DNA of 64,000 nucleotides from positions 124,001 through 188,000 of the forward strand of contig JADBKN010000051.1 in NCBI GenBank assembly GCA_014896375.1, in the 5' to 3' direction. This DNA is from Bacillota bacterium. GTDB taxonomy: Bacteria > Bacillota > Sulfobacillia > RBS10-35 > Bu92. This document shows, piece by piece, positions 1 to 64,000 of this stretch. Under the pieces are notes generated by a model. It had not been told where the DNA came from, did not search any database, and saw only the letters and a list, made by a program, of their open reading frames with translations. The number at the start of each line of letters is the position of its first letter. Position 1 is the stretch's first letter. Both the position numbers and the translations under genes were made by a program.

Positions 1-1
1 C

Positions 2-1498
2 ATCGCCGGCTGCCCTCTGCACGAGGATCCGCTGCACCTGCTGAACCCGACCGCGCGGGAGAGGCTGCGGCGCGAGACGGGCATCGTCGTCGAGGGCGAT
101 CTCTGTCCCGTGTGTCAGCATCGCCTGGCCAACGAGTGGGAGGGCGACGTGGCCCGCGTGCCCGTGGAGCGCATCGTCTTTTCGGAGCAGGCCCGGGTGG
201 GCATCGCCACCTTCGCCCCGTCGGACCCGAACGTCCAGGACGTGAGCGACCTCGTCGGCTCGATGGACCTCGTCAAGCTCCAGGAGTTCGGCGTGGAGTC
301 CCACCCGCTCGCCTGGCGCTTCGACGGCGCCCTCGACGTGGCCAACCGCGGCATCTTCGAAGGCATCGAGCTCTTGAAGAGCAAATCGGAGCTGCTCTTC
401 ACGCTCCTCACGGTGGCTCAGGAGCGCCAGATCAAGACCGGGCGCTTCGCGCTGGTCTACGCCGACATGGTCCTCCTCGCCCACACGAACGAGGCGGAGT
501 TCCAGCGCTTCGTCGCCGAGCGCCGCAACGAGGCGCTGCAGTCGCGCACGTACGTCATCCGCGTGCCGTACAACCTGCGCTGGTCGGACGAGGTGCGCAT
601 CTATGAGAAGCTCCTCGCCGAGTCCTCGGTGCGGGGGCACGTGGCGCCCTGGACGCTCAAGGCGGCCGCCGCCTGGGCGCTTCTCAGCCGCTACGAGAAG
701 AACGAGAAGTACCCGCCGGCCCTCAAGCTCAAGCTCTACGACGGCCAGTTCGAGGGTGAGTACCGTCCTGCGCACGCCCAGGAGGCGCGGGAGCAGTCCC
801 CGCGCGACGGCATGCGCGGCGTCTCCCCGCGCCAGGTCATCAACGCGCTCGCCCAGGCGCTCGTCGCCGCCAAGGTGCCCTGCATCCACCCGGTGGACGC
901 GCTGAAAGCGCTGCGCGAGTCCCTCGCGCACCATGCCGGCGCGGAGACCAAGGAGGAGTCGGAGGCGCTCGTCGCCGCGCTCGCGGAGGTGCGCAAGGAG
1001 TACGACGACTGGGCCGTGAAAACGGTCAGCCGCGCGTTCATCGCCGCCTTCGACGACGCCGCGCAGGACATCCTGAAGAAGTATCTCGACATGGCCGAGG
1101 CCTCCCTGCGCAACGACCGCATCCGCGATCCCGTCACCGGCGAGTGGGTCGAGCCGGACGAGAAGTTCATGCGCTCCCTTGAGGACCTCATCGGCGTGAG
1201 CGCCGCGGCGCGCAAGTCGTTCCGCGAGGAGCTCATGGTGCGCGTGGCCGGCAGCCTGCGGCGCGGCGAGACCTTCCGCTACGACAGCCACCCCAAGCTG
1301 AAGCAGGCCATCGAGGCGCGCCTCTTCGCTGACCTGCAGGGCACCATCCGCACTACCGTGTCCTCGAAGATCCCCGACGAGGACCAGCGCGCCCGCCTGC
1401 GGGAGGTGAAGGAGCGGCTGATCGCGCGCGAGGGCTTCTGCGAGCACTGCGCCGAGGCGATCCTGCAGTATGTGGGGTACCTTCTGGAGCGGCGGTGA
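2..1498 (+). CDS. prkA: PrkA family serine protein kinase, C-terminal part (5' truncated by window edge)
   Basis: Frame is open from base 2 (IAGCPLHEDPLHLLNP...CPVCQHRL...SLVGSMDLVKLQEFGVESHP...GIFEGIELLKSKSELL), typical PrkA C-terminal sequence; the listed GTG at 110 is an internal Val. Confidence 0.85.
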   Translation: MAGCPLHEDPLHLLNPTARERLRRETGIVVEGDLCPVCQHRLANEWEGDVARVPVERIVFSEQARVGIATFAPSDPNVQDVSDLVGSMDLVKLQEFGVESHPLAWRFDGALDVANRGIFEGIELLKSKSELLFTLLTVAQERQIKTGRFALVYADMVLLAHTNEAEFQRFVAERRNEALQSRTYVIRVPYNLRWSDEVRIYEKLLAESSVRGHVAPWTLKAAAAWALLSRYEKNEKYPPALKLKLYDGQFEGEYRPAHAQEAREQSPRDGMRGVSPRQVINALAQALVAAKVPCIHPVDALKALRESLAHHAGAETKEESEALVAALAEVRKEYDDWAVKTVSRAFIAAFDDAAQDILKKYLDMAEASLRNDRIRDPVTGEWVEPDEKFMRSLEDLIGVSAAARKSFREELMVRVAGSLRRGETFRYDSHPKLKQAIEARLFADLQGTIRTTVSSKIPDEDQRARLREVKERLIAREGFCEHCAEAILQYVGYLLERR

Positions 1499-1668
1499 GG
1501 ACGCGGGCATCACGCTCCCGCCTCCCCCGCGCGCGCCGTCACCCCCGCGCGCCGCCCCCCCCCCCCGCCGCGCGGCCTCCCGCGCCGCGCAGGAAGGAGC
1601 CGCCGCGGGGAGAATGCTCCTCTCTGGGCCGCCGCATGTCCGCAGCGGCCCAGAGGGAGGTCAAACCC

Positions 1669-2568
1669 GTGAGCGCAACCGAACCCCAGTCCGCTCCGCG
1701 TGTGCGCCTTCTCGGCGTGCTCGGCGCCGGCACCATGGGCGCCGCCATCGCCCACACGGCGGCGTTGCACGGCCTTCCGGCCGTCTGCGTCGACGTCTCC
1801 GCCGACATCCTGGACCGCGCGCGCCACCGCATCGACGGCCTCATGAAAGGCCGCATCGAACGCGGCAAGTTCACGGAAGAGGAGCGGCAGGCCGTGTGGG
1901 AGCGCCTGCACTTCACCACGGAGCGCGACCGCCTCGCCGAGGCCGACTTCGTCATCGAGGCGATCATCGAGGACCTCGGCGCCAAGAAGGCGGCCTTCGC
2001 CGAGCTCGACCGCATCTGCCGCGAGGGCGTCGTCCTCGCCACGAACAGTTCCTCCATGTCGATCACGGAGATCGCCACGGCCACGAAGCGGCGGGACCGC
2101 GTCGTCGGGATGCACTTCTTCAACCCGCCGCAGGTGATGAAGCTCGTCGAGGTCGTCCGCGGCCTGGAGACGAGCGACGCCACCGTGGCCGAGGCCAAGG
2201 CCCTCGCCGAGCGCATGGGGCGCGTGCCCGTCGAGGTGCGCAAGGACACGCCGGGCTACATCGTCAACCGCATTCTCATGCCGCAGTTCATCGAGGCGCT
2301 GCGGCTGGTGGAAGAGGGCGTGGCCACGCCGGAGGAGATCGACAAGGCGGTGACGCTCGGCCTGAACTACCCGATGGGGCCGTTCACGCTGATGGACTTC
2401 ACCGGGAACGACGTGAACCATCACGTCCTCGAATACTTCCGGCAGGAGTTCGGCGACCCGTACTACACGCCGCCGCACCTGCTCAAGAGCATGGTCCGGG
2501 CGGGCCGCCTAGGGCGCAAGACCGGGCGCGGGTTTTACGAGTACGGGGACGAGTCGCGGGGCGGGTAG
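1669..2568 (+). CDS. 3-hydroxybutyryl/3-hydroxyacyl-CoA dehydrogenase
   Basis: GxGxMGxxIA Rossmann motif (GVLGAGTMGAAIAH), NSSSMSITEIA, GMHFFNPPQVMKLVEVV; GTG start preceded by GAGGGAGGT. Confidence 0.88.
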   Translation: MSATEPQSAPRVRLLGVLGAGTMGAAIAHTAALHGLPAVCVDVSADILDRARHRIDGLMKGRIERGKFTEEERQAVWERLHFTTERDRLAEADFVIEAIIEDLGAKKAAFAELDRICREGVVLATNSSSMSITEIATATKRRDRVVGMHFFNPPQVMKLVEVVRGLETSDATVAEAKALAERMGRVPVEVRKDTPGYIVNRILMPQFIEALRLVEEGVATPEEIDKAVTLGLNYPMGPFTLMDFTGNDVNHHVLEYFRQEFGDPYYTPPHLLKSMVRAGRLGRKTGRGFYEYGDESRGG

Positions 2569-2586
2569 CCGGCGGGTTCTGGCGCC

Positions 2587-3759
2587 TCACAGCCGCTCGA
2601 ACACCGCCGCCAGCGCCTGGCCGCCGCCGATGCACATCGTCACGAGCGCGTACCGCTTCCCATGGCGGCGCAGGTATTCGATCGCCTTGATCGTCAGGAT
2701 GCAGGCCGTGGCCCCCACCGGGTGCCCTAGCGCGATGGCGCCGCCGTTCGGGTTGGTGCGGGCCGGGTCGAGGCCGGCGTCGCGGATCACGGCCACGGCC
2801 TGCGCGGCAAAGGCCTCGTTCAGCTCCACCACGTCGATGTCTTCAAGACGCAGCCCGGTCTTCTCCAGAACCCTCGGGATGGCGTAGGCGGGCGCATATC
2901 CCATGTACGCCGGCTCCACGCCCGCCATCGCCCAGCCCACGAAGCGCGCCTTGGGCTTCAATCCGCGGCGGACGGCCTCGTCCCCGTCCATGACGACGAC
3001 CGCCGCGCCGGCGTCGTTGATGCCGGAGGAGTTGCCGGCCGTCACCGTGCCGCCCTCCTGGAACACCGGCTTCAGCGCCGCCAGCTTCTCAAGAGAGGTC
3101 TCCCGCGGGTGCTCGTCGCGGTCGAAGAGGCGCTCGCCGCCGCGGTCGGGGACCGGCACGGGCACGATCTCGTCCTTGAACTCGCCGCGCGCGATGGCCG
3201 CTGCCGCGCGCCGCTGGCTCTCCAGGGCGAAGCGGTCCTGGTCCTCGCGTGTCACGCTGTAGCGCCGTGCCACGTTCTCCGCCGTGCACCCCATGTGGCC
3301 GCTGCCGAAGGGGTCGCTGAGCATCGCGATGAGCCCGTCCTGTAGGACGGTGTCTCCCATGCGCAGCCCCCAGCGCGCCCCGCGCACGTAGTACGGGAGG
3401 CGGCTCATGTTCTCCGCGCCCCCGGCCACGGCCACGCGCACGTCGCCGGCGCGGACGGCCTGGGCCGCGGAGATGATCGCCTGCAGCCCCGAGCCGCACA
3501 GCCGGTTGACGGTCATCGCGTTGCTCGTCGCCGGAATGCCGGCCTCCAGGGCTGCCGCGCGCGCGAGGTACGCGTCCTCGGCCACCTGCCCCACGCAGCC
3601 CATGATCGTGTCCTCGACCTCCGCCGGGTCCACGCCGCTGCGCCGCAACGCCTCGCGGATGGCGATGGCGCCCAGCTTCGCCGCGGGGACGTCCCGAAGG
3701 CTGCCGCCGAAGGATCCGATCGGTGTCCGCGCCCCGTCAACGATCACGACTTCCTTCAT
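2587..3759 (-). CDS. Acetyl-CoA acetyltransferase (thiolase)
   Basis: VNRLCGSGLQAI active site, NPNGGAIALGHPVGATA, CIGGGQALAAVFERL. Confidence 0.92.
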   Translation of the reverse strand: MKEVVIVDGARTPIGSFGGSLRDVPAAKLGAIAIREALRRSGVDPAEVEDTIMGCVGQVAEDAYLARAAALEAGIPATSNAMTVNRLCGSGLQAIISAAQAVRAGDVRVAVAGGAENMSRLPYYVRGARWGLRMGDTVLQDGLIAMLSDPFGSGHMGCTAENVARRYSVTREDQDRFALESQRRAAAAIARGEFKDEIVPVPVPDRGGERLFDRDEHPRETSLEKLAALKPVFQEGGTVTAGNSSGINDAGAAVVVMDGDEAVRRGLKPKARFVGWAMAGVEPAYMGYAPAYAIPRVLEKTGLRLEDIDVVELNEAFAAQAVAVIRDAGLDPARTNPNGGAIALGHPVGATACILTIKAIEYLRRHGKRYALVTMCIGGGQALAAVFERL

Positions 3760-3835
3760 CCGGCTCCCTCCGCTCCTCGCCCGTCTCCACGCTTCACCGC
3801 GCGCGCCAGCCGCGGCGCGCCGCTCGCCGGGCCGC

Positions 3836-4828
3836 CTACTCCTCGTACACCGGCGTCAGCCACGAGGCGTACGCAGGATTGCGCCCGCGCACGGCGTCCA
3901 GGTACACCTCCTGCAGGCGGCGGGAGATCGGCCCGATGCGCCCGTCGCCCACCGGCCGGCCGTCGACGGACGTGACGGGCGCCACCTGCGCGGCCGTGCC
4001 CGTGAGGAAGATCTCGTCGGCCACGTAGAGCTCCGTGCGGTCGACGGGACGCTCCTCCACGGGGATGCCGAGCGCCTGCGCGAGTTCGATCACGGCGTCG
4101 CGCGTGATGCCCTCAAGGATGTCCTCCGTGACCGGCGGCGTGATGAGCCGGCCGTTCCGCACGAGGAAGATGTTCGCGCCGCTCGCCTCGGAGACGTGGC
4201 CCTGGGCGTTGAGGAGGATGGCCTCGTCGTAGCCGTCGCGCTGGGCCTGGTCGACGGCGAGGGAGATGTTGACATAAGAGCCGGTCGTCTTCGACCGCGA
4301 GGGGACGGCGTTGTCGCTGATGCGCTGCCAGGGCGAGACGCAGACGCGCAGCCCGTCCATGGCGACGTAGTTGCCGAGCGGCGCGTAGAAGATCCCGAAC
4401 TCGTCGCGCAGCCCGCTCAGCCCGACGCCGATCACGCGCGACGCCTTGAAGCCCAGCGGCCGCACGTAGGCGTCGTGGCGCACGCGTCCCTCGCGCAGGA
4501 GCCGCACCGTCCAGGCGCAGAGCTCCTCGACCGTGTACGGGCACTCGATGCGCAAGAGAGCGCACGATTTCAGGAACCGCCGGTAGTGCTCCGGCAACTT
4601 GAGAAGGTAGAGCTGCTCCTTCTCCTCGACCCAATACGCGCGGATGCCCTCGAAACACCCCGTCCCGTAGTTCAGGGCGTGCGTGGCGATGTTGACGTTC
4701 GCCTCCGCCAGAGGCACGATGCGCCCGCCCCAGAAGGCGAGCCCGCCTTCGATCTCCTTCTTCTTCGACGCCGTCGAGGCCGGCGCGGTGGGCGCCGGAT
4801 GGCCGGCCGCTTCTGCTGGAATCGCCAT
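3836..4828 (-). CDS. ilvE: Branched-chain amino acid aminotransferase
   Basis: ALNYGTGCFEGIRAYW, RPLGFKAS, EASGANIFLVRNGRLITPP; preceded by T-box leader. Confidence 0.9.
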   Translation of the reverse strand: MAIPAEAAGHPAPTAPASTASKKKEIEGGLAFWGGRIVPLAEANVNIATHALNYGTGCFEGIRAYWVEEKEQLYLLKLPEHYRRFLKSCALLRIECPYTVEELCAWTVRLLREGRVRHDAYVRPLGFKASRVIGVGLSGLRDEFGIFYAPLGNYVAMDGLRVCVSPWQRISDNAVPSRSKTTGSYVNISLAVDQAQRDGYDEAILLNAQGHVSEASGANIFLVRNGRLITPPVTEDILEGITRDAVIELAQALGIPVEERPVDRTELYVADEIFLTGTAAQVAPVTSVDGRPVGDGRIGPISRRLQEVYLDAVRGRNPAYASWLTPVYEE

Positions 4829-4844
4829 GGCCGTCGCGACACTC

Positions 4845-5205
4845 CCTTCAAAAACGTCAAAACCCCGCCCCGACAGGGGCGAGGTTTCGCTCGCGGTACC
4901 ACCCTGCTTCGCGCCGGCGCGCCCACTCCCCGCCCGCCGCGCGCCCGCGCCTCCGGCTGTGCCGGGAGGCTGGCTGCGCGGCGCGCGGTCCGGACGCCGG
5001 CCGGCGCCTTCCTTCGGGTAACGGTCCCGGTACGGGACCGGGCCGCCCTACCAGCCGCGGGGGAAGCGTGCCTTCGGGCGGACGGCTCCGGGGGGAGACC
5101 CCTCCCGCGCGCGTGCCGGCTTCCAGCCGCGGCCGGCTCTCTGGGACGCGCGACGAGGGCGGGGAGGCCCCGTCATGGCCCGCGTATGCGGTTGTTGGCC
5201 GTAAT
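4845..5205 (-). promoter_or_regulatory. T-box riboswitch leader upstream of ilvE
   Basis: Minus strand contains GAAGCAGGGTGGTACCGCG (T-box/antiterminator), then AACCTCGCCCCTGTCGGGGCGGGGTTTTGACGTTTTT terminator; upstream AGAGAGCCGGCCGCGGCTGGAAGCCGGC matches Stem I distal region. Confidence 0.9.
4849..4890 (-). terminator. T-box intrinsic terminator
   Basis: AACCTCGCCCC-TGTC-GGGGCGGGGTT followed by TTGACGTTTTT on minus strand. Confidence 0.75.
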
Positions 5206-5229
5206 GCTAGGCCAGCCGGGGCTCCGCCG

Positions 5230-5874
5230 TCAAGACGGCTGTCCCAACGCTTCGCGGATCTTTTGCACGAGAACGCGCTCCGGCACCGCACCCTCGATGC
5301 CCACGCGGTCGTTGATCACCGTCTTCGGCACCGCGTACACTTGATGCTTCATCGCGAGCTCCATGAAGCTCGTCGCGTCGACGGCCACCGCCTCGACCTT
5401 GTCGCTCGCCATCGCCATCTGATGCGCCAGGCGCACGGCCCGGGGGCAGTACGGTCAGGTGGGCGTGGTGAAGACCTGGAGCACCACCGGCTCCGCCAGC
5501 GCTCCCAAGAAGGCGCGCGTCTCCTCGGAGAGTCCGTTGCCACCGCGCGACACATCGACGATGTCCTCGATCAGCGTGCCGAACTCATACCCCGCCGGCG
5601 CTCCGGCGAAGTAGAAGCGCGCGGCGCGCTCCCCCGACCGGCGGATGTAGACGGCTGGGGTCAAGGCCGGCCGCAGATCCTGCGCGGCCGCCTCCTCCGG
5701 CGTGATGCGCACCGTGGAGAGCTTGTCCGTGATCTCCGCGACCTCTTCCAGGAGCGCGGCCACCTCTTCCGTGTCCGCTCCGGACGACGCGACGAGCACC
5801 AGCTCCACGGGCGCGTCCATGTCGCCGAGCGCTTCCAGGACGCGCTTGCGGATGTCGTCTCCCAAGAGCCGCAT
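5230..5874 (-). CDS. Protein disulfide oxidoreductase (glutaredoxin-like, two thioredoxin folds), candidate selenoprotein with in-frame UGA at 5457-5455
   Basis: ORFs 5455-5874 and 5230-5436 are in the same frame separated only by TGA CCG TAC TGC CCC CGG GCC, reading VLQVFTTPT-U-PYCPRAVRLAHQMA...VYAVPKTVIND; the position is the first Cys of CPYC. Confidence 0.8.
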
Positions 5875-5938
5875 GGCACTCCTCCTTCACTACCTCCCAG
5901 GGTACCACAGCGGGCGGCGCGCATCCGCGGCCGGGACC

Positions 5939-7032
5939 TCACTCCCACCGGAACGCCCGCACCGACGCCACGATGGCCACGAGCAGCCAGACGGCCAGGG
6001 CCGCCACGTCCGCCCCGAGCGAGGCGAGGGTCGCGCCGGAGGTCAGCGTCGAGCGGAGCCCGTCGGCGAGGTAGGAGAGCGGCAGGTAGTGCACGATCTT
6101 AAACAGCCAGCGCGGCAGGGAGTCGATCGGGAAGAAGACCCCCGAGAGGAACATCATCGGCAGCGAGACGAGGTTCACGAGGGGCACGACCGCCTCGGAG
6201 TCCTTCGCGATCCCGGCGAGGAAGAAGCCGATGGCGAAGAAGACGCCCATGCCGAGGATCGTGAACGCCGCGATCGCCGTCGCATGCACGGTCAGGTGCG
6301 CCTTGAAGAGGCCGATCGCCAACCCCAGCAGCAGCACCACCGAGAGAATGCCGCTCACCATCTGTGTCGTCACCCACGCGGTGACGATGGTGGCCGGCGT
6401 CACGGTCGTCGCGCGCAGGCGCTTCAGCACGCCGCGGTCGCGCCAGCGGGTGACCACGTTCGCGATGGAGAAGAGGCCCGTGTTCATCATCATCATGGCC
6501 AAAAGGCCCGGGACGACGAACTCCAGGTAGCCGGTCGCCGTCGTGCCGACGGCCTCCGAGCGCGCCACGATGGGCGAGCTGCGCCGCGCGAGCGCCAGGC
6601 CCACGTGCTCGACGGTCGTCTCCAGCATTCCGCGCGTCTCTTGGGCCTTCACCAGGTTCGCGTTGCCGTAGAGCACCCGCAGATCGGCTTCCCCCTGCCC
6701 CGCGAGGGCCGCCTGAAGACGCGCGCCGAAGCCCTCGGGCAGGATGATGGCCGCGTCCGCCTTGGCGTCGGCGACCTGGCGGCGCGCCGCGGCCTCGCTG
6801 GAGGCCTCCGTGACCTTGAAGACGGGGACGTGTTCGAAGGCGGCCGCCACCTGCTGCGACGCCGGGCTGCGGTCGAGGTCGACGAGCAGCACCTTGACTT
6901 CCTGCGTGGAGTTCCGGCCGAGGAAGCCCATCATCGTCATGAAGACGACCGGGAAGAACAGGGTCCAGAAGATGGCCTGCCGGTTGCGGACCATCTGTTT
7001 GAACGAGGCTGTGAAGAAGGCGAGCCAGCTCC

Positions 7033-7036
<4 letters not shown>
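5939..7036 (-). CDS. ABC-2 type transporter permease
   Basis: Multi-TM protein with YhgE/ABC-2 pattern (FWTLFFPVVFMTMMGF...VPGLLAMMMMNTGLFSIA...LPMMFLSGVFFPIDSLP). Confidence 0.85.
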
Positions 7037-7953
<917 letters not shown>

Positions 7954-8139
7954 GGGTTCCACCCTTCACCGGCATGCGGACGGTGTCCCCCGTCCGTGGG
8001 GACGGTGTCCGCCGTCCATGGTAGGCTCCAGGAAGCCGTGCCGGCCAGTGACGCCCATCCGCGTTTCGGCATGACAGTTGTCACGGCGAGCGGCCCGCGG
8101 CCGGCCGGCCGGAGGGCGGAGACGGAGGGGTCGAGAGCA

Positions 8140-9354
8140 TTGAAGCAGGAACGACGCGCGACGGTCGCGCCGCCCGGCGGGTCGGCCCTCCCGGAATCGT
8201 GGCACCGCTATGTCCAGCGGGGCCGGTACGTGAACCTCGTGTGGCTCGTCTTCATGATATTCCCCATCCAGGACCTCCTGCGGCCGGACCGCACACCCAC
8301 GGAGCGCCTCGCCGGCGGCGCGGCCCTTCTCGCGTTCTCCGCCGCCTACGCGCTCTCCCTGCCCCTCATCCGGCCCGTGTGGCGGGACGGCTGGCGCATG
8401 GCCGGCGTGGCTGTGATGCTCGCACTCGCCGTGCCGCTCGTGCTGGCGTTCGGCTCGGCCTGGGACGGCCTCTTCATCTACGCCTCGGTCATCGCCGGCT
8501 TCCTCCGCCCGCCCCGCCACGGGGCGGCCGCCGTCGCCTGCACGACGCTCCTGGCCGTGGCCGCGTATGCCGTCGACCGCCAACCGTGGACGATCGTGCT
8601 CTCCTTCGGTGTGCAGGTCGGCATGCTGGGCCTGGCGATGGTCGGCCTCGCGCAGCTCTTTGACGTCATGCTGGCCCTGCAGCGCGCGCAGCGGGACGCG
8701 GCCCGCCTGGCCGCGGCTGAAGAGCGGCTGCGCATCGCGCGGGACCTGCACGATCTTGTCGGCCATTCGCTTTCGGTGATCATCTTGAAGGCGGAGCTGG
8801 CGCAGCGGCTCTTGCCCGGCCAGGCGGAGCGGGCGGCGACGGAGGTGGCGGATATCGAGCGCACAGCCCGGGAGGCGCTGCGCGAGACGCGGCAGGCGGT
8901 GAGCGGCTACCGCCAGCCTGACCTCGGCGCGGAGCTGGCGCGCGCGAAGGCGGTGCTGCAGGACGCGGGCATCACCTGTCTCGTGCAGGACGATGCGGGG
9001 CCCCTGGAGCCGCGCGCCGCCTCCGCTCTCGTCTTCGCCGTGCGCGAGGCGACGACCAACGTGCTGCGCCACAGCGGCGCCACGCGCTGCTGGATCCGCC
9101 TGGAGCGCCGGGCCGGCGGCGTGCGGCTCATCGTCGAGGACGACGGCCGCGGGCCGGCGTGGCGCGAGGGCGCGGACGCGGCCGAAGCGGGACGGATTCA
9201 GCTCGGGAACGGCCTTGCCGGCATCGCGGAGCGGGTGCAGGCGCGCGGCGGGCGGGTCGCCTTCGCACGCTCGCCCCGCGCCGGATTCCGCATGGAGGCC
9301 TGGCTGCCGGCAGGCCACGGGGGCGCGGCGGCCGGAGAGGCGGTCGATGCGTGA
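8140..9354 (+). CDS. Sensor histidine kinase, NarL-partner (HisKA_3) type
   Basis: RIARDLHDLVGHSLSVIILKAELAQRLL, VREATTNVLRHSGA, VEDDGRGPAW; TTG start with GGAGGGG upstream. Confidence 0.85.
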   Translation: MKQERRATVAPPGGSALPESWHRYVQRGRYVNLVWLVFMIFPIQDLLRPDRTPTERLAGGAALLAFSAAYALSLPLIRPVWRDGWRMAGVAVMLALAVPLVLAFGSAWDGLFIYASVIAGFLRPPRHGAAAVACTTLLAVAAYAVDRQPWTIVLSFGVQVGMLGLAMVGLAQLFDVMLALQRAQRDAARLAAAEERLRIARDLHDLVGHSLSVIILKAELAQRLLPGQAERAATEVADIERTAREALRETRQAVSGYRQPDLGAELARAKAVLQDAGITCLVQDDAGPLEPRAASALVFAVREATTNVLRHSGATRCWIRLERRAGGVRLIVEDDGRGPAWREGADAAEAGRIQLGNGLAGIAERVQARGGRVAFARSPRAGFRMEAWLPAGHGGAAAGEAVDA

Positions 9355-9956
9355 TCCGCGTGCTGCTTGCGGAAGACCAGGCGCTTGTGCGCGGCGCGCT
9401 GAAGGCGCTTCTTGAGATGGAGGGGGACATCGTCGTCGTCGGCGAGGCCGCGCGCGCGGACGAGGTCGTGCCCCTCGCACGGGAGACGCAGCCGCACGTG
9501 GCGCTTTTGGACATCGAGCTCCCGGGCGGCAGCGGGCTCATTGCCGCCGCCGCGCTGCGAGAGTCCTTGCCGGAGTGTCGTGTGGTGATGCTCACCACGT
9601 TCGGGCGGCCGGGCTACGTGCAGCGGGCCCTGGCGGCCGGGGCGCATGGCTTCCTTCTCAAGGACGCCCCGGCGGCGGAGCTGGCTGTGGCCATCCGGCG
9701 CGTGCTCCAAGGGCAGCGCGTGGTGGCGCCGGATCTGGCCCTCATGGCGCTGCAGGAGGGCCCCTCGCCCCTCACGCAGCGGGAGAGCGAGGTGCTGGCG
9801 GCGGCCGCGGGCGGCGCCACCACAGCGGACATCTCGGCGAGCCTCCACCTTTCGGAAGGGACAGTCCGCAACCACCTGTCCTCGGCCATCCAAAAGCTGG
9901 GCGCGCGGACGCGGACGGAGGCCGTGCGCATCGCCAAGGAACGCGGCTGGCTGTAG
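9351..9956 (+). CDS. NarL-family response regulator
   Basis: Receiver domain VLLAEDQALVRGALKALLEME and C-terminal LuxR HTH LTQRESEVLAAAAGGATTADISASLHLSEGTVRNHLSSAIQKLGARTR. Confidence 0.92.
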   Translation: MIRVLLAEDQALVRGALKALLEMEGDIVVVGEAARADEVVPLARETQPHVALLDIELPGGSGLIAAAALRESLPECRVVMLTTFGRPGYVQRALAAGAHGFLLKDAPAAELAVAIRRVLQGQRVVAPDLALMALQEGPSPLTQRESEVLAAAAGGATTADISASLHLSEGTVRNHLSSAIQKLGARTRTEAVRIAKERGWL

Positions 9957-9984
9957 GGCGCGGCCGCGAGGGGAGAAGGATGGG

Positions 9985-11037
9985 ATGAAGGACCTGCAAG
10001 AGGAAGAGGGGCTCGTCCACCTCGACGCGGCCGCCGTGCGCCGCCTCCTGCCGCCGGAGGAGGCCGTGCGCGCCGTGCGCGACGCGTACATCGCGCTGGA
10101 CCGCGGCGCGGTGGAGGCGCCGCTGCGCGCGGCGCTGCCGGCGCGCGACGGGCTGGCGACCACGCTCGTGATGCCGTCACGAGGGCGCGCCGCGGGCGCC
10201 GGCGTGGAAGGCGGCGGTGGCGCCGCGGGCGAGCCCGCCACGTACGTCGCCGTCAAGGTCGTCTCGGTGGCGCCGGCCAACCGCGATCGCGGCCTGCCCG
10301 TCACGCCCGGCGTGGTGCTGCTCCTTGACGCCGTCACGGGGCGCCCGCTCGTCACCATGGACGGCACGGCGCTGACGGCCGTCCGCACGGGAGCGGCGAG
10401 CGGCGCGGCCACAGAGGCCCTCGCCCGGCCGGACGCGCGCACGCTGGCCGTGATCGGCGCGGGCGGCCAGGCGTGGGACCAGGTGGCCGGCGTGCTGGCC
10501 GTGCGGCCCATCCGCCGCGTGCTCGTCTTCGCCCGCACGCGCGAGCGCGCGGAGGCGCTGGCGCGGCGCGTGGCCGAGACCTACCCGGGCGTGGAGGCCG
10601 CACCGGCCGCCAGCGCCGCGGAAGCCGTGCGCGCGGCCGATGTGGTCTCTTGCGCCACCACGTCCACCGCACCGGTCTTCCCCGCCGAAGCCGTGCAGCC
10701 CGGCACGCACATCAACGGCGTCGGCAGCTTCCGGCCGGACATGGTCGAGCTGCCGCCGGAGCTCCTCCGCCCGCCCGTCTTCGTCGAATCGAGGGAGATC
10801 GCGCTCGCGGAGTCGGGCGAGATCCTCGCCGCGTTGAAGGCCGGCCGCCTCCGTGAGGACGACCTCGTCCCCATCGGGCGGGTCCTCGCCGGCGAGCACC
10901 CCGGCCGCCGCGACGCGGAGGAGGTCACCGTCTTCAAAAGCGCCGGCACGGCCGCGCAGGACCTGTTCGCCGCGGCATGCGTGTGGGAAAACTACCAGGC
11001 GGAACGATCCCAACGCACACTGCGCGACAGGGAGTGA
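9985..11037 (+). CDS. Ornithine cyclodeaminase/mu-crystallin family protein
   Basis: Rossmann AVIGAGGQAWDQ, GTALTAVRTGAASGAATEALA, FPAEAVQPGTHINGVGSFRPDM. Confidence 0.85.
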   Translation: MKDLQEEEGLVHLDAAAVRRLLPPEEAVRAVRDAYIALDRGAVEAPLRAALPARDGLATTLVMPSRGRAAGAGVEGGGGAAGEPATYVAVKVVSVAPANRDRGLPVTPGVVLLLDAVTGRPLVTMDGTALTAVRTGAASGAATEALARPDARTLAVIGAGGQAWDQVAGVLAVRPIRRVLVFARTRERAEALARRVAETYPGVEAAPAASAAEAVRAADVVSCATTSTAPVFPAEAVQPGTHINGVGSFRPDMVELPPELLRPPVFVESREIALAESGEILAALKAGRLREDDLVPIGRVLAGEHPGRRDAEEVTVFKSAGTAAQDLFAAACVWENYQAERSQRTLRDRE

Positions 11038-11043
11038 ACGCCC

Positions 11044-11268
11044 GTGAAGATGGAGGCCGTGGAGAACGAGCTGAAGCACTGGGGCGAGATCATCGTCACG
11101 ACGGCCGCGGGTGACGCGTACGAACTCCACCTCGGCGACACGACGTTCGACGCGAAGTCTCGCATGATCAAGCTGACGACGCCCGAGGCCGAGTACCTCA
11201 TCGACGGCGACGCCGTCGAAAACATCAAGAAGCACTACGGCCACAAGATCGAAGGCGGCGACGCGTAG
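11044..11268 (+). CDS. Small conserved hypothetical protein
   Basis: 74 aa ORF directly downstream of OCD gene, non-biased composition, terminator at its end. Confidence 0.6.
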   Translation: MKMEAVENELKHWGEIIVTTAAGDAYELHLGDTTFDAKSRMIKLTTPEAEYLIDGDAVENIKKHYGHKIEGGDA

Positions 11269-11290
11269 CGTCGCCGCCTCGTCTTCCCCG
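11254..11290 (+). terminator. Hairpin terminator-like element
   Basis: GGCGGCGACGC-gta-GCGTCGCCGCC perfect 11-bp hairpin followed by TCGTCTTCCCC; stop codon TAG lies at the loop. Confidence 0.55.
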
Positions 11291-11314
11291 ACCCTTCAGG
11301 ATCGCGGCGCGTCG

Positions 11315-12445
11315 TCACTTCGCGAACCGGTCGAGCCGGAAGGGCTCGATCGGGTGGCGCGTGCCGCCGTCCAGGGCCAGGTCCGCCATGATCTCGCCCA
11401 GCACCGGCGCGAACTTGAACCCGTGGCCCGAGAGGCCGGCCGCCACCGCCACGCGCGAGAACGCCGGATGCAGACCCAGGCAGAAGTTCAGGTCCGGCGT
11501 GTTCGTGTACATGCACACCTTGGACCGCGCCGGACTTGGCTTCAGCCCCGGCAGGAGCACGGCCCGGGCCTCCTCCACGCGCGCGGCGTCCTCAGGACGG
11601 ATGGAGCGGTCGACGTCGTCCGCGGTGGTGGTCTCACCGCCGTGGTGCCGGCAGAACTTCACGGCCTCCCCGTCCAGCGCCGGGAAGCCGTAGAACTGGG
11701 CGCCGTCCGGCCGCTCCCAGAGGAAGACGGGCATGCGCTCCGGCAGGTACGGTGCGATGTCGCCGTCCGGGAGGAACCAGTGCATGACCTGGCGCTCGAC
11801 CTGCAACGGCAGGAGTCCTTCGAGCAGCACCGGGTTCCACGCGCCGCCGGCGATCACCAGCCGCGACGCGCGGTAGCGGCCCTCCGGCGTGCCGACCTCC
11901 ACCCCGGCGTCGCCGGCGTCCCAGCCGACGACCCGTTCCTCGAAGCGCAGCTCCGCGCCCGCCTCGCGGGCCGCATCCAGAGCGGCGGTCACGCCGAGCT
12001 CCGGGTTCACCACGCCGGCGCGCTCCTCGTAGACGGCGACCGCGTCCTCGGGCACGGCGAACGCCGGGAAGCGGCGGCGCGCCGCCGCCGCGTCGAGCTC
12101 CTCATGCGGCAGGTCCCAGCGGCGCGCGCTCTCCAGGGTGCCGCGGACGACTTCGCTCTCCGGCCGGCCGAGCATGAGGGCGCCGGTGTACGTCAGCAAC
12201 CGCCGCCCGCTGCGCCGCTCGAGGTCCTCCCACAGCTCGAACGCGCGCTGCACAAGCGGCACGTACGCCGGGTCCTCGAAGTACGCCGTGCGGATGATGC
12301 GCGTTTCGCCGTGCGAGGAGCCGCGGTCGTGCGCCGGCGTGAACTGCTCAAGACCCAGGACGCGCGCGCCGCGCCGCGCCAGGTGGTCGGCGGCGGCGCT
12401 GCCCACCGCGCCGAGACCAATGACGATCACGTCGTACTGCGCCAT
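11315..12445 (-). CDS. Monomeric sarcosine oxidase/N-methyltryptophan oxidase-like FAD enzyme
   Basis: VIGLGAVGSAAADHLARRG, GSSHGETRIIRTAYFEDPAYVPL, SKVCMYTNTPDLNF (covalent flavin Cys region), GLSGHGFKFAPVLGE. Confidence 0.85.
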   Translation of the reverse strand: MAQYDVIVIGLGAVGSAAADHLARRGARVLGLEQFTPAHDRGSSHGETRIIRTAYFEDPAYVPLVQRAFELWEDLERRSGRRLLTYTGALMLGRPESEVVRGTLESARRWDLPHEELDAAAARRRFPAFAVPEDAVAVYEERAGVVNPELGVTAALDAAREAGAELRFEERVVGWDAGDAGVEVGTPEGRYRASRLVIAGGAWNPVLLEGLLPLQVERQVMHWFLPDGDIAPYLPERMPVFLWERPDGAQFYGFPALDGEAVKFCRHHGGETTTADDVDRSIRPEDAARVEEARAVLLPGLKPSPARSKVCMYTNTPDLNFCLGLHPAFSRVAVAAGLSGHGFKFAPVLGEIMADLALDGGTRHPIEPFRLDRFAK

Positions 12446-13437
12446 CAGCGATGCACGCTCCCCGTGTCCGTCTCGATGCGGCGCTCCGCCATGCCCACGA
12501 GCAGGTGGACGAGCGCCCACACGGCCACGTGGGAGGAGGTGTGGTTCGGATCAAAGGGCGGGTAGACCTCGACCATGTCCCAGCCGATGAGGTTCGGCTG
12601 CCGCCCGGCGAAATGCAGCGCCCGGTAGAGCTCGTACGTCGTGAGGCCGTTCGGGTCGATCGGCCCGCCCGGGTTCATCGCGGCGTCCAGCACATCGCTG
12701 CAGACGCTCACGTACACGCCCTTTGTGCCGCGGCTGGCGATCTCCCACGCCTCGCGGATGACGGCGTCGATGCCGCGCGCGCGGATGTCGTTGATGGAGA
12801 GCGTCGTCGCTCCGATGGAGTTCGCGTACTCCCACTGGGCCTTCGTGTTGCGCGGCCCGCGGATGCCCACGTGCACCATGTTCTCGCCGCGCACGCCCTC
12901 AAGCTCCGAGACGCGCCGGAACGGGCAGCAGCGCGCGTACGGGTCGCCGTCGTACTCGTCTTTGTTGTCGTAATGCGCATCGAGGTGCACGACGCCGATC
13001 GGCCCGCCGAGCGTCTCCGTCAGCGCCTTGATGATCGGGTAGGAGATGGAGTGGTCGCCGCCGTAGGTGGCGGGGAACACGCCGGCCCGGACGATCTGCC
13101 GGATCCGCTCCTCGATGTTCGCGAACGTCGTCTCGCGGCTCTGCATGTCCACGACCACATCGCCGCAGTCGACGACGCGCAGGTGCTCAAAGGCGTCCAC
13201 GCCGTACTCCGGGAGGAAGCCGGTGTAGCGCGCCGAGGCCTGCCGGATGGTGCGCGGGCCGAGCTCGCAGCCCGACCAGCTCCCCCAGGTGATCGTGCCC
13301 TCCCACGGCACGCCGGACACCGCCACGTCCGCGCGCCCGGCGAGTTCCGCCGGCGGCACGTAGGGCTTGCCGAAGATCGTCGGCGTGTCTCCGTACAGCA
13401 CCGGCAGCGATGCGGCTTCTGCTTTGAAGTTGCCCAT
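12445..13437 (-). CDS. Ureohydrolase (arginase/agmatinase superfamily), atypical metal site
   Basis: YGGDHS, HLDAHYDNKDE; SxDxDxxDP position reads SVCSDVLDAA. Confidence 0.8.
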   Translation of the reverse strand: MGNFKAEAASLPVLYGDTPTIFGKPYVPPAELAGRADVAVSGVPWEGTITWGSWSGCELGPRTIRQASARYTGFLPEYGVDAFEHLRVVDCGDVVVDMQSRETTFANIEERIRQIVRAGVFPATYGGDHSISYPIIKALTETLGGPIGVVHLDAHYDNKDEYDGDPYARCCPFRRVSELEGVRGENMVHVGIRGPRNTKAQWEYANSIGATTLSINDIRARGIDAVIREAWEIASRGTKGVYVSVCSDVLDAAMNPGGPIDPNGLTTYELYRALHFAGRQPNLIGWDMVEVYPPFDPNHTSSHVAVWALVHLLVGMAERRIETDTGSVHR

Positions 13438-13472
13438 GGTGTCGAGCCTCCTTTGCCAGAGTGATGGGTGGT

Positions 13473-14212
<740 letters not shown>

Positions 14213-14216
<4 letters not shown>

Positions 14217-16078
14217 CTCCCCGCCCCATGGGCCGCGGCGGCCGTCTCGTCCCCGGTCTCCTCGTCGTCCTCGCGGCCCAGGTAGGCCTCGATCACCTGC
14301 GGGTCGTCGCGCACCTCGTCCGGCGCGCCGTCCGCGATCTTGCGTCCCCGGTCCAGCACCACGACCCGGTCGGAGACGCCCATCACGAGCGTCATGTCGT
14401 GCTCAATGAGCACGACGGTCACGCCGGCATCCCGGATGCGGCGCACAAGCCGCAGGAGTTCCACCTTCTCCGTGGGGTTCATGCCGGCGGCCGGCTCGTC
14501 GAGGAGCAGCACCGTCGGCCGGCTGGCCAGCGCCCGCGCGATCTCCAGCCGGCGCTGGTCGCCGTAGGCGAGCTCGCTCGCCATGCGGTCCGCCTTGTCC
14601 TCAAGCCCCACAAAGCGCAGCCAGCGCAGGGCCTCTTCCAGCGCGGCGCGCTCCTCGCGCCGTTCGGCCGGCGTGTGCAGCAGCGAAGCCGCCACGCTGG
14701 CGCGCTGCCGGCAGTAGAGGCCCACCATCACGTTCTCCACAACCGTCATGCCCTTGAAGAGGCGCACGCCTTGGAACGTGCGCGCCAGGCCGGCGCGCAC
14801 CACCTCATGGGGCGGAAGGCCCACAAGGGACCGGCCGTCGAGCTCCACGCGGCCGCGGTCCGGCCTCACCACGCCGGTGATGCAGTTGAAGACGGTCGTC
14901 TTCCCGGCGCCGTTCGGACCGATGATGCTGAGGATCTCGCCGCGGCGCACCTCAAAGGTGACGTCGTCCACGGCGCGCAGGCCGCCGAAGCTGCGCGTGA
15001 GGCCCTCGACGCACAAGACGGGCGCGCCCGGCGCCCGCGGGGCGGCCGCGCGGCTCTCCGCCTCGCCGCCCTCCGCGGCCTCAGCCGCGGCATCACCTGG
15101 CGCCGCGCCGCGCACCGCCGCGCCGCGCGCCGCGGCCCGCACGCGCCGCCGCGCCGCCGGCCACAGCCCCTGCGGCCGCACGAGCATCAGCGCGATGAGC
15201 CCCAGCGCGAAGATGAAGAGCCGCCAGGCCGCGGCCGCGCGCAGCGCCTCCGGCAGCCCCACGACGACCACCGCGCCGAGGATCACGCCCGGCAGGCTGG
15301 CCATGCCGCCCAGCACCACGACCATCAGGATCAGGACGGACTGCATGTAGGTGAAGCTCTGCGGGTTGATCACGCCGATGCGGCTCGCGAAGAACGACCC
15401 CGCCAGCCCGCCCCAGAGCGCCCCCAACACGTACGCCATGAGCTTCACGCGCACCGTCGGCACGCCGACGGCCTCCGCCGCCGACTCGTCCTCCCGCAGG
15501 CTCAGCCAGGCCCGACCGAGGCGGGAGTCGCTCAGGTGCCGGGAGAAGAAGAGCGTCACAAGGAGCAGCGCCAACCCCAGGTAGTACATGGCCTCCTGGG
15601 AATCCAGGGCCATGCCGAAGAACGAGGGCTTGGGCACGCCCCAGATGCCGTTCGGCCCGCCCGTGAAGTCGAGGTTCGTGACCGTGATGCGCACAATCTC
15701 CCCGAACCCCAGCGTCACGATGGCGAGATAGTCGCTCCGCAGGCGGAGCGTCGGGTAGCCGAGCACGGCGCCGGCCGCCGCCGCGAGGGCCATGCTCACG
15801 GGCACCGTCGCCCAGAACGGCCAGTGCGCGGCCGTGGTGAGAAGCGCCGTCGTGTACGCCCCGATGGCAAAGAAGGCGGCGTAGCCCAGATCCAGCAGGC
15901 CCGCGTAGCCGACGACGATGTTCAGCCCCAGCCCCAGCACCGCGAACGTGAGGATGCTGATCCCCACGCTGACGGCGTAGTCGCTCGCGGCGTAGGGGAA
16001 CGCGAGGGCGAGGAGCAGGACGGCCCAGAGACCGAAGCGGCGCGCCGCATCGCCCAGACGACCAGCCATGGCGGCCAT
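14213..16078 (-). CDS. livMG: Fused LivM permease-LivG ATPase
   Basis: N-terminal permease (GLGLNIVVGYAGLLDLGYAAFFAIGAY), Ala/Arg-rich linker, then full ABC domain (GPNGAGKTTVFNCITGV..DEPAAGMNP..DRGRKIADG). Confidence 0.88.
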
Positions 16079-16082
16079 GGGG

Positions 16083-16982
16083 CTACATCCTCTCCACCAC
16101 GCGCTCGCCGAAGAGCCCGGTGGGCTTGACGACGAGCACCAGAATCAGCACCGCAAAGACGATGACGTCCTTCCACTGCCCCGAGATGTACCCGCTGGAG
16201 AAGGCCTCCAGAAGGCCGATGAGCAGCCCGCCGACCATCGCGCCGGGGATGTTGCCGATCCCGCCCAGCACGGCGGCCGTGAAGGCGCGCAAGCCCAAGA
16301 GGAAACCCATCATGAAGTTGATCTGCGTGTAGTACGTGCCGTACATCACGCCGGCCGCCGCCGCGAGCGCCGAACCGAGGAAGAACGTGAGCATGATCAC
16401 GCCCTCCACGTTCACACCCATGAGCCGCGCGGCGTCCTGGTCCAGCGCCAGGGCCCGCATGGCCGTCCCCACCGGCGTGCGGTGCACAAAGAGGTACAGC
16501 CCCGCCATGAGCGCGAGGCTCAAAAGGAAAAAGCCCACCTGCGCGTATTTCACCTGCGCACCGAGAACGCTGAAGCCGGCCCCCGCCAGAAGGTGCGGGT
16601 AGGTCTCGAAGCCCGCGCCGTACTTCAGCATCACCCCGTTCTCCAGCGCGAGGGACGCGCCTAGCGCTGTGATGAGGATCGAGAGCCGCGGCGCCTTGAG
16701 GAGCGGCTGGTAGGCGACGCGCTCGATGACGAGGCCCAGCGCCCCCGTGGCCGCCATGGCCACGACCAGCGCCACGCCCAACGCCGCGAGCGCCGGCAGG
16801 TGCGAGGCGGCGAGGGCGGCGAGCACTGTCCAACCCACAAAGGCGCCGACCATGAAGATGTCCCCGTGAGCGAAGTTGATCAGCCGGATGATGCCGTAGA
16901 TCATCGTGTAGCCGAGCGCGACCAGCGCGTAGAAGGAGCCGACCGTCAGCCCGTTCACGAGGAACTGCAGAAACGCGCTCAT
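16083..16982 (-). CDS. livH: Branched-chain-type ABC permease LivH
   Basis: GLTVGSFYALVALGYTMIYGIIRLINFAHGD. Confidence 0.92.
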   Translation of the reverse strand: MSAFLQFLVNGLTVGSFYALVALGYTMIYGIIRLINFAHGDIFMVGAFVGWTVLAALAASHLPALAALGVALVVAMAATGALGLVIERVAYQPLLKAPRLSILITALGASLALENGVMLKYGAGFETYPHLLAGAGFSVLGAQVKYAQVGFFLLSLALMAGLYLFVHRTPVGTAMRALALDQDAARLMGVNVEGVIMLTFFLGSALAAAAGVMYGTYYTQINFMMGFLLGLRAFTAAVLGGIGNIPGAMVGGLLIGLLEAFSSGYISGQWKDVIVFAVLILVLVVKPTGLFGERVVERM

Positions 16983-17094
16983 GGCGCCACGCTCCTTGCC
17001 GGACAGGTCGCGGCGGCGGTCATCGCCGCCGCCGCGACCGTCGCCTGTCCTGCCGCAAGGGCGCGCCGCGTGACTCCGCGGCCGCGCCCCGCCG

Positions 17095-18282
17095 TCACTG
17101 GATGTCGACCCACTGACCGTTCTCGTACTTCTTGTACGGCTGGAACTTGCCGTCCTTGACGATCGTGGTGATGTAGAGCTCGCCGGTGCGGTCGCCCTTC
17201 TCGTTGAAGGTGATGTCGCCCGTAAGGCCCTTGTAGTTCTTCGTCTGCTTCAGCGCCTCGACGATCTTCTCCGGATCGGTCGAGTTCGCGCGCTGGATGG
17301 CGTCCGCCACGAGCTTCACGCAGTCGTACTCATAGACCGAGTACGGGCCCGGATCCTGGCCGTACTTGCTCTTGTAGCTCTGGACGAAGTCCTGCGCGCC
17401 CGTCAGGAACTGCGGGAGCGGCGCCGTCGTGATGATCATGCCCTCCGCCTTGTCGCCGGCCGTGGCGATGAGCGTCGGATCCTGCGTGGCGTCGCCGCCC
17501 ATGAAGGTCGCGGTGATGCCGAGCTCACGCGCCTGCTTCACGAGGAGGCCGGCCTCGGCGAAGTAGCCCGTGTAGTAGATCACGTCCGGGTTCAGGCCCT
17601 TCACCGTGGTGAGCGTGGAGGTGTAGTCCTTCTCCCCGGGCGTGATGGCGTCGAAGTAGACGACCTGCACGCCGTCCGCCTCAAGCCCCTTCTTGGCCTC
17701 CTCGGCCAGGCCCTTGGCGTAGGTCGTGTTGTCGTGGATGACGGCCGCCTTCTTGGCGCCCAGCACTTCCGCGATGAACTTGGCGGCGAACGGGCCCTGC
17801 TGGTCGTCGCGGCCGATCACGCGGAAGACGTTACCCGGGTTCTTGTCCGTGAGGTCCGGGTTCGTCGACGCATCCGCCACGAACGCGACGTGCTTCTGCG
17901 CGAGGACGCCCGTCTCCGGAATCGAGGCGCTGGAGCAGTAACCGCCGGCCACCGCCACGACGCCCTCGTCCATCAGCTTCTGAGCCGCCTGGACGCCCAC
18001 TTGCGAGTCGCACTGGTCGTCCTCGGCCACGATCTCGATCTTCTTGCCGAGCACGCCGCCCTTCGCGTTGATCTCATCCGCGGCCAGCTTGGCGGCGTTG
18101 ACGATGTCCGTGCCGGCGCTGGCGTAGTCCCCGGACAGCGGCGCCGTGACGCCGATCTTGATGGTGCCGGCGGCGCCGCTCTCCGACCCGCCCGCGCCGC
18201 CGCCGCCGGAGCCGCAGGCGGTGACCACGAGCGCCAGCCCGGCCAGCGCGGCGGCCAGCGACAACCACTTCCGCTTCGCCAT
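17095..18282 (-). CDS. livK: Branched-chain-type ABC substrate-binding lipoprotein
   Basis: Lipobox LVVTACGSGGG, IKIGVTAPLSGDYASAGTDIVNAAKLAADEINAKGGVLGKKIE. Confidence 0.92.
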   Translation of the reverse strand: MAKRKWLSLAAALAGLALVVTACGSGGGGAGGSESGAAGTIKIGVTAPLSGDYASAGTDIVNAAKLAADEINAKGGVLGKKIEIVAEDDQCDSQVGVQAAQKLMDEGVVAVAGGYCSSASIPETGVLAQKHVAFVADASTNPDLTDKNPGNVFRVIGRDDQQGPFAAKFIAEVLGAKKAAVIHDNTTYAKGLAEEAKKGLEADGVQVVYFDAITPGEKDYTSTLTTVKGLNPDVIYYTGYFAEAGLLVKQARELGITATFMGGDATQDPTLIATAGDKAEGMIITTAPLPQFLTGAQDFVQSYKSKYGQDPGPYSVYEYDCVKLVADAIQRANSTDPEKIVEALKQTKNYKGLTGDITFNEKGDRTGELYITTIVKDGKFQPYKKYENGQWVDIQ

Positions 18283-18946
18283 CCATGAACCCCTCCCCCG
18301 ATGTGCGCAGTCTGTTCTGCCACGGATTCGCGCCGCGTCGCGCTTCCCCTGCGCAGGGCCGTCACACGGGTCCTGCCGTCCGCTCCGCGTGATGGGTTCC
18401 CCGCGCAGCCGGCGAGCGGCACGCCGCCACGCGTCGTCTTCACGCGGGCCACGCGTCGCCGCCGAACTTGGCGCTGCGGGGCTGAACCGCCCTCGCCGGG
18501 CCGAACTTCCCTTTGCGGATATTATGTCAACTTCAGCGGGCTCTGTCGATGCGGCTCGACAGCGTCCCCGTCGACGCGGCGCTCCGCAGCCACGGCTGCC
18601 TTTTCTAGCGTCCACACCGGCGGCGGGCAAGTCAATCGGTGCGCAACAATTCGGAAATCGAAGGAAAGCGCTGCGGCGCGGCCCTTCGGGCCGCTCCGCG
18701 CGTGCAGGCGCGGGCCTCGTCGCGATTATCGGCAGAGGCGTGAAGAGGCGCGCCCCGCGGAGGAGAATGCACCCGGGCGTGCGGCGAGCCGACGACGGGG
18801 CGCGGCGCGGGCGGCGGTGCGGGAGGGTGCGCGGGAGGGGGGCGGAGGCCGCCCGCATCGCGCACCGCCTCGCACCGCCGCGAACGGGCACCGCGCCGCA
18901 CCGGCGCAGTGCGCACCGCACCGCCGCAACGTGCGCGGCCCGAGCC

Positions 18947-19672
18947 TCACGCTTGCCGGCAGCAGGTCAGCACGCTCGCCGACAGGATGTCCGGTCCCAC
19001 CTGCCCCGTCTGCCGGTTGAACGGCGCGATCGTCACGAGGTTCGCTGCGTTCGCCGCCACACCCGTGAACAGCACACCCGTCCAGGCCGGCCGCGCGCTC
19101 GCCGGCGTGGGGAACAGCTGGGTGTCGAGCACCATCTCGCGGAACACGAGCCGGCCCAGATAGCCGTCAAAGTTACCGAAGAACGGCGGATCCGGCAGCG
19201 TGACGCCAGTGAACGTGACGCGGAAGAAACCGCCCACCTGCTCCAGCAGCACGACGCCGCCGATGCCGAGCCCAGGCGCGGCCGCCGTCGGCTGCAGCAC
19301 GATGCAGCACGGGAAGACGGTCGGCCGCACCGCCGGCACGCACAGCTGCTCTCCAGGGAAGATGAGGTTCGGGTTGGGGATCTGCGGGTTCGCCTGGATG
19401 AGAGCCGCCAGCGTCACGCCTTCCGCGGCGGCGATGCTCGACATCGTTTCTCCGGCGGTCACGGTGTGCAGGCGCCCACCCGGGCAGAACGATGCGGCCA
19501 CGCCGGGGATGCAGAGGATCTGCCCGATCTGCAGGTTCTGCGGGTTGATCCCCGGGTTGGCGGCCAGAAGCTGCTGAACGGTGACGCCGAACTTGCCGGC
19601 GATCGTGAACAGCGTCTCGCCGCTGCGAACGGCGTAAAGAAGTCCGCCCATGCAGGAAACCGACATCGGCAA
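18947..19672 (-). CDS. Two-LysM-domain protein with uncharacterised C-terminal domain
   Basis: LysM units YAVRSGETLFTIAGKFGVTVQQLLAANPGI and HTVTAGETMSSIAAAEGVTLAALIQANPQI. Confidence 0.8.
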   Translation of the reverse strand: MPMSVSCMGGLLYAVRSGETLFTIAGKFGVTVQQLLAANPGINPQNLQIGQILCIPGVAASFCPGGRLHTVTAGETMSSIAAAEGVTLAALIQANPQIPNPNLIFPGEQLCVPAVRPTVFPCCIVLQPTAAAPGLGIGGVVLLEQVGGFFRVTFTGVTLPDPPFFGNFDGYLGRLVFREMVLDTQLFPTPASARPAWTGVLFTGVAANAANLVTIAPFNRQTGQVGPDILSASVLTCCRQA

Positions 19673-19869
19673 CGACCATCCTTTCAGGGGTCCTGTCCTC
19701 TGGTCTCCTGCTTATGCGGACGGGCTGCGCGGCGTTCCGCGGCCGCGCGGGGGCGGCCGTGCGCGGGAGGCGGCCGCGCGGGGGCGGTGGGCCGCCTCCC
19801 ACACCTGAAGAATGAGGCAACGGCAGGGGGGACAGTCGACCAACAGCAGGGATGAGGGGACGCAAGAAG

Positions 19870-21984
19870 TTAAGTGCTCCGCGTCGCCGCGGCCTCCTCC
19901 TCGCCCTTCTCGGCCTCGCTCGCCGCGAGGAAGCGGTCGAACCAGCCCACGATCCGCTCCAGCCGCTCCAGCCGGTTGACGGGCTTGCCGGAGCGCGAAA
20001 GCTCGTGGTTCTCCCCGGAGAAGCGCACGAACTCGACCGTCTTCCCCAGGCGCTTGAGCGCGATGTACCACTGCTCCGCCTGCTCGATGGGGCAGCGATG
20101 GTCCTCGTCCGAGTGGATGATGAGCAAGGGCGTCACCACGTTCCGCGCGTAGCGGATGGGGGAGCGCTCCATGATGCGCTCCTCGGCGTCCCACATCTCG
20201 GCGTCGCCCAGCTCGCGCCGGTTGAAGTGGAAGCCGATGTCACTCGTCCCGTACATGCTGTAGAGGTTCGAGATGCTGCGCTGCGTGACGGCCGCCTTAA
20301 AGCGGTCGGTGTGGCCGACGATCCAGTTCGTCATGTACCCGCCGTAGCTGCCGCCTGTCACGCCGAGGCGGTTGCGGTCGATCCAGTCGAAGCGCTCCAG
20401 CGCCGCGTCGACCCCCGCCATGATGTCGCGGTAGTCCTGACCGCCCCAGTCCCCCACGCAGCCGCGCGTGAACGCCTCGCCGTAGCCGGTGGAACCGCGG
20501 GGGTTGGTGTAGAGCACGCCGTACCCGCGCGCCGCGAGCAGCTGGAACTCGTGGAAAAAGATGTTGCCGTAGGCCGTGTGCGGCCCTCCGTGGATCTCAA
20601 GCACCAGCGGCGCCTTCTCCCCTGGCTTCAGCCCCACCGGCTTCATGATCCACGCGTCGAGCAGCTGCCCGCCCTCCCCCACGTACTGGAAGGGCTCCGG
20701 CACGGAGAGCTCAAGCTCCTTGAAGAGCGCCTCGTTGTCCGCCGTGCGGCGCTGGAGGCCGGTGCCGTCGAGGGCCATCGTGTAGATGTCGCCCGGGCTC
20801 AGCGGGTTCGCGCCCACGTAGGCGATCGTGCCGCCCCTGGCATCGAACGACGTGACGACGAGCGGCTCGTCCGGCGTGACGCGGCGGACATCGCCGCTTT
20901 GCACGTCGACGGCGAAGATCGGGCAGTTGCCGCGCTCGGTGAAGGTGACGAAGATCGTGCGGCCGTCCGCGCTCCAGACCGGCCCGGAGCTGCCGTGGTC
21001 CCACTTCGCGTCCGCGCCCACGGAGTTCCCGGCCGTGTGGTCGAAGGCGCGGGTGAGGTTGCGCGGCTCGCCGCCCTCCACGGGCACGATCCACAGGTCC
21101 ACGTTCGCCACGCGGTCGCCTTGGTCGTGGCCCAGATAGGCGATGAAGCGGCCGTCCGGCGAGAAGGCCGGCGCCATCGACGGCCCGCGGCTGGGTGTGA
21201 GGCGGCGCGGCTCGCCCCCCTCCGCCGGGACGATGAAGATGTCGCTCCAGCTCTCATGCGGGTCGTCGACGCGGTGGTTGGACACGAACGCGATCCAGCG
21301 GCCGTCCGGGGACCAGGCGATGCCGCCCTCATCGAACCCGCCGAATGTGAGCTGGCGCGCTTCTCCCGTCTTGACATCGAAGATGTGGATGTGACGGCGC
21401 CGGTCGGGGTCGATGAAACCGACGCCGTTGAACTTGTAGCGCAGCCGCGTGATGATGCGCACGTCGGGCTTCGGCGGCTTCTTGCCGTCCTGGCCGCCGT
21501 TCGCCGCAGCCTTCGCCGCCCCCGTATCCGCACCGGCGGCCGCGCCGGCGCGGCCGGCCTCGTCGCCCTCCTTCTTCTCCGGATCCCGCAGCACCACGGC
21601 CAGGCGCTTGCCGTCCGGCGACCACGCCACCTCCCCGGCCCCCTGCTCCTCCGTGGTGAGGGGCCGCGCCTCGCCGCCCGCGAGGTCGAGGATGTAGATG
21701 CGCGGCTTGCCGGTGCGGTTGCTCGTAAAGGCCAGCCGGCGCCCGTCCGGCGACCAGCGCGGCGCTTCTTCCACCGTGGTGCCGTTCTTGTTCTCGCCGT
21801 ACGTGAGGCGACGCGGCTCCCCGCCGTCTTGCAGGTCGAGGAGCCAGATGGAGGAATTGTAGCCGTTCTGGATCTCGTCCGCCTGCGTACGTACGAAGGC
21901 GAGACGCCGCCCGTCCGGTGAAAGCCTGGGATCCCCCACCCAACGCAGCGCCAAGAGGTCCCGAGCCGTGATCTTCCGACCCAT
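19870..21984 (-). CDS. S9 family prolyl oligopeptidase/acylaminoacyl-peptidase
   Basis: WD40-like beta-propeller repeats, GVTGGSYGGYMTNW nucleophile elbow, C-terminal DEDHRCPIEQAEQWY. Confidence 0.92.
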   Translation of the reverse strand: MGRKITARDLLALRWVGDPRLSPDGRRLAFVRTQADEIQNGYNSSIWLLDLQDGGEPRRLTYGENKNGTTVEEAPRWSPDGRRLAFTSNRTGKPRIYILDLAGGEARPLTTEEQGAGEVAWSPDGKRLAVVLRDPEKKEGDEAGRAGAAAGADTGAAKAAANGGQDGKKPPKPDVRIITRLRYKFNGVGFIDPDRRRHIHIFDVKTGEARQLTFGGFDEGGIAWSPDGRWIAFVSNHRVDDPHESWSDIFIVPAEGGEPRRLTPSRGPSMAPAFSPDGRFIAYLGHDQGDRVANVDLWIVPVEGGEPRNLTRAFDHTAGNSVGADAKWDHGSSGPVWSADGRTIFVTFTERGNCPIFAVDVQSGDVRRVTPDEPLVVTSFDARGGTIAYVGANPLSPGDIYTMALDGTGLQRRTADNEALFKELELSVPEPFQYVGEGGQLLDAWIMKPVGLKPGEKAPLVLEIHGGPHTAYGNIFFHEFQLLAARGYGVLYTNPRGSTGYGEAFTRGCVGDWGGQDYRDIMAGVDAALERFDWIDRNRLGVTGGSYGGYMTNWIVGHTDRFKAAVTQRSISNLYSMYGTSDIGFHFNRRELGDAEMWDAEERIMERSPIRYARNVVTPLLIIHSDEDHRCPIEQAEQWYIALKRLGKTVEFVRFSGENHELSRSGKPVNRLERLERIVGWFDRFLAASEAEKGEEEAAATRST

Positions 21985-22176
21985 TCCGCCACTCCCCTCA
22001 GGTGGTCCCCGTCCCGGGGTGGGGCGCGGCCCGCGCCTCCGCCGAGGGCGCGGCGCGGACGGCGTCCCGCAAGTGAGGCATTATTTCGTGAGACGAAGGA
22101 TATTCCCTACCGGGGAGCGAACGAGGATCGGCGCGACCGCCGGGCGCCGCGGTACCATGGATGGAAAACGATCCGG

Positions 22177-23448
22177 GTGATGACGATGACCGACCGTCCA
22201 CAGCCGTCCTTCGACCCGTCCGCCTCCGGTGCGCCGCGCGCCGCCGGCTACCGCCTGGAGACGTGGACCGTGCACGCCGGCCGCCCCGGCTGGCCGCGCG
22301 AGGGCCACTCCGCGGCGCCGCCGGAAGCCGGCCAGCCCACAGCGCCGACCATCGTGCCGGCCACGGCCTACTGGTACCCCGACGCCGCCGCCCTGGACCG
22401 CGTGATCGAGGACGGCACGCGCGGCTTCAGCTACTCCCGCTACGGCACGCCCACGGCCGCGGCCCTCGAAGCGGCGCTCGCCGGCCTTGAGGGCACCGAG
22501 GCCGCCATCGCCTACCCGTCCGGCATGGCCGCCATCCACGCCGCGCTGCTCGGCGCCGGCCTCCGCCCGGGCGACCGTCTCCTTCTCTCGCGCGACGTCT
22601 ACGGCGCCACGTTCACGCTGGCGCGCCGTCTCTTCGTGGAGCTCGGCGTGCAGGTGGAGCTCGTCGACGCCACCGACACCGCCGCCGCCCGCGCCGCGCT
22701 CCAGCGCCTCCGCCCGCGCGCCTTCCTCTTTGAGACGATCTCGAACCCGCTCCTGCGCGTGGTCGACGGTCCGGCGCTCGTGGCCGCCGCCCATGAGGCC
22801 GGGGCGCTCGTCATCGTCGACAACACCTTCGCCACGCCGCTCCTCGCGCGCCCCGCCGAGTGGGGAGCCGACTTCGTCGTCCACAGCACGACGAAGTTCC
22901 TCTCCGGCCACGGCGACGTCACCGGGGGCGTCATCTGCACCACCGCGGAGCGGCGCCGCGCGCTTCTTGAGCTGAACAAGATGGTCGGCGCCGTGCCGTC
23001 GCCCTTCGACTGCTGGCTCACCCTCCGCGGCCTGCGCACCCTCGCTGTGCGCGTGGAGCGCCAGACGCGCACGGCCGCGGCGCTCGCCGCGCGGCTGCAG
23101 GCGATGCCCGGCGTGGCGCGCGTCCACTACCCGGGGTTGCCGGGCCACCCAGATCACGAGCGCGCCGCGCGGCTCCTGCGCGCGCCGGGCTCGATGATCG
23201 CCCTCGACCTCGCGGGCGGCCGCGCCGCCGCCCTCGCGCTCCTTGAGCGCTGCCGCCTCTGGATCCCGGCCACCACGCTCGGCGACAGCTGGTCGCTCAT
23301 CCTCTACCCGGCGATGTCCTCCCACCGCGCGCTGACCCCTGAGGAACGGGCGGCGCTCGGCATCGGCGACGGGCTGGTGCGGCTGTCCGTGGGGCTGGAA
23401 GACGAGGAGGACCTCGCCCGGGACCTGGAACGGGCGTTGGGGGCGTGA
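22177..23448 (+). CDS. Cystathionine gamma-synthase/lyase family PLP enzyme
   Basis: YSRYGTPTAAALE, YPSGMAAIHAALL, VDNTFATPLLARP, VHSTTKFLSGHGDVTGG. Confidence 0.9.
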   Translation: MMTMTDRPQPSFDPSASGAPRAAGYRLETWTVHAGRPGWPREGHSAAPPEAGQPTAPTIVPATAYWYPDAAALDRVIEDGTRGFSYSRYGTPTAAALEAALAGLEGTEAAIAYPSGMAAIHAALLGAGLRPGDRLLLSRDVYGATFTLARRLFVELGVQVELVDATDTAAARAALQRLRPRAFLFETISNPLLRVVDGPALVAAAHEAGALVIVDNTFATPLLARPAEWGADFVVHSTTKFLSGHGDVTGGVICTTAERRRALLELNKMVGAVPSPFDCWLTLRGLRTLAVRVERQTRTAAALAARLQAMPGVARVHYPGLPGHPDHERAARLLRAPGSMIALDLAGGRAAALALLERCRLWIPATTLGDSWSLILYPAMSSHRALTPEERAALGIGDGLVRLSVGLEDEEDLARDLERALGA

Positions 23449-24665
23449 GCCGCACCTTCGCCGCCCTGCGCCACCCCCACTTCCGCGCGATGTGGATCGC
23501 GCTCCTGCTCTCCAATACGGGCACCTGGATGCAGACGGTCTCCCAAGGTTGGCTCGTGTACCAGCTCACCGATTCCCAGGTCTACCTGGGGTCGGTCGGG
23601 CTCGTGCGCGCGCTGCCGCTCCTCACGCTCTCCCTTGTGGGCGGCGCCGCGGCCGACCGCTTCGACCGCCGCCGGCTGCTCTACGTCACGAACACGGCCG
23701 CGGCCGTGCTCTCGCTGCTCCTCGCCGTCCTCACCTGGACGGGCACCGTGCGCGTCTGGCACATCCTCGCCATCGGCCTCTTGAGCGCGGCCGTGCTGTC
23801 CTTCGACCAACCCACGCGCCAGGCGTTCATCCCCACCCTCGTCCCGCGGGAGCTGCTGATGAACGCCATCTCCCTCAACTCGATGACGTTCAACGGCGCC
23901 GCCGTCTTCGGCCCCGCCCTGGCCGGCGCGCTCGTGCCGTGGATCGGGCTCGGCGGCAACTTCTTCCTCAACGCTCTGAGCTACGCGGCCGTGCCGCTGG
24001 CGCTCTGGCGCATGAAGCTGCCGCCGCAGCCGGAGAGGGCGCCGCGCCGCGTGGCCGATGACCTGCGCGAGGGCCTGCGGTACGTGCGCGGCCGGCCGGA
24101 TCTCCTCGCGCTGCTCGCGGCCGCCGCCGGGTTGAGCTTCTTCGCCCGCTCCTACGTGGCGCTGCTCCCGGTCTTCGCGCGGGACATCCTGAAGGCCGGC
24201 GTCCAGGGGCTGGGCCTTCTCATGGCCGCGCCCGGCCTCGGCACCGTCCTCGGGGCGCTGCTCCTCGCCCACCTCGGCGACTTCCGCGCCAAGGAGAAGC
24301 TGCTGCTGGGCTCCGGGCTGGGCCTCTGCGGCGCGCTCGTCGCCTTCGCCTTCAGCCGCAGCTTCACCGCCAGCCTCGGCTTGCAGGTGGTCGCCGGCGC
24401 GGCCTCCGTGGTCGCCTCGTCCGTGATCAACACGCTGCTCCAGCTCTCCGTGGACGACGCCATGCGCGGCCGCGTGATGAGCATGTACACGCTGACGATG
24501 CTCGGCATGCTGCCGCTCGGCCAGATGCCGCTGGGGGCGCTCGGCGAGGCCTGGGGCGCGCCCTGGGCCGTGACGCTCTTCGCGTGCGTGGCGGCAGGCG
24601 TCCTCGTGGGTGCACTCAGTGCCAGCGCCCGGCGCGCCGGCGCGCGCCGGGCGCCGGCGGCGTGA
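23445..24665 (+). CDS. MFS transporter (EntS-like)
   Basis: 12-TM MFS sequence FRAMWIALLLSNTGTWMQTVSQGWLVYQLT...GGAAADRFDRRRLL; GTG start overlaps upstream stop. Confidence 0.88.
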   Translation: MSRTFAALRHPHFRAMWIALLLSNTGTWMQTVSQGWLVYQLTDSQVYLGSVGLVRALPLLTLSLVGGAAADRFDRRRLLYVTNTAAAVLSLLLAVLTWTGTVRVWHILAIGLLSAAVLSFDQPTRQAFIPTLVPRELLMNAISLNSMTFNGAAVFGPALAGALVPWIGLGGNFFLNALSYAAVPLALWRMKLPPQPERAPRRVADDLREGLRYVRGRPDLLALLAAAAGLSFFARSYVALLPVFARDILKAGVQGLGLLMAAPGLGTVLGALLLAHLGDFRAKEKLLLGSGLGLCGALVAFAFSRSFTASLGLQVVAGAASVVASSVINTLLQLSVDDAMRGRVMSMYTLTMLGMLPLGQMPLGALGEAWGAPWAVTLFACVAAGVLVGALSASARRAGARRAPAA

Positions 24666-24719
24666 GCTGGGCCGGCGGGGCCGCGTGAGCCCGCGGCCCC
24701 GCCGGCCGCGTAGGCTCCG

Positions 24720-25829
24720 CTACGCGCGGATTTCCACAGTCTTCTCCGTCAGGTGGCGGATCAGGTCCCACTTCGGCTCGAACCCCAGGCCGGGCCCGGA
24801 CGGCAGGGGGATGGTGCCGTCCGGACGCACCCGGACGGGTGGGTCGATGATGTCCTCGTCCCAGTACCGGTCGCTGCCTGAGGTATCGCCCGGCAGCGTG
24901 AAGCCCGGCAGGGAGGCGATGGCGATGTTGTGCGCCCTCCCGATGCCGGACTCCAGCATCCCGCCGCACCACACCGGCACGCCAGCCGCGCGGCAGATGT
25001 CGTGCACCTCGATGGCGCGCTGCAGCCCGCCCACGCGGCCGATCTTGATGTTGATGATCCGGCAGGCGCCGAGCTCGATGGCCGTGCGCGCGTCTTCCGG
25101 CGTGTGGATGCTCTCGTCCAGGCAGATCGGCGTGCGCAGCCGCGGCTGCAGCCGGCTGTGGTGGACGATGTCATCGTGGGAGAGCGGCTGCTCGATCATC
25201 ATGAGGTCGAGCTCGTCGAAGTGCGCGAGGTGGTCCGCGTCCGTCAGCCGGTAGGCGGAGTTGGCGTCGGCCATGATGGGCGTGTCCGGGAACCGCCGGC
25301 GCACCGCAGCGACGAATTCGTAGTCGTGGCCGGGCTCGATCTTCAGCTTGATCCGCCGGTAGCCCTGCGCCACAAAGCCGCCGACGACCTCCACCAGCGC
25401 CTCCGGCGAAGCCTGGATGCCGATGGACACGCCCACCGGGATCGGCCGCTCCTCGCCGCCCAGCGCCTTCCACAGCGGGATCCCCTGCGCGCGGGCGTAC
25501 GCGTCCCAGAGGGCGCTTTCGAGGCCGGACTTGGCCATCTGGTTGCGCCGGACGAAGTCCAGCCGCGGCGCGATCTCGCAGGGGTGGTCGAAGGGCTTGC
25601 CGAGGAGCGCCGGCACGAGCCACCGCTCCAGCGCGATCAGCGCGCCGTCGACGAACTCCTCGTTGTAGAGCGGCTCATCCATCGCGACGACTTCCGCCAG
25701 CCCCGTGACGCCTTCGCACTCGGCCTCCACCAGGATGAAGCGCCGGTCCAGCTCCACGCCGAAGCTGGTCCGGAAGGGCGACTTCAACCGCATCCGCAGG
25801 ACGTGCAAGCGCACGCGTTCGAGCTTCAA
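24720..25829 (-). CDS. o-Succinylbenzoate synthase/N-succinylamino acid racemase (enolase superfamily)
   Basis: KLKIEPG, MADANSAY, DLMMIEQPL, CLDESIHTPEDA, NIKIGRVGGL. Confidence 0.87.
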   Translation of the reverse strand: MKLERVRLHVLRMRLKSPFRTSFGVELDRRFILVEAECEGVTGLAEVVAMDEPLYNEEFVDGALIALERWLVPALLGKPFDHPCEIAPRLDFVRRNQMAKSGLESALWDAYARAQGIPLWKALGGEERPIPVGVSIGIQASPEALVEVVGGFVAQGYRRIKLKIEPGHDYEFVAAVRRRFPDTPIMADANSAYRLTDADHLAHFDELDLMMIEQPLSHDDIVHHSRLQPRLRTPICLDESIHTPEDARTAIELGACRIINIKIGRVGGLQRAIEVHDICRAAGVPVWCGGMLESGIGRAHNIAIASLPGFTLPGDTSGSDRYWDEDIIDPPVRVRPDGTIPLPSGPGLGFEPKWDLIRHLTEKTVEIRA

Positions 25830-26791
25830 AGCTTCGCGCCTCCCAAGATAAATTCGTAGCGGCCCACGCCCGCGGCCGCGTCACGCCGGAATCCGCACAC
25901 TACGGCGCCCAAGGAGAAGGCTTTCTGGAAAGCCGCCGCCGTCGCCTGCCGCCACGCGAGTGCGAGGTCCGTGTCGGCCGCCTTGAGTTCCTGGAAGTGC
26001 AGCGGGATCTCGATGAAGCCGAGCCTCCACGGACGCTCCGGCCAGACCGGCGCAGCGGGCGCGCGCGCGGGCCGGATGAGGGGATGCGTCGGGGCGCCGT
26101 CACCGCCGTGGCCGCCCTTGCGGCCATCGCCGGGCACGCCGCCGTCCTCGCCGCAGGGGCCCGCCGGCGCCGCGCTCCCCCCGCTCGCGAGCCGGCCCCC
26201 GCCCGCCGGCGCGTCCCCGTCCGGCGCGACAAGCCCGTCGTCCCGTCGCCGCGCGGCGAGGAACACCACGGGCTCGCCGTCCACGCGCGGGACCGCTCCC
26301 GCCGCACCGTCCACCCACCACTCGGCCAGCAGGCGGTCCGACGGCAGGCCACGGTTCAGGGGGTCATCCATGAAGCCATAGTGGTTGGGGAGGAACGTCC
26401 GCGCCAGCGCCCCGAGTTTAACGATGTTGAAGTTGGCGTTGCCCGCCTGGAGCGGGTCGAACGTCCAGGTGACGACGCGGTACCCCTTCTCCCGCGCGAC
26501 CTCCCTCTGCCGCAGCTTGAGCGCCGCCCCCACACCGCGGCTCTGGTAGGCCGGCTCCACCGCCGCCATGTGCGACCAGAGCCACGCCTCGCGCCCGTCC
26601 CAGGCCGCGAAGCCCAGACAGAAGCCGACGATGCGCCCCTCGGCGCGCGCCACCAGCACCGTGCCCCCCGTCTCGGCTGCCACCAGCATGAGCTCCGACG
26701 GCACCACGACGGAAGGGCTCCAGGTCTCCGCCTGCAGCCGCTCGACCTCGTTCAGGTCCTTCAGCGACCGTGCTTCCTCGATGACGATCAT
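25826..26791 (-). CDS. GNAT acetyltransferase (MenC/NSAR-linked type), with low-complexity insertion
   Basis: GFCLGFAAWDGREAWLWSHMAAVEPAYQSRGVGAALKLRQREVAREKGYRVVTWTFDPLQAGNANFNIVKLGA. Confidence 0.8.
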   Translation of the reverse strand: MIVIEEARSLKDLNEVERLQAETWSPSVVVPSELMLVAAETGGTVLVARAEGRIVGFCLGFAAWDGREAWLWSHMAAVEPAYQSRGVGAALKLRQREVAREKGYRVVTWTFDPLQAGNANFNIVKLGALARTFLPNHYGFMDDPLNRGLPSDRLLAEWWVDGAAGAVPRVDGEPVVFLAARRRDDGLVAPDGDAPAGGGRLASGGSAAPAGPCGEDGGVPGDGRKGGHGGDGAPTHPLIRPARAPAAPVWPERPWRLGFIEIPLHFQELKAADTDLALAWRQATAAAFQKAFSLGAVVCGFRRDAAAGVGRYEFILGGAKL

Positions 26792-26896
26792 GCCACTCAC
26801 TCCAACTCCGCGGCATGAAATTCCACGCCTCGTTTCAATGTCCTTTACGCGGCGCCGGCCAAGGGAGGCAGGAAGGAACTGGGCGAAGCGCGGCGA

Positions 26897-27544
26897 ATGG
26901 TACGTACGTGCCGAGCACGCCGGCCGCGCGGGACGCGGCCGGATAACGGAAGGCGGGACGTCGCCCTGGCCGTCCGGCGTGAAGAGACCGAATCGATCGT
27001 CGCCTCCATCGGTCAGAAGATCCGGCAGATCCGCATGCGCAAGGGTCTTCTGTTGAAAGACCTTGCGGAGCGCACCGGCGTGACCCCCTCGCTCATCAGC
27101 CAAGTGGAGCGGGGCCTCGCCACGCCCTCACTGCACACGCTGCGCGCGCTGGCGGACGCGCTGGAAGTCCCGGTCGTCACCTTCTTCCAGGAGTCCTCCA
27201 GCCAGGAGGGCGTCGTCATGCGCGCCGCCGACCGTCCCCGCCTCTCCCTGCCGTCCTCGGAGGCCGTGTACGAGATCCTCAGCCCTCGGGACTCGGACAA
27301 GCTGCTGCTTGCGGAGGTGCGCCTGCAGCCCGGCCAGTCCACCTCGGCGCGGCCGTTCTCCCATAACGCCGACGAGGTCACGGTGCTGCTCAAGGGCACG
27401 GTCAAGTTCGAGTGGGGCGACCAGGTCTTCCGCCTCAAGGCCGGGGACAGCATCCTCATCCCGCGCGGCGTGGCCCACCGGATGACGAACATCGGCTCCG
27501 TGGAGGCGCGCGCCATCTTCGCCATGACGCCCCCGAGCTTCTGA
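26897..27544 (+). CDS. XRE-cupin transcriptional regulator (start uncertain)
   Basis: HTH IGQKIRQIRMRKGLLLKDLAERTGVTPSLISQVERG and C-terminal cupin RPFSHNADEVTVLLKGTVKFEWGDQVFRLKAGDSILIPRGVAHRMTN. Confidence 0.88.
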   Translation: MVRTCRARRPRGTRPDNGRRDVALAVRREETESIVASIGQKIRQIRMRKGLLLKDLAERTGVTPSLISQVERGLATPSLHTLRALADALEVPVVTFFQESSSQEGVVMRAADRPRLSLPSSEAVYEILSPRDSDKLLLAEVRLQPGQSTSARPFSHNADEVTVLLKGTVKFEWGDQVFRLKAGDSILIPRGVAHRMTNIGSVEARAIFAMTPPSF

Positions 27545-27698
27545 CGCCCCTGCCGCCTGGACCGGGGCGATCTTCGTCAGGGAGATTCTTCTTCGGCAAA
27601 ATCTAGCAAAGATTTGTCAATTCGGTGACAATTTCTGTTCTTGAAAGGAACGCCATTTCCCTGGGGACAACCCCCTTCTTTAGGAGGTCGTCCCCACC

Positions 27699-30600
27699 GT
27701 GCGTTCCCGCTGCGAAGACCGCACCCGCATCCCAGACCGCACCCGCAATCAAGCCCAAAAGCCCATGCGCGCCCGCGCCGCCGCGGCCGCCGTGGCCCTG
27801 TGGCTGGCCGTGGCGGCTCTCCTGCCGCCGGGCGCGCCGGCCCTGGCGGCGGGCGGCGGCGCGCCGGGGACCACGGCGGCCGCCGCACCGTCGTCGCCGT
27901 ACGTCGACCTTGACCCGCACCGCTACGGCTGGGCCCTGCCCGCCATCCTGGACCTGCGCCAGAGGGGCCTCATGATCGGCGTCGACGCGCGCCACTTCGC
28001 GCCGTCGCGGCCGCTCACGCGCGCCGAGCTGGCGGTGCTCTTCGTGCGCCTCAAGGCGCTGCCGCTCGACGGCGTGGGGCCCGCCTACAGCGACCTGCCG
28101 CCCGGAGCGTGGTACTTCGCCGCCGCGGAGGCAGCCGCGGCGAACGGTCTCTTGCTCGGCGTGACCAAGGACCGCTTCGCGCCGCAAGATCCCGTCACGC
28201 GCGCCATGACCGCGGTGGTGGCGGTGCGCGCGCTGGGCCTCGACCGCGTCGCGCAGGACCTTGCCGGCGCGGCCCTGCCCTACCGCGATGCCGCCGCGGT
28301 GCCCGCCTGGGCGCGCGGCGCGGTGTCCATCGCGGGTGCGCTGGGGGTGATGCAGGGTGACGCCGCCGGCTTCCGCCCGCAGCAGAGCGTCACGCGCGCC
28401 GAGGCCGCGGTGATCGTCGAGCGGCTCCTCGCCGTGCCGGACGAGGCCGTGGCGGCACAGGGGAACCGCGCCGTCGCGTACCTCAACGTCGATGTCCCGC
28501 GCGCGGAGCTGAACGTCGGCGACCGCGCCACCTTCCGCGCCTGGGGCCATGACGCCGCCACCTACCTCATCCCGACGGCTGTGGCGTGGTCGGCGAGCCA
28601 GGGGACGATCGCGCCCGACGGCACCTTCGCGGCCGCCAAGCCCGGTACGGCGCGCATCACGGCGACCGTGCCCGGCACCGGCGTGGCGCGCACCGTGACG
28701 GTGAAGGTCCACCAGCCGGCAAGGCTCGCCTTCGGGGACGGCCTGCCGCCCGTGGCGCTCGCCGGCACGCCCTTCACCGCGGCCGTGGCCGTGCTGGACA
28801 CGGCAGGCGCCCTCGACCCCGCCGACAACGGCCGCACCGTCACCCTCATCGTCTCCGGTCCCAGCGGCGCCTCCCGCACGCTCACGGCACGCACCTCGGG
28901 CGGCTGGGCCACCTTCACGCTGGCCCTCGACGCGCCGGGTGCCTACACGCTCACGGCGCAGGCCGGCTCTCTGGAGACGGCCGCGGCGCAGGTGCAGGCC
29001 GCAGCGCAGCCCGTCGGCGCGCTGGAGCTCACGGCGGACGGCGCGCCGGCCGGGGCCGCCCCTCTCCCGCGCACGGCCGGCGACACCGTCTCCCTGGCCG
29101 TGGCCGTGCGCGCTCCGGACGGCAGCCTGCGCCCGGAGCGGTTCCCCGTGCGGTTGAGCGTCTCCGGGGCCGGCGCCGCGCTCACGCAGGGCTCGGTCCT
29201 CGTCCGAGGCAGCGCCGCGGCCGGCCAGCTGCGCCTCTCCGCCCCCGGCGCGGTCGCGCTCTCCCTCAGCGTGCCGGGCGGCGCCGTCCTCGGGGCCTCC
29301 GCCGCCTTCGCCGTCCAGCCGCGCGGCACGGTGCAGATCCTCGGCGCGAACCCCGCGCAGGTCGCGGCCGGCCGGCCGGCCACGCTTCAGGCGCGCCTCC
29401 TCGGCCCGGACGGCACCCCGCTCCCGCTCTCGGGCGTGACGGTCACGCTCACGCCGCACGGCCCGCACGGCTACGACCTGCCGGCGCTGGCGGCCGCCAC
29501 GCAGAACGGCGTCGCCACCTTCACCTTCACGCCCGTCTTCGCCGGCGCCTACGGCTTCCAGGCGAGCGCCCCCGGCTTCGCCCCCGGCGACGCCGGCGGC
29601 GTGCTGAACGTGACACCGGCGGAGCTCGCGCAACTCGTCATCCATGCCGCCCCGTCGACGATCCTCGCCCCCGGCGGGACGGCGTCGATCTACGCCGCGC
29701 TCGCCGACCGCTACGGCAACGCCATCGACGCGCCCTTCCAGCTCCGCGCGCAGGCCGCCGCGGGCTCCGGCACGCTGGGCGGGACCCTGAGCGGGTCCCT
29801 CTCCGGCGACGCGGCCGCGGGCCTCGACGCGCAGACCGCCCTCGCCGGGCCGGGCACCGTCGCCATCTTCACGGCCGGCGCGGCCGGCGCGCGCACGCTC
29901 ACCTTCACGAGCCCGGACCACCCGCAGCTGCCGCCCGTGACCGTCACCTTCCGCGTGGTGCAGCGGCCCGCGGACGTCGTCGCCGGCAAGGGGCTGTGGC
30001 TTCTCTTCGGAGACTGGAAGGCCGTCGACGACGATGAGATCGTGCGGCGCGCGGTGCAGGGCGGCTACAGCCACATCTACCTGGAGATCGCCACGAGCGG
30101 CGACGGCTTCTACGGCCGGCGGGCGCTCGACCAGCTCCTCTGGAAGGTCCACAACGCCGGCATCGCCTTCATCGCCTGGGTGTACCCGGACCTGCGCAAC
30201 CCGGCGTCCGACACGGCCTGGACGCGGGACGTGATCGCCTACGCCACGCCCGAGGGCGACCGGCCGGACGCCTTCGCGCCGGACATCGAGGAGGTGCTCG
30301 ATCCGTCGACCGTCGCGGCCTACGCGGCCGCGGTGCGCGCCGCGCTCGGGCCGGAGGGGCGCTTCGTGGCCGTCACCTACCCGCCGCAGGCGCGGCCGGA
30401 CTATCCCTTCCGCCAGCTCGCGCCGTACGTCGACGCCTTCGCGCCCATGAGCTACTGGCACACCCGCGTGCGCGAGTACACGTTCGCCGACGCCTACCGT
30501 TACGTCGCCGACTCCGTCCGCCGGCTGCGGCAGCTGGCCGGCGTGGACGTGCCGGTGAGCGTGATCGGCCAGACGTACGACATGTTCGCCGCGGGCGGCC

Positions 30601-30785
30601 GGGGCGTCTACAGCCCGACGCCGCTGGAACTCGAGGGCGCGTGGCGGGCCGTCCTCGACACCGGCGCCATCGGCCTCTCCTTCTACCGGTGGGGGACGAC
30701 GACCGACGAGCAGTGGGCCGCGATCGACGCGCTCCAGCCGCCGCCAGCGGGCGCCGCGGGGGCTGCGGGGCTGGCGCGGCGGTAG
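27699..30785 (+). CDS. Surface protein: signal peptide, SLH repeats, Ig-like repeats, C-terminal putative glycoside-hydrolase-like TIM barrel
   Basis: Three SLH-like units (FAPSRPLTRAELAVLFVRL; FAPQDPVTRAMTAVVAVRAL; FRPQQSVTRAEAAVIVERLL), Big-type repeats, C-terminal GLWLLFGDW...GYSHIYLEIA...FAPMSYWHTR. Confidence 0.78.
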   Translation: MRSRCEDRTRIPDRTRNQAQKPMRARAAAAAVALWLAVAALLPPGAPALAAGGGAPGTTAAAAPSSPYVDLDPHRYGWALPAILDLRQRGLMIGVDARHFAPSRPLTRAELAVLFVRLKALPLDGVGPAYSDLPPGAWYFAAAEAAAANGLLLGVTKDRFAPQDPVTRAMTAVVAVRALGLDRVAQDLAGAALPYRDAAAVPAWARGAVSIAGALGVMQGDAAGFRPQQSVTRAEAAVIVERLLAVPDEAVAAQGNRAVAYLNVDVPRAELNVGDRATFRAWGHDAATYLIPTAVAWSASQGTIAPDGTFAAAKPGTARITATVPGTGVARTVTVKVHQPARLAFGDGLPPVALAGTPFTAAVAVLDTAGALDPADNGRTVTLIVSGPSGASRTLTARTSGGWATFTLALDAPGAYTLTAQAGSLETAAAQVQAAAQPVGALELTADGAPAGAAPLPRTAGDTVSLAVAVRAPDGSLRPERFPVRLSVSGAGAALTQGSVLVRGSAAAGQLRLSAPGAVALSLSVPGGAVLGASAAFAVQPRGTVQILGANPAQVAAGRPATLQARLLGPDGTPLPLSGVTVTLTPHGPHGYDLPALAAATQNGVATFTFTPVFAGAYGFQASAPGFAPGDAGGVLNVTPAELAQLVIHAAPSTILAPGGTASIYAALADRYGNAIDAPFQLRAQAAAGSGTLGGTLSGSLSGDAAAGLDAQTALAGPGTVAIFTAGAAGARTLTFTSPDHPQLPPVTVTFRVVQRPADVVAGKGLWLLFGDWKAVDDDEIVRRAVQGGYSHIYLEIATSGDGFYGRRALDQLLWKVHNAGIAFIAWVYPDLRNPASDTAWTRDVIAYATPEGDRPDAFAPDIEEVLDPSTVAAYAAAVRAALGPEGRFVAVTYPPQARPDYPFRQLAPYVDAFAPMSYWHTRVREYTFADAYRYVADSVRRLRQLAGVDVPVSVIGQTYDMFAAGGRGVYSPTPLELEGAWRAVLDTGAIGLSFYRWGTTTDEQWAAIDALQPPPAGAAGAAGLARR

Positions 30786-30803
30786 GGGCGGGCGCCGCAC
30801 GCC

Positions 30804-30832
30804 TTGTCCCCCGGCGGCAGTGGCGCTACAAT
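30804..30832 (+). promoter_or_regulatory. Candidate sigma-A promoter of hom
   Basis: TTGTCC-N17-TACAAT. Confidence 0.5.
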
Positions 30833-30888
30833 GCAGGATCTATACGGACTTATGTAGCGCCACGCCGCTGGAGGGACGGAAGAAGCGC

Positions 30889-32181
30889 ATGGACGTGCTT
30901 GTCGGGCTCATGGGCTGCGGCACCGTGGGTGCCGGAGTGGTGGAGTTGGTGCGTCTTCGTCGGGAGAAGATCGCGCGCCTGACCGGGCGGCGGCCCGCCA
31001 TCCGCCGCATCCTCGTGCGCGATCCAGCGAAGCCGCGCAGCGTGCCGGTCGATCCCTCCCTCTTCACCATGCGCGCGGAGGACATCCTCGACGACCCGCA
31101 CATCGACATCGTCATCGAGACGATCGGCGGCATCGAGCCGGCCCGCACCTACATCCTCGCCGCGCTGCGCGCCGGCAAGCACGTGGTGACAGCGAACAAG
31201 GACCTCATGGCCCTCTACGGCACGGAGCTCCTGGAGGCGGCCGCCGCCGCCGGCGCGGACCTCATGTACGAGGCCGCCGTGGGCGGCGCCATCCCCCTCA
31301 TCCGGCCGCTGAAGGAGAGCCTCGCCGCGGACGAGATCACCGACATCCGCGGCATCGTCAACGGCACGACGAACTACATCCTCTCGAAGATGACGGACAC
31401 CGGCGCCGACCTCGACACCGTCCTGCGGGAGGCGCAGGCGTTGGGCTACGCGGAGGCGGACCCCTCCAGCGACGTCGACGGCTGGGACGCGGCGCGGAAA
31501 CTCGTGATCCTCGCCTCTCTCGCCTTCCACGCGCCGGTGCGCCTCGATGAGGTGCAGGTGCAGGGCATCCGTTCCATCGCCGCGGCCGACGTGGCCTACG
31601 CTCAGGAGCTCGGATGCGTCATCAAGCTGATCGCGTGCGGGTCGAACCGCGGCGGCCGCCTCGTGCTGAGCGTGCGGCCCACGCTGGTGCCGAAGGACCA
31701 CCCCCTCGCGCACGTGGGCGACGCGTACAACGCACTCTTCGTCCGCGGCGACGCGGCCGGCAACCTCATGTTCTACGGCCGCGGGGCCGGCTCGCTGCCC
31801 ACGGCCAGCGCCGTGCTCGGCGACCTGATCGACGTGCTCCGCAACATGAGCCTCAACGCCTCCGGCTTCCCGCACCCCGTGTGCCTCCGGCGCCTGCCGG
31901 TCGCACCCGAGGCTGCGCCGCCGCAACGGCACTACATCCGCATGACGGTCGTCGACCGCCCAGGCGTGTTCGCGCGGATCGCCGGGCTCTTCGGCCAGGC
32001 GGAGGTGAGCATGGCCACGGTGCTGCAGAAGCGCGTCCATGACGGACGCGCGGAGATCGTCATCGTCACGCATGAGGTCGCGCAGGAGCAGCTGCGCCGC
32101 GCCGTGGACGCGGCGGCCGCGCTGGAGGCGGTCGACGCCGTGCACAACGTGCTGCCGCTGGAGACGGAGGCGGCGGGGTAG
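30889..32181 (+). CDS. hom: Homoserine dehydrogenase
   Basis: GLMGCGTVGAGVVEL, HVVTANKDLMA, YEAAVGGAIPLIRPL, ADPSSDVDGWDAARK, C-terminal ACT. Confidence 0.95.
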   Translation: MDVLVGLMGCGTVGAGVVELVRLRREKIARLTGRRPAIRRILVRDPAKPRSVPVDPSLFTMRAEDILDDPHIDIVIETIGGIEPARTYILAALRAGKHVVTANKDLMALYGTELLEAAAAAGADLMYEAAVGGAIPLIRPLKESLAADEITDIRGIVNGTTNYILSKMTDTGADLDTVLREAQALGYAEADPSSDVDGWDAARKLVILASLAFHAPVRLDEVQVQGIRSIAAADVAYAQELGCVIKLIACGSNRGGRLVLSVRPTLVPKDHPLAHVGDAYNALFVRGDAAGNLMFYGRGAGSLPTASAVLGDLIDVLRNMSLNASGFPHPVCLRRLPVAPEAAPPQRHYIRMTVVDRPGVFARIAGLFGQAEVSMATVLQKRVHDGRAEIVIVTHEVAQEQLRRAVDAAAALEAVDAVHNVLPLETEAAG

Positions 32182-32219
32182 GGGGCGCGGGGGGCCCGCG
32201 CGCGGGCCGCGGGGCCTGA

Positions 32220-32286
32220 GGTGCGCGGGCCGGGGGGCCGAGGCGCGCGGGCCGGGGGCCGCGGTGCGCGGGCCGGGGGCCCTGGC
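32220..32286. repeat. Imperfect ~22-bp GC-rich tandem repeat (3 copies)
   Basis: AGGTGCGCGGGCCGGGGGGCCG / AGGCGCGCGGGCCGGGGGCCGC / GGTGCGCGGGCCGGGGGCC. Confidence 0.7.
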
Positions 32287-32392
32287 CTGCGGCGCGGACC
32301 CCAGCCGCACGGCTCTCTCGCGGACCCTGGCCCGCGAGCTGCCGCCTCACACGCACGCCCGCGGCTCACCCCTCGAGCCAGTCCCCGGCCGC

Positions 32393-32452
32393 GTCGGCCG
32401 AATCCCCGCCGGACGAGTCCCGGCCGGCCGAGTCCCCGCCGGCCGAGCCTCC
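32393..32452. repeat. 15-bp tandem repeat (4 copies) at host/prophage boundary
   Basis: GTCGGCCGAATCCCC GCCGGACGAGTCCCG GCCGGCCGAGTCCCC GCCGGCCGAGCCTCC. Confidence 0.75.
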
Positions 32453-32521
32453 GCCCTTGCGCCTCCTCTCCTTGACAACAGGAAATTATTGGCGGATCAT
32501 GCGAGATGAAGGTGATGAGAG

Positions 32522-32977
32522 TTGCTCAGATGGGCCATAGCGCTTGCGGCCGCTCTAGTGCTGGCCGGATGCAGCGCGCCGCCGCCAGAGACGAATACGC
32601 AGGCTGCATCCAACAGTCAGGAGGCAGCCGACGCGGCGCTGCAAGGCCTCGTCTCTGACTTTCGCGACAATTGGGGCATGACTAGCTGGTATGCCTCCGT
32701 GTCGTCATTCGCACTGTCGCTGGAGGGCCAGCACGCCACTCTAAACGTCTACACCAGCCTTTACCCTAAAGCGAGCAATGAGCAGGCGGCCAGAGCCATT
32801 TGCGTCGGCGCGGTGCAATCGCTCGCGCATGTGGTTACGACGACGGAATCCACTGTCACCGTCTTTTCCGGGAATCCAGACAGCTACCGCTACCTCCTGG
32901 CATGCACAGCAAAATACGGCAGCGACGGCAAGCTACGCGAGCCGATAGCGTGGCAAATCTTCTCCGGTCTACGCTAG
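32522..32977 (+). CDS. Small lipoprotein of unknown function
   Basis: Lipobox AALVLAGCSAPPP; visibly lower GC than flanks; TTGACA at 32473 upstream. Confidence 0.65.
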   Translation: MLRWAIALAAALVLAGCSAPPPETNTQAASNSQEAADAALQGLVSDFRDNWGMTSWYASVSSFALSLEGQHATLNVYTSLYPKASNEQAARAICVGAVQSLAHVVTTTESTVTVFSGNPDSYRYLLACTAKYGSDGKLREPIAWQIFSGLR

Positions 32978-33230
32978 CGTCTCCTCGCCCTCTGCGCCGC
33001 TAACCGCTCCTGCCGCTCCTGCTCGCGCGCCTCCGCCGAGTAGAACGCGGCCCACTCGGCGAACTCGCGGACCGTGAGCCGCGCCTGTAACTCGGCAACC
33101 GTAGTCCCGAGGTCCCGCGCGAGGCGGAAGAGAAACGCGCGCTCCGCCTCGCGCGGGTGGCCCTCCGGATCACGAATCCCCAGCGCGAAAGGTGCGCTGC
33201 GCCGCCTTCTGCGCCCCCTCAGTCATGCCG
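32974..33230 (-). CDS. Tail assembly chaperone frameshift extension (T-like), reached by recoding from 33170-33535
   Basis: Frame without own start: ...APFALGIRDPEGHPREAERAFLFRLARDLGTTVAELQARLTVREFAEWAAFYSAEAREQERQERLAAQRARRR*. Confidence 0.75.
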
Positions 33231-33535
33231 TTGACCTCGAGGATCACCTGCAGCACGCGATTGACCGCCGCAGCCGACTTCTCGCGGAGCCGGTCGGCCT
33301 GCTCGGGCGCAATGCCGAGCCCTGCGGCGAGCATCAGGAGCTCGAACCGCGCCGCCTGCTCAGGTGCGACCTCGCCGCCGCCGCCGAAGCCCGCCTCTTG
33401 CCGGATGCGCTGCTGCTCAGCGAGCGTCATGGCCCGGATGCGGACCTTGCCGCCCCACTCCGGCACCTCGACCAGCGTCTCGCGCAGATCGTTAGCCGCC
33501 AGGATCTCGTCGATGCTCAGCACCTTGCCACTCAC
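33170..33535 (-). CDS. Tail assembly chaperone (G-like)
   Basis: 121 aa; VPEWGGKVRIRAMTLAEQQRIRQEA; position just after the tail-tube genes. Confidence 0.75.
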   Translation of the reverse strand: MSGKVLSIDEILAANDLRETLVEVPEWGGKVRIRAMTLAEQQRIRQEAGFGGGGEVAPEQAARFELLMLAAGLGIAPEQADRLREKSAAAVNRVLQVILEVNGMTEGAQKAAQRTFRAGDS

Positions 33536-33550
33536 GGTCTCACCTCAGTC

Positions 33551-33961
33551 TCAGTAGGTCGCGCGGGTCACAGGACCCGACACCTGGAACTCCGCGCTCC
33601 AGGTTGCCTCGCCATCGACCGCCGTGTCGACCTCGTACTGCGTGAGGATGCAGGTGCCCGTGAACTTGGGGCTGCCAGTCGAGGAGCCCTGCGGCCCGTA
33701 CTCGAACGCGACCGCGATGCCTCGGATGCCGGCGAGCTGCGCGTCCACAGTCGGATCGAACTTTCCCTCCAGGGAGAACGTCGCATCCAAGAGCCCAGGG
33801 ATGTACGACTTCGCCGTCGCCCCAAGCGTGGTCACTTCTGCCGTGTCACCCTTGATGGGCAGCTTCGCGCTGGTCACGTAGGCGCTGATGTCGGTCGGGG
33901 TGGTCGGCGCGGACGCCGTGCCCAGCTTGACGACCGCCGTGGAGCCGTGGCTGAAGGCCAT
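33551..33961 (-). CDS. Phage tail tube protein (short paralogue)
   Basis: MAFSHGSTAVVKLG..AEVTTLGATAKSYIPGLLDATFSLEGKFD. Confidence 0.75.
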   Translation of the reverse strand: MAFSHGSTAVVKLGTASAPTTPTDISAYVTSAKLPIKGDTAEVTTLGATAKSYIPGLLDATFSLEGKFDPTVDAQLAGIRGIAVAFEYGPQGSSTGSPKFTGTCILTQYEVDTAVDGEATWSAEFQVSGPVTRATY

Positions 33962-33980
33962 GCTGTCTCAACCTCCTCAT

Positions 33981-34679
33981 TTAGAAGCGCGCCAGGCCGA
34001 CGTAGAACGTCGCGGCGCCGCTCCACGTGACGCGCACGTAGCGCTTGATCGTCCCCGTCACCGCCACGCGCTGGGCCGAGCCGCCAGAAGCCGCCGTGAA
34101 CGCGACCACGTCGGCCCAGGGGTCGGTTGAGCCGTTGTCGTTCGAGTGCTGGATCTTCACGGTAACAGAGGAGCCGGAGACCATCTCCAGGTAGCCGGCG
34201 CCGCCGTTGCTGGTGGCCGCCGTCTGGTCGATGCCTGTTCCGTTTCCGGCCGCCGCCTCCGCCTGGAGCGGGTGCAGGGTGGTAATGCGCTCCATGCCGG
34301 ATGTGGACTGGACCTCTGCGCTGATGCCGGTCACGTCGTCCACGGGCGAGTCGATCTCGACGGAGGTCTCGATGTTCGAGAGCCCGTAGCCGACGCTCCC
34401 GTTGCCATCGCCCTGCGGAAGCAGCACCATCACGCCGGGCTTGCCAAGCGCCGCCTGCAGTACTTGGTCTACGGCGTTGGGCGAGCCGTCGTAGATGCCC
34501 TCCAGGCTGACCGTCGCGTCAGGCAGGCCAGGGATGTAGGTCTTGGCCGCAGCCCCGAAGGTGGTCGTCTCCGCCGTGTCGACCTTGGCCTGATATTTGG
34601 CGCTCTTGAAGTAGGCCGACAGATCGTAGCCGTTGACGTAGACTTTGGTCTTCGAGCCATGGCTGAAGGCCACCCGCAA
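33981..34679 (-). CDS. Phage tail tube protein (long paralogue)
   Basis: VAFSHGSKTKVYVNGYDLSAYFKSAKYQAKVDTAETTTFGAAAKTYIPGLPDATVSLEGIYD. Confidence 0.75.
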   Translation of the reverse strand: MRVAFSHGSKTKVYVNGYDLSAYFKSAKYQAKVDTAETTTFGAAAKTYIPGLPDATVSLEGIYDGSPNAVDQVLQAALGKPGVMVLLPQGDGNGSVGYGLSNIETSVEIDSPVDDVTGISAEVQSTSGMERITTLHPLQAEAAAGNGTGIDQTAATSNGGAGYLEMVSGSSVTVKIQHSNDNGSTDPWADVVAFTAASGGSAQRVAVTGTIKRYVRVTWSGAATFYVGLARF

Positions 34680-34689
34680 TCACCTCCCA

Positions 34690-35073
34690 TCAGTAGGCGA
34701 CCTCGACGTCCACAGTCACGCGATAGAGCTTTGTGTCCGGCTCGTAGAGGTCTAGCTCGGAGACGACGTGGGCGTCGAGGATGGTTGTGCCGCCCATGGC
34801 GCCGCTCCTCCCGTCCAGTGCCGCCATCACCTGCGCGGCCACGTCCTTCGCCTGGCCATAGCTCTGTGCCCAGCAGTCGAGTTGGAACCTGGCGACCTGA
34901 ACGGCCACAGGCGACCCCATGGTCCGTTCGTTCCTCCGGCTGATGCGCTGGTAGCTGATGGCGGGCAGCGTCGGCGATTCCGGCAGCGCCAGCGGGTAAA
35001 TGCGGGAGCTCACCAGGGCCGCGAGCGGGGCGTAGGCGACTAGGCAGCTTCGCAGATCGGCCTCCACGCTCAT
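34690..35073 (-). CDS. Tail completion/terminator protein (DUF3168-like)
   Basis: YAPLAALVSSRIYPLALPESPTLPAISYQRIS; synteny. Confidence 0.7.
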   Translation of the reverse strand: MSVEADLRSCLVAYAPLAALVSSRIYPLALPESPTLPAISYQRISRRNERTMGSPVAVQVARFQLDCWAQSYGQAKDVAAQVMAALDGRSGAMGGTTILDAHVVSELDLYEPDTKLYRVTVDVEVAY

Positions 35074-35459
35074 AGCCCTAGCACCTCCTTTAGCGCCGCC
35101 GCCACAGCGGCCTCCGCCAGGTGCCTATCCTCGTCCAGAGCAGGGCGCAGGAATGGGCGCGCGGCCATCTTGCTGGTCCCGAGCTCCACAAAGAGCCCGT
35201 AGAACCGCTCCTTATCCGGGCCGATGAGCACCTCGGCACGGCCGGGCGACTGCTCCTCGCCGGGCTGCGTGATGATGTGCTCCTGCAGCGCGCCGGTGCG
35301 CACAGGCGCCCGTCTGGACGCTCCCTCGCGGATGACCTCGGCGCCGGCCATGGCGGCCTCATCGACGACGGCCGCGGCCTTCTCGCCGAGCACGGCAAGC
35401 CGCCGCGCAATGAGGTCGCCTCCCTCGACCTTGACCCGGAACCGTACGGCGCCGGCCAT
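35070..35459 (-). CDS. HK97 gp10-like head-tail protein
   Basis: APVRTGALQEHI ... FVELGTSKMAARPFLRPALDE. Confidence 0.82.
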   Translation of the reverse strand: MAGAVRFRVKVEGGDLIARRLAVLGEKAAAVVDEAAMAGAEVIREGASRRAPVRTGALQEHIITQPGEEQSPGRAEVLIGPDKERFYGLFVELGTSKMAARPFLRPALDEDRHLAEAAVAAALKEVLGL

Positions 35460-35782
35460 CAGACCACCACCTCGACGCACATGAGTTGTAGCTGTCGTCT
35501 CCGGCCGTCGGGATCGAGCACCGCCCGCACATCCCACGTCCGGCCCGCGCCCACGACCCGCATGGAGGCGCTTACGTCTGGCCGCCAGCGGATCGTAATG
35601 CGGGTCGTGATGGTCTCCGTCGGCACCTGCTGCGCCGCGAAGAACTCGCGGCCGGACAGGTCCTCGACTGCGGCATGCACCGTGGCGACGTCGGACCACG
35701 TCTGCACGGGCTGGCCGTACTCGTCCTGGGCGGTCGTCTGGGCCTGGATCGTCACGCGATGACGGAGCTGTCCCGCTTTCAC
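35459..35782 (-). CDS. Phage head-tail adaptor (head closure)
   Basis: LRHRVTIQAQTTAQDEYGQPVQTWSDVATVHAAVEDLSGREFFAAQQ. Confidence 0.85.
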   Translation of the reverse strand: MKAGQLRHRVTIQAQTTAQDEYGQPVQTWSDVATVHAAVEDLSGREFFAAQQVPTETITTRITIRWRPDVSASMRVVGAGRTWDVRAVLDPDGRRRQLQLMCVEVVV

Positions 35783-36372
35783 AGCACCGTCACCACCCGG
35801 TGGGGCGAGAGAAGCGCTCGGTAGGCGAGGGGAAGCTCCGTCACGATGTTGCCGATGTTCGCCGCCTCGCGGTTCTCGTACAGGTGGCCGATGTGGAGCA
35901 GGATCGCCGCCTTGATCGCCTGCGGAATGTCCGCCGCGGACTGGTAACCGGCCACGTACCGGACCCGGATAGCTCCGGACTGCGGCTGGAGCACGTCAGC
36001 CGGCCAGGTGTAGCTCCAGCGCAGGACCACGCGCGCGGGCTCGCTGGCTGTGTCCACCACATAGCTCGCCGGATCGACCGTGCGAACGACGCCGGCGGCG
36101 TCGGTGTACGAGATCGACGCCACAGACTGCACCGGTGGCATCGGCAGCAGAATCTCGTCGCGCGGCCAGTCATCCAGGCCTAGCTCGAGGGTTTGGGTCA
36201 TGAGCGCGCGGCCCAGGATCTGCTCCGCGTGCTCGCGGGCGGCCCGGATGAGGCCCGAGATCAGCGCATCGTCATCCGTAGCATCGACGCGCAGGTGGAG
36301 CTTCGCCTCGGCCAGCGTGACGGGTTCAGAAGCCGGTGGCGTCACGACGCGCAGGCTCCAATGCCCATCCAT
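35779..36372 (-). CDS. Head-tail connector (gp6-like)
   Basis: PASEPVTLAEAKLHLRVDATDDDALISGLIRAAREHAEQILGRALMTQT. Confidence 0.85.
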   Translation of the reverse strand: MDGHWSLRVVTPPASEPVTLAEAKLHLRVDATDDDALISGLIRAAREHAEQILGRALMTQTLELGLDDWPRDEILLPMPPVQSVASISYTDAAGVVRTVDPASYVVDTASEPARVVLRWSYTWPADVLQPQSGAIRVRYVAGYQSAADIPQAIKAAILLHIGHLYENREAANIGNIVTELPLAYRALLSPHRVVTVL

Positions 36373-36374
36373 GG

Positions 36375-36578
36375 CTACGCCCCCTCGCGCGGGCGAGCGC
36401 GGGGCTTCGTGGCCTTCTCCGGAGGCTCAACGACCGCGGCCTCGGGCGCGTCGGCCTCCGCCGGCACAGCCATGCCGGCGGCGATCCAGACCGTCGCGAC
36501 CCGCGGCTCGAGGTCGAGCACGTCGCCAGGAGCGGCGTTGATGCCTCCGGCGATGCTCGTCAGCATGCGTACACGCAT
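36375..36578 (-). CDS. Small phage structural-region protein
   Basis: 67 aa, tightly packed between capsid and connector; VRMLTSIAGGINAAPGDVLDL. Confidence 0.6.
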   Translation of the reverse strand: MRVRMLTSIAGGINAAPGDVLDLEPRVATVWIAAGMAVPAEADAPEAAVVEPPEKATKPRARPREGA

Positions 36579-36637
36579 CCCATCACCCCCAAGGAGAGGG
36601 GCCGGCGCTCAGGCCGGCCCCGTCACCCGAGCTTCGA

Positions 36638-37870
36638 TTACGTCGCGCTGTTCTGGTAGACCTTGACCGCCTCTGCGAGGATCAGCTTGCCGTCCACCCG
36701 CTCCATCGCCCGGAAGCCGATCTGGCCGTTGGCCGCGTAGAGCTCGTTGAGCCGCTGCAGCACGCGGCCCTGGCGATCGGCGATCCAGTAGTAGCTGAAG
36801 TCGCCGAACGCGATGGACTTGGCCGACGCGGCCATCGCCGGCATCGCTGGGCTGATGACCACCGGCCGGCCGAGCAGGATGTCGGGCTGGCCCGCCTGCA
36901 GGCCCGGCTGCCAGAGGTACTGGCCGGTGCTGTCCTTCAGGCCCCGGATCGCCCTGGCCGTGCTGTCCGCCATGAGCCAGCGAGCACGGCTGCGGTACGC
37001 CGGCTTGAGGGCGTGGAACAGGTCGAGGATGTCGTCCGCCGTGACACTCGTGGTCTGGCCGGCGGCGCCCGTCTTGCCCACCTGCGCGTCCACGAGGACG
37101 CCTGTGGGCTGGCCGGTGCCGCTGCCGTTGACGAACGCAGTCTCCTCCGCCACGCCGAAGCGCCGGGCGATGACGTCGGCGATGTAGGTCGGCAGGTCGA
37201 ACGCGGAGTCATTGAGGAGCTCCTCGCTGACCAGCACGAGCGTGCCGAGCTTGTAGGCGCTCAGCGTGACCTGCGCGAACGTCACGTCGGCCGGCGTGTA
37301 GGCCCCGGACTCCGCCAGCCAGGCGGCAGTCCCGAAGTCGCTCTCCACCGGGATCTGCGTCTGGCCGCTGGAGGTCGTGATGACCGTGGCCAGCGAGCGC
37401 ATCACGTTCTGCTGGAGCAGCTTCTCCACGAGAACACGCTCGAACTCGTTGGGCACGAGGTAGCCGCCCTGGGCATTGGTGCCGATGACGAGCGCACGAG
37501 CCTCAGGGTGATTCAGCAGCTCCGCCTCTTCTGGCCGCAGCACCTCACGCCCCTCACGGATCGCGCGCCAGAAGGCCTGGGCGTACTCGCGCGTCTCCCA
37601 CGGGCGAGCGCCCGGCTGGTCGCCCTGCGCGGCATCGCGGACGCCGACGACGGGCGCGCCGGCCGGCTGACGTAGGTCACGCTCCAGGTCGCGCAGCCGC
37701 TCCTCCCGCGTGATCTGGTCGCCCAGGCGGTCGATGTCCGCCATGATGCGGTCGTACTGCTCGCGCTCCTCTGCCGTGAGGTCGCGATGCTCTCCCTCGG
37801 CGCGGTCCAGGATGGCGCGGGCGTCCGCGACCAGCTTGGCCCGCTTCTGACGCAACTCGTTGATGTCCAT
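36638..37870 (-). CDS. Major capsid protein, HK97 fold
   Basis: N-terminal coiled-coil delta domain then AFWRAIREG...GGYLVPNEFERVLVEKL..; RFGVAEETAFVNGSGTGQPTGVL. Confidence 0.9.
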   Translation of the reverse strand: MDINELRQKRAKLVADARAILDRAEGEHRDLTAEEREQYDRIMADIDRLGDQITREERLRDLERDLRQPAGAPVVGVRDAAQGDQPGARPWETREYAQAFWRAIREGREVLRPEEAELLNHPEARALVIGTNAQGGYLVPNEFERVLVEKLLQQNVMRSLATVITTSSGQTQIPVESDFGTAAWLAESGAYTPADVTFAQVTLSAYKLGTLVLVSEELLNDSAFDLPTYIADVIARRFGVAEETAFVNGSGTGQPTGVLVDAQVGKTGAAGQTTSVTADDILDLFHALKPAYRSRARWLMADSTARAIRGLKDSTGQYLWQPGLQAGQPDILLGRPVVISPAMPAMAASAKSIAFGDFSYYWIADRQGRVLQRLNELYAANGQIGFRAMERVDGKLILAEAVKVYQNSAT

Positions 37871-37947
37871 CTGCCTTTCCCCTTCCCCGGGCACGAAAAG
37901 ACCGCCCATCCTGGGCGGCTCCCGTGTCCCTGTGTGGTGTCTGCTGG

Positions 37948-38949
37948 CTACACGCGGCTGGCGAGGTCCAGCCGTCGCCGCAGGACCGCCAGCGTCGTCC
38001 GCGGCTCTTCCTCGGAGTGCCGAACCAGCGGCGGCTCCAGGTCGATGCCGGCGGCGAGCGCCGCGCGGAGCGCGACCGACGTGTCCTCGTACGCCGGGTA
38101 GGTCACAGCCGAAACGTCATAGAGCTGCACCTCAAGCAGCTCCCGCGTCACAACCCCCGTCTCGTCCTGGCGCCAGCGGTCCTTGATCGCCCGGAAAGCG
38201 AACGACATCTGGTTGACGTCGCCGCGGCGAACGAGCTCCATCACGTCCCGCGCCCAGGTGGTGTCGGGCGGCACGATTTCCACGCGCAGGCCGCGCTCGT
38301 CTTCCGCGAGCGTGAGCGTGCCGTTCGTCGTCCGCCCGAGGACGAGGTTCGGGTCGTGATTGAAGAGAGCCCGGACATCCGGGCTCTCCGAAAGCGTCTT
38401 CGTGAACGCCCCGCGGCGGATCACCTCGGTGAACATTCCGAGGTCCGTCGGGGAGTCGAAGACGGCCGCGTAGCCAACGAGCTTCGGCGGCGCGTCTGCG
38501 GCGCCGTCCGCGCGCAGTTCCAGCGTCGAAAGCGGCAGCGACCGCTGCTCGCGCGAGGCCGCCACGGGCGAGCTCGCGAGTTCCGGCGGCTCGATGCCGG
38601 CGTCCCGCAGGTGCGCAGCCAGGTGGTCGTAGACCGCCTGCCGATCCGCCCGCGGGATGTCGACGCCGCCGCGGGCGCCGTTGAGCGCCGCGATGGCCGC
38701 GCGGCAGGCGCGGATGTTGGCGGCGCCCACCTTGCCGCTCTCGTCGACCATGTGATGCGGCAGCTTCCAGGCCGACTTGGCGTCCGGGTAGCCGTCGCCA
38801 TTCGGATCGTCTGCCTTGTCGTCGTACCACGCAAAGCACTGCAGGTAGGCGCGCTCGCCGTTCTCATTCGGCAGCCGTGCCACCATCGCCGGCCCGTCCC
38901 AGGTCTCGTCCGTCGTCGCCGTGTGATGCACCTTGATCGCCGGCATCAC
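37948..38949 (-). CDS. Prohead protease with extra N-terminal domain
   Basis: C-terminal HK97 protease VGYAAVFDSPTDLGMFTEVIRRGAFTKTLSESPDVRALFNHDPNLVLGRT; N-terminal ~130 aa KSAWKLPHHMVDESGKVGAANIRACRAAIAALNGARGGVDIP. Confidence 0.85.
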   Translation of the reverse strand: MMPAIKVHHTATTDETWDGPAMVARLPNENGERAYLQCFAWYDDKADDPNGDGYPDAKSAWKLPHHMVDESGKVGAANIRACRAAIAALNGARGGVDIPRADRQAVYDHLAAHLRDAGIEPPELASSPVAASREQRSLPLSTLELRADGAADAPPKLVGYAAVFDSPTDLGMFTEVIRRGAFTKTLSESPDVRALFNHDPNLVLGRTTNGTLTLAEDERGLRVEIVPPDTTWARDVMELVRRGDVNQMSFAFRAIKDRWRQDETGVVTRELLEVQLYDVSAVTYPAYEDTSVALRAALAAGIDLEPPLVRHSEEEPRTTLAVLRRRLDLASRV

Positions 38950-38959
38950 GTCATCCCTC

Positions 38960-40981
38960 CTAGCCAGGTAGCAGCACGCAGTCGCAGCCCTCGTGAATCG
39001 GCGGGTGGCCGATGTGGGAGTGCGGCACCAGCGGCGAGTCCGTGCCAGGCGGCATCAGTTCCTGGCCGGCCTGCACGAACCACTCGTTGACTCCCACGCG
39101 CATCCCATCGAGATGCTGGCAGTAAGGGCAGCTCTCCCCGACCGCCGCCCAGCGGAGGGCCAGGATGCCGGCGGCCGCGTAGACCGCCTTGGCGATGGCG
39201 CCGTCCATCCGGACGACCTCGTGCTGGGCCTCGCGCGCCGGCTGCTGCTCGTCGAGCTGGTCCAGTTGCGCCTCCACCGCCTCCAGCGGGTCGGCCCCCT
39301 GCTCGTAGGCCTGCTCTACCGCCCCGCGCACGGCGCCGAGCACCTGGCCCGTGTGCCGGATCGGGTAGGCCTGCGTGTAGCCGGCAGCCGCCTGCGCGAT
39401 GCGGTCCGCGTCGGGCTCGTGGCCCACCTCGTCCGCCACGGCCCGCGCGATCTCATGCGCGTAGACCTGGTGGACCGGCTCCACCTGCCGGGCGACCCAG
39501 CCGCGGTGCTCGTCGGACGTCAGATAGCGGATCAGATCGGTCTCAAAGTCATGGCGAGCGCGGGACGCCAATGCCCTCCGGGCGAGCTTGCGGATCTCGC
39601 GGACCTCCTCGGAGATGATCCGCTTCGCGGACCGCTCAAAGGCGGGCGCGTAGGCGGACCGCAGCCGGCGCCGGATCTCGGCCGCGTGCTCATCTGCCGA
39701 CCGGGACTCAAGAAGCCGGGAGCGCCCCGCCGCCCCGCCGTCTCCGGCGGTCGAGTCCTGCGGAGGCGCTGGCGGAGCCGCGTGCGTGCCGGCCGGCACC
39801 ATGTTGAGCGGGACGAGGTACTCGTCGCCGCCGTCGATCGGGTCCATGTCCTCGAGCTCGCGGACGTCGTTAGCCGAGAACCAGCCCCATTGCCGGGCGA
39901 TCGCATAGGCGCGATAGCGACTCTCCGTATCGCCGCGCAGCAGGCCCTCGACCGAGAACCGCACGAAATACGTCCGTCGCTCGGCCTCGGTGAGAAGCCG
40001 CTGCTCGATGGCCTGCTCCCAACGCACGAGCCACGGGCGGACGGAGTGGACGACGAACTCGATGCTCTGCTGCTCGATATTGCTGAAGGTCGCCCGCTCC
40101 AGGTCGCCGAGCAGGTGCGGCGGGATGCGGAAGATGCGGGCGATCTCGGCCACCTGGAATTTTCGGGTCTCCAAGAACTGGGAGTCTTCCGGCGGGATGC
40201 CGATCTGCTGCCACTCGAGGCCTTCCTCGAGGATGGCCACCCGGTGCGCGCGGTCCGGGCCGCGGTGCAACGCCTCCCAGGACTCGCGCAGGTTGGCGCG
40301 GGCCTTATCGCTCAACGCCTGGGGGGCCTTCAGCGCCCCGCCGGGCATGCTCCCATTGCCGAAGAAGGAGGCGCCGAAACGTTCTGTCGCAAGCCCCAGC
40401 CCGATGGCCTCCCGGGCCATGCGAATCGGCGAGTAGCCGATGACGCCGTCTCCCGACAGGCCGCGGATATGCAGCACCTCGCCGAGGACTAGCTCCTGGC
40501 CGCGCTGGTCGCGGTACGTGTAGCTCAGCGTCCGACCGTCCGGCCCGACGATGACACGCACGCGGTCGGGCCGGAGAGGCCAGAGCTCTAGCACTCGGCC
40601 GGCACGGTCCCGCACGACCTCGGCATAGGCGTTGCCCCATAGCAGGAGGTGGCCCATCATCACCTCGCGCAGCTCGAAGCTCGTCATCACCGGGTTCGGC
40701 CTGCTGTGGAGCACGTCGTACAGCGGATGGTCGGTCGCCCGCACCTTGGACCGGCCGTCCTGGCGATAGACGTGGAGCGGGAGGCTGGCCACTGTCTCGG
40801 CGAGGACGCGGATGGCGGCATAGACCGCGGAGTACGTGAGCGCCGTCTGCTCGTTGACCGTGACCCCGGACGCCGCCGGCTCGCCGCCGAGCAGCCACTC
40901 CCGAAGGGCCGAGTCCGGCTGCGCGAGCGACGACCGCCGCCCGATCAGGGACGCAAGCGTCTGCCAGATCGCCATCCTCAC
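38960..40981 (-). CDS. Portal protein fused to MuF-like minor head domain
   Basis: N-terminal HK97 portal (ALTYSAVYAAIRVLAETVASLPLHVYR) and C-terminal ALRWAAVGESCPYCQHLDGMRV...HPPIHEGCDCVLLPG. Confidence 0.85.
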   Translation of the reverse strand: MRMAIWQTLASLIGRRSSLAQPDSALREWLLGGEPAASGVTVNEQTALTYSAVYAAIRVLAETVASLPLHVYRQDGRSKVRATDHPLYDVLHSRPNPVMTSFELREVMMGHLLLWGNAYAEVVRDRAGRVLELWPLRPDRVRVIVGPDGRTLSYTYRDQRGQELVLGEVLHIRGLSGDGVIGYSPIRMAREAIGLGLATERFGASFFGNGSMPGGALKAPQALSDKARANLRESWEALHRGPDRAHRVAILEEGLEWQQIGIPPEDSQFLETRKFQVAEIARIFRIPPHLLGDLERATFSNIEQQSIEFVVHSVRPWLVRWEQAIEQRLLTEAERRTYFVRFSVEGLLRGDTESRYRAYAIARQWGWFSANDVRELEDMDPIDGGDEYLVPLNMVPAGTHAAPPAPPQDSTAGDGGAAGRSRLLESRSADEHAAEIRRRLRSAYAPAFERSAKRIISEEVREIRKLARRALASRARHDFETDLIRYLTSDEHRGWVARQVEPVHQVYAHEIARAVADEVGHEPDADRIAQAAAGYTQAYPIRHTGQVLGAVRGAVEQAYEQGADPLEAVEAQLDQLDEQQPAREAQHEVVRMDGAIAKAVYAAAGILALRWAAVGESCPYCQHLDGMRVGVNEWFVQAGQELMPPGTDSPLVPHSHIGHPPIHEGCDCVLLPG

Positions 40982-40989
40982 CGCTCCCG

Positions 40990-43563
40990 TCAGATCGTCA
41001 GAATGCCGCGCTCCTCGTACACGCTGCGCTTCGGCTGCTCGTGCCGCATGGCGCGGTCGAGGGCCATGATGAGCGCCACCATACCGTCGATGCGGCCGCT
41101 CGACTTGGCCTTGTTCGGCTTGATGTTGCCGGCCGGGTCTTGCGCCACGACCATCGAGTCCGCCTGCCAGCGCAGGACCGGGTTGCCGCCGTGACGGAGC
41201 AGCCCGCCCACCACGAGGCGCATGAGCTCCTTCGTCGGGGCCGAGAGCGTCGCGAAGCCCTGCCGGACCTGCACGACGGTGAAGCCGTCGTCCTGGAGCT
41301 GCAGGGCCAGCTGCGTCGCGTTCCAGGGGTCGTAGGCGACCTCCACGACCTTGTAGCGCTGGGCGTCCCGGTGAAGCTGCTCCCGGACGGCCTGGTAGTC
41401 GATGACGTTGCCCTCGGTCAGCCGGATGAAGCCCTCACGCGCCCACGTCGAGTACGGCACGCGGTCGCGCTGCTCGCGCTCGCGGAGGCCCTCCTTCGGC
41501 AGGAAGAACCGCGGCAGCACCGCGTAGGGCTCGCCGTCGGCCTGCGGCGGGAAGAGCAGCGCCATCGCCGTGAGGTCGGTCGTCGTCGAGAGGTCGAGGC
41601 CGACAAAGCACGGCCGGCCGGAGAGCGACTCCTCGGCGATGATGCCGGCCGTGGCGTCCCACGCCGCGAGGTCGAGCCAGCGGCTCTCCTGCTGGGTCCA
41701 CTGGTTCAGGTGCAGGCGCCGGAAAGTGTTCTGGTAGGCCGGCACCTCTTTGGCTCGCTTGGCTTCCTGCTCAAGGTAGTCGAGCTTGACCGTCTGGCCG
41801 AGGCCCGGGTTCGCCTTCGCCCACACGGCCGGGTCGGTCCAGTCGTCGTCCTCGTCGGCAGCGGCGATGAACGCGAAAAAGGACGGGTCGTCGATGATCC
41901 CGTCCATGACCTTGCGCGCGTACTCGTGCTGCTCCCAGCAGATGCTGTTGCGGTCGTAGCCGGCCGTCGTGATCGCCACCACGAGGGGCTGCTCCCGAGC
42001 GCCCGTCGCCGTCGTCAGGACGTCCCACAGCTCGCGGTTCGGCTGGGCATGCAGCTCGTCGAAGATCACACCGTGCGCGTTCAGCCCGTGCTTTGTGGGG
42101 GCATCGGCGGACAGCACCTTGTAGGAGCTGCCCGTCTTCGGCACGACGATCGACCGCTTGTAGACCTCGCACCGCTTCCGAAGCGCCGGCGACGCCAGCA
42201 CCATCTGCTTCGCCGTCTCGAACACGATGGCGGCCTGCTCGCGGTCGGCCGCGGCCGAGTAGATCTCGGCGCCGGGTTCGTTGTCCGCAAAGAGCAGGTA
42301 CAGCGCGATGCCGGCGGACAATGTGCTGTTATGGGTGGGGATGAACCCGCGACCAGCCAGGTACATGCCATCGGCCCGCGCCACCTGAATGCAGCGCGTC
42401 GGCACGCTCGGCACGCGGCGGACGTCGACAACCTGAATGGTCAACGATCGCGCCGTAGCTCCGGTGCGCGGCAGAAGCCTGGATGCCTTGCGCTGCAGCC
42501 GGAACGGCGCGCGGTCGGCTGTCGCATTCCACGACAGCCGGTACTTGACGCCGCAGTCCCGGCCGTTCAGCGTCGCACGGCCCTTTCGCAAGGTGGCTTT
42601 CCAGCCGAGGGATCTCACGAGCTGCAGGGCGTCCAGCGCCAGCCTCTCATTCGTGGTGGTGAGCTCGCAGCGCGGGATGCCTGATCCGCGAATGACGCAG
42701 CCGTCGGTATCCATCAGCCCGCGCAGGAGCTCCATACGTTGCTCCTCAGACGCGAGCAGATACGCCTCTGGGATATGCTTGTTCCCAAGCACGCCCAGCT
42801 CGCGCAGCGCCCGCCTCAGCCCGCCGTTGACGGCATACTGGTACTTCCCAATGGGCCGAACATCATACCGGGCCGCGAATGCCTCCACGACCTCCGGGTC
42901 CGCGCTCGTCATGCGCGCGGCACTCGTGTCTCCGTCGCCCAGCCATGCCCCGAGCAGGTATGGATCGATCGGCAGCTCCCGCTCCGGTAGCCGCAACGGA
43001 GCTGGAACCCGCACACTGTAGCGCCGCTCATTGTGCGTAGGACGGTTGCCGATGTGGAAATTGCCCGCCATGGTCTTCGTATCGACGATCACGACGCGCT
43101 CCCTGTAGCGGTCGTGGACCGCCCACAGGTGGTCGGCATCGGCCGTGATCACCTGGCCATCCGAGAACACCACCTCATAGCAGTCGTGACCCGTGAAGAC
43201 CTCGGAAACGGCAATGACGCGCGTCGGTAGCCCGTCAGGCCCGTACACCTCATCGCCTACGCGGATGTCGCCCATCTGCACCCACCCGCGGGCTGTCAAG
43301 ATGGGCGTATCCACGGCCAGCGCTTTCCCGTTCTTGCGCGGGACCTCGATGTAGGCGCGCCGATACCGCCGTGTGCCGTCCTTGCGCTTCCATCCGAACA
43401 GCGGCCGGATGATCTGGTCGCGCTGCCAGTCCATGAGCTCGAACCTGGCGCCGGCCCAGCGGCCCTTCGTGTGGCGGAGAAACCGCTCGAAGAACTCCAC
43501 CACGCGGTCGGCCGCCGCCTCGTCGAACCAGAACTCAGCCGCCGAAGAAGTCATCTCCGTCAT
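40990..43563 (-). CDS. Terminase large subunit (interrupted by intein)
   Basis: Exteins join as YIEVPRKNGK|STLSAGIALYLLFADNEPGAEIYSAAADREQA; HGVIFDELHAQPN; FVGLDLSTTTDLTAM. Confidence 0.93.
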   Translation of the reverse strand: MTEMTSSAAEFWFDEAAADRVVEFFERFLRHTKGRWAGARFELMDWQRDQIIRPLFGWKRKDGTRRYRRAYIEVPRKNGKALAVDTPILTARGWVQMGDIRVGDEVYGPDGLPTRVIAVSEVFTGHDCYEVVFSDGQVITADADHLWAVHDRYRERVVIVDTKTMAGNFHIGNRPTHNERRYSVRVPAPLRLPERELPIDPYLLGAWLGDGDTSAARMTSADPEVVEAFAARYDVRPIGKYQYAVNGGLRRALRELGVLGNKHIPEAYLLASEEQRMELLRGLMDTDGCVIRGSGIPRCELTTTNERLALDALQLVRSLGWKATLRKGRATLNGRDCGVKYRLSWNATADRAPFRLQRKASRLLPRTGATARSLTIQVVDVRRVPSVPTRCIQVARADGMYLAGRGFIPTHNSTLSAGIALYLLFADNEPGAEIYSAAADREQAAIVFETAKQMVLASPALRKRCEVYKRSIVVPKTGSSYKVLSADAPTKHGLNAHGVIFDELHAQPNRELWDVLTTATGAREQPLVVAITTAGYDRNSICWEQHEYARKVMDGIIDDPSFFAFIAAADEDDDWTDPAVWAKANPGLGQTVKLDYLEQEAKRAKEVPAYQNTFRRLHLNQWTQQESRWLDLAAWDATAGIIAEESLSGRPCFVGLDLSTTTDLTAMALLFPPQADGEPYAVLPRFFLPKEGLREREQRDRVPYSTWAREGFIRLTEGNVIDYQAVREQLHRDAQRYKVVEVAYDPWNATQLALQLQDDGFTVVQVRQGFATLSAPTKELMRLVVGGLLRHGGNPVLRWQADSMVVAQDPAGNIKPNKAKSSGRIDGMVALIMALDRAMRHEQPKRSVYEERGILTI
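42328..43323 (-). mobile_element. Intein (332 aa) with LAGLIDADG-type homing endonuclease in terminase Walker A; class 3-like
   Basis: Starts ALAVDTPILTARGW (Ala1), ADADHLW, endonuclease YLLGAWLGDGD and LLRGLMDTDG, ends RCIQVARADGMYLAGRGFIPTHN followed by Ser+1. Confidence 0.92.
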
Positions 43564-43999
43564 CCTTCTCGTCCGGCAGGCTCAGACGCGCCCTGGCGGC
43601 CGGCGACAGGCCGAATTCCGCGACGTACTGGCGGAACGCCGCCGAGTGGTCGCGGACGATCTGGCTGGCGGGATGCTTCCGCGTCACGCCCTGCTCGTCG
43701 ACGCTGAGGATGCCGTCCTTCTTGATCCGGCGCGCGGCTTTCACGGCCAGGACGTAGTGCGTCAGAAGCATGGCGAAGGCCGGGCCGTCGACGGCAGTCA
43801 AAAGGCCCAGGCGCTCAAGCTCTGGGCCGATCTCCTTCCAGAGGGCTCGCGCCTCCCGCTCAAGCCAGGGCGGCGGATCAGGAGCAACTGGCTTGGGCTT
43901 TGGCTCGTTCGCCGGTAGGGGCCGCTTGCCCGGATTGCCGGCCAGGACCTTCAGATGCGTCGGTTTCGGCTTCCGTCCCGGCGTCGCCATCGCCCTCAC
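43535..43999 (-). CDS. Terminase small subunit, P27 family
   Basis: GRKPKPTHLKVLAGNPGKRPLPANEPKP..PPPWLEREARALWKEI. Confidence 0.9.
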   Translation of the reverse strand: MRAMATPGRKPKPTHLKVLAGNPGKRPLPANEPKPKPVAPDPPPWLEREARALWKEIGPELERLGLLTAVDGPAFAMLLTHYVLAVKAARRIKKDGILSVDEQGVTRKHPASQIVRDHSAAFRQYVAEFGLSPAARARLSLPDEKDDGDDFFGG

Positions 44000-44092
44000 C
44001 TCCCTCGTGGGAAAACGAAGTCATTTCGCGGCCGCGTTTTCGAGGCCGCGCGCCCGGTCCCGGGGCATCAGGCGGCAGAGATTTGACCCGCC

Positions 44093-44458
44093 CTACCCCT
44101 CGCGGCCAAAGCCCCCATCCTCTCGCGCGGTTTTCTCGCTGTGGTGCCTGTGGCACAACGGCTGCAGATTGTCCAGCACGTCCGTGCCTCCTCGGCTCCT
44201 CGGCACGATGTGGTCCACGTCGGTCGCCGGCGTCACACGTCCTTCAACCGCACAAGCTCGACATAGCGGCTCCCGAGCCAGGACCATCGCCCGTAGCCGT
44301 CGCCACCGCGCGTCATAGCCGCGACTCGCCGCCGACCCGCGCTCGCGGTCATACCGCCGCCGCTCCGCCCGCGCGTGCTCAGCGCAGTACCGCTGTCCCG
44401 CCGGCACCAGCGCCGGGCACCCAGGCTGCGCGCACGGCGTCGGCGGTCGCGTCGGCAT
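44093..44458 (-). CDS. HNH endonuclease
   Basis: CRACAVEGRVTPATDVDHIVPRSRGGTDVLDNLQPLCHRHHSEKT. Confidence 0.9.
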   Translation of the reverse strand: MPTRPPTPCAQPGCPALVPAGQRYCAEHARAERRRYDRERGSAASRGYDARWRRLRAMVLAREPLCRACAVEGRVTPATDVDHIVPRSRGGTDVLDNLQPLCHRHHSEKTAREDGGFGREG

Positions 44459-44638
44459 GCCGTCCACCTCCGGCCCTTCGGGCCTACGCCCACCCGCCAC
44501 CCAATACGCCCCACATGATCGTCCGCGTGGATATGTGGCATGCATCCGTCAGCGCTGCTGCGTCCGGGCGGCTCATGGCGGAACTGCCGCTTAGCGGTCG
44601 AGCCCGCCTCCTCCGTACGACCCGAGTGGCCAGCCGCA

Positions 44639-45181
44639 TCAGGTATTGCATGCTTGTGCGAGTTCCTCTTGGAGGCGCGCTCGCCGCTTCAGCGCGTGAG
44701 CCAGCTTCCTCTGGATCCTCTCCTCGGTCAAATCACGGCGCCACACGTAGACGATGACGACGCCATGCTCCAAGGCGATCCGGTGCTTGACCTTGTCGCG
44801 CTCCTGCTGCGCCTTGAACGCCTTCGCATGCCGGTGGTAGCGCCTTTTGGCATGCTGAGCTCCTTGGTACTCGAAGGCGATGCCGAGGTCCGGATAGTAT
44901 CGATCGAGTTCCAGGTGATAGCCCGTCGCCGGGTTGCGCAGCCAAGGAGGGCGGCAATTGTCGAACTTCCGCTCTCCTGGGAGCAGCTTGTCGAGGATCT
45001 CCTTCATCCGCTGCTCATGGGCCGACCTGTCAGCGCCCTTGCGGGCCATGTTCGGCTCGATGCGTAAGAGCTCGCCGGTCTCCAGGCTGTAGACCATCAC
45101 ATCGCTACATGACCTGTCATAGCGGCGCTTCAGCATCTTGCCGGGTCGTTCGCGCCCGTAGGCGTAGCGGATTCTCCCCAT
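44639..45181 (-). CDS. Vsr/PD-(D/E)XK-like endonuclease, probably a free-standing homing-type nuclease
   Basis: LELDRYYPDLGIAFEYQGAQHAKRR...QQERDKVKHRIALEHGVVIVYVWRRDLTEERI. Confidence 0.6.
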   Translation of the reverse strand: MGRIRYAYGRERPGKMLKRRYDRSCSDVMVYSLETGELLRIEPNMARKGADRSAHEQRMKEILDKLLPGERKFDNCRPPWLRNPATGYHLELDRYYPDLGIAFEYQGAQHAKRRYHRHAKAFKAQQERDKVKHRIALEHGVVIVYVWRRDLTEERIQRKLAHALKRRARLQEELAQACNT

Positions 45182-45280
45182 CGCGGCGCAGCCCCCACCT
45201 CGCAACGCTTGTGCGCCAGCCCCCACCCTGGCTCACGGCGCAGTCACCCTCCCGGCTCACAGCCGGGCACACCAACGAAG

Positions 45281-45625
45281 TCAGCGGTCGCCCGCTTCCT
45301 CGTCGAAACAGGCGGCCAGCAGGTAGCAGTAGTTGATGACGTCGGCGATCCTCTGCTTGAGCCCCTCGCCGCCGCTCGGGGTCGTCCAATCCCAGACGTA
45401 CCGCCCGGTGTTGGCGGCCTGGACGAGCGACTGCACGTGCTTGAGGAGATAGCTCATCGCCACCTGCGACATGCGGCGCTCCTCCATGGCCGCCACCTGG
45501 CGGAAGTTGCGAAGCCGGTCGTCCGACCCAGGCGCGTACTCCTGGCGCTTCGCGAGCAGGATCGCCGTCGAGTGTTCCGTCAGTTCCTTGGCGAGGGCGT
45601 CGAAGCGTTCCGGCGAGTAGCTCAT
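45281..45625 (-). CDS. DUF1599/Nmad1-like phage protein
   Basis: LAKRQEYAPGSDDRLRNFRQVAAM...QRIADVINYCYLLAACFDEE. Confidence 0.5.
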   Translation of the reverse strand: MSYSPERFDALAKELTEHSTAILLAKRQEYAPGSDDRLRNFRQVAAMEERRMSQVAMSYLLKHVQSLVQAANTGRYVWDWTTPSGGEGLKQRIADVINYCYLLAACFDEEAGDR

Positions 45626-46863
45626 GCCGTCGCCTCCCTCGGCACGTCCAGATACAGCCACGTCGCCATCGTCACACCCTTGCGCGGGTGCACTGATAGG
45701 AGCGCCTGGCACGGCCTCGTTGCCCGGTGCTTGCTGCCCGCGACGAAGGGCGTCGTCGGGGCGAAGGAGCCGTTGCCCACAACCCAGGAGCCGTATCCGC
45801 TCGGCAGCATGTACGGCCGGTGGTAGTGCCCGAGCGCGAGGAGAAGGTAGTCACCCTCAAGATCCCGGTAAGCGGCCGCGGCGCGGTCGATGCCGTAGTA
45901 GGCGATGCCTCCCCAGGACGCCCCGCCGCGCAACGAGCTCCCATGCTCGAACAGGATGCGATGCCCCATGACCTCGGTCGACGCCCAATACGACTCGTGG
46001 TTGTGCAGCTCCACGCGCCCGGCGTCGATCGCAGGCCTGAGGATGGCCCGGGCGAACTCGCCGGCCAGCCAGTCGTAGGAGTCGGCCGGGTCAAGCTCAG
46101 CGAGCCCGGCGACACCGGCCTTCGGGCTCGTCCTCCCGTGGTTTCCAGGGACGCGGTGGATGGTGATGTGCTCGAAGGCCTGCAGCAGCGTCTGCACGAG
46201 CCCGGCGAGCAGCCGCCCGACCTCCGCCGTCTGCTGCGCGACGAGGGGGTCCACTTGCCGGTGCTGGCTCGTGTGCATGTTGTCACCCTCGACGTCGTCG
46301 CCGAGGTCGAGGATCACGAGATGCCGCCAGGGCATGGACCGGCGCCGGAGGTCCCAGATGCGGAGCACCGCATGAGCCAGGCGCTCGAATTGGGCCTCGA
46401 CGACCGTAGCCGTCTGCGTCCAGCCGGCGTTGATGCGGGCCGGCGTGTGCTGGCCATAGTGGATGTCGCTGAGCACCAGGACGGCCGTCTCCTCATCGCC
46501 GGGCCCGCAGTCCCTGGCCTCGCGCCAGAGTGGCGGAGGCTCGATGGTGAGGGCGGCCTCGCGGATGGCATCCCGCCACTCCTCGATGACCGCGCGGCGC
46601 TCGACGAGGCGCCGGAGTTCTTCGGCTTCCGCCTTCCGCCGGGCGCGCTCACGCTCGGCGGCCACCGCGTCCGACGGGGCCGGAGCGGATGTCGCCGCCG
46701 GGACGGTGCCCATGCGGTCGAGCGCCACCAGGGCGTGCCGCACCATGTGGCGGGAGACGTGCCGGCCGAACTCGGCCGAGAGCGTGGCAGCCATCTTGCG
46801 GTAGCCGTAGCCGCGAGAGCGCATGTCCCGCAGCCGCGCCACCATCTCCGGCGTCCAGTCCAC
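45622..46863 (-). CDS. Calcineurin-like metallophosphoesterase with N-terminal HTH-like region
   Basis: VLVLSDIHYGQHTP, LDLGDDVEGDN, RVPGNHGR; N-terminal MVARLRDMRSRGYGYRKMAATLSAEFG. Confidence 0.8.
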   Translation of the reverse strand: MDWTPEMVARLRDMRSRGYGYRKMAATLSAEFGRHVSRHMVRHALVALDRMGTVPAATSAPAPSDAVAAERERARRKAEAEELRRLVERRAVIEEWRDAIREAALTIEPPPLWREARDCGPGDEETAVLVLSDIHYGQHTPARINAGWTQTATVVEAQFERLAHAVLRIWDLRRRSMPWRHLVILDLGDDVEGDNMHTSQHRQVDPLVAQQTAEVGRLLAGLVQTLLQAFEHITIHRVPGNHGRTSPKAGVAGLAELDPADSYDWLAGEFARAILRPAIDAGRVELHNHESYWASTEVMGHRILFEHGSSLRGGASWGGIAYYGIDRAAAAYRDLEGDYLLLALGHYHRPYMLPSGYGSWVVGNGSFAPTTPFVAGSKHRATRPCQALLSVHPRKGVTMATWLYLDVPREATA

Positions 46864-47010
46864 GCGGCCACCTCCCGGCCAGCAAAGTCAAGAGCCCCGC
46901 GACTCCTGGCCGCGGGGCTCCGAACGCCCGTTCGCTGATCCCTCTGATTAGCATGGTACACGGCCAAAACACGGTGTCAACGTTCATTTTGTTCATTTCG
47001 TTCACCTTGT

Positions 47011-47499
47011 TCACGCCGTCTCCACTTTGTCCGCCCTGAGAACCCCGCCTGGGTCTGCATACGTCTGGATGCCCGCGTCCCGCAGGGCTCGCAGCGTCAC
47101 CCGACAGATCTGCATACGCCTGTGGTAAAGCGCGGTGCGTGAGATCCCGAGAGCCGCGCGAGCCTCAGGCCAGCCCCAGTAGTACGCCTCCAGCACCTTG
47201 CGGTGCGCTTCGTCGAGGGACTTGTACGCGGTTTCGATGGCCCGAACGAGGGGCTCCAGGCGCTGATACTCACGGTACTGCGGAGACGACCACAGCTGCT
47301 GCACTGCGACGGGGACGTGATCGGAGATGTGGTTGGTCCCGCTCGCCCGCGGCTGGTCGCCGTCTGGCCAGGGTAACGCGCGGGCGGCAAGCCCCAGCCT
47401 TAGGTCGTCGATCTCCGCGCGGAGTTGCGCGAGCCGTGCGGCGTTGTCCGGGTACGCGCGCAGGTCCGCCTCCACGGCCTTACGCTGCGCGTCGGTCAT
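47011..47499 (-). CDS. ArpU/RinA-like phage late transcriptional regulator
   Basis: Sigma-like C-terminus AHRKVLEAYYWGWPEARAALGISRTALYHRRMQICRVTLRAL. Confidence 0.6.
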   Translation of the reverse strand: MTDAQRKAVEADLRAYPDNAARLAQLRAEIDDLRLGLAARALPWPDGDQPRASGTNHISDHVPVAVQQLWSSPQYREYQRLEPLVRAIETAYKSLDEAHRKVLEAYYWGWPEARAALGISRTALYHRRMQICRVTLRALRDAGIQTYADPGGVLRADKVETA

Positions 47500-47846
47500 G
47501 CGCCCACCGCCTCTCGGTCGAGTGGATGGTCGTCCTTGTCGTGGCTCGTGAGCGTGGCCATGTTGACCACCTCCAGCACGTACTGCTGTCTGATGTCGCC
47601 GAGGTGGTACTGGTACGCGGCCCCGGCCCTGACAGCAGCCTCGGGGCTGCCGTACTCCTCCCGCCGCCCCTCGGTGCGGAGCCAGTAGCGCTCACCGTGC
47701 GGGCCGGTAATGCGGATGGCCCAGCGCGGGCGACGGCTGTCGCGGAGGCGGTGCAGGCGGATCAGCGCCTCGATCACCGCGATCGCGGCGACGGCCGCGA
47801 CGGTGATGCTCAGCGCGACGACGCCAGCCCAGTCGATGGCGGTCAT
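47496..47846 (-). CDS. Small membrane-anchored phage protein
   Basis: MTAIDWAGVVALSITVAAVAAIAVIEALIRL N-terminal TM; overlapping start/stops. Confidence 0.55.
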   Translation of the reverse strand: MTAIDWAGVVALSITVAAVAAIAVIEALIRLHRLRDSRRPRWAIRITGPHGERYWLRTEGRREEYGSPEAAVRAGAAYQYHLGDIRQQYVLEVVNMATLTSHDKDDHPLDREAVGA

Positions 47847-48232
47847 GCGGTGGCCTCCTCCGGTAGATCGTCGATCAGCATCTCGATCCTCGGGTTGCCC
47901 CGGTCGACCGCATAGTCCATCACCTGCGGCAGCGCGTCCCTGTCGTCCTCGTATGCGATGCCCTCCAGCGCATCGAGCAATGCCTTGAGGGTATTGTGCG
48001 TGTCGCGGCGCCGCCGGTCGGGCCAGTAGTACCAGATCCGGACACGGACCTTGCTGCCGCGCGGCCGGCATCGCCACATCGCATGCGTGCAGGCGCCGGC
48101 AGCCAGCGTGCGTACCTCCTGCATCCACGCCTGGGCCTCACGGGTGATGACGTCCATGGTCCGGCCGCGCACGGTAAAGCGGCGGTACATGTGATTGACG
48201 CTCGGCGGGACGCCGGGGACGACGACGCGCAT
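47843..48232 (-). CDS. rusA: RusA-like Holliday junction resolvase
   Basis: VPGVPPSVNHMYRR...WPDRRRRDTHNTLKALLDALEGIAYEDDRDALPQ. Confidence 0.85.
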   Translation of the reverse strand: MRVVVPGVPPSVNHMYRRFTVRGRTMDVITREAQAWMQEVRTLAAGACTHAMWRCRPRGSKVRVRIWYYWPDRRRRDTHNTLKALLDALEGIAYEDDRDALPQVMDYAVDRGNPRIEMLIDDLPEEATA

Positions 48233-48447
48233 CACGCCGCGTCCTCCTCCCGCAGCACCCGCTCGGCCATCTCCCGGCACTCGCAGCGCAGCGCGGAGCA
48301 CCGGCAGCGCGAGATGTCCCGCAGCACGAGCCGCAACCGGTCGGCCTCCGCCCAGGCGTCGGCGAGGGCCGCCGCGCGCATCCACGACGCGATGCAGATC
48401 CCGCCGATGCCGCCGATGATCAGCCCCATTGCAGCCGCCGCCATCAT
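48232..48447 (-). CDS. Small membrane protein
   Basis: MMAAAAMGLIIGGIGGICIASWM; packed between neighbours. Confidence 0.5.
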   Translation of the reverse strand: MMAAAAMGLIIGGIGGICIASWMRAAALADAWAEADRLRLVLRDISRCRCSALRCECREMAERVLREEDAA

Positions 48448-49145
48448 GCCGACCGCGCCCCCTCTCGCACTCGTCCGACGAGCATCTGCCTTTCCGCGTC
48501 CCACGTAAGCGGCACAACCGAGCCCTGCCGCAGTCCGTGTTGCAGCAGCCACCGGAGCAGAGCCGGCGTCGTGCAGTACAGGCCGCCGATGGGCGAGCCA
48601 TCCACCACGGAGCGGTTGTTGCGGTGCCAGCCGACGCCAGCTTCTCCCGCCCCAACGCGGCGGATGATGATCTCGCCGCCGCGCATGCCGACTGTCAGCG
48701 CGACATGCTCCTCGCCAGGAGCAATGAGCGCCGCGGCGCCGGCCGTGATCGTGAGCGACGTGCGCTTGACTCTCAGCTCCATGCGCGACGTCGCGCGCGA
48801 GCCGATCGTGCGCGGCGCGTACCACTCGATGCCCTCCGCGTCCCTGCTGCGCTCCTGCGCCTTCCTCGCCGGCTGCATGATCCGCTCCCTCCGCTCCTCG
48901 CGCTTGCGCTCTCGCTGCTCCTCGTTCGTCTGCGACCGCTTCTCCGCGCGCCGTCGGATCGCGGTCTCCTCCTGCGACTGCGTGATGATCGGCGGGCGCT
49001 TGCCGTTGCCGCCGCCCATCGCGCGGTAGCGCTCCATCTCCTCCGGCGTCAGCCGGTACGTCCGCACCGGGCCCGCCGCCTGCACCTGCGCCTCGCGCTC
49101 GCGCGAGGGCACCGGGGTGCCCGAGACGTTGATCCGGCCGTTCAT
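48444..49145 (-). CDS. Phage hypothetical protein
   Basis: 233 aa tightly packed ORF in phage direction. Confidence 0.55.
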   Translation of the reverse strand: MNGRINVSGTPVPSREREAQVQAAGPVRTYRLTPEEMERYRAMGGGNGKRPPIITQSQEETAIRRRAEKRSQTNEEQRERKREERRERIMQPARKAQERSRDAEGIEWYAPRTIGSRATSRMELRVKRTSLTITAGAAALIAPGEEHVALTVGMRGGEIIIRRVGAGEAGVGWHRNNRSVVDGSPIGGLYCTTPALLRWLLQHGLRQGSVVPLTWDAERQMLVGRVREGARSA

Positions 49146-49345
49146 GCCGCATCACCCGCCGCGACGCCCGTCATGGGGTTGTTCCGCTCGGCACGTCGAC
49201 GGCCGAGGATCTCCTCCACCCGCCGCTGCATCTCGTCCGCGGTCGTCTCTCCGCGCAGGTAGGCCTGCATCGCCGCAATGCAGGCAATCGCAACGTCACG
49301 CCGATTCCGCCGCTTGGCCATCGTCCGCCCTCCTCGTCGCTTCAA
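49142..49345 (-). CDS. Phage hypothetical protein
   Basis: 67 aa, 4-bp overlap with neighbour. Confidence 0.5.
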   Translation of the reverse strand: MKRRGGRTMAKRRNRRDVAIACIAAMQAYLRGETTADEMQRRVEEILGRRRAERNNPMTGVAAGDAA

Positions 49346-49625
49346 GGAGCGCCGCCTGCAGCGCGTCCAGCCTGCGCATCACGTCCCAGTCGCTCCAGCC
49401 CATGCGCTCCAGGTACTCGATCAGCGCGTACTGCTCGATCAGCGTGGCCGTCCATTCCTCGCCCTCAAGGAGGGCTTGCATGTACTCGCCGAACCCCGGC
49501 TGCCATCTGGCGTACAGCGCCTCGTGGACGGCGCCGACCTGCTCAGTCGTCACCCGTCCCTCGGCGGTGAGCCGGTCGAGGAGCTGTGCGACGACGACTC
49601 GGCCCTGGTGCGTCACTTCGGACAC
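49296..49625 (-). CDS. Phage hypothetical protein
   Basis: 109 aa ORF following helicase. Confidence 0.5.
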   Translation of the reverse strand: MSEVTHQGRVVVAQLLDRLTAEGRVTTEQVGAVHEALYARWQPGFGEYMQALLEGEEWTATLIEQYALIEYLERMGWSDWDVMRRLDALQAALLEATRRADDGQAAESA

Positions 49626-50898
49626 CGGTATCCACCTCCACGAGGCGCTTATTGCTGAGCATCAGGCACCGCACGGCCCGCCCGTCCGGCGTGTGCCGCG
49701 ACTTATCGAGGCCGACGACGTAGCTCACCTGCTCTTCGTCCTCTTGCCGCTCGATCCGCAGGATCGCGTCCGCCTCGCGAGCCATGCCGCGGCTGCCGGC
49801 GAGCGTTCCGGCGCCGGAGAGCTGCGCGACCATGACGACCACGATCCCAAGCTCTTGGGCCAGCGATTTGAAGCGCTTGGCGGCGCCCCACAGCACCTGC
49901 CAGCCCTTATCGCGGTCGCCCTCCCAGTAGTCGGCGAGGCGCTGCACGTAGTCGACGACCAGGCACTCAAGGCCATGGCGCCTGCGCTCGGCGCGGGCGA
50001 GAGCGCACAGGCGCTCAGCCGTCGCGTCCCAGAGCGGGTCTGTGATGTCGAGAGTCCCGTCCTTACCGGCGAGGCTGTAGATCTTGCTGAGCTCGCGCTC
50101 CGCCTCTGGACCCGCGACACGCAACTGCCAGACGGACGCCTGCTGCGCGATGCTGGCGAGGATCAAGCCAAGTTCGTCACGCTCCATCTCCGTGTTGGCG
50201 TAGAGCACCCGGCGCCCTTGGCGGATGCCCCACTCGACCGCGAGGTTGGCCGCGAGAGTGGACTTGCCGTGGCCCGTGTCCCCCGCGATGACCAGGAGAT
50301 TGCCCGGCCGGATGGCGACCGCCTCGCCGAGCCGAGACAAGTCGTCGCCGAATCCCCAATAGGCCGGCCGCCCCTCTCGCGACGCCTGGATCGTGCGCTC
50401 CGCGGATTCGTAAGCGGACCTTGTCCACTCCGCCTGCCGCACGATCCGGTCTGCCACGGTCGGCGCCGCGATGCGCTCGACGGACTCAGCGAGGAGCGCG
50501 GCCACGTCCGGTACATGTCCCGGCCGCGCAGCCTCGCACTCGGCCTGCAGCCGACGGGCGAGGCGGTACGCCTCACGCAGTTGGCGCCAGCGGTCGAGTG
50601 CCATGATCCACTCGCGAATCATGCCCGGTGAGGGCAGGCCGCTCGAATATGCAGCGTCCAACGCCTGCCGCACATCCGCATTGCCGGCGACAGCCTGCCG
50701 GACTGCGCCGTAGGTCGGGTGTGTGCGCTCGGCGATCTCCTGCATCGCGCGGTAGATCGCACGGTGCTCCTCGCGTCCGAAGTGCTCAGGACGCAGTTCC
50801 GCCACGACGTCCCAGTAGGTGTCCGGGTCGTCAAGGAGCGTCGCGATGACGTTGGCCTCCAGTTCTGCGTCGATCGTCACGGCCGGCACGATGCGCAC
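49543..50898 (-). CDS. dnaB: Replicative DNA helicase (DnaB-like)
   Basis: N-terminal DnaB domain, Walker A AGDTGHGKSTLAANLAVEWG, CLVVDYVQRL, VVVMVAQLSGAG. Confidence 0.92.
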   Translation of the reverse strand: MRIVPAVTIDAELEANVIATLLDDPDTYWDVVAELRPEHFGREEHRAIYRAMQEIAERTHPTYGAVRQAVAGNADVRQALDAAYSSGLPSPGMIREWIMALDRWRQLREAYRLARRLQAECEAARPGHVPDVAALLAESVERIAAPTVADRIVRQAEWTRSAYESAERTIQASREGRPAYWGFGDDLSRLGEAVAIRPGNLLVIAGDTGHGKSTLAANLAVEWGIRQGRRVLYANTEMERDELGLILASIAQQASVWQLRVAGPEAERELSKIYSLAGKDGTLDITDPLWDATAERLCALARAERRRHGLECLVVDYVQRLADYWEGDRDKGWQVLWGAAKRFKSLAQELGIVVVMVAQLSGAGTLAGSRGMAREADAILRIERQEDEEQVSYVVGLDKSRHTPDGRAVRCLMLSNKRLVEVDTGVRSDAPGPSRRRTAPRPAHRRGTGDD

Positions 50899-50904
50899 CT
50901 CCCG

Positions 50905-51768
50905 TCAGTTGAGCATCTGGTAGCGGCGGCGGGGCGGATTATCCGTCGGGGATGCGCGCGAGAGCGGCACGACGCGGTCCTTCGCCGCGAGGATGCCGCG
51001 CAGGTAGATCAGGGGCTTCTCCGGCACCTCTCCCGCGTCGATGCGGTAGGCCAGCGCCTGGATGGCATCGAGCACGCGGTCGTACCCGTGGTCGTTGTAG
51101 AGCCTGCCGATGAAGGCGTAGTCGCCCCTGGCATGACGATCCTCGGGCACGACCTGGCGGTACTCGGCGACGAGCTCGGCGATCAGGGCCTTGTTGGTCG
51201 GTGTCTGCTCGGCGGCCGCCGGCGGCACGGCACCAGCCGTGTCGTCGTTAGACGACATAGATTTATCTTTATCGGGTACGGGAACGGGGTTATCCGAATG
51301 TCGCTCGAACTTCGGGCGAACATCTTCCGAACCATCCGTGCGGTTCGCGGGAACGTCTTCCGAGCCAGACTTCCTGCGCGCCCTGACGTTGGCCATGCGC
51401 CTCCGTGCCGCCTCGCGTTCGGAGATGACTTGCTCCTTGGATGGCTGATAGTCCAGGTAGTCGTGAACGCGATACCCGCCAGGGACTTCCTCCCATAGGC
51501 CCGCGTCCACGAGCAGCTCAATCACCCAGGTCGAGTCGACGTCCTCGCCGACCATGCCGCTGGTGCGAGCGAGAGACCACACGCGGCCTTCGCTGTCCAC
51601 GACCTCGAAGCACGCCAGAGTGGCCGCAACAGACCGCGGGATAAATCCATCCGTCAGGTTGCGATTGCAGTACGCGAGACCCGCCAGCCACACGCCCCAG
51701 CCGACGGGTCCCACGCGCGCCAGCTTCGGGTGCTCATCGAAGTGGTCGTCGATCTTGACCCACGCCAT
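50905..51768 (-). CDS. Phage replisome organizer/DnaD-like replication protein
   Basis: MAWVKIDDHFDEHPKLARVGPVGWGVWLAGLAYCNRNLTDGFIPR. Confidence 0.65.
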   Translation of the reverse strand: MAWVKIDDHFDEHPKLARVGPVGWGVWLAGLAYCNRNLTDGFIPRSVAATLACFEVVDSEGRVWSLARTSGMVGEDVDSTWVIELLVDAGLWEEVPGGYRVHDYLDYQPSKEQVISEREAARRRMANVRARRKSGSEDVPANRTDGSEDVRPKFERHSDNPVPVPDKDKSMSSNDDTAGAVPPAAAEQTPTNKALIAELVAEYRQVVPEDRHARGDYAFIGRLYNDHGYDRVLDAIQALAYRIDAGEVPEKPLIYLRGILAAKDRVVPLSRASPTDNPPRRRYQMLN

Positions 51769-51877
51769 CCCTCACGCCTCCCGCACCATTGGCAGAACTT
51801 TTGCAATGCATGAATCCCGCGTTGCCACACAAACTAAGCTGGGGTGGTTCATGCCTCGCGCCGTTGACAAATCTGCT

Positions 51878-51955
51878 CGGGCGGCGACCGGAATCGAACC
51901 GGCGTCTCCCGTCTCGGGGGTGATCAGCCTCCCGACTAACGGGCGCATGTGGCCG
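51878..51955 (-). tRNA. Degenerate tRNA-like element (T-arm recognisable; anticodon not assignable)
   Basis: Minus strand GACGCCGGTTCGATTCCGGTCGCCGCC with D-loop-like GTTAGTCGGGA upstream, in a 377-bp non-coding gap. Confidence 0.35.
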
Positions 51956-52145
51956 CGGCCAGTGCCCGGGCGCCTCCGACGCCCATGCTGCACCGCCCGA
52001 ACCCGCCAAATCTGTGCCGCCGCACCCCGCCAGCGCGGCGGCTGCCACGGCCCCTTCGCTGTCCCTGCCGGGATGACAAGCGGCTCCAGTTTTCCCGTGG
52101 CTCCCGTGTCCACCCCTCCGGCCAGGCCATCATCGGGGGCGGCGG

Positions 52146-52397
52146 TCACTCCTCCAGCCCGATCGCGCGGGCAAGATCGTAGTCGGCTCGCAGGTCTTGG
52201 TCGCTCTTCCAGGACGGGGCTACGAACCCCAACGGCTGATCGTGGTACCGGCTTAAGCGGCGGAGAATCCATACCGATTCGCCTGTCTCATTCGCGATCT
52301 TGCGAGCCGCGCGCTCGGCCGCCTCAAGCGTGGCGTATGCCCTCGCACGGGTCCGTTCGTAGTCAGGCGGATAGATCACATAGGGCCGCTTGCTCAC
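52146..52397 (-). CDS. Phage hypothetical protein
   Basis: 83 aa packed ORF. Confidence 0.5.
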   Translation of the reverse strand: MSKRPYVIYPPDYERTRARAYATLEAAERAARKIANETGESVWILRRLSRYHDQPLGFVAPSWKSDQDLRADYDLARAIGLEE

Positions 52398-52732
52398 GCC
52401 TCGTCACCTCCGTCCCCCAGCACCGCGTCGATCTTGGCGAGGGCGGCGCTCGCGTTGTCCGTGGCGACCACGCGCAGGTACATGTCAGGGCCGGGCTCGC
52501 CGATCGACACGAGCGGGCCAAATGCATCGAGCATGAGGACCAGCGCCTCCCGCGCCTCGCGGAGCGCATCCACGAGGGTATCGGGCCTATCGGGGTATCC
52601 CAATGCGTAGTCAGCCAACCTGAACGCCTCGTCGATCGCCGACCGATCGGTATATCCGTCCTCGCGGTACCGCATCATCAGCCCGCTCAAGACGGCGGCC
52701 GCGAAGTGGTCACGGCGACTGACCTCACCCAT
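52394..52732 (-). CDS. Phage hypothetical protein
   Basis: 112 aa, overlaps neighbours by a few bases. Confidence 0.55.
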   Translation of the reverse strand: MGEVSRRDHFAAAVLSGLMMRYREDGYTDRSAIDEAFRLADYALGYPDRPDTLVDALREAREALVLMLDAFGPLVSIGEPGPDMYLRVVATDNASAALAKIDAVLGDGGDEA

Positions 52733-52931
52733 CCCGCTCTGCCCCCTCCATCGCCATGAAGAACGTCTCCGCACGGCGCTCCAACTCACGCGCCACCTCC
52801 GCAACCGTCGCGAGGCGCGGTAGTGCGCCCTCACAGCGGCGCGGGCAGAGCCAGTCGCCGACGGTGTGCGTCCGCCGCCAGGTAGCGCCGCACTTGGGGC
52901 AGGTCCACCAGTCCGCAAGGTAGTCAGGCAT
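52725..52931 (-). CDS. Zinc-ribbon small protein
   Basis: WWTCPKCGATWRRTHTVGDWLCPRRC. Confidence 0.6.
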   Translation of the reverse strand: MPDYLADWWTCPKCGATWRRTHTVGDWLCPRRCEGALPRLATVAEVARELERRAETFFMAMEGAERDG

Positions 52932-53229
52932 CCCGCTCCGCCTCCTTGTTCTCCCAATGTCCCCGCCCCCACGTCGAGGGGCGCCACCATACCGCCTCGC
53001 TCACCCATCGGCAGACACGCACCACCCACGACCTCTTGTGAGTCCCGCATCGTGGACAAACTCGACGGTGGATATGGAAGACATCGCCGAATGGGAGGCG
53101 AAAGTGCAGTCCGCAAGGGCAGATGGCATATGTGTCCCACTCACCCACGCGAACCTCGCCCGACTCCTCGCGCGCCAACAGATCACCCATTCCGCTCCGC
53201 CTCCTCCAGCGTGCGAACCAGCACTTCAA
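52924..53229 (-). CDS. Zinc-ribbon small protein
   Basis: YAICPCGLHFRLPFGDVFHIHRRVCPRCGTHK. Confidence 0.5.
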   Translation of the reverse strand: MKCWFARWRRRSGMGDLLAREESGEVRVGEWDTYAICPCGLHFRLPFGDVFHIHRRVCPRCGTHKRSWVVRVCRWVSEAVWWRPSTWGRGHWENKEAERDA

Positions 53230-53449
53230 TGCGCGCCCGGAGGCTGGGATCCACCCATATCCGCTTGGTCTCCAACAGCCCCTCCCAGGCGTCGGCTACC
53301 GCTTTTGCGGCCTCCACGACGCGCTGCATGGCCTCGACCTCATCGGCCAGTGTCCGCAGTTCGTCCAGCGCCCCCAGGCGGTAGGCTTGGTCCCGCAGCC
53401 GGGGTTCAAGGGAGCGCAGTCGGTCGGCGAGGCTCACATAGAGGCTCAT
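53183..53449 (-). CDS. Phage hypothetical coiled-coil protein
   Basis: MSLYVSLADRLRSLEPRLRDQAYRLGALDELRTLADEVEAM. Confidence 0.5.
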   Translation of the reverse strand: MSLYVSLADRLRSLEPRLRDQAYRLGALDELRTLADEVEAMQRVVEAAKAVADAWEGLLETKRIWVDPSLRARIEVLVRTLEEAERNG

Positions 53450-53697
53450 GACGCCCGCCTCCCCGCGAGCCACGGCAGTGTCGCCCGTCGCCCGTGATGC
53501 CCCGCGCGCACCAGCACCTCGCGCAGGGCGGCGTCGGCGTGCGCCTGATACGCCAGCGCCCAACTGTCGTCGGCGCCGTGCTCCTCGATGGCGTGCTCCG
53601 CCCGCTCGCGCATCACGACGGCCTTGCGCATGTCCTCCGCGAGGTCCGCGGGAACCCCGAGCAGCGCCGGGGCCAAGGGCGTCAGGTCAGTCGGCAT
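53446..53697 (-). CDS. Phage hypothetical protein
   Basis: Packed ORF, ATGA-type overlap. Confidence 0.45.
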   Translation of the reverse strand: MPTDLTPLAPALLGVPADLAEDMRKAVVMRERAEHAIEEHGADDSWALAYQAHADAALREVLVRAGHHGRRATLPWLAGRRAS

Positions 53698-53986
53698 CGG
53701 CGGTCGCCTCCTCCAGCGGGGCGAAGTAGTAGTAGCGGTAGGTCTCGTCGAACGAGTCACAGGCCGTGCCGCGGAAACTGGGAGCGCGGAAGGCGGCGGG
53801 GTCAGGCGCGTTGCAACCGCCGTCCCGCGCCTTCACGCACAGGTCGCCGATCTTGGCTCCGGCCTGCTCCTCCTCGTCCTCGATCTCCGTCACGATCCAC
53901 CATCCGCGATGGCGGAGACCGATGGACCTCGGATCGACTCCGTAGCGCGCCATCACCTCCTCGACCGACGTGACGTGCTCACTCAC
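53687..53986 (-). CDS. Phage hypothetical protein
   Basis: Packed ORF VSEHVTSVEEVMARYGVDPRSIGLRHRGWW. Confidence 0.5.
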   Translation of the reverse strand: MSEHVTSVEEVMARYGVDPRSIGLRHRGWWIVTEIEDEEEQAGAKIGDLCVKARDGGCNAPDPAAFRAPSFRGTACDSFDETYRYYYFAPLEEATADAD

Positions 53987-54269
53987 CTGCGCTCGCCTCC
54001 TCACACGCAGCCACGTCACTCTGCGTCGGCAGCACCGCCGCCGCGCCTACCGCGCGCCCGTCGTCGCCCACGACGACCGCGAGCATCCGCCCGCAGTCGA
54101 GGTATTCCCACCCGCCGGGCGCGCGTCCGACGAGCACCCAGCCCTGCGGCGGCGGCACAGGGCCGCCGGCGCCGTAGGCGCGGGCCTCGTCCAAGACGCC
54201 TGCGTGCGCGAGGACCACGACCAGGACGACGGCCACGACGACGAGAGCGAGCCATGCGCGGCGGGTCAT
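53979..54269 (-). CDS. Small membrane/secreted phage protein
   Basis: MTRRAWLALVVVAVVLVVVLAHAGV N-terminal TM. Confidence 0.5.
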   Translation of the reverse strand: MTRRAWLALVVVAVVLVVVLAHAGVLDEARAYGAGGPVPPPQGWVLVGRAPGGWEYLDCGRMLAVVVGDDGRAVGAAAVLPTQSDVAACEEASAGE

Positions 54270-55132
54270 ATCTGCAACCCCTCCTGGGCCGGCGCCGCGG
54301 GAGCGGGCTCGGGCTCGGCAGACGGCGTCTCGCCGGCCACCTGGAACGGCACGTCGATGGCGTCGTCCCCCTCCGCGACCTGCTCCGCAGTCTTGGACTG
54401 CTCGTCCGTGGCCTCCACGGCGCGCATGATCTCGACGGAGATGGGCAGCCACTTCCAGCCGGCGCGGACCACGGTCTTCTTGCACATCTCCTCGTAGTCC
54501 GTGACCCAGGGGCCGTTGTTCGCGGCCTTGGAGCGCTTGCGGTGCGCCTCGATCTCCTGGATCGGCATGTAGTGGACGAAGTGACCGCCGTCCTTGAACT
54601 TGGCGACCATGTAGGCGCCGCGGATCGGGCCGCCGTTCTCGAAAGCCTGGTCTTCGCGCAGGTGCCACGGGATGTGCTCCAACTTCTCGTCGAGTCCATA
54701 CCGCAGGACGAAGTGGTCGTTCTGGTAGACGACCTGCGCGTAGATGCTCTGGATGTTGCCCGATCGCCGGGCGAGGTCGATCATCCCGCGGTAGCCCACG
54801 ATGAACGTGGCTTCGCGGCCGTAGGGGATGATGTAGCAGTGGCCGAGCAGCCCCGGCTCCAGGCCCAGCTGCGCCGCCTGCATCACGGCGCCGAGCAGCG
54901 AGCTCTGGTCGCACTCCAGGAGCTTCGGCGTCTGGCGGATGGTGGTCAGCGCGATCCGGGCCAGCCGGTCCGCGCTCATGTGCCGCGGCAGCGCCCGCTT
55001 GATCTCGGGCATCATCCGCTCGATCAACTGCCGCACCGTCTTCTCCGGCGTCTGGCGGGCCGGCGAGGAGCTGCCGTTCGCCGGCCGCTGCACCAGGGCG
55101 TCCTTCACGCGGGCGTTGTTCTGGTCACTCAT
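54266..55132 (-). CDS. recT: RecT-family single-strand annealing protein
   Basis: ALTTIRQTPKLLECDQSSLLGAVMQAAQLGLEPGLLGHCYIIPYGREATFIVGYRGMIDLARRSG. Confidence 0.93.
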   Translation of the reverse strand: MSDQNNARVKDALVQRPANGSSSPARQTPEKTVRQLIERMMPEIKRALPRHMSADRLARIALTTIRQTPKLLECDQSSLLGAVMQAAQLGLEPGLLGHCYIIPYGREATFIVGYRGMIDLARRSGNIQSIYAQVVYQNDHFVLRYGLDEKLEHIPWHLREDQAFENGGPIRGAYMVAKFKDGGHFVHYMPIQEIEAHRKRSKAANNGPWVTDYEEMCKKTVVRAGWKWLPISVEIMRAVEATDEQSKTAEQVAEGDDAIDVPFQVAGETPSAEPEPAPAAPAQEGLQI

Positions 55133-56072
55133 TGATCGCGTCCTCCTTCACGAGCCAGCGGCGGGACACGGAGGGCTTGGTGTAGGCCTCATAGAGCCCA
55201 GCAGCCTTCAGCGCCTCGGTGTCCACGCGCTGCGAAATCACGGTTTTCCACGTCACAACGGGCTTGCTGGAGCCCGGCAGGTACGCCGCCTCGGCGTCCC
55301 CGACCAGGGCCTGCAGACGAGAGTCGATGGCCCGCAGCCGGGCCTGGGCATCCTCCAGGTCCGCCTTGGCCGCACGGCGCGCTTCAAGCAGCTCCCGTGC
55401 GTCGGGCGGCAGGATCACGGTCTTGCCCTCGACCGACTCCGGGTAGAGCCGCCGAATCGCCGCGGCGTCCGCCTCGGAGCCATCCGGCTCCGGCGGCCGG
55501 CGCTCCTCGACCCGGCGCCAGAACTCCGCCTCGATCTCGATGAGGCGAGCAATCAGCTCCTCGTCGCGCTCGATCTCACGGCACTCCAGGTGATTGCCGC
55601 CGATGAGCACAGCGAGGTAGGCCTTCTCGCAGCCGGTGACGGCCATCTGGTGCTGGACCTGGATGACGTAGTGGTCCGGGACCGCGCCGTCCGCCCAGGC
55701 ATCGGCGCCGAAGGCGCTCGTCGTCTTCACTTCAAGGACGGCGTTCTCGCCGACGACGAAGCGGTCGACATTGGCGAGCATCCACGGGTACTGCGGATGC
55801 TGGAGGATTGCGTTGCGCCGGCGGATCTTCTTGCCCGTCCGCTCGGCCCATGCCTCAGCGACGATGGGCTCCAGCCGAACGCCCCACTCCATGGCCTCAG
55901 ACGGCTCCTCATCGGGGAGCTCGCCGATCTTGTCGAGGTAGACGGCCAGCGGAGAACGCCAGGGCGAGAGCCCGCAGATCGCGGCGGCGTCCGAAGACCC
56001 GATCCCGCGCCGGCGCCACTGGAGCCACGTCTCGCGGTCCATGTCGGTGGTGGGCGTCAGAACCGTTGCCAC
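55125..56072 (-). CDS. YqaJ-type viral exonuclease
   Basis: RRRGIGSSDAAAICGLSPWRSPLAVYLDKIG...LANVDRFVVGENAVLEVKTT...YVIQVQHQMAVTG. Confidence 0.93.
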   Translation of the reverse strand: MATVLTPTTDMDRETWLQWRRRGIGSSDAAAICGLSPWRSPLAVYLDKIGELPDEEPSEAMEWGVRLEPIVAEAWAERTGKKIRRRNAILQHPQYPWMLANVDRFVVGENAVLEVKTTSAFGADAWADGAVPDHYVIQVQHQMAVTGCEKAYLAVLIGGNHLECREIERDEELIARLIEIEAEFWRRVEERRPPEPDGSEADAAAIRRLYPESVEGKTVILPPDARELLEARRAAKADLEDAQARLRAIDSRLQALVGDAEAAYLPGSSKPVVTWKTVISQRVDTEALKAAGLYEAYTKPSVSRRWLVKEDAINE

Positions 56073-56151
56073 TTGCCTTTGCCTCCCTCGCTGCGATGTG
56101 CTACCGTGGAGGCGTAGGACTTCCCGTGCCTACGCCTCCACACGCCGCGCC

Positions 56152-56526
56152 TCACGCCTCGCCCGCGTGGGGCGTCTCCATCTCACCGGCCTGCCGGCGC
56201 AGCTCCCGCGTCCAGTACAGGATCACTCCGCACGTGTGCGCGATCTCCCGCGTCTCAGGCGTGACGTCGCGCAGGAGAGTCATGATCTTGGCCTCGGCCG
56301 CGTGGATCTCGTCCGCAGCCTCGATGGCCACTTTGCGCAGTGCGAGCAACTGCCGCTCCAGGCGATCGCGGTGGTACTCCGCGAGGTAGGCTCGGCACTC
56401 CCAGGAGCACACTCCCTCGTCGAGGTCGGCTCCGTCGGCGTGGCCGATTACGTCTCCGCAGTACCTGCACTCGCCCGGCTCGACGCCCAACTGCTCCGCA
56501 GGCCCGAACATCGGCATCAGACCCAT
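56152..56526 (-). CDS. Zinc-binding small phage protein
   Basis: CRYCGDVIGHADGADLDEGVCSWECRAYLAEYHR. Confidence 0.6.
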   Translation of the reverse strand: MGLMPMFGPAEQLGVEPGECRYCGDVIGHADGADLDEGVCSWECRAYLAEYHRDRLERQLLALRKVAIEAADEIHAAEAKIMTLLRDVTPETREIAHTCGVILYWTRELRRQAGEMETPHAGEA

Positions 56527-56531
56527 CCCCG

Positions 56532-56786
56532 TCACCTCCCCTCTTGCGCCTCGCGGATCATCTGGGCGATGAGCTCGCCAAGCGCCCCCGTGTACCACAC
56601 CCTCACGGCCGCGCATCCCTCCGGGCACCTCAGCACCTGCGTCGGCGTCATCGGTGAGCCCAGCCGCATCCCTCGGTACGTGATCCGCTCGCCATCCATC
56701 GGCCGACCGCACACGATGCAGGTCGCCATCGGCTCGCTCGTCTCGACGTAGGCCGGATAGAGCTCGACCTCCCCGTCACGCCGCAT
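56532..56786 (-). CDS. Zinc-binding small phage protein
   Basis: TCIVCGRPMDGERITYRGMRLGSPMTPTQVLRCPEGC. Confidence 0.55.
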   Translation of the reverse strand: MRRDGEVELYPAYVETSEPMATCIVCGRPMDGERITYRGMRLGSPMTPTQVLRCPEGCAAVRVWYTGALGELIAQMIREAQEGR

Positions 56787-57021
56787 CGCCGCCGCCTCCC
56801 GTCCGCACGACTGTCGCCGTCCGCCGCCGGCGCGGGACGTCGTAGGTCCATGTCACCGCGTACTCCCCGCCGCAGTCCCGGCAGCGCAGGCCGTACGTCT
56901 CGCGCTGCCCGCGGAACCGCCGGCTCATCGGGTCCGCCGCGTAGGTCGCGCTACAGTAGGGGCATCGCAGCTCGTCCCCGACGCGCGGCGGCCGCCGCGC
57001 CGGCACGATCACCACGCCCAC
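56776..57021 (-). CDS. Zinc-ribbon small phage protein
   Basis: LRCPYCSATYAADPMSRRFRGQRETYGLRCRDCGGEY. Confidence 0.6.
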   Translation of the reverse strand: MGVVIVPARRPPRVGDELRCPYCSATYAADPMSRRFRGQRETYGLRCRDCGGEYAVTWTYDVPRRRRTATVVRTGGGGDAA

Positions 57022-57158
57022 GGGACCACCACCTCAGCGGCGGTGCGGATGATGTGGAGCCAGATCGCCGCGATGGCCACGATGCCGGCGACTCCGACGG
57101 CCATGGCGGCCGCCCACGTGATCGCCACGATCTTGGCCGCGCGTCCCAGGTCGTCCAT
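57009..57158 (-). CDS. Single-TM 49-aa small phage protein
   Basis: Below ORF-track cutoff; read directly: MDDLGRAAKIVAITWAAAMAVGVAGIVAIAAIWLHIIRTAAEVVVPWAW*. Confidence 0.5.
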   Translation of the reverse strand: MDDLGRAAKIVAITWAAAMAVGVAGIVAIAAIWLHIIRTAAEVVVPWAW

Positions 57159-57245
57159 CCTCCCGCCCCCTCTCGATCACCCGCGCCCAGGCGCGGGCGG
57201 TTCTCTTGTTGAGTCCGAATCTCACGAGGTCTGCGACAATGGAGG

Positions 57246-57512
57246 TCATGACGCCACCTGCTCGCTGCGCCGCTCCAGCCACTCGTCGATGGCCTTCAGC
57301 GGGACGACCCACTTGTCCCCGACCTTGAAGGCCTTGATCTCGCCCGCCAAGCAGAGCCGGCGGGTGATGTCGCGGGAGAGGCCGATGCTCTCGGCTGCCT
57401 CGTCGAGCGTCAGGGCCTTGCGCTCCGGCTTGCTCAGGTGCTCGATCAGCTCACCGATCCGGTCGGCCAGGAGCGCCAGCTGCGTCTCCATCGCTGTGCG
57501 CGGCACGTCCAA
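57246..57512 (-). CDS. HTH_17/excisionase-like DNA-binding protein
   Basis: LTLDEAAESIGLSRDITRRLCLAGEIKAFKVGDKWVVPLKAIDEWLE. Confidence 0.75.
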   Translation of the reverse strand: MDVPRTAMETQLALLADRIGELIEHLSKPERKALTLDEAAESIGLSRDITRRLCLAGEIKAFKVGDKWVVPLKAIDEWLERRSEQVAS

Positions 57513-57520
57513 CCTCCTCC

Positions 57521-57964
57521 CTAGGCCACGGCCTTGAGGCCGTACTTGGCGAGCTTCCGCTCGTGGAGCCGCCGGACTTGGTCGAGGTCGACGCGCCCGG
57601 CCAGCGAGACCAGCAGCGCGCCGATGGCCGTGTACACGTCGTAGACCTGACCCATGTCGTCGACCCTGATCTGCCTGCCATGGCGGATGTCCTCGTCGAG
57701 CCGTCGCGCTGCATCTCGCGCCTCCTCAAGCTCCTCCAGCAGCCACGCGACCGCCTCCGAAGGCGTGTCGCCAAAGGCCGGTGTGGAATGCCCCAGGAGC
57801 AACTGCGGCGCGTCGTACAGCCGGGCAAGGACTTGCAGCACCTCGATGGGCGCCTTACCTGTGGCCTCGTACCTGCTGAGCGTGGACCGGTCGATGTTGG
57901 CCGCCCGCGCCGCTTCCGCTTGGCTAATGCCCTTGAGCGTCCGGGCCAGTCTCAGCTCCGTCAC
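57521..57964 (-). CDS. XRE HTH protein
   Basis: LARTLKGISQAEAARAANIDRSTLSRYEATGKAPIEVLQVLARLY; GTG start with upstream GGAAGGAGG. Confidence 0.8.
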   Translation of the reverse strand: MTELRLARTLKGISQAEAARAANIDRSTLSRYEATGKAPIEVLQVLARLYDAPQLLLGHSTPAFGDTPSEAVAWLLEELEEARDAARRLDEDIRHGRQIRVDDMGQVYDVYTAIGALLVSLAGRVDLDQVRRLHERKLAKYGLKAVA

Positions 57965-58046
57965 GCTGTCACCTCCTTCCAGGTATCCCCTCCCCTTGCA
58001 CCGAACCCTGATGCGGGTGAGGGCGTGGGCGAAGGGAGGGAATCGC

Positions 58047-58238
58047 TTGACCACTGACCAAGAGATCGCCCGCGACATCGTCGTCGCCATGATCCAGAGC
58101 GGCATGCTCACGCCGCCAACGATCCAGACCGACCCGTCCCAGAACGCTGAACCCGTAGCCGCCGCTTACCGCATCATCCTGGCCGCCGTCCGCGAGGACG
58201 GCTCCGTCTACGAGAAGCGCGGCATCCACTCCGTTTAG
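58047..58238 (+). CDS. Small phage hypothetical protein
   Basis: 63 aa from TTG: TTDQEIARDIVVAMIQSGMLTPPTIQ; GGGAGGGAA upstream. Confidence 0.5.
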   Translation: MTTDQEIARDIVVAMIQSGMLTPPTIQTDPSQNAEPVAAAYRIILAAVREDGSVYEKRGIHSV

Positions 58239-58561
58239 CACAGCGCGAGATAGTCGCGGATCAGGGTGCTCTGCGCTTCCACGAGCCTCTCCAGCTGCTC
58301 AGGCTGCCAGGAGTGCTCGCGAATCGCCCGGTCGACCTCCGCGATCTGCTTGAGCAACAGGGTGCGGATGTCGGCCTTGCTCTCTGGAACCTGCTTCACG
58401 CCCTCACCCCCTGCCAACTTGCGCCCGATCTCGCGCGTCAAAAGTCGCGCCATGTTCTCGCCGTCGACGTGTAGCACCACGGTCTTGGCCTCACCGCAGC
58501 GGCACCGTTGGCTGGTTGGCGCCGCCGGTGACGTGTCAGTCGTCTTGTCGATCTCTGCCAC
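58235..58561 (-). CDS. Phage hypothetical protein
   Basis: VAEIDKTTDTSPAAPTSQRCRCGEAKTVVLHVDGENMARLL. Confidence 0.5.
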   Translation of the reverse strand: MAEIDKTTDTSPAAPTSQRCRCGEAKTVVLHVDGENMARLLTREIGRKLAGGEGVKQVPESKADIRTLLLKQIAEVDRAIREHSWQPEQLERLVEAQSTLIRDYLALC

Positions 58562-58640
58562 GTCCTCACCCCCTCCCGTCGCATGTCTGCACCGCCTGCT
58601 GAGTGCCAGCCGGTAGGCTGAGCCCCAGCACAACGGTTAG

Positions 58641-58856
58641 GTGGTGATTCAGTTGTCAAGGTCCAGGTCCGCACCAGCCGAGATCAGCCGCGTCCGCCTG
58701 TTCACCGCCGGCGACGCCCGCGATCTCGAGCGCCAGATCAACGAGTGGCTTGCCGCTCATCCCTGCCGCCAGGTCCGGTTTCTCCAGCTCGCCACGGACG
58801 GCGAGGAGACCTACACCGTACTGGCGGCTTACGAGGTGCCCGAGGATGCGGGCTAG
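58641..58856 (+). CDS. Phage hypothetical protein
   Basis: 71 aa ORF. Confidence 0.4.
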   Translation: MVIQLSRSRSAPAEISRVRLFTAGDARDLERQINEWLAAHPCRQVRFLQLATDGEETYTVLAAYEVPEDAG

Positions 58857-59077
58857 GCCGGCCGCTTCTCCACCTCGTCGCCGAGCAGGTCGTGGACCGC
58901 CACGCCAAGGGCTTTGGCGATCAACGACAGGCGGCGAAGCGAGACAGCGCGGTTGTCGGACTCATAACGCGAGATGGTCGAATCATCCGTCCCGATGGCC
59001 CGGGCCAGCCGGGCCTGGCTCCAGCCCTTAGCCTCGCGGGCAGCCCGGATTTTCTGCCCGGTCGTCACGTCAATCAC
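58853..59077 (-). CDS. Cro-like XRE repressor
   Basis: TGQKIRAAREAKGWSQARLARAIGTDDSTISRYESDNRAVSLRRLSLIAKALGVAVHDLLGDEV; divergent from 59264 gene. Confidence 0.82.
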   Translation of the reverse strand: MIDVTTGQKIRAAREAKGWSQARLARAIGTDDSTISRYESDNRAVSLRRLSLIAKALGVAVHDLLGDEVEKRPA

Positions 59078-59263
59078 CTCCGTCCTTGACTGCGCGTCAA
59101 TCGTACTGCCGGTTTGGCAGGGTGGTCAAAGTCGATGGTGGCGATTGGGCGCCTCTGGCGGGCATTGTGGTGGCGTTTTGACAGGAAGGAGGCGGCAGAA
59201 ATGGAAATCGCGCAGGATTCCTCGCTTTTTCTCATGTCCGACTTGCCGTATAGTCAAAACACC

Positions 59264-60040
59264 ATGACAGACGAGCAGCTTCGGGAGACATTGGCGCGCC
59301 AACTGCGGCGCTTTCGAGAGGCGGCGGGAATGAGTCAGGCGGACCTCGGCAGGGCCGCTCATGTAGATGACTCGGCCATTTCCCGCATCGAGGGAAAATC
59401 GCGTCTGCCTGCGCTCGACACTCTGGTCCGAATCGCCGAGGCCCTGAGTGTGCCCATTTCCGCCCTCTTAGGCGAAACTCAATCGCTCCCCGACCTCCGT
59501 CGCGTCCTTCGTGACCCGGATGCCGAAGTCACGTACCGGGGCCGGCGGCTCACGGACGAAGAAAAGGAACATCTGCTGACCCTGATCGACGCGGCACTCG
59601 CGCTGCGTGACGTGAAGCCAACAGAGGAGAGCGCTGCTCAGGAGCGCCCGCGCATTCGCGATTTCGAGTGGCAGATGGCCCTTGAGTTGGCACGCTTTAT
59701 CAAGAACACCAAGCTGTCGGTGGATGCTACCGCCCGCGAGTTTGGCATTGAGCGCGATGATGTGGTCCACGCCATCTATGAGGTCCTGCCGGCCATCCAC
59801 CCGGGGATGTACCAAGAAGTGAAGGCCATTCTTGACCACAAGATCGATCCTAGTAGCGATGAGGACTTGGCTGAGCAGCGCGTGGTCAACGCCGCTCCGT
59901 ACCCCCGCGCCGCGCACTCGCCGGACCCCGGCACATACGTCGAGGGCGACCCGCGCATGGACAAGTACCTGCGGGATCTTGAGAAGCGCATCAGGGCTGG
60001 AATTGCGGAGCGGAAGAGGCGGGAGAAGGGCGAGGGCTGA
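59264..60040 (+). CDS. CI/ImmR-like XRE repressor
   Basis: RQLRRFREAAGMSQADLGRAAHVDDSAISRIEGKSRLPALDTLVRIAEALSVPISALLG; C-terminal half has no recognisable S24 peptidase motif. Confidence 0.82.
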   Translation: MTDEQLRETLARQLRRFREAAGMSQADLGRAAHVDDSAISRIEGKSRLPALDTLVRIAEALSVPISALLGETQSLPDLRRVLRDPDAEVTYRGRRLTDEEKEHLLTLIDAALALRDVKPTEESAAQERPRIRDFEWQMALELARFIKNTKLSVDATAREFGIERDDVVHAIYEVLPAIHPGMYQEVKAILDHKIDPSSDEDLAEQRVVNAAPYPRAAHSPDPGTYVEGDPRMDKYLRDLEKRIRAGIAERKRREKGEG

Positions 60041-60705
60041 TGAGGCGGGTCCGGAGCTTCCGTTGGGTCGGGCCAGTGGTACTGACCGAGGCCGACCTAC
60101 TGTCGCTGCGGGACGCAATATGCCGGTTCTTTCCCGAGTCCTCCGTCACGATTGGCGTGGAAACGCTGCGGGGCGACGTTGTGGATGGACTAACGTGGGA
60201 CGATCTGCCCGAGTTCTATGCGGAGGGGCTTCGGGAGGTTACGGTACACATCGACAACAAGAGCGTCAGCGGCTCGATTCATATGAGGTCGTTGGCGCCA
60301 GGTGCGTCCTTGCACGCTCACGGACAAGATCTGCCGGATGTCCATGCGTGTATGGATCAACTGGTACGGATTATGAGGCCCTATCGTCGGCCATGGAGAA
60401 GGGTCATCCACGACCTTTGGATCTCGTTCCCCATGACTGTTGCCATCTACGCGACACCGTTCATATTGGAACGGACGTTTCATCTGTCGCGGCCGCTATT
60501 CCTTGTCCTCTCCGGCGCCAGCCTTCTCCTCGGTGTAAGCATCTTCTTCATATGGCCAAGCATATTCCCCGCGGCGGACCTGCTGCCGGAGCGGCGCCGA
60601 AGCCTAGTGCGCCCGGTACGGTCGTTCCTGGGGTGGATTCTTCCGATACTGCTATCGTCGCTGTTCGGCGCGATGGCCTCGCGCTTGTTCGAGCATTTTC
60701 CGTAG
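60040..60705 (+). CDS. Membrane protein of unknown function in immunity region
   Basis: C-terminal hydrophobic segments (WISFPMTVAIYATPFIL; PLFLVLSGASLLLGVSIFFIWPSIF; FLGWILPILLSSLFGAMA); start overlaps repressor stop. Confidence 0.65.
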   Translation: MRRVRSFRWVGPVVLTEADLLSLRDAICRFFPESSVTIGVETLRGDVVDGLTWDDLPEFYAEGLREVTVHIDNKSVSGSIHMRSLAPGASLHAHGQDLPDVHACMDQLVRIMRPYRRPWRRVIHDLWISFPMTVAIYATPFILERTFHLSRPLFLVLSGASLLLGVSIFFIWPSIFPAADLLPERRRSLVRPVRSFLGWILPILLSSLFGAMASRLFEHFP

Positions 60706-60846
60706 CGCACCCGTGGCGTAGATGATGGCGACGTTCACGGCAATGCCGGTCGTCTCGGCCACCCATAGCGGGAGGAGTCTGGACAACGCGACCGCCACGA
60801 TGAGCTGCACACCGGCCGCCAACCAGAAAATGTGGGTGAGGCTCAT
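60652..60846 (-). CDS. Small membrane protein
   Basis: MSLTHIFWLAAGVQLIVAVALSRLLPLWVAETTGIAVNVAIIYATGALRKMLEQ. Confidence 0.5.
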   Translation of the reverse strand: MSLTHIFWLAAGVQLIVAVALSRLLPLWVAETTGIAVNVAIIYATGALRKMLEQARGHRAEQRR

Positions 60847-60895
60847 GCGGTCATCCCCCTGCCTCGAATTTAGCACAGACCCGAGAGGGCACCCT

Positions 60896-61468
60896 ATGGA
60901 CAGGCTCTTCAAGATCGTCGCCGACGAAGGCATAGACCTCGAATATGCAGACTTATCCGGCGCGCCCAGGAAGCTCCTGGGCGTGTACTATCCCCGGCCG
61001 CCGCTGATCGTGCTGGACCGCAGCGTGGAGCGCAACGTCCCGCTCCATCGGTCTGTGCTGGCGGAAGAGCTGGGCCACCACTTCACGGTGCCGCGGGCCG
61101 ACGTCGCCTCCGCCTACACGAGCTACAGCGCCCAGGTGGAGCTGTCGCGCGACGAGCGACGGGCGCTGCGGTGGGCGTGCGACATGCTGCTGCCGGTCAT
61201 GGAGTTCGCAGATGCGGCGGCGACCCTTGAGGCGGACATGCCCCTCGGGGCCGTCGTCGAGCAGTTGGCCGAGATGTTCGTGGTCACTCCCTGGCTCGTA
61301 TGGCGCCGCATCCATTTCCTCCGAGAGGACATGCGCGCCAAGGGGCTGCGGGTCAAGCCGCGCGACGTCTTCGCGCCCCTGCTTGTGGCCGCCCGTTGGG
61401 GTGCGGCCGCCATCACGGCCACGGCGGGTGTCGTGTCCATGTGGTCCAACCTGGGAGGTGCAGCGTAG
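60896..61468 (+). CDS. ImmA/IrrE-family metallopeptidase
   Basis: HRSVLAEELGHHFTVPRADVASAYTSYSAQVELSRDERRALRWACDMLLP. Confidence 0.8.
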   Translation: MDRLFKIVADEGIDLEYADLSGAPRKLLGVYYPRPPLIVLDRSVERNVPLHRSVLAEELGHHFTVPRADVASAYTSYSAQVELSRDERRALRWACDMLLPVMEFADAAATLEADMPLGAVVEQLAEMFVVTPWLVWRRIHFLREDMRAKGLRVKPRDVFAPLLVAARWGAAAITATAGVVSMWSNLGGAA

Positions 61469-61469
61469 G

Positions 61470-62591
61470 ATGCCCGGACACTACCGCTGGAACGCCAGCC
61501 GCGACGCGTGGGAGGTCGTCGTCGACCTCGGGACCATCGGCGGCCGCCGACGCCGCCGGACGAGGCTCGTGCGCGGTTCTGAGGACGAGGCCAAAGAGGT
61601 CCTGGCGGACATGCTCCGGGAGGTGCAGGAGGGCGTCCTGCCGAGCTCGCAGACGGTGGCATGGTACCTGATGCGCTGGATCGAGGGGCGCCGGGACAAC
61701 CTGAAGCCGACCGGCTACCAGGCGTACGAGCGCGCCATCCGGCTCCACATCGCGCCGCGGATCGGCCGCGTCCGGCTCGATAAGCTGACGGCCGTGGACC
61801 TCCAGGCGCTCTATGCCGACCTCCGCAAAGCTGGCCTCGCGCCGAAGTACGTGCGCTTCGTCCACGCCACGCTCCGCAAGGCCCTGGGCGACGCCGAGCG
61901 AATGCGGCTCCTCCGCTATAACCCCGCCGCCGCCGTGGAGCCGCCGCGCGTCCCACCGAGGCGGGAGCTACGGACGCTCACCCCGCAAGAGGCCGCGATG
62001 GTGCTGGCCGCCGCGAAGGACGAGCGCCACGGCGATCTCATCATTGTGGCGCTCCTCACGGGCCTGCGCCTGGGCGAGCTCCTTGCGCTCACCTGGAGCG
62101 ACGTGGACCTCGACGGCGCCATGATCCACGTCTCAAAGAGCGTCTTCGTCAGCCGGCAGACGGGCGTCGTCGTCGGGCCGCCGAAGACCAAGTACGGCGT
62201 TCGGGACGTGGCGCTCGTGCCCCAGGCCGTGGCGGCGCTTCGCCGGCAGAAGAGGACGGTCGCGGAAATGCGCCTCGCGGCCGGGCCGCGCTGGCACGAC
62301 CACGACCTCGTCTTCCCCGCCCGCGACGGGCGGCACCTCGCCCCGCAGGCCGTCTCCCACCGCTGGGAGCACATTCGCCGGCGCCTGGGACTCGACGGCG
62401 TGCGGTTCCATGACCTTCGGCATACCTGGGTCACGCTCTCGCTCATCGCCGGCGGCGACCCCCTGACCGTGAGCCGCGAGGCCGGCCACGCTTCGCCCGG
62501 CTTCACCCTCGATGTGTACGGCCACCTGACCGTCGAGGCACAGCGCCGGCGGGCCGATCTCCTGAGCAAGCTCCTGGGCGGCGAGGGCTGA
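61470..62591 (+). CDS. int: Tyrosine-type site-specific integrase
   Basis: LTGLRLGELLALTWSDVDL, HDLRHTWVTLSLIAGGDPLTVSREAGHASPGFTLDVYGH. Confidence 0.95.
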   Translation: MPGHYRWNASRDAWEVVVDLGTIGGRRRRRTRLVRGSEDEAKEVLADMLREVQEGVLPSSQTVAWYLMRWIEGRRDNLKPTGYQAYERAIRLHIAPRIGRVRLDKLTAVDLQALYADLRKAGLAPKYVRFVHATLRKALGDAERMRLLRYNPAAAVEPPRVPPRRELRTLTPQEAAMVLAAAKDERHGDLIIVALLTGLRLGELLALTWSDVDLDGAMIHVSKSVFVSRQTGVVVGPPKTKYGVRDVALVPQAVAALRRQKRTVAEMRLAAGPRWHDHDLVFPARDGRHLAPQAVSHRWEHIRRRLGLDGVRFHDLRHTWVTLSLIAGGDPLTVSREAGHASPGFTLDVYGHLTVEAQRRRADLLSKLLGGEG

Positions 62592-62661
62592 TTTCTGTCT
62601 GCCCATTTGTCTGCCCATGTCTGCCCAAACAGGCCCTCACAGGTCGATGTCCGTCGCCGGA

Positions 62662-62682
62662 AACCCTTGAAAATCAAGGGTT
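62662..62682. repeat. Perfect 9-bp inverted repeat (hairpin) between integrase and tRNA remnant
   Basis: AACCCTTGA-AAA-TCAAGGGTT. Confidence 0.8.
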
Positions 62683-62709
62683 CGCGGAGCATATGTTCGC
62701 CCTCCGAGG

Positions 62710-62764
62710 GACTCAAAATCGTGTGCCCGCAAGGCGTGTGGGTTCAAATCCCACCTCCGGCACC
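62710..62764 (+). tRNA. 3' half of tRNA-Leu(CAA), attR-like remnant
   Basis: GACTCAAAATCGTGTGCCCGCAAGGCGTGTGGGTTCAAATCCCACCTCCGGCACCA: anticodon loop, variable arm, T-arm, 3' acceptor and CCA but no D-arm/5' acceptor. Confidence 0.75.
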
Positions 62765-62875
62765 AGGTTTGAAATGCTTGAATGGCGCGGCCTTCGGGCC
62801 GCGCCGCTCGTTTTTGGACCGGGCGCCGATACGGGATCGATGGCCGGCGCCGCCCGCCCCTTCATCCACTGCCCG

Positions 62876-63544
62876 TCACTGGCTGCCTTCCAACGGCTGG
62901 CTCTGCACGTCCGCGAGCCGCCAGCCTTCCGGCGTCTTCTGTAGCACGATGCGCACGTCCACGGTGGAGGTGAAGGCCGAGCCGCCCCACTCGCTGGCCG
63001 GGTAATGCTCCTGCAAGCGCTCCTGCACGACGGCCGTGCGGTCGTCGGCGGACACCAGCTTGAGCGAGAGCACCGTTTCACGGTCGGGGAACGTCCACTC
63101 GCCCTCGCCGCCCGCAAATTCGCTCGACATCGCGGAGGCCAGCGTCTCCGCGTACTCCGGCGTGGCGAGTGCGGCCAACTCCTGGCGCATCTGCGCAAGG
63201 AGTTCGTCTTGGAAGGAAGAGGCGCGCTCGCCCAGCGCCAGCCAGGCCTCCGCCGCGCCGCGGATGACCATGCGCGCCTGTTTGTCCAGCGTGTACGCGA
63301 GCGCCGCCAGGCCGTCGGCCGAGGGCGGGTCGGGCAGCACGTAGCGCTGCAGGCGCTGCTGCGCCTCGGCCGCAGTGGAGGCGGGCGGCTCGGATGAGGA
63401 CGGCTCCGAAGCCGGCCCCGCCTCCGATGACGGTGCGCCGGCGGTCTCCGAGGACGCGGCCGGGCGCGAGCCGGACCACGGCGCGCTGCAGCCTCCCAGA
63501 AGTATCAGCAGCATCGCGGCCGCGGCCCAACGGATCGCCTTCAC
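62876..63544 (-). CDS. Secreted lipoprotein of unknown function
   Basis: Lipobox MLLILLGGCSAPW then Ser/Ala/Pro-rich linker. Confidence 0.7.
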   Translation of the reverse strand: MKAIRWAAAAMLLILLGGCSAPWSGSRPAASSETAGAPSSEAGPASEPSSSEPPASTAAEAQQRLQRYVLPDPPSADGLAALAYTLDKQARMVIRGAAEAWLALGERASSFQDELLAQMRQELAALATPEYAETLASAMSSEFAGGEGEWTFPDRETVLSLKLVSADDRTAVVQERLQEHYPASEWGGSAFTSTVDVRIVLQKTPEGWRLADVQSQPLEGSQ

Positions 63545-63589
63545 GCCGCCATCCCCTCCACCCTCAGGCCATCGGCCGAGTCGTTCTGC

Positions 63590-63970
63590 CTAGTTCTCCG
63601 ATTTCGTGAGCCTCGGCATGTTTTCGACGCGGATGTCGAGGTCGATCAGTTCCCCGCCGCGCAGCACGGTGAGCTTCGCGCGCTCGCCGGGCCGGCGGCG
63701 CGCCAGCGCGCGGCGGATCGCGCCGAGGCTGGCGACGGACAGGCCGTCCACCCCCACGACGAGGTCGAGCGGCTCCACGCCGGCGTCCCGGCCCGGGCCC
63801 TCCGATGCCACATACGCCACGACGACGCCGCGGTCCACGGGCAGGTCGAAGAGGCGCACGAGGGCCTGGTCGATCACCTCCGGCTCGCCGCCGAAGCCGA
63901 GCCAGGGGTGGGTCGCCTCGCCGTACTCGATGATCTGGTTGGCGACGCGCCAGATCGTCTCCGCCTGCAC
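63590..63970 (-). CDS. PDZ-domain C-terminus of trypsin-like serine protease (HtrA/DegP type), 5' part outside window
   Basis: VVVAYVASEGPGRDAGVEPLDLVVGVDGLSVASLGAIRRALARRRPGERAKLTVLRGGELIDLDI; the frame appears open to the window edge. Confidence 0.75.
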   Translation of the reverse strand: MQAETIWRVANQIIEYGEATHPWLGFGGEPEVIDQALVRLFDLPVDRGVVVAYVASEGPGRDAGVEPLDLVVGVDGLSVASLGAIRRALARRRPGERAKLTVLRGGELIDLDIRVENMPRLTKSEN

Positions 63971-64000
63971 GGCGAGCCCGAGGCCCTGGCCCCAGGCGAT

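Follow-up and report, generated by a model that had tools for sequence, protein, structure and literature searches.

A predicted class 3 intein at TerL1-a in the terminase large subunit of a Bacillota prophage

A gene for the large subunit of a phage terminase (TerL), carried in the genome of a Bacillota bacterium, encodes a precursor in which the Walker A motif of the packaging ATPase is split by an insert that begins with alanine. This locus raises the question of whether the insert is an intein and, given its first residue, by which route it could splice. Here, we analyse the insert within the window (the whole 64,000-nucleotide stretch of DNA under study) and conclude, with little doubt, that it is a class 3 intein of full length and functional appearance, and that it occupies TerL1-a, the classic P-loop site, in the TerL of a prophage. 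The features discussed are collected in Table 1.

Table 1. TerL precursor gene, its insert and the adjoining genes, in window coordinates. W-C-T denotes the Trp, Cys and Thr signature residues; fractions refer to the 38-sequence alignment and the set of 78 viral relatives.
Feature	Position	Strand	Support
Terminase small subunit (context)	43535..43999	-	phrog_83 4e-44
TerL precursor ORF, 857 aa	40990..43563	-	Pfam TerL_ATPase 3.3e-26, TerL_nuclease 3e-54
N-extein, residues 1-80, last residue the Walker A Lys (PRKNGK)	43324..43563	-	
Insert assigned as class 3 intein, 332 aa, precursor residues 81-412	42328..43323	-	
His65, block B:10	43129..43131	-	invariant in both sets
Trp67, block B:12 (W of W-C-T), precursor residue 147	43123..43125	-	37/38 and 78/78
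First LAGLIDADG motif, LLGAWLGDGD, intein residues 123-132, acid D130	42928..42957	-	
Second LAGLIDADG motif, LLRGLMDTDG, intein residues 199-208, acids D205 and D207	42700..42729	-	
Cys311, block F:4 (C of W-C-T), precursor Cys391, predicted initiating nucleophile	42391..42393	-	invariant, 38/38 and 78/78
Thr330-His331-Asn332, block G:5-7 (Thr is the T of W-C-T)	42328..42336	-	
C-extein, including Ser+1 and the stop codon	40990..42327	-	
Portal protein (context)	38960..40981	-	phrog_12 2e-141

The insertion and its splicing class

The reading frame of the precursor is uninterrupted over its entire length. Pfam assigns the flanks of the insert to the TerL ATPase and TerL nuclease domains and the insert itself to LAGLIDADG_3. 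The surrounding packaging module is normal, with the small terminase gene upstream and the portal, protease and major capsid genes downstream. A 195-aa open reading frame near the terminase genes (44639-45226, minus strand) has weak HNH/homing endonuclease matches (phrog_559, 3e-11; phrog_9084, 6e-5) and is possibly a second mobile nuclease.

The translated insert starts with ALAVDTPIL and ends with GFIPTHN, after which Ser follows. Its excision yields PRKNGK/STLSAGIALY (the slash marking the joint), which corresponds column for column to the intein-free TerL sequence ..IPKKQGK/SELAAAIALY.. (three TerL proteins aligned). Because the alignment is with uninterrupted proteins, it fixes the insert at exactly 332 residues between the Walker A Lys and Ser, and it bears out the original prediction both in the motif restored by removal and in the Lys/Ser joint within Walker A. 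Queried with the joined exteins, 2925 phage records were matched, the highest identity being 52.8% to one unbroken piece without an insert. The insertion point, directly after the invariant P-loop Lys and before the next Ser/Thr, is TerL1-a, which Kelley et al. 2016 (PMC5050341) defined in mycobacteriophages.

A tblastn search with the intein matched 764 phage records, the best of them at 6e-83 over the full length. Among solved structures, the closest in sequence are the class 3 DnaB1 inteins 6bs8, 6rix and 6riy (E ~1e-30), with matches spanning the N-terminal 71-72 and C-terminal 38-47 residues, i.e. both intein termini. The number of phage matches and the similarity to solved class 3 inteins together exclude chance. 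In a profile search, the class 3 DnaB1 inteins of Mycobacterium smegmatis and M. chimaera were retrieved at ~4e-39.

The class 3 hallmarks are complete in the insert: Ala1, His65, Trp67, Cys311, Thr330, His331-Asn332 and Ser+1. Those named in the original prediction (Ala1, Trp in DADHLW, Cys in TRCIQV, Thr in IPTHN and Ser+1) are all present, the cysteine it numbered C391 being Cys311 of the intein. The block B numbering, His65 and Trp67, is shared with Msm DnaB-1, Mle DnaB and Bvi IcmO, and in those class 3 inteins alanine at His B:10, at Trp B:12 or in place of the +1 nucleophile stops splicing (PMC5222942).

An alanine start is also common to class 2 inteins, so that misreading of an intein of class 1 or 2 as class 3 has to be weighed. 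Class 1 demands Cys, Ser or Thr at position 1 and is ruled out by Ala1. Class 2 inteins (KlbA) combine the Ala start with Asp F:4, Ser G:6 and Cys+1 (PMC4031507), whereas the insert has Cys F:4, His G:6 and Ser+1, together with Trp B:12 and Thr G:5; class 2 was rejected for this reason. The top matches, moreover, are proven class 3 inteins, and we regard the chance of such a misassignment as negligible. A bacterial intein-like domain was likewise discarded, the +1 nucleophile being present. Assignment to class 3, as originally proposed, is upheld by comparison with the solved class 3 inteins, and equally by the two sets of relatives described below.

Relatives, fold and endonuclease

Conservation was assessed in a 38-sequence alignment, composed of the window intein and relatives found in phages, on viral contigs and in genomes, and in 78 distinct viral relatives, which were collected with a profile and ranked by profile similarity and are therefore close relatives rather than all inteins. 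Thr330 and Asn332 are as invariant in the alignment as His65 and Cys311, and Trp67 is absent once. Among the 78 close relatives, W-C-T and Asn332 are found in every one, Ala1 in 72 and Ser or Thr at +1, as expected of class 3, in 77; D130 is kept in 73, and D205 and D207 in all. Residue 1 of the relatives is mostly Ala and otherwise Gly, Pro, Leu, Met, Gln, Asp, Arg, Val, Ser or Cys, a wide tolerance consistent with Cys F:4 driving the mechanism. Individual W-C-T inteins start with Gln (L059), Asp (L030, L074), Arg (L032), Met (L012) or Pro (L013, L077).

Two of the relatives, L014 (IMG/VR 3300009636_000055) and L025 (IMG/VR 3300005613_002390), combine W-C-T with Cys1 and hence possess two possible initiating nucleophiles; in L025, Met also replaces the His before the final Asn. 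Both could serve to probe class 1/class 3 intermediates. The TerL intein of Vibrio phage VCO139 (L079) is class 3-like except that the block B Trp is missing (EDHINIVQ).

Modelled by AlphaFold with 10 residues on each side, the intein folds into a HINT splicing domain and a two-motif LAGLIDADG endonuclease (pLDDT 89.4, pTM 0.89). Both LAGLIDADG motifs reported in the original prediction are intact, retain D130, D205 and D207, and lie in the matching fold of this high-confidence model. In a Foldseek search of the PDB, PI-SceI (the VMA1 intein) ranks first (E 3e-19), and the class 3 inteins 6riy (M. chimaera) and 6bs8 (M. smegmatis) reach TM-scores of 0.85-0.88 by target length. PI-SceI, the best whole-chain structural match, shares the two-part architecture but is a class 1 intein (Cys1) in another host protein and at another site. 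The DnaB1 inteins of M. smegmatis (6bs8, 6own) and M. chimaera (6rix, 6riy) share the splicing domain, His65/Trp67, Cys F:4 and the THN end; unlike the window intein, they were solved as mini-inteins of 139-146 aa that lack an endonuclease, and they sit in a replicative helicase.

Closer counterparts are the TerL inteins of cluster E mycobacteriophages (Easy2Say, Goku, Toto and others), which agree in gene, P-loop Lys/(Ser or Thr) site, class 3 residues and LAGLIDADG domain and are 48-51% identical to the window intein over its full length. They differ in having Thr at +1 where the window intein has Ser, in a host TerL that is 38% identical and in their actinobacterial hosts. Same-phylum TerL inteins from three genomes (L057 in G192, L059 in G128 and L060 in G395) share site, W-C-T and LAGLIDADG, with exteins 37-51% identical to those of the window, but the inteins are just 38-42% identical, and L059 begins with Gln.

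No mycobacteriophage protein hosts inteins more often than TerL, and class 3 examples have been reported from these phages (PMC5050341); in 2020, a survey of nr yielded 1701 class 3 inteins, of which 82.5% carried LAGLIDADG (PMC7891396). The window intein adds to this published and common class of TerL P-loop inteins and is a textbook case without novelty. The unusual character that the original prediction implied does not hold, Ala1 being the usual first residue of the group.

The prophage and the history of its intein

The same 332 residues are encoded a second time in the assembly, at C7:94547-95542. Around this copy, C7 matches the window from 32456 onwards over at least 51.5 kb at 99.998% identity, the sole difference being one 1-base gap. 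Identity ends at window position 32455/32456, which corresponds to G000 C47:156455/156456 versus C7:105414/105415. At this point, the start of a tape-measure-like gene, the window prophage is cut and abuts DNA without a phage-family match, whereas the C7 phage runs on through a tape-measure-like protein, tail and amidase-like genes (named from their translations) to an attachment repeat at tRNA-Leu(CAA). Direct repeats with the 3' end of tRNA-Leu(CAA), 96% identical over 96 bp, are located at window 62710-62804, C7:75066-75160 and C7:115866-115961, and are likely the attachment sites of a prophage of ~41 kb; a tyrosine integrase gene at window 61212-62591 adjoins the first of them. The junction at 32455/32456 is most likely an assembly mis-join or a duplicated contig rather than evidence of two prophages. 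The second copy was accordingly dropped as a sign of intein spread and, being identical within a 51-kb identical block, leaves one independent sequence.

Comparison of inteins with exteins suggests a different history for each. The nearest intein, that of Easy2Say, is 51% identical and its extein 38%, whereas L059, the nearest extein with a same-site TerL intein, shows the reverse (extein 51%, intein 38%); for L057, of the same phylum and at the same site, the values are 47% for the extein and 42% for the intein. In the intein tree, the window and Easy2Say group together with support of 100/97, and the intein data reject a grouping of the window with the L057/L059 lineage (AU p 0.006 and 0.003). 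The extein tree is poorly resolved, and the extein data do not reject the intein grouping (AU p 0.096 and 0.187); for this reason, acquisition of the intein through homing transfer between phage lineages is likely but only suggested by these sequence comparisons.

Whether such an intein still splices and homes could be doubted on two grounds. Prophages degrade, and decayed inteins are known at the same site, e.g. L061 (G088 C12:96164-97179), a TerL class 3 intein in a same-phylum genome with an in-frame TGA and a broken frame. The window intein, by contrast, has an open frame, every residue required for splicing and both endonuclease motifs; strong scores are obtained for both extein domains, and in the C7 phage the packaging and tail region is unbroken and the attachment sites match. 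We therefore consider decay very improbable. A splicing domain that still works beside an endonuclease that has ceased to cut, or has lost its terL target, would leave the intein to vertical inheritance only, which would suit the sporadic and divergent occurrence of its same-site relatives. This possibility deserves more weight than decay but is still unlikely: D130, D205 and D207 are intact and folded with high confidence in the model, and the relatedness of intein and extein differs in the way that transfer would produce. That homing is active is no more than an inference from the intact motif acids and the divergence between intein and extein.

Proposed splicing pathway and implications

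The splicing mechanism of the M. smegmatis and M. chimaera class 3 DnaB1 inteins has been established by experiment, and the steps proposed here for the window intein are carried over from proven class 3 inteins (PMC5222942, PMC7664689, PMC4031507). In the unspliced precursor, Walker A is split between Lys80 and Ser+1, and the packaging ATPase should be inactive. Cys311, helped by His65 and Thr330, would directly attack the Lys80-Ala1 peptide bond, with Trp67 in a presumably structural role. The N-extein would then sit on Cys311 as a thioester (the block F branched intermediate) and pass to Ser+1 (the block G branched intermediate), whereupon cyclisation of Asn332 would lead to ligation of the exteins (...PRKNGKS...) and restore TerL. 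The LAGLIDADG domain in the middle would cut terL genes that lack the intein at their P-loop codons, and homing would then spread the element.

Since Walker A is split and the predicted chemistry depends on a single thiol, that of Cys311, the intein could conceivably act as a regulatory switch that blocks DNA packaging under oxidising conditions. By analogy, the DnaB intein of M. smegmatis is stress-responsive (PMC6195587); we nevertheless hold a switch to be improbable.

Full-length and well formed, this class 3 intein resides in a prophage of high GC content that is not one of the well-studied mycobacteriophages. Its divergence and that of its host protein run in differing directions, as would be expected of homing between phage lineages.
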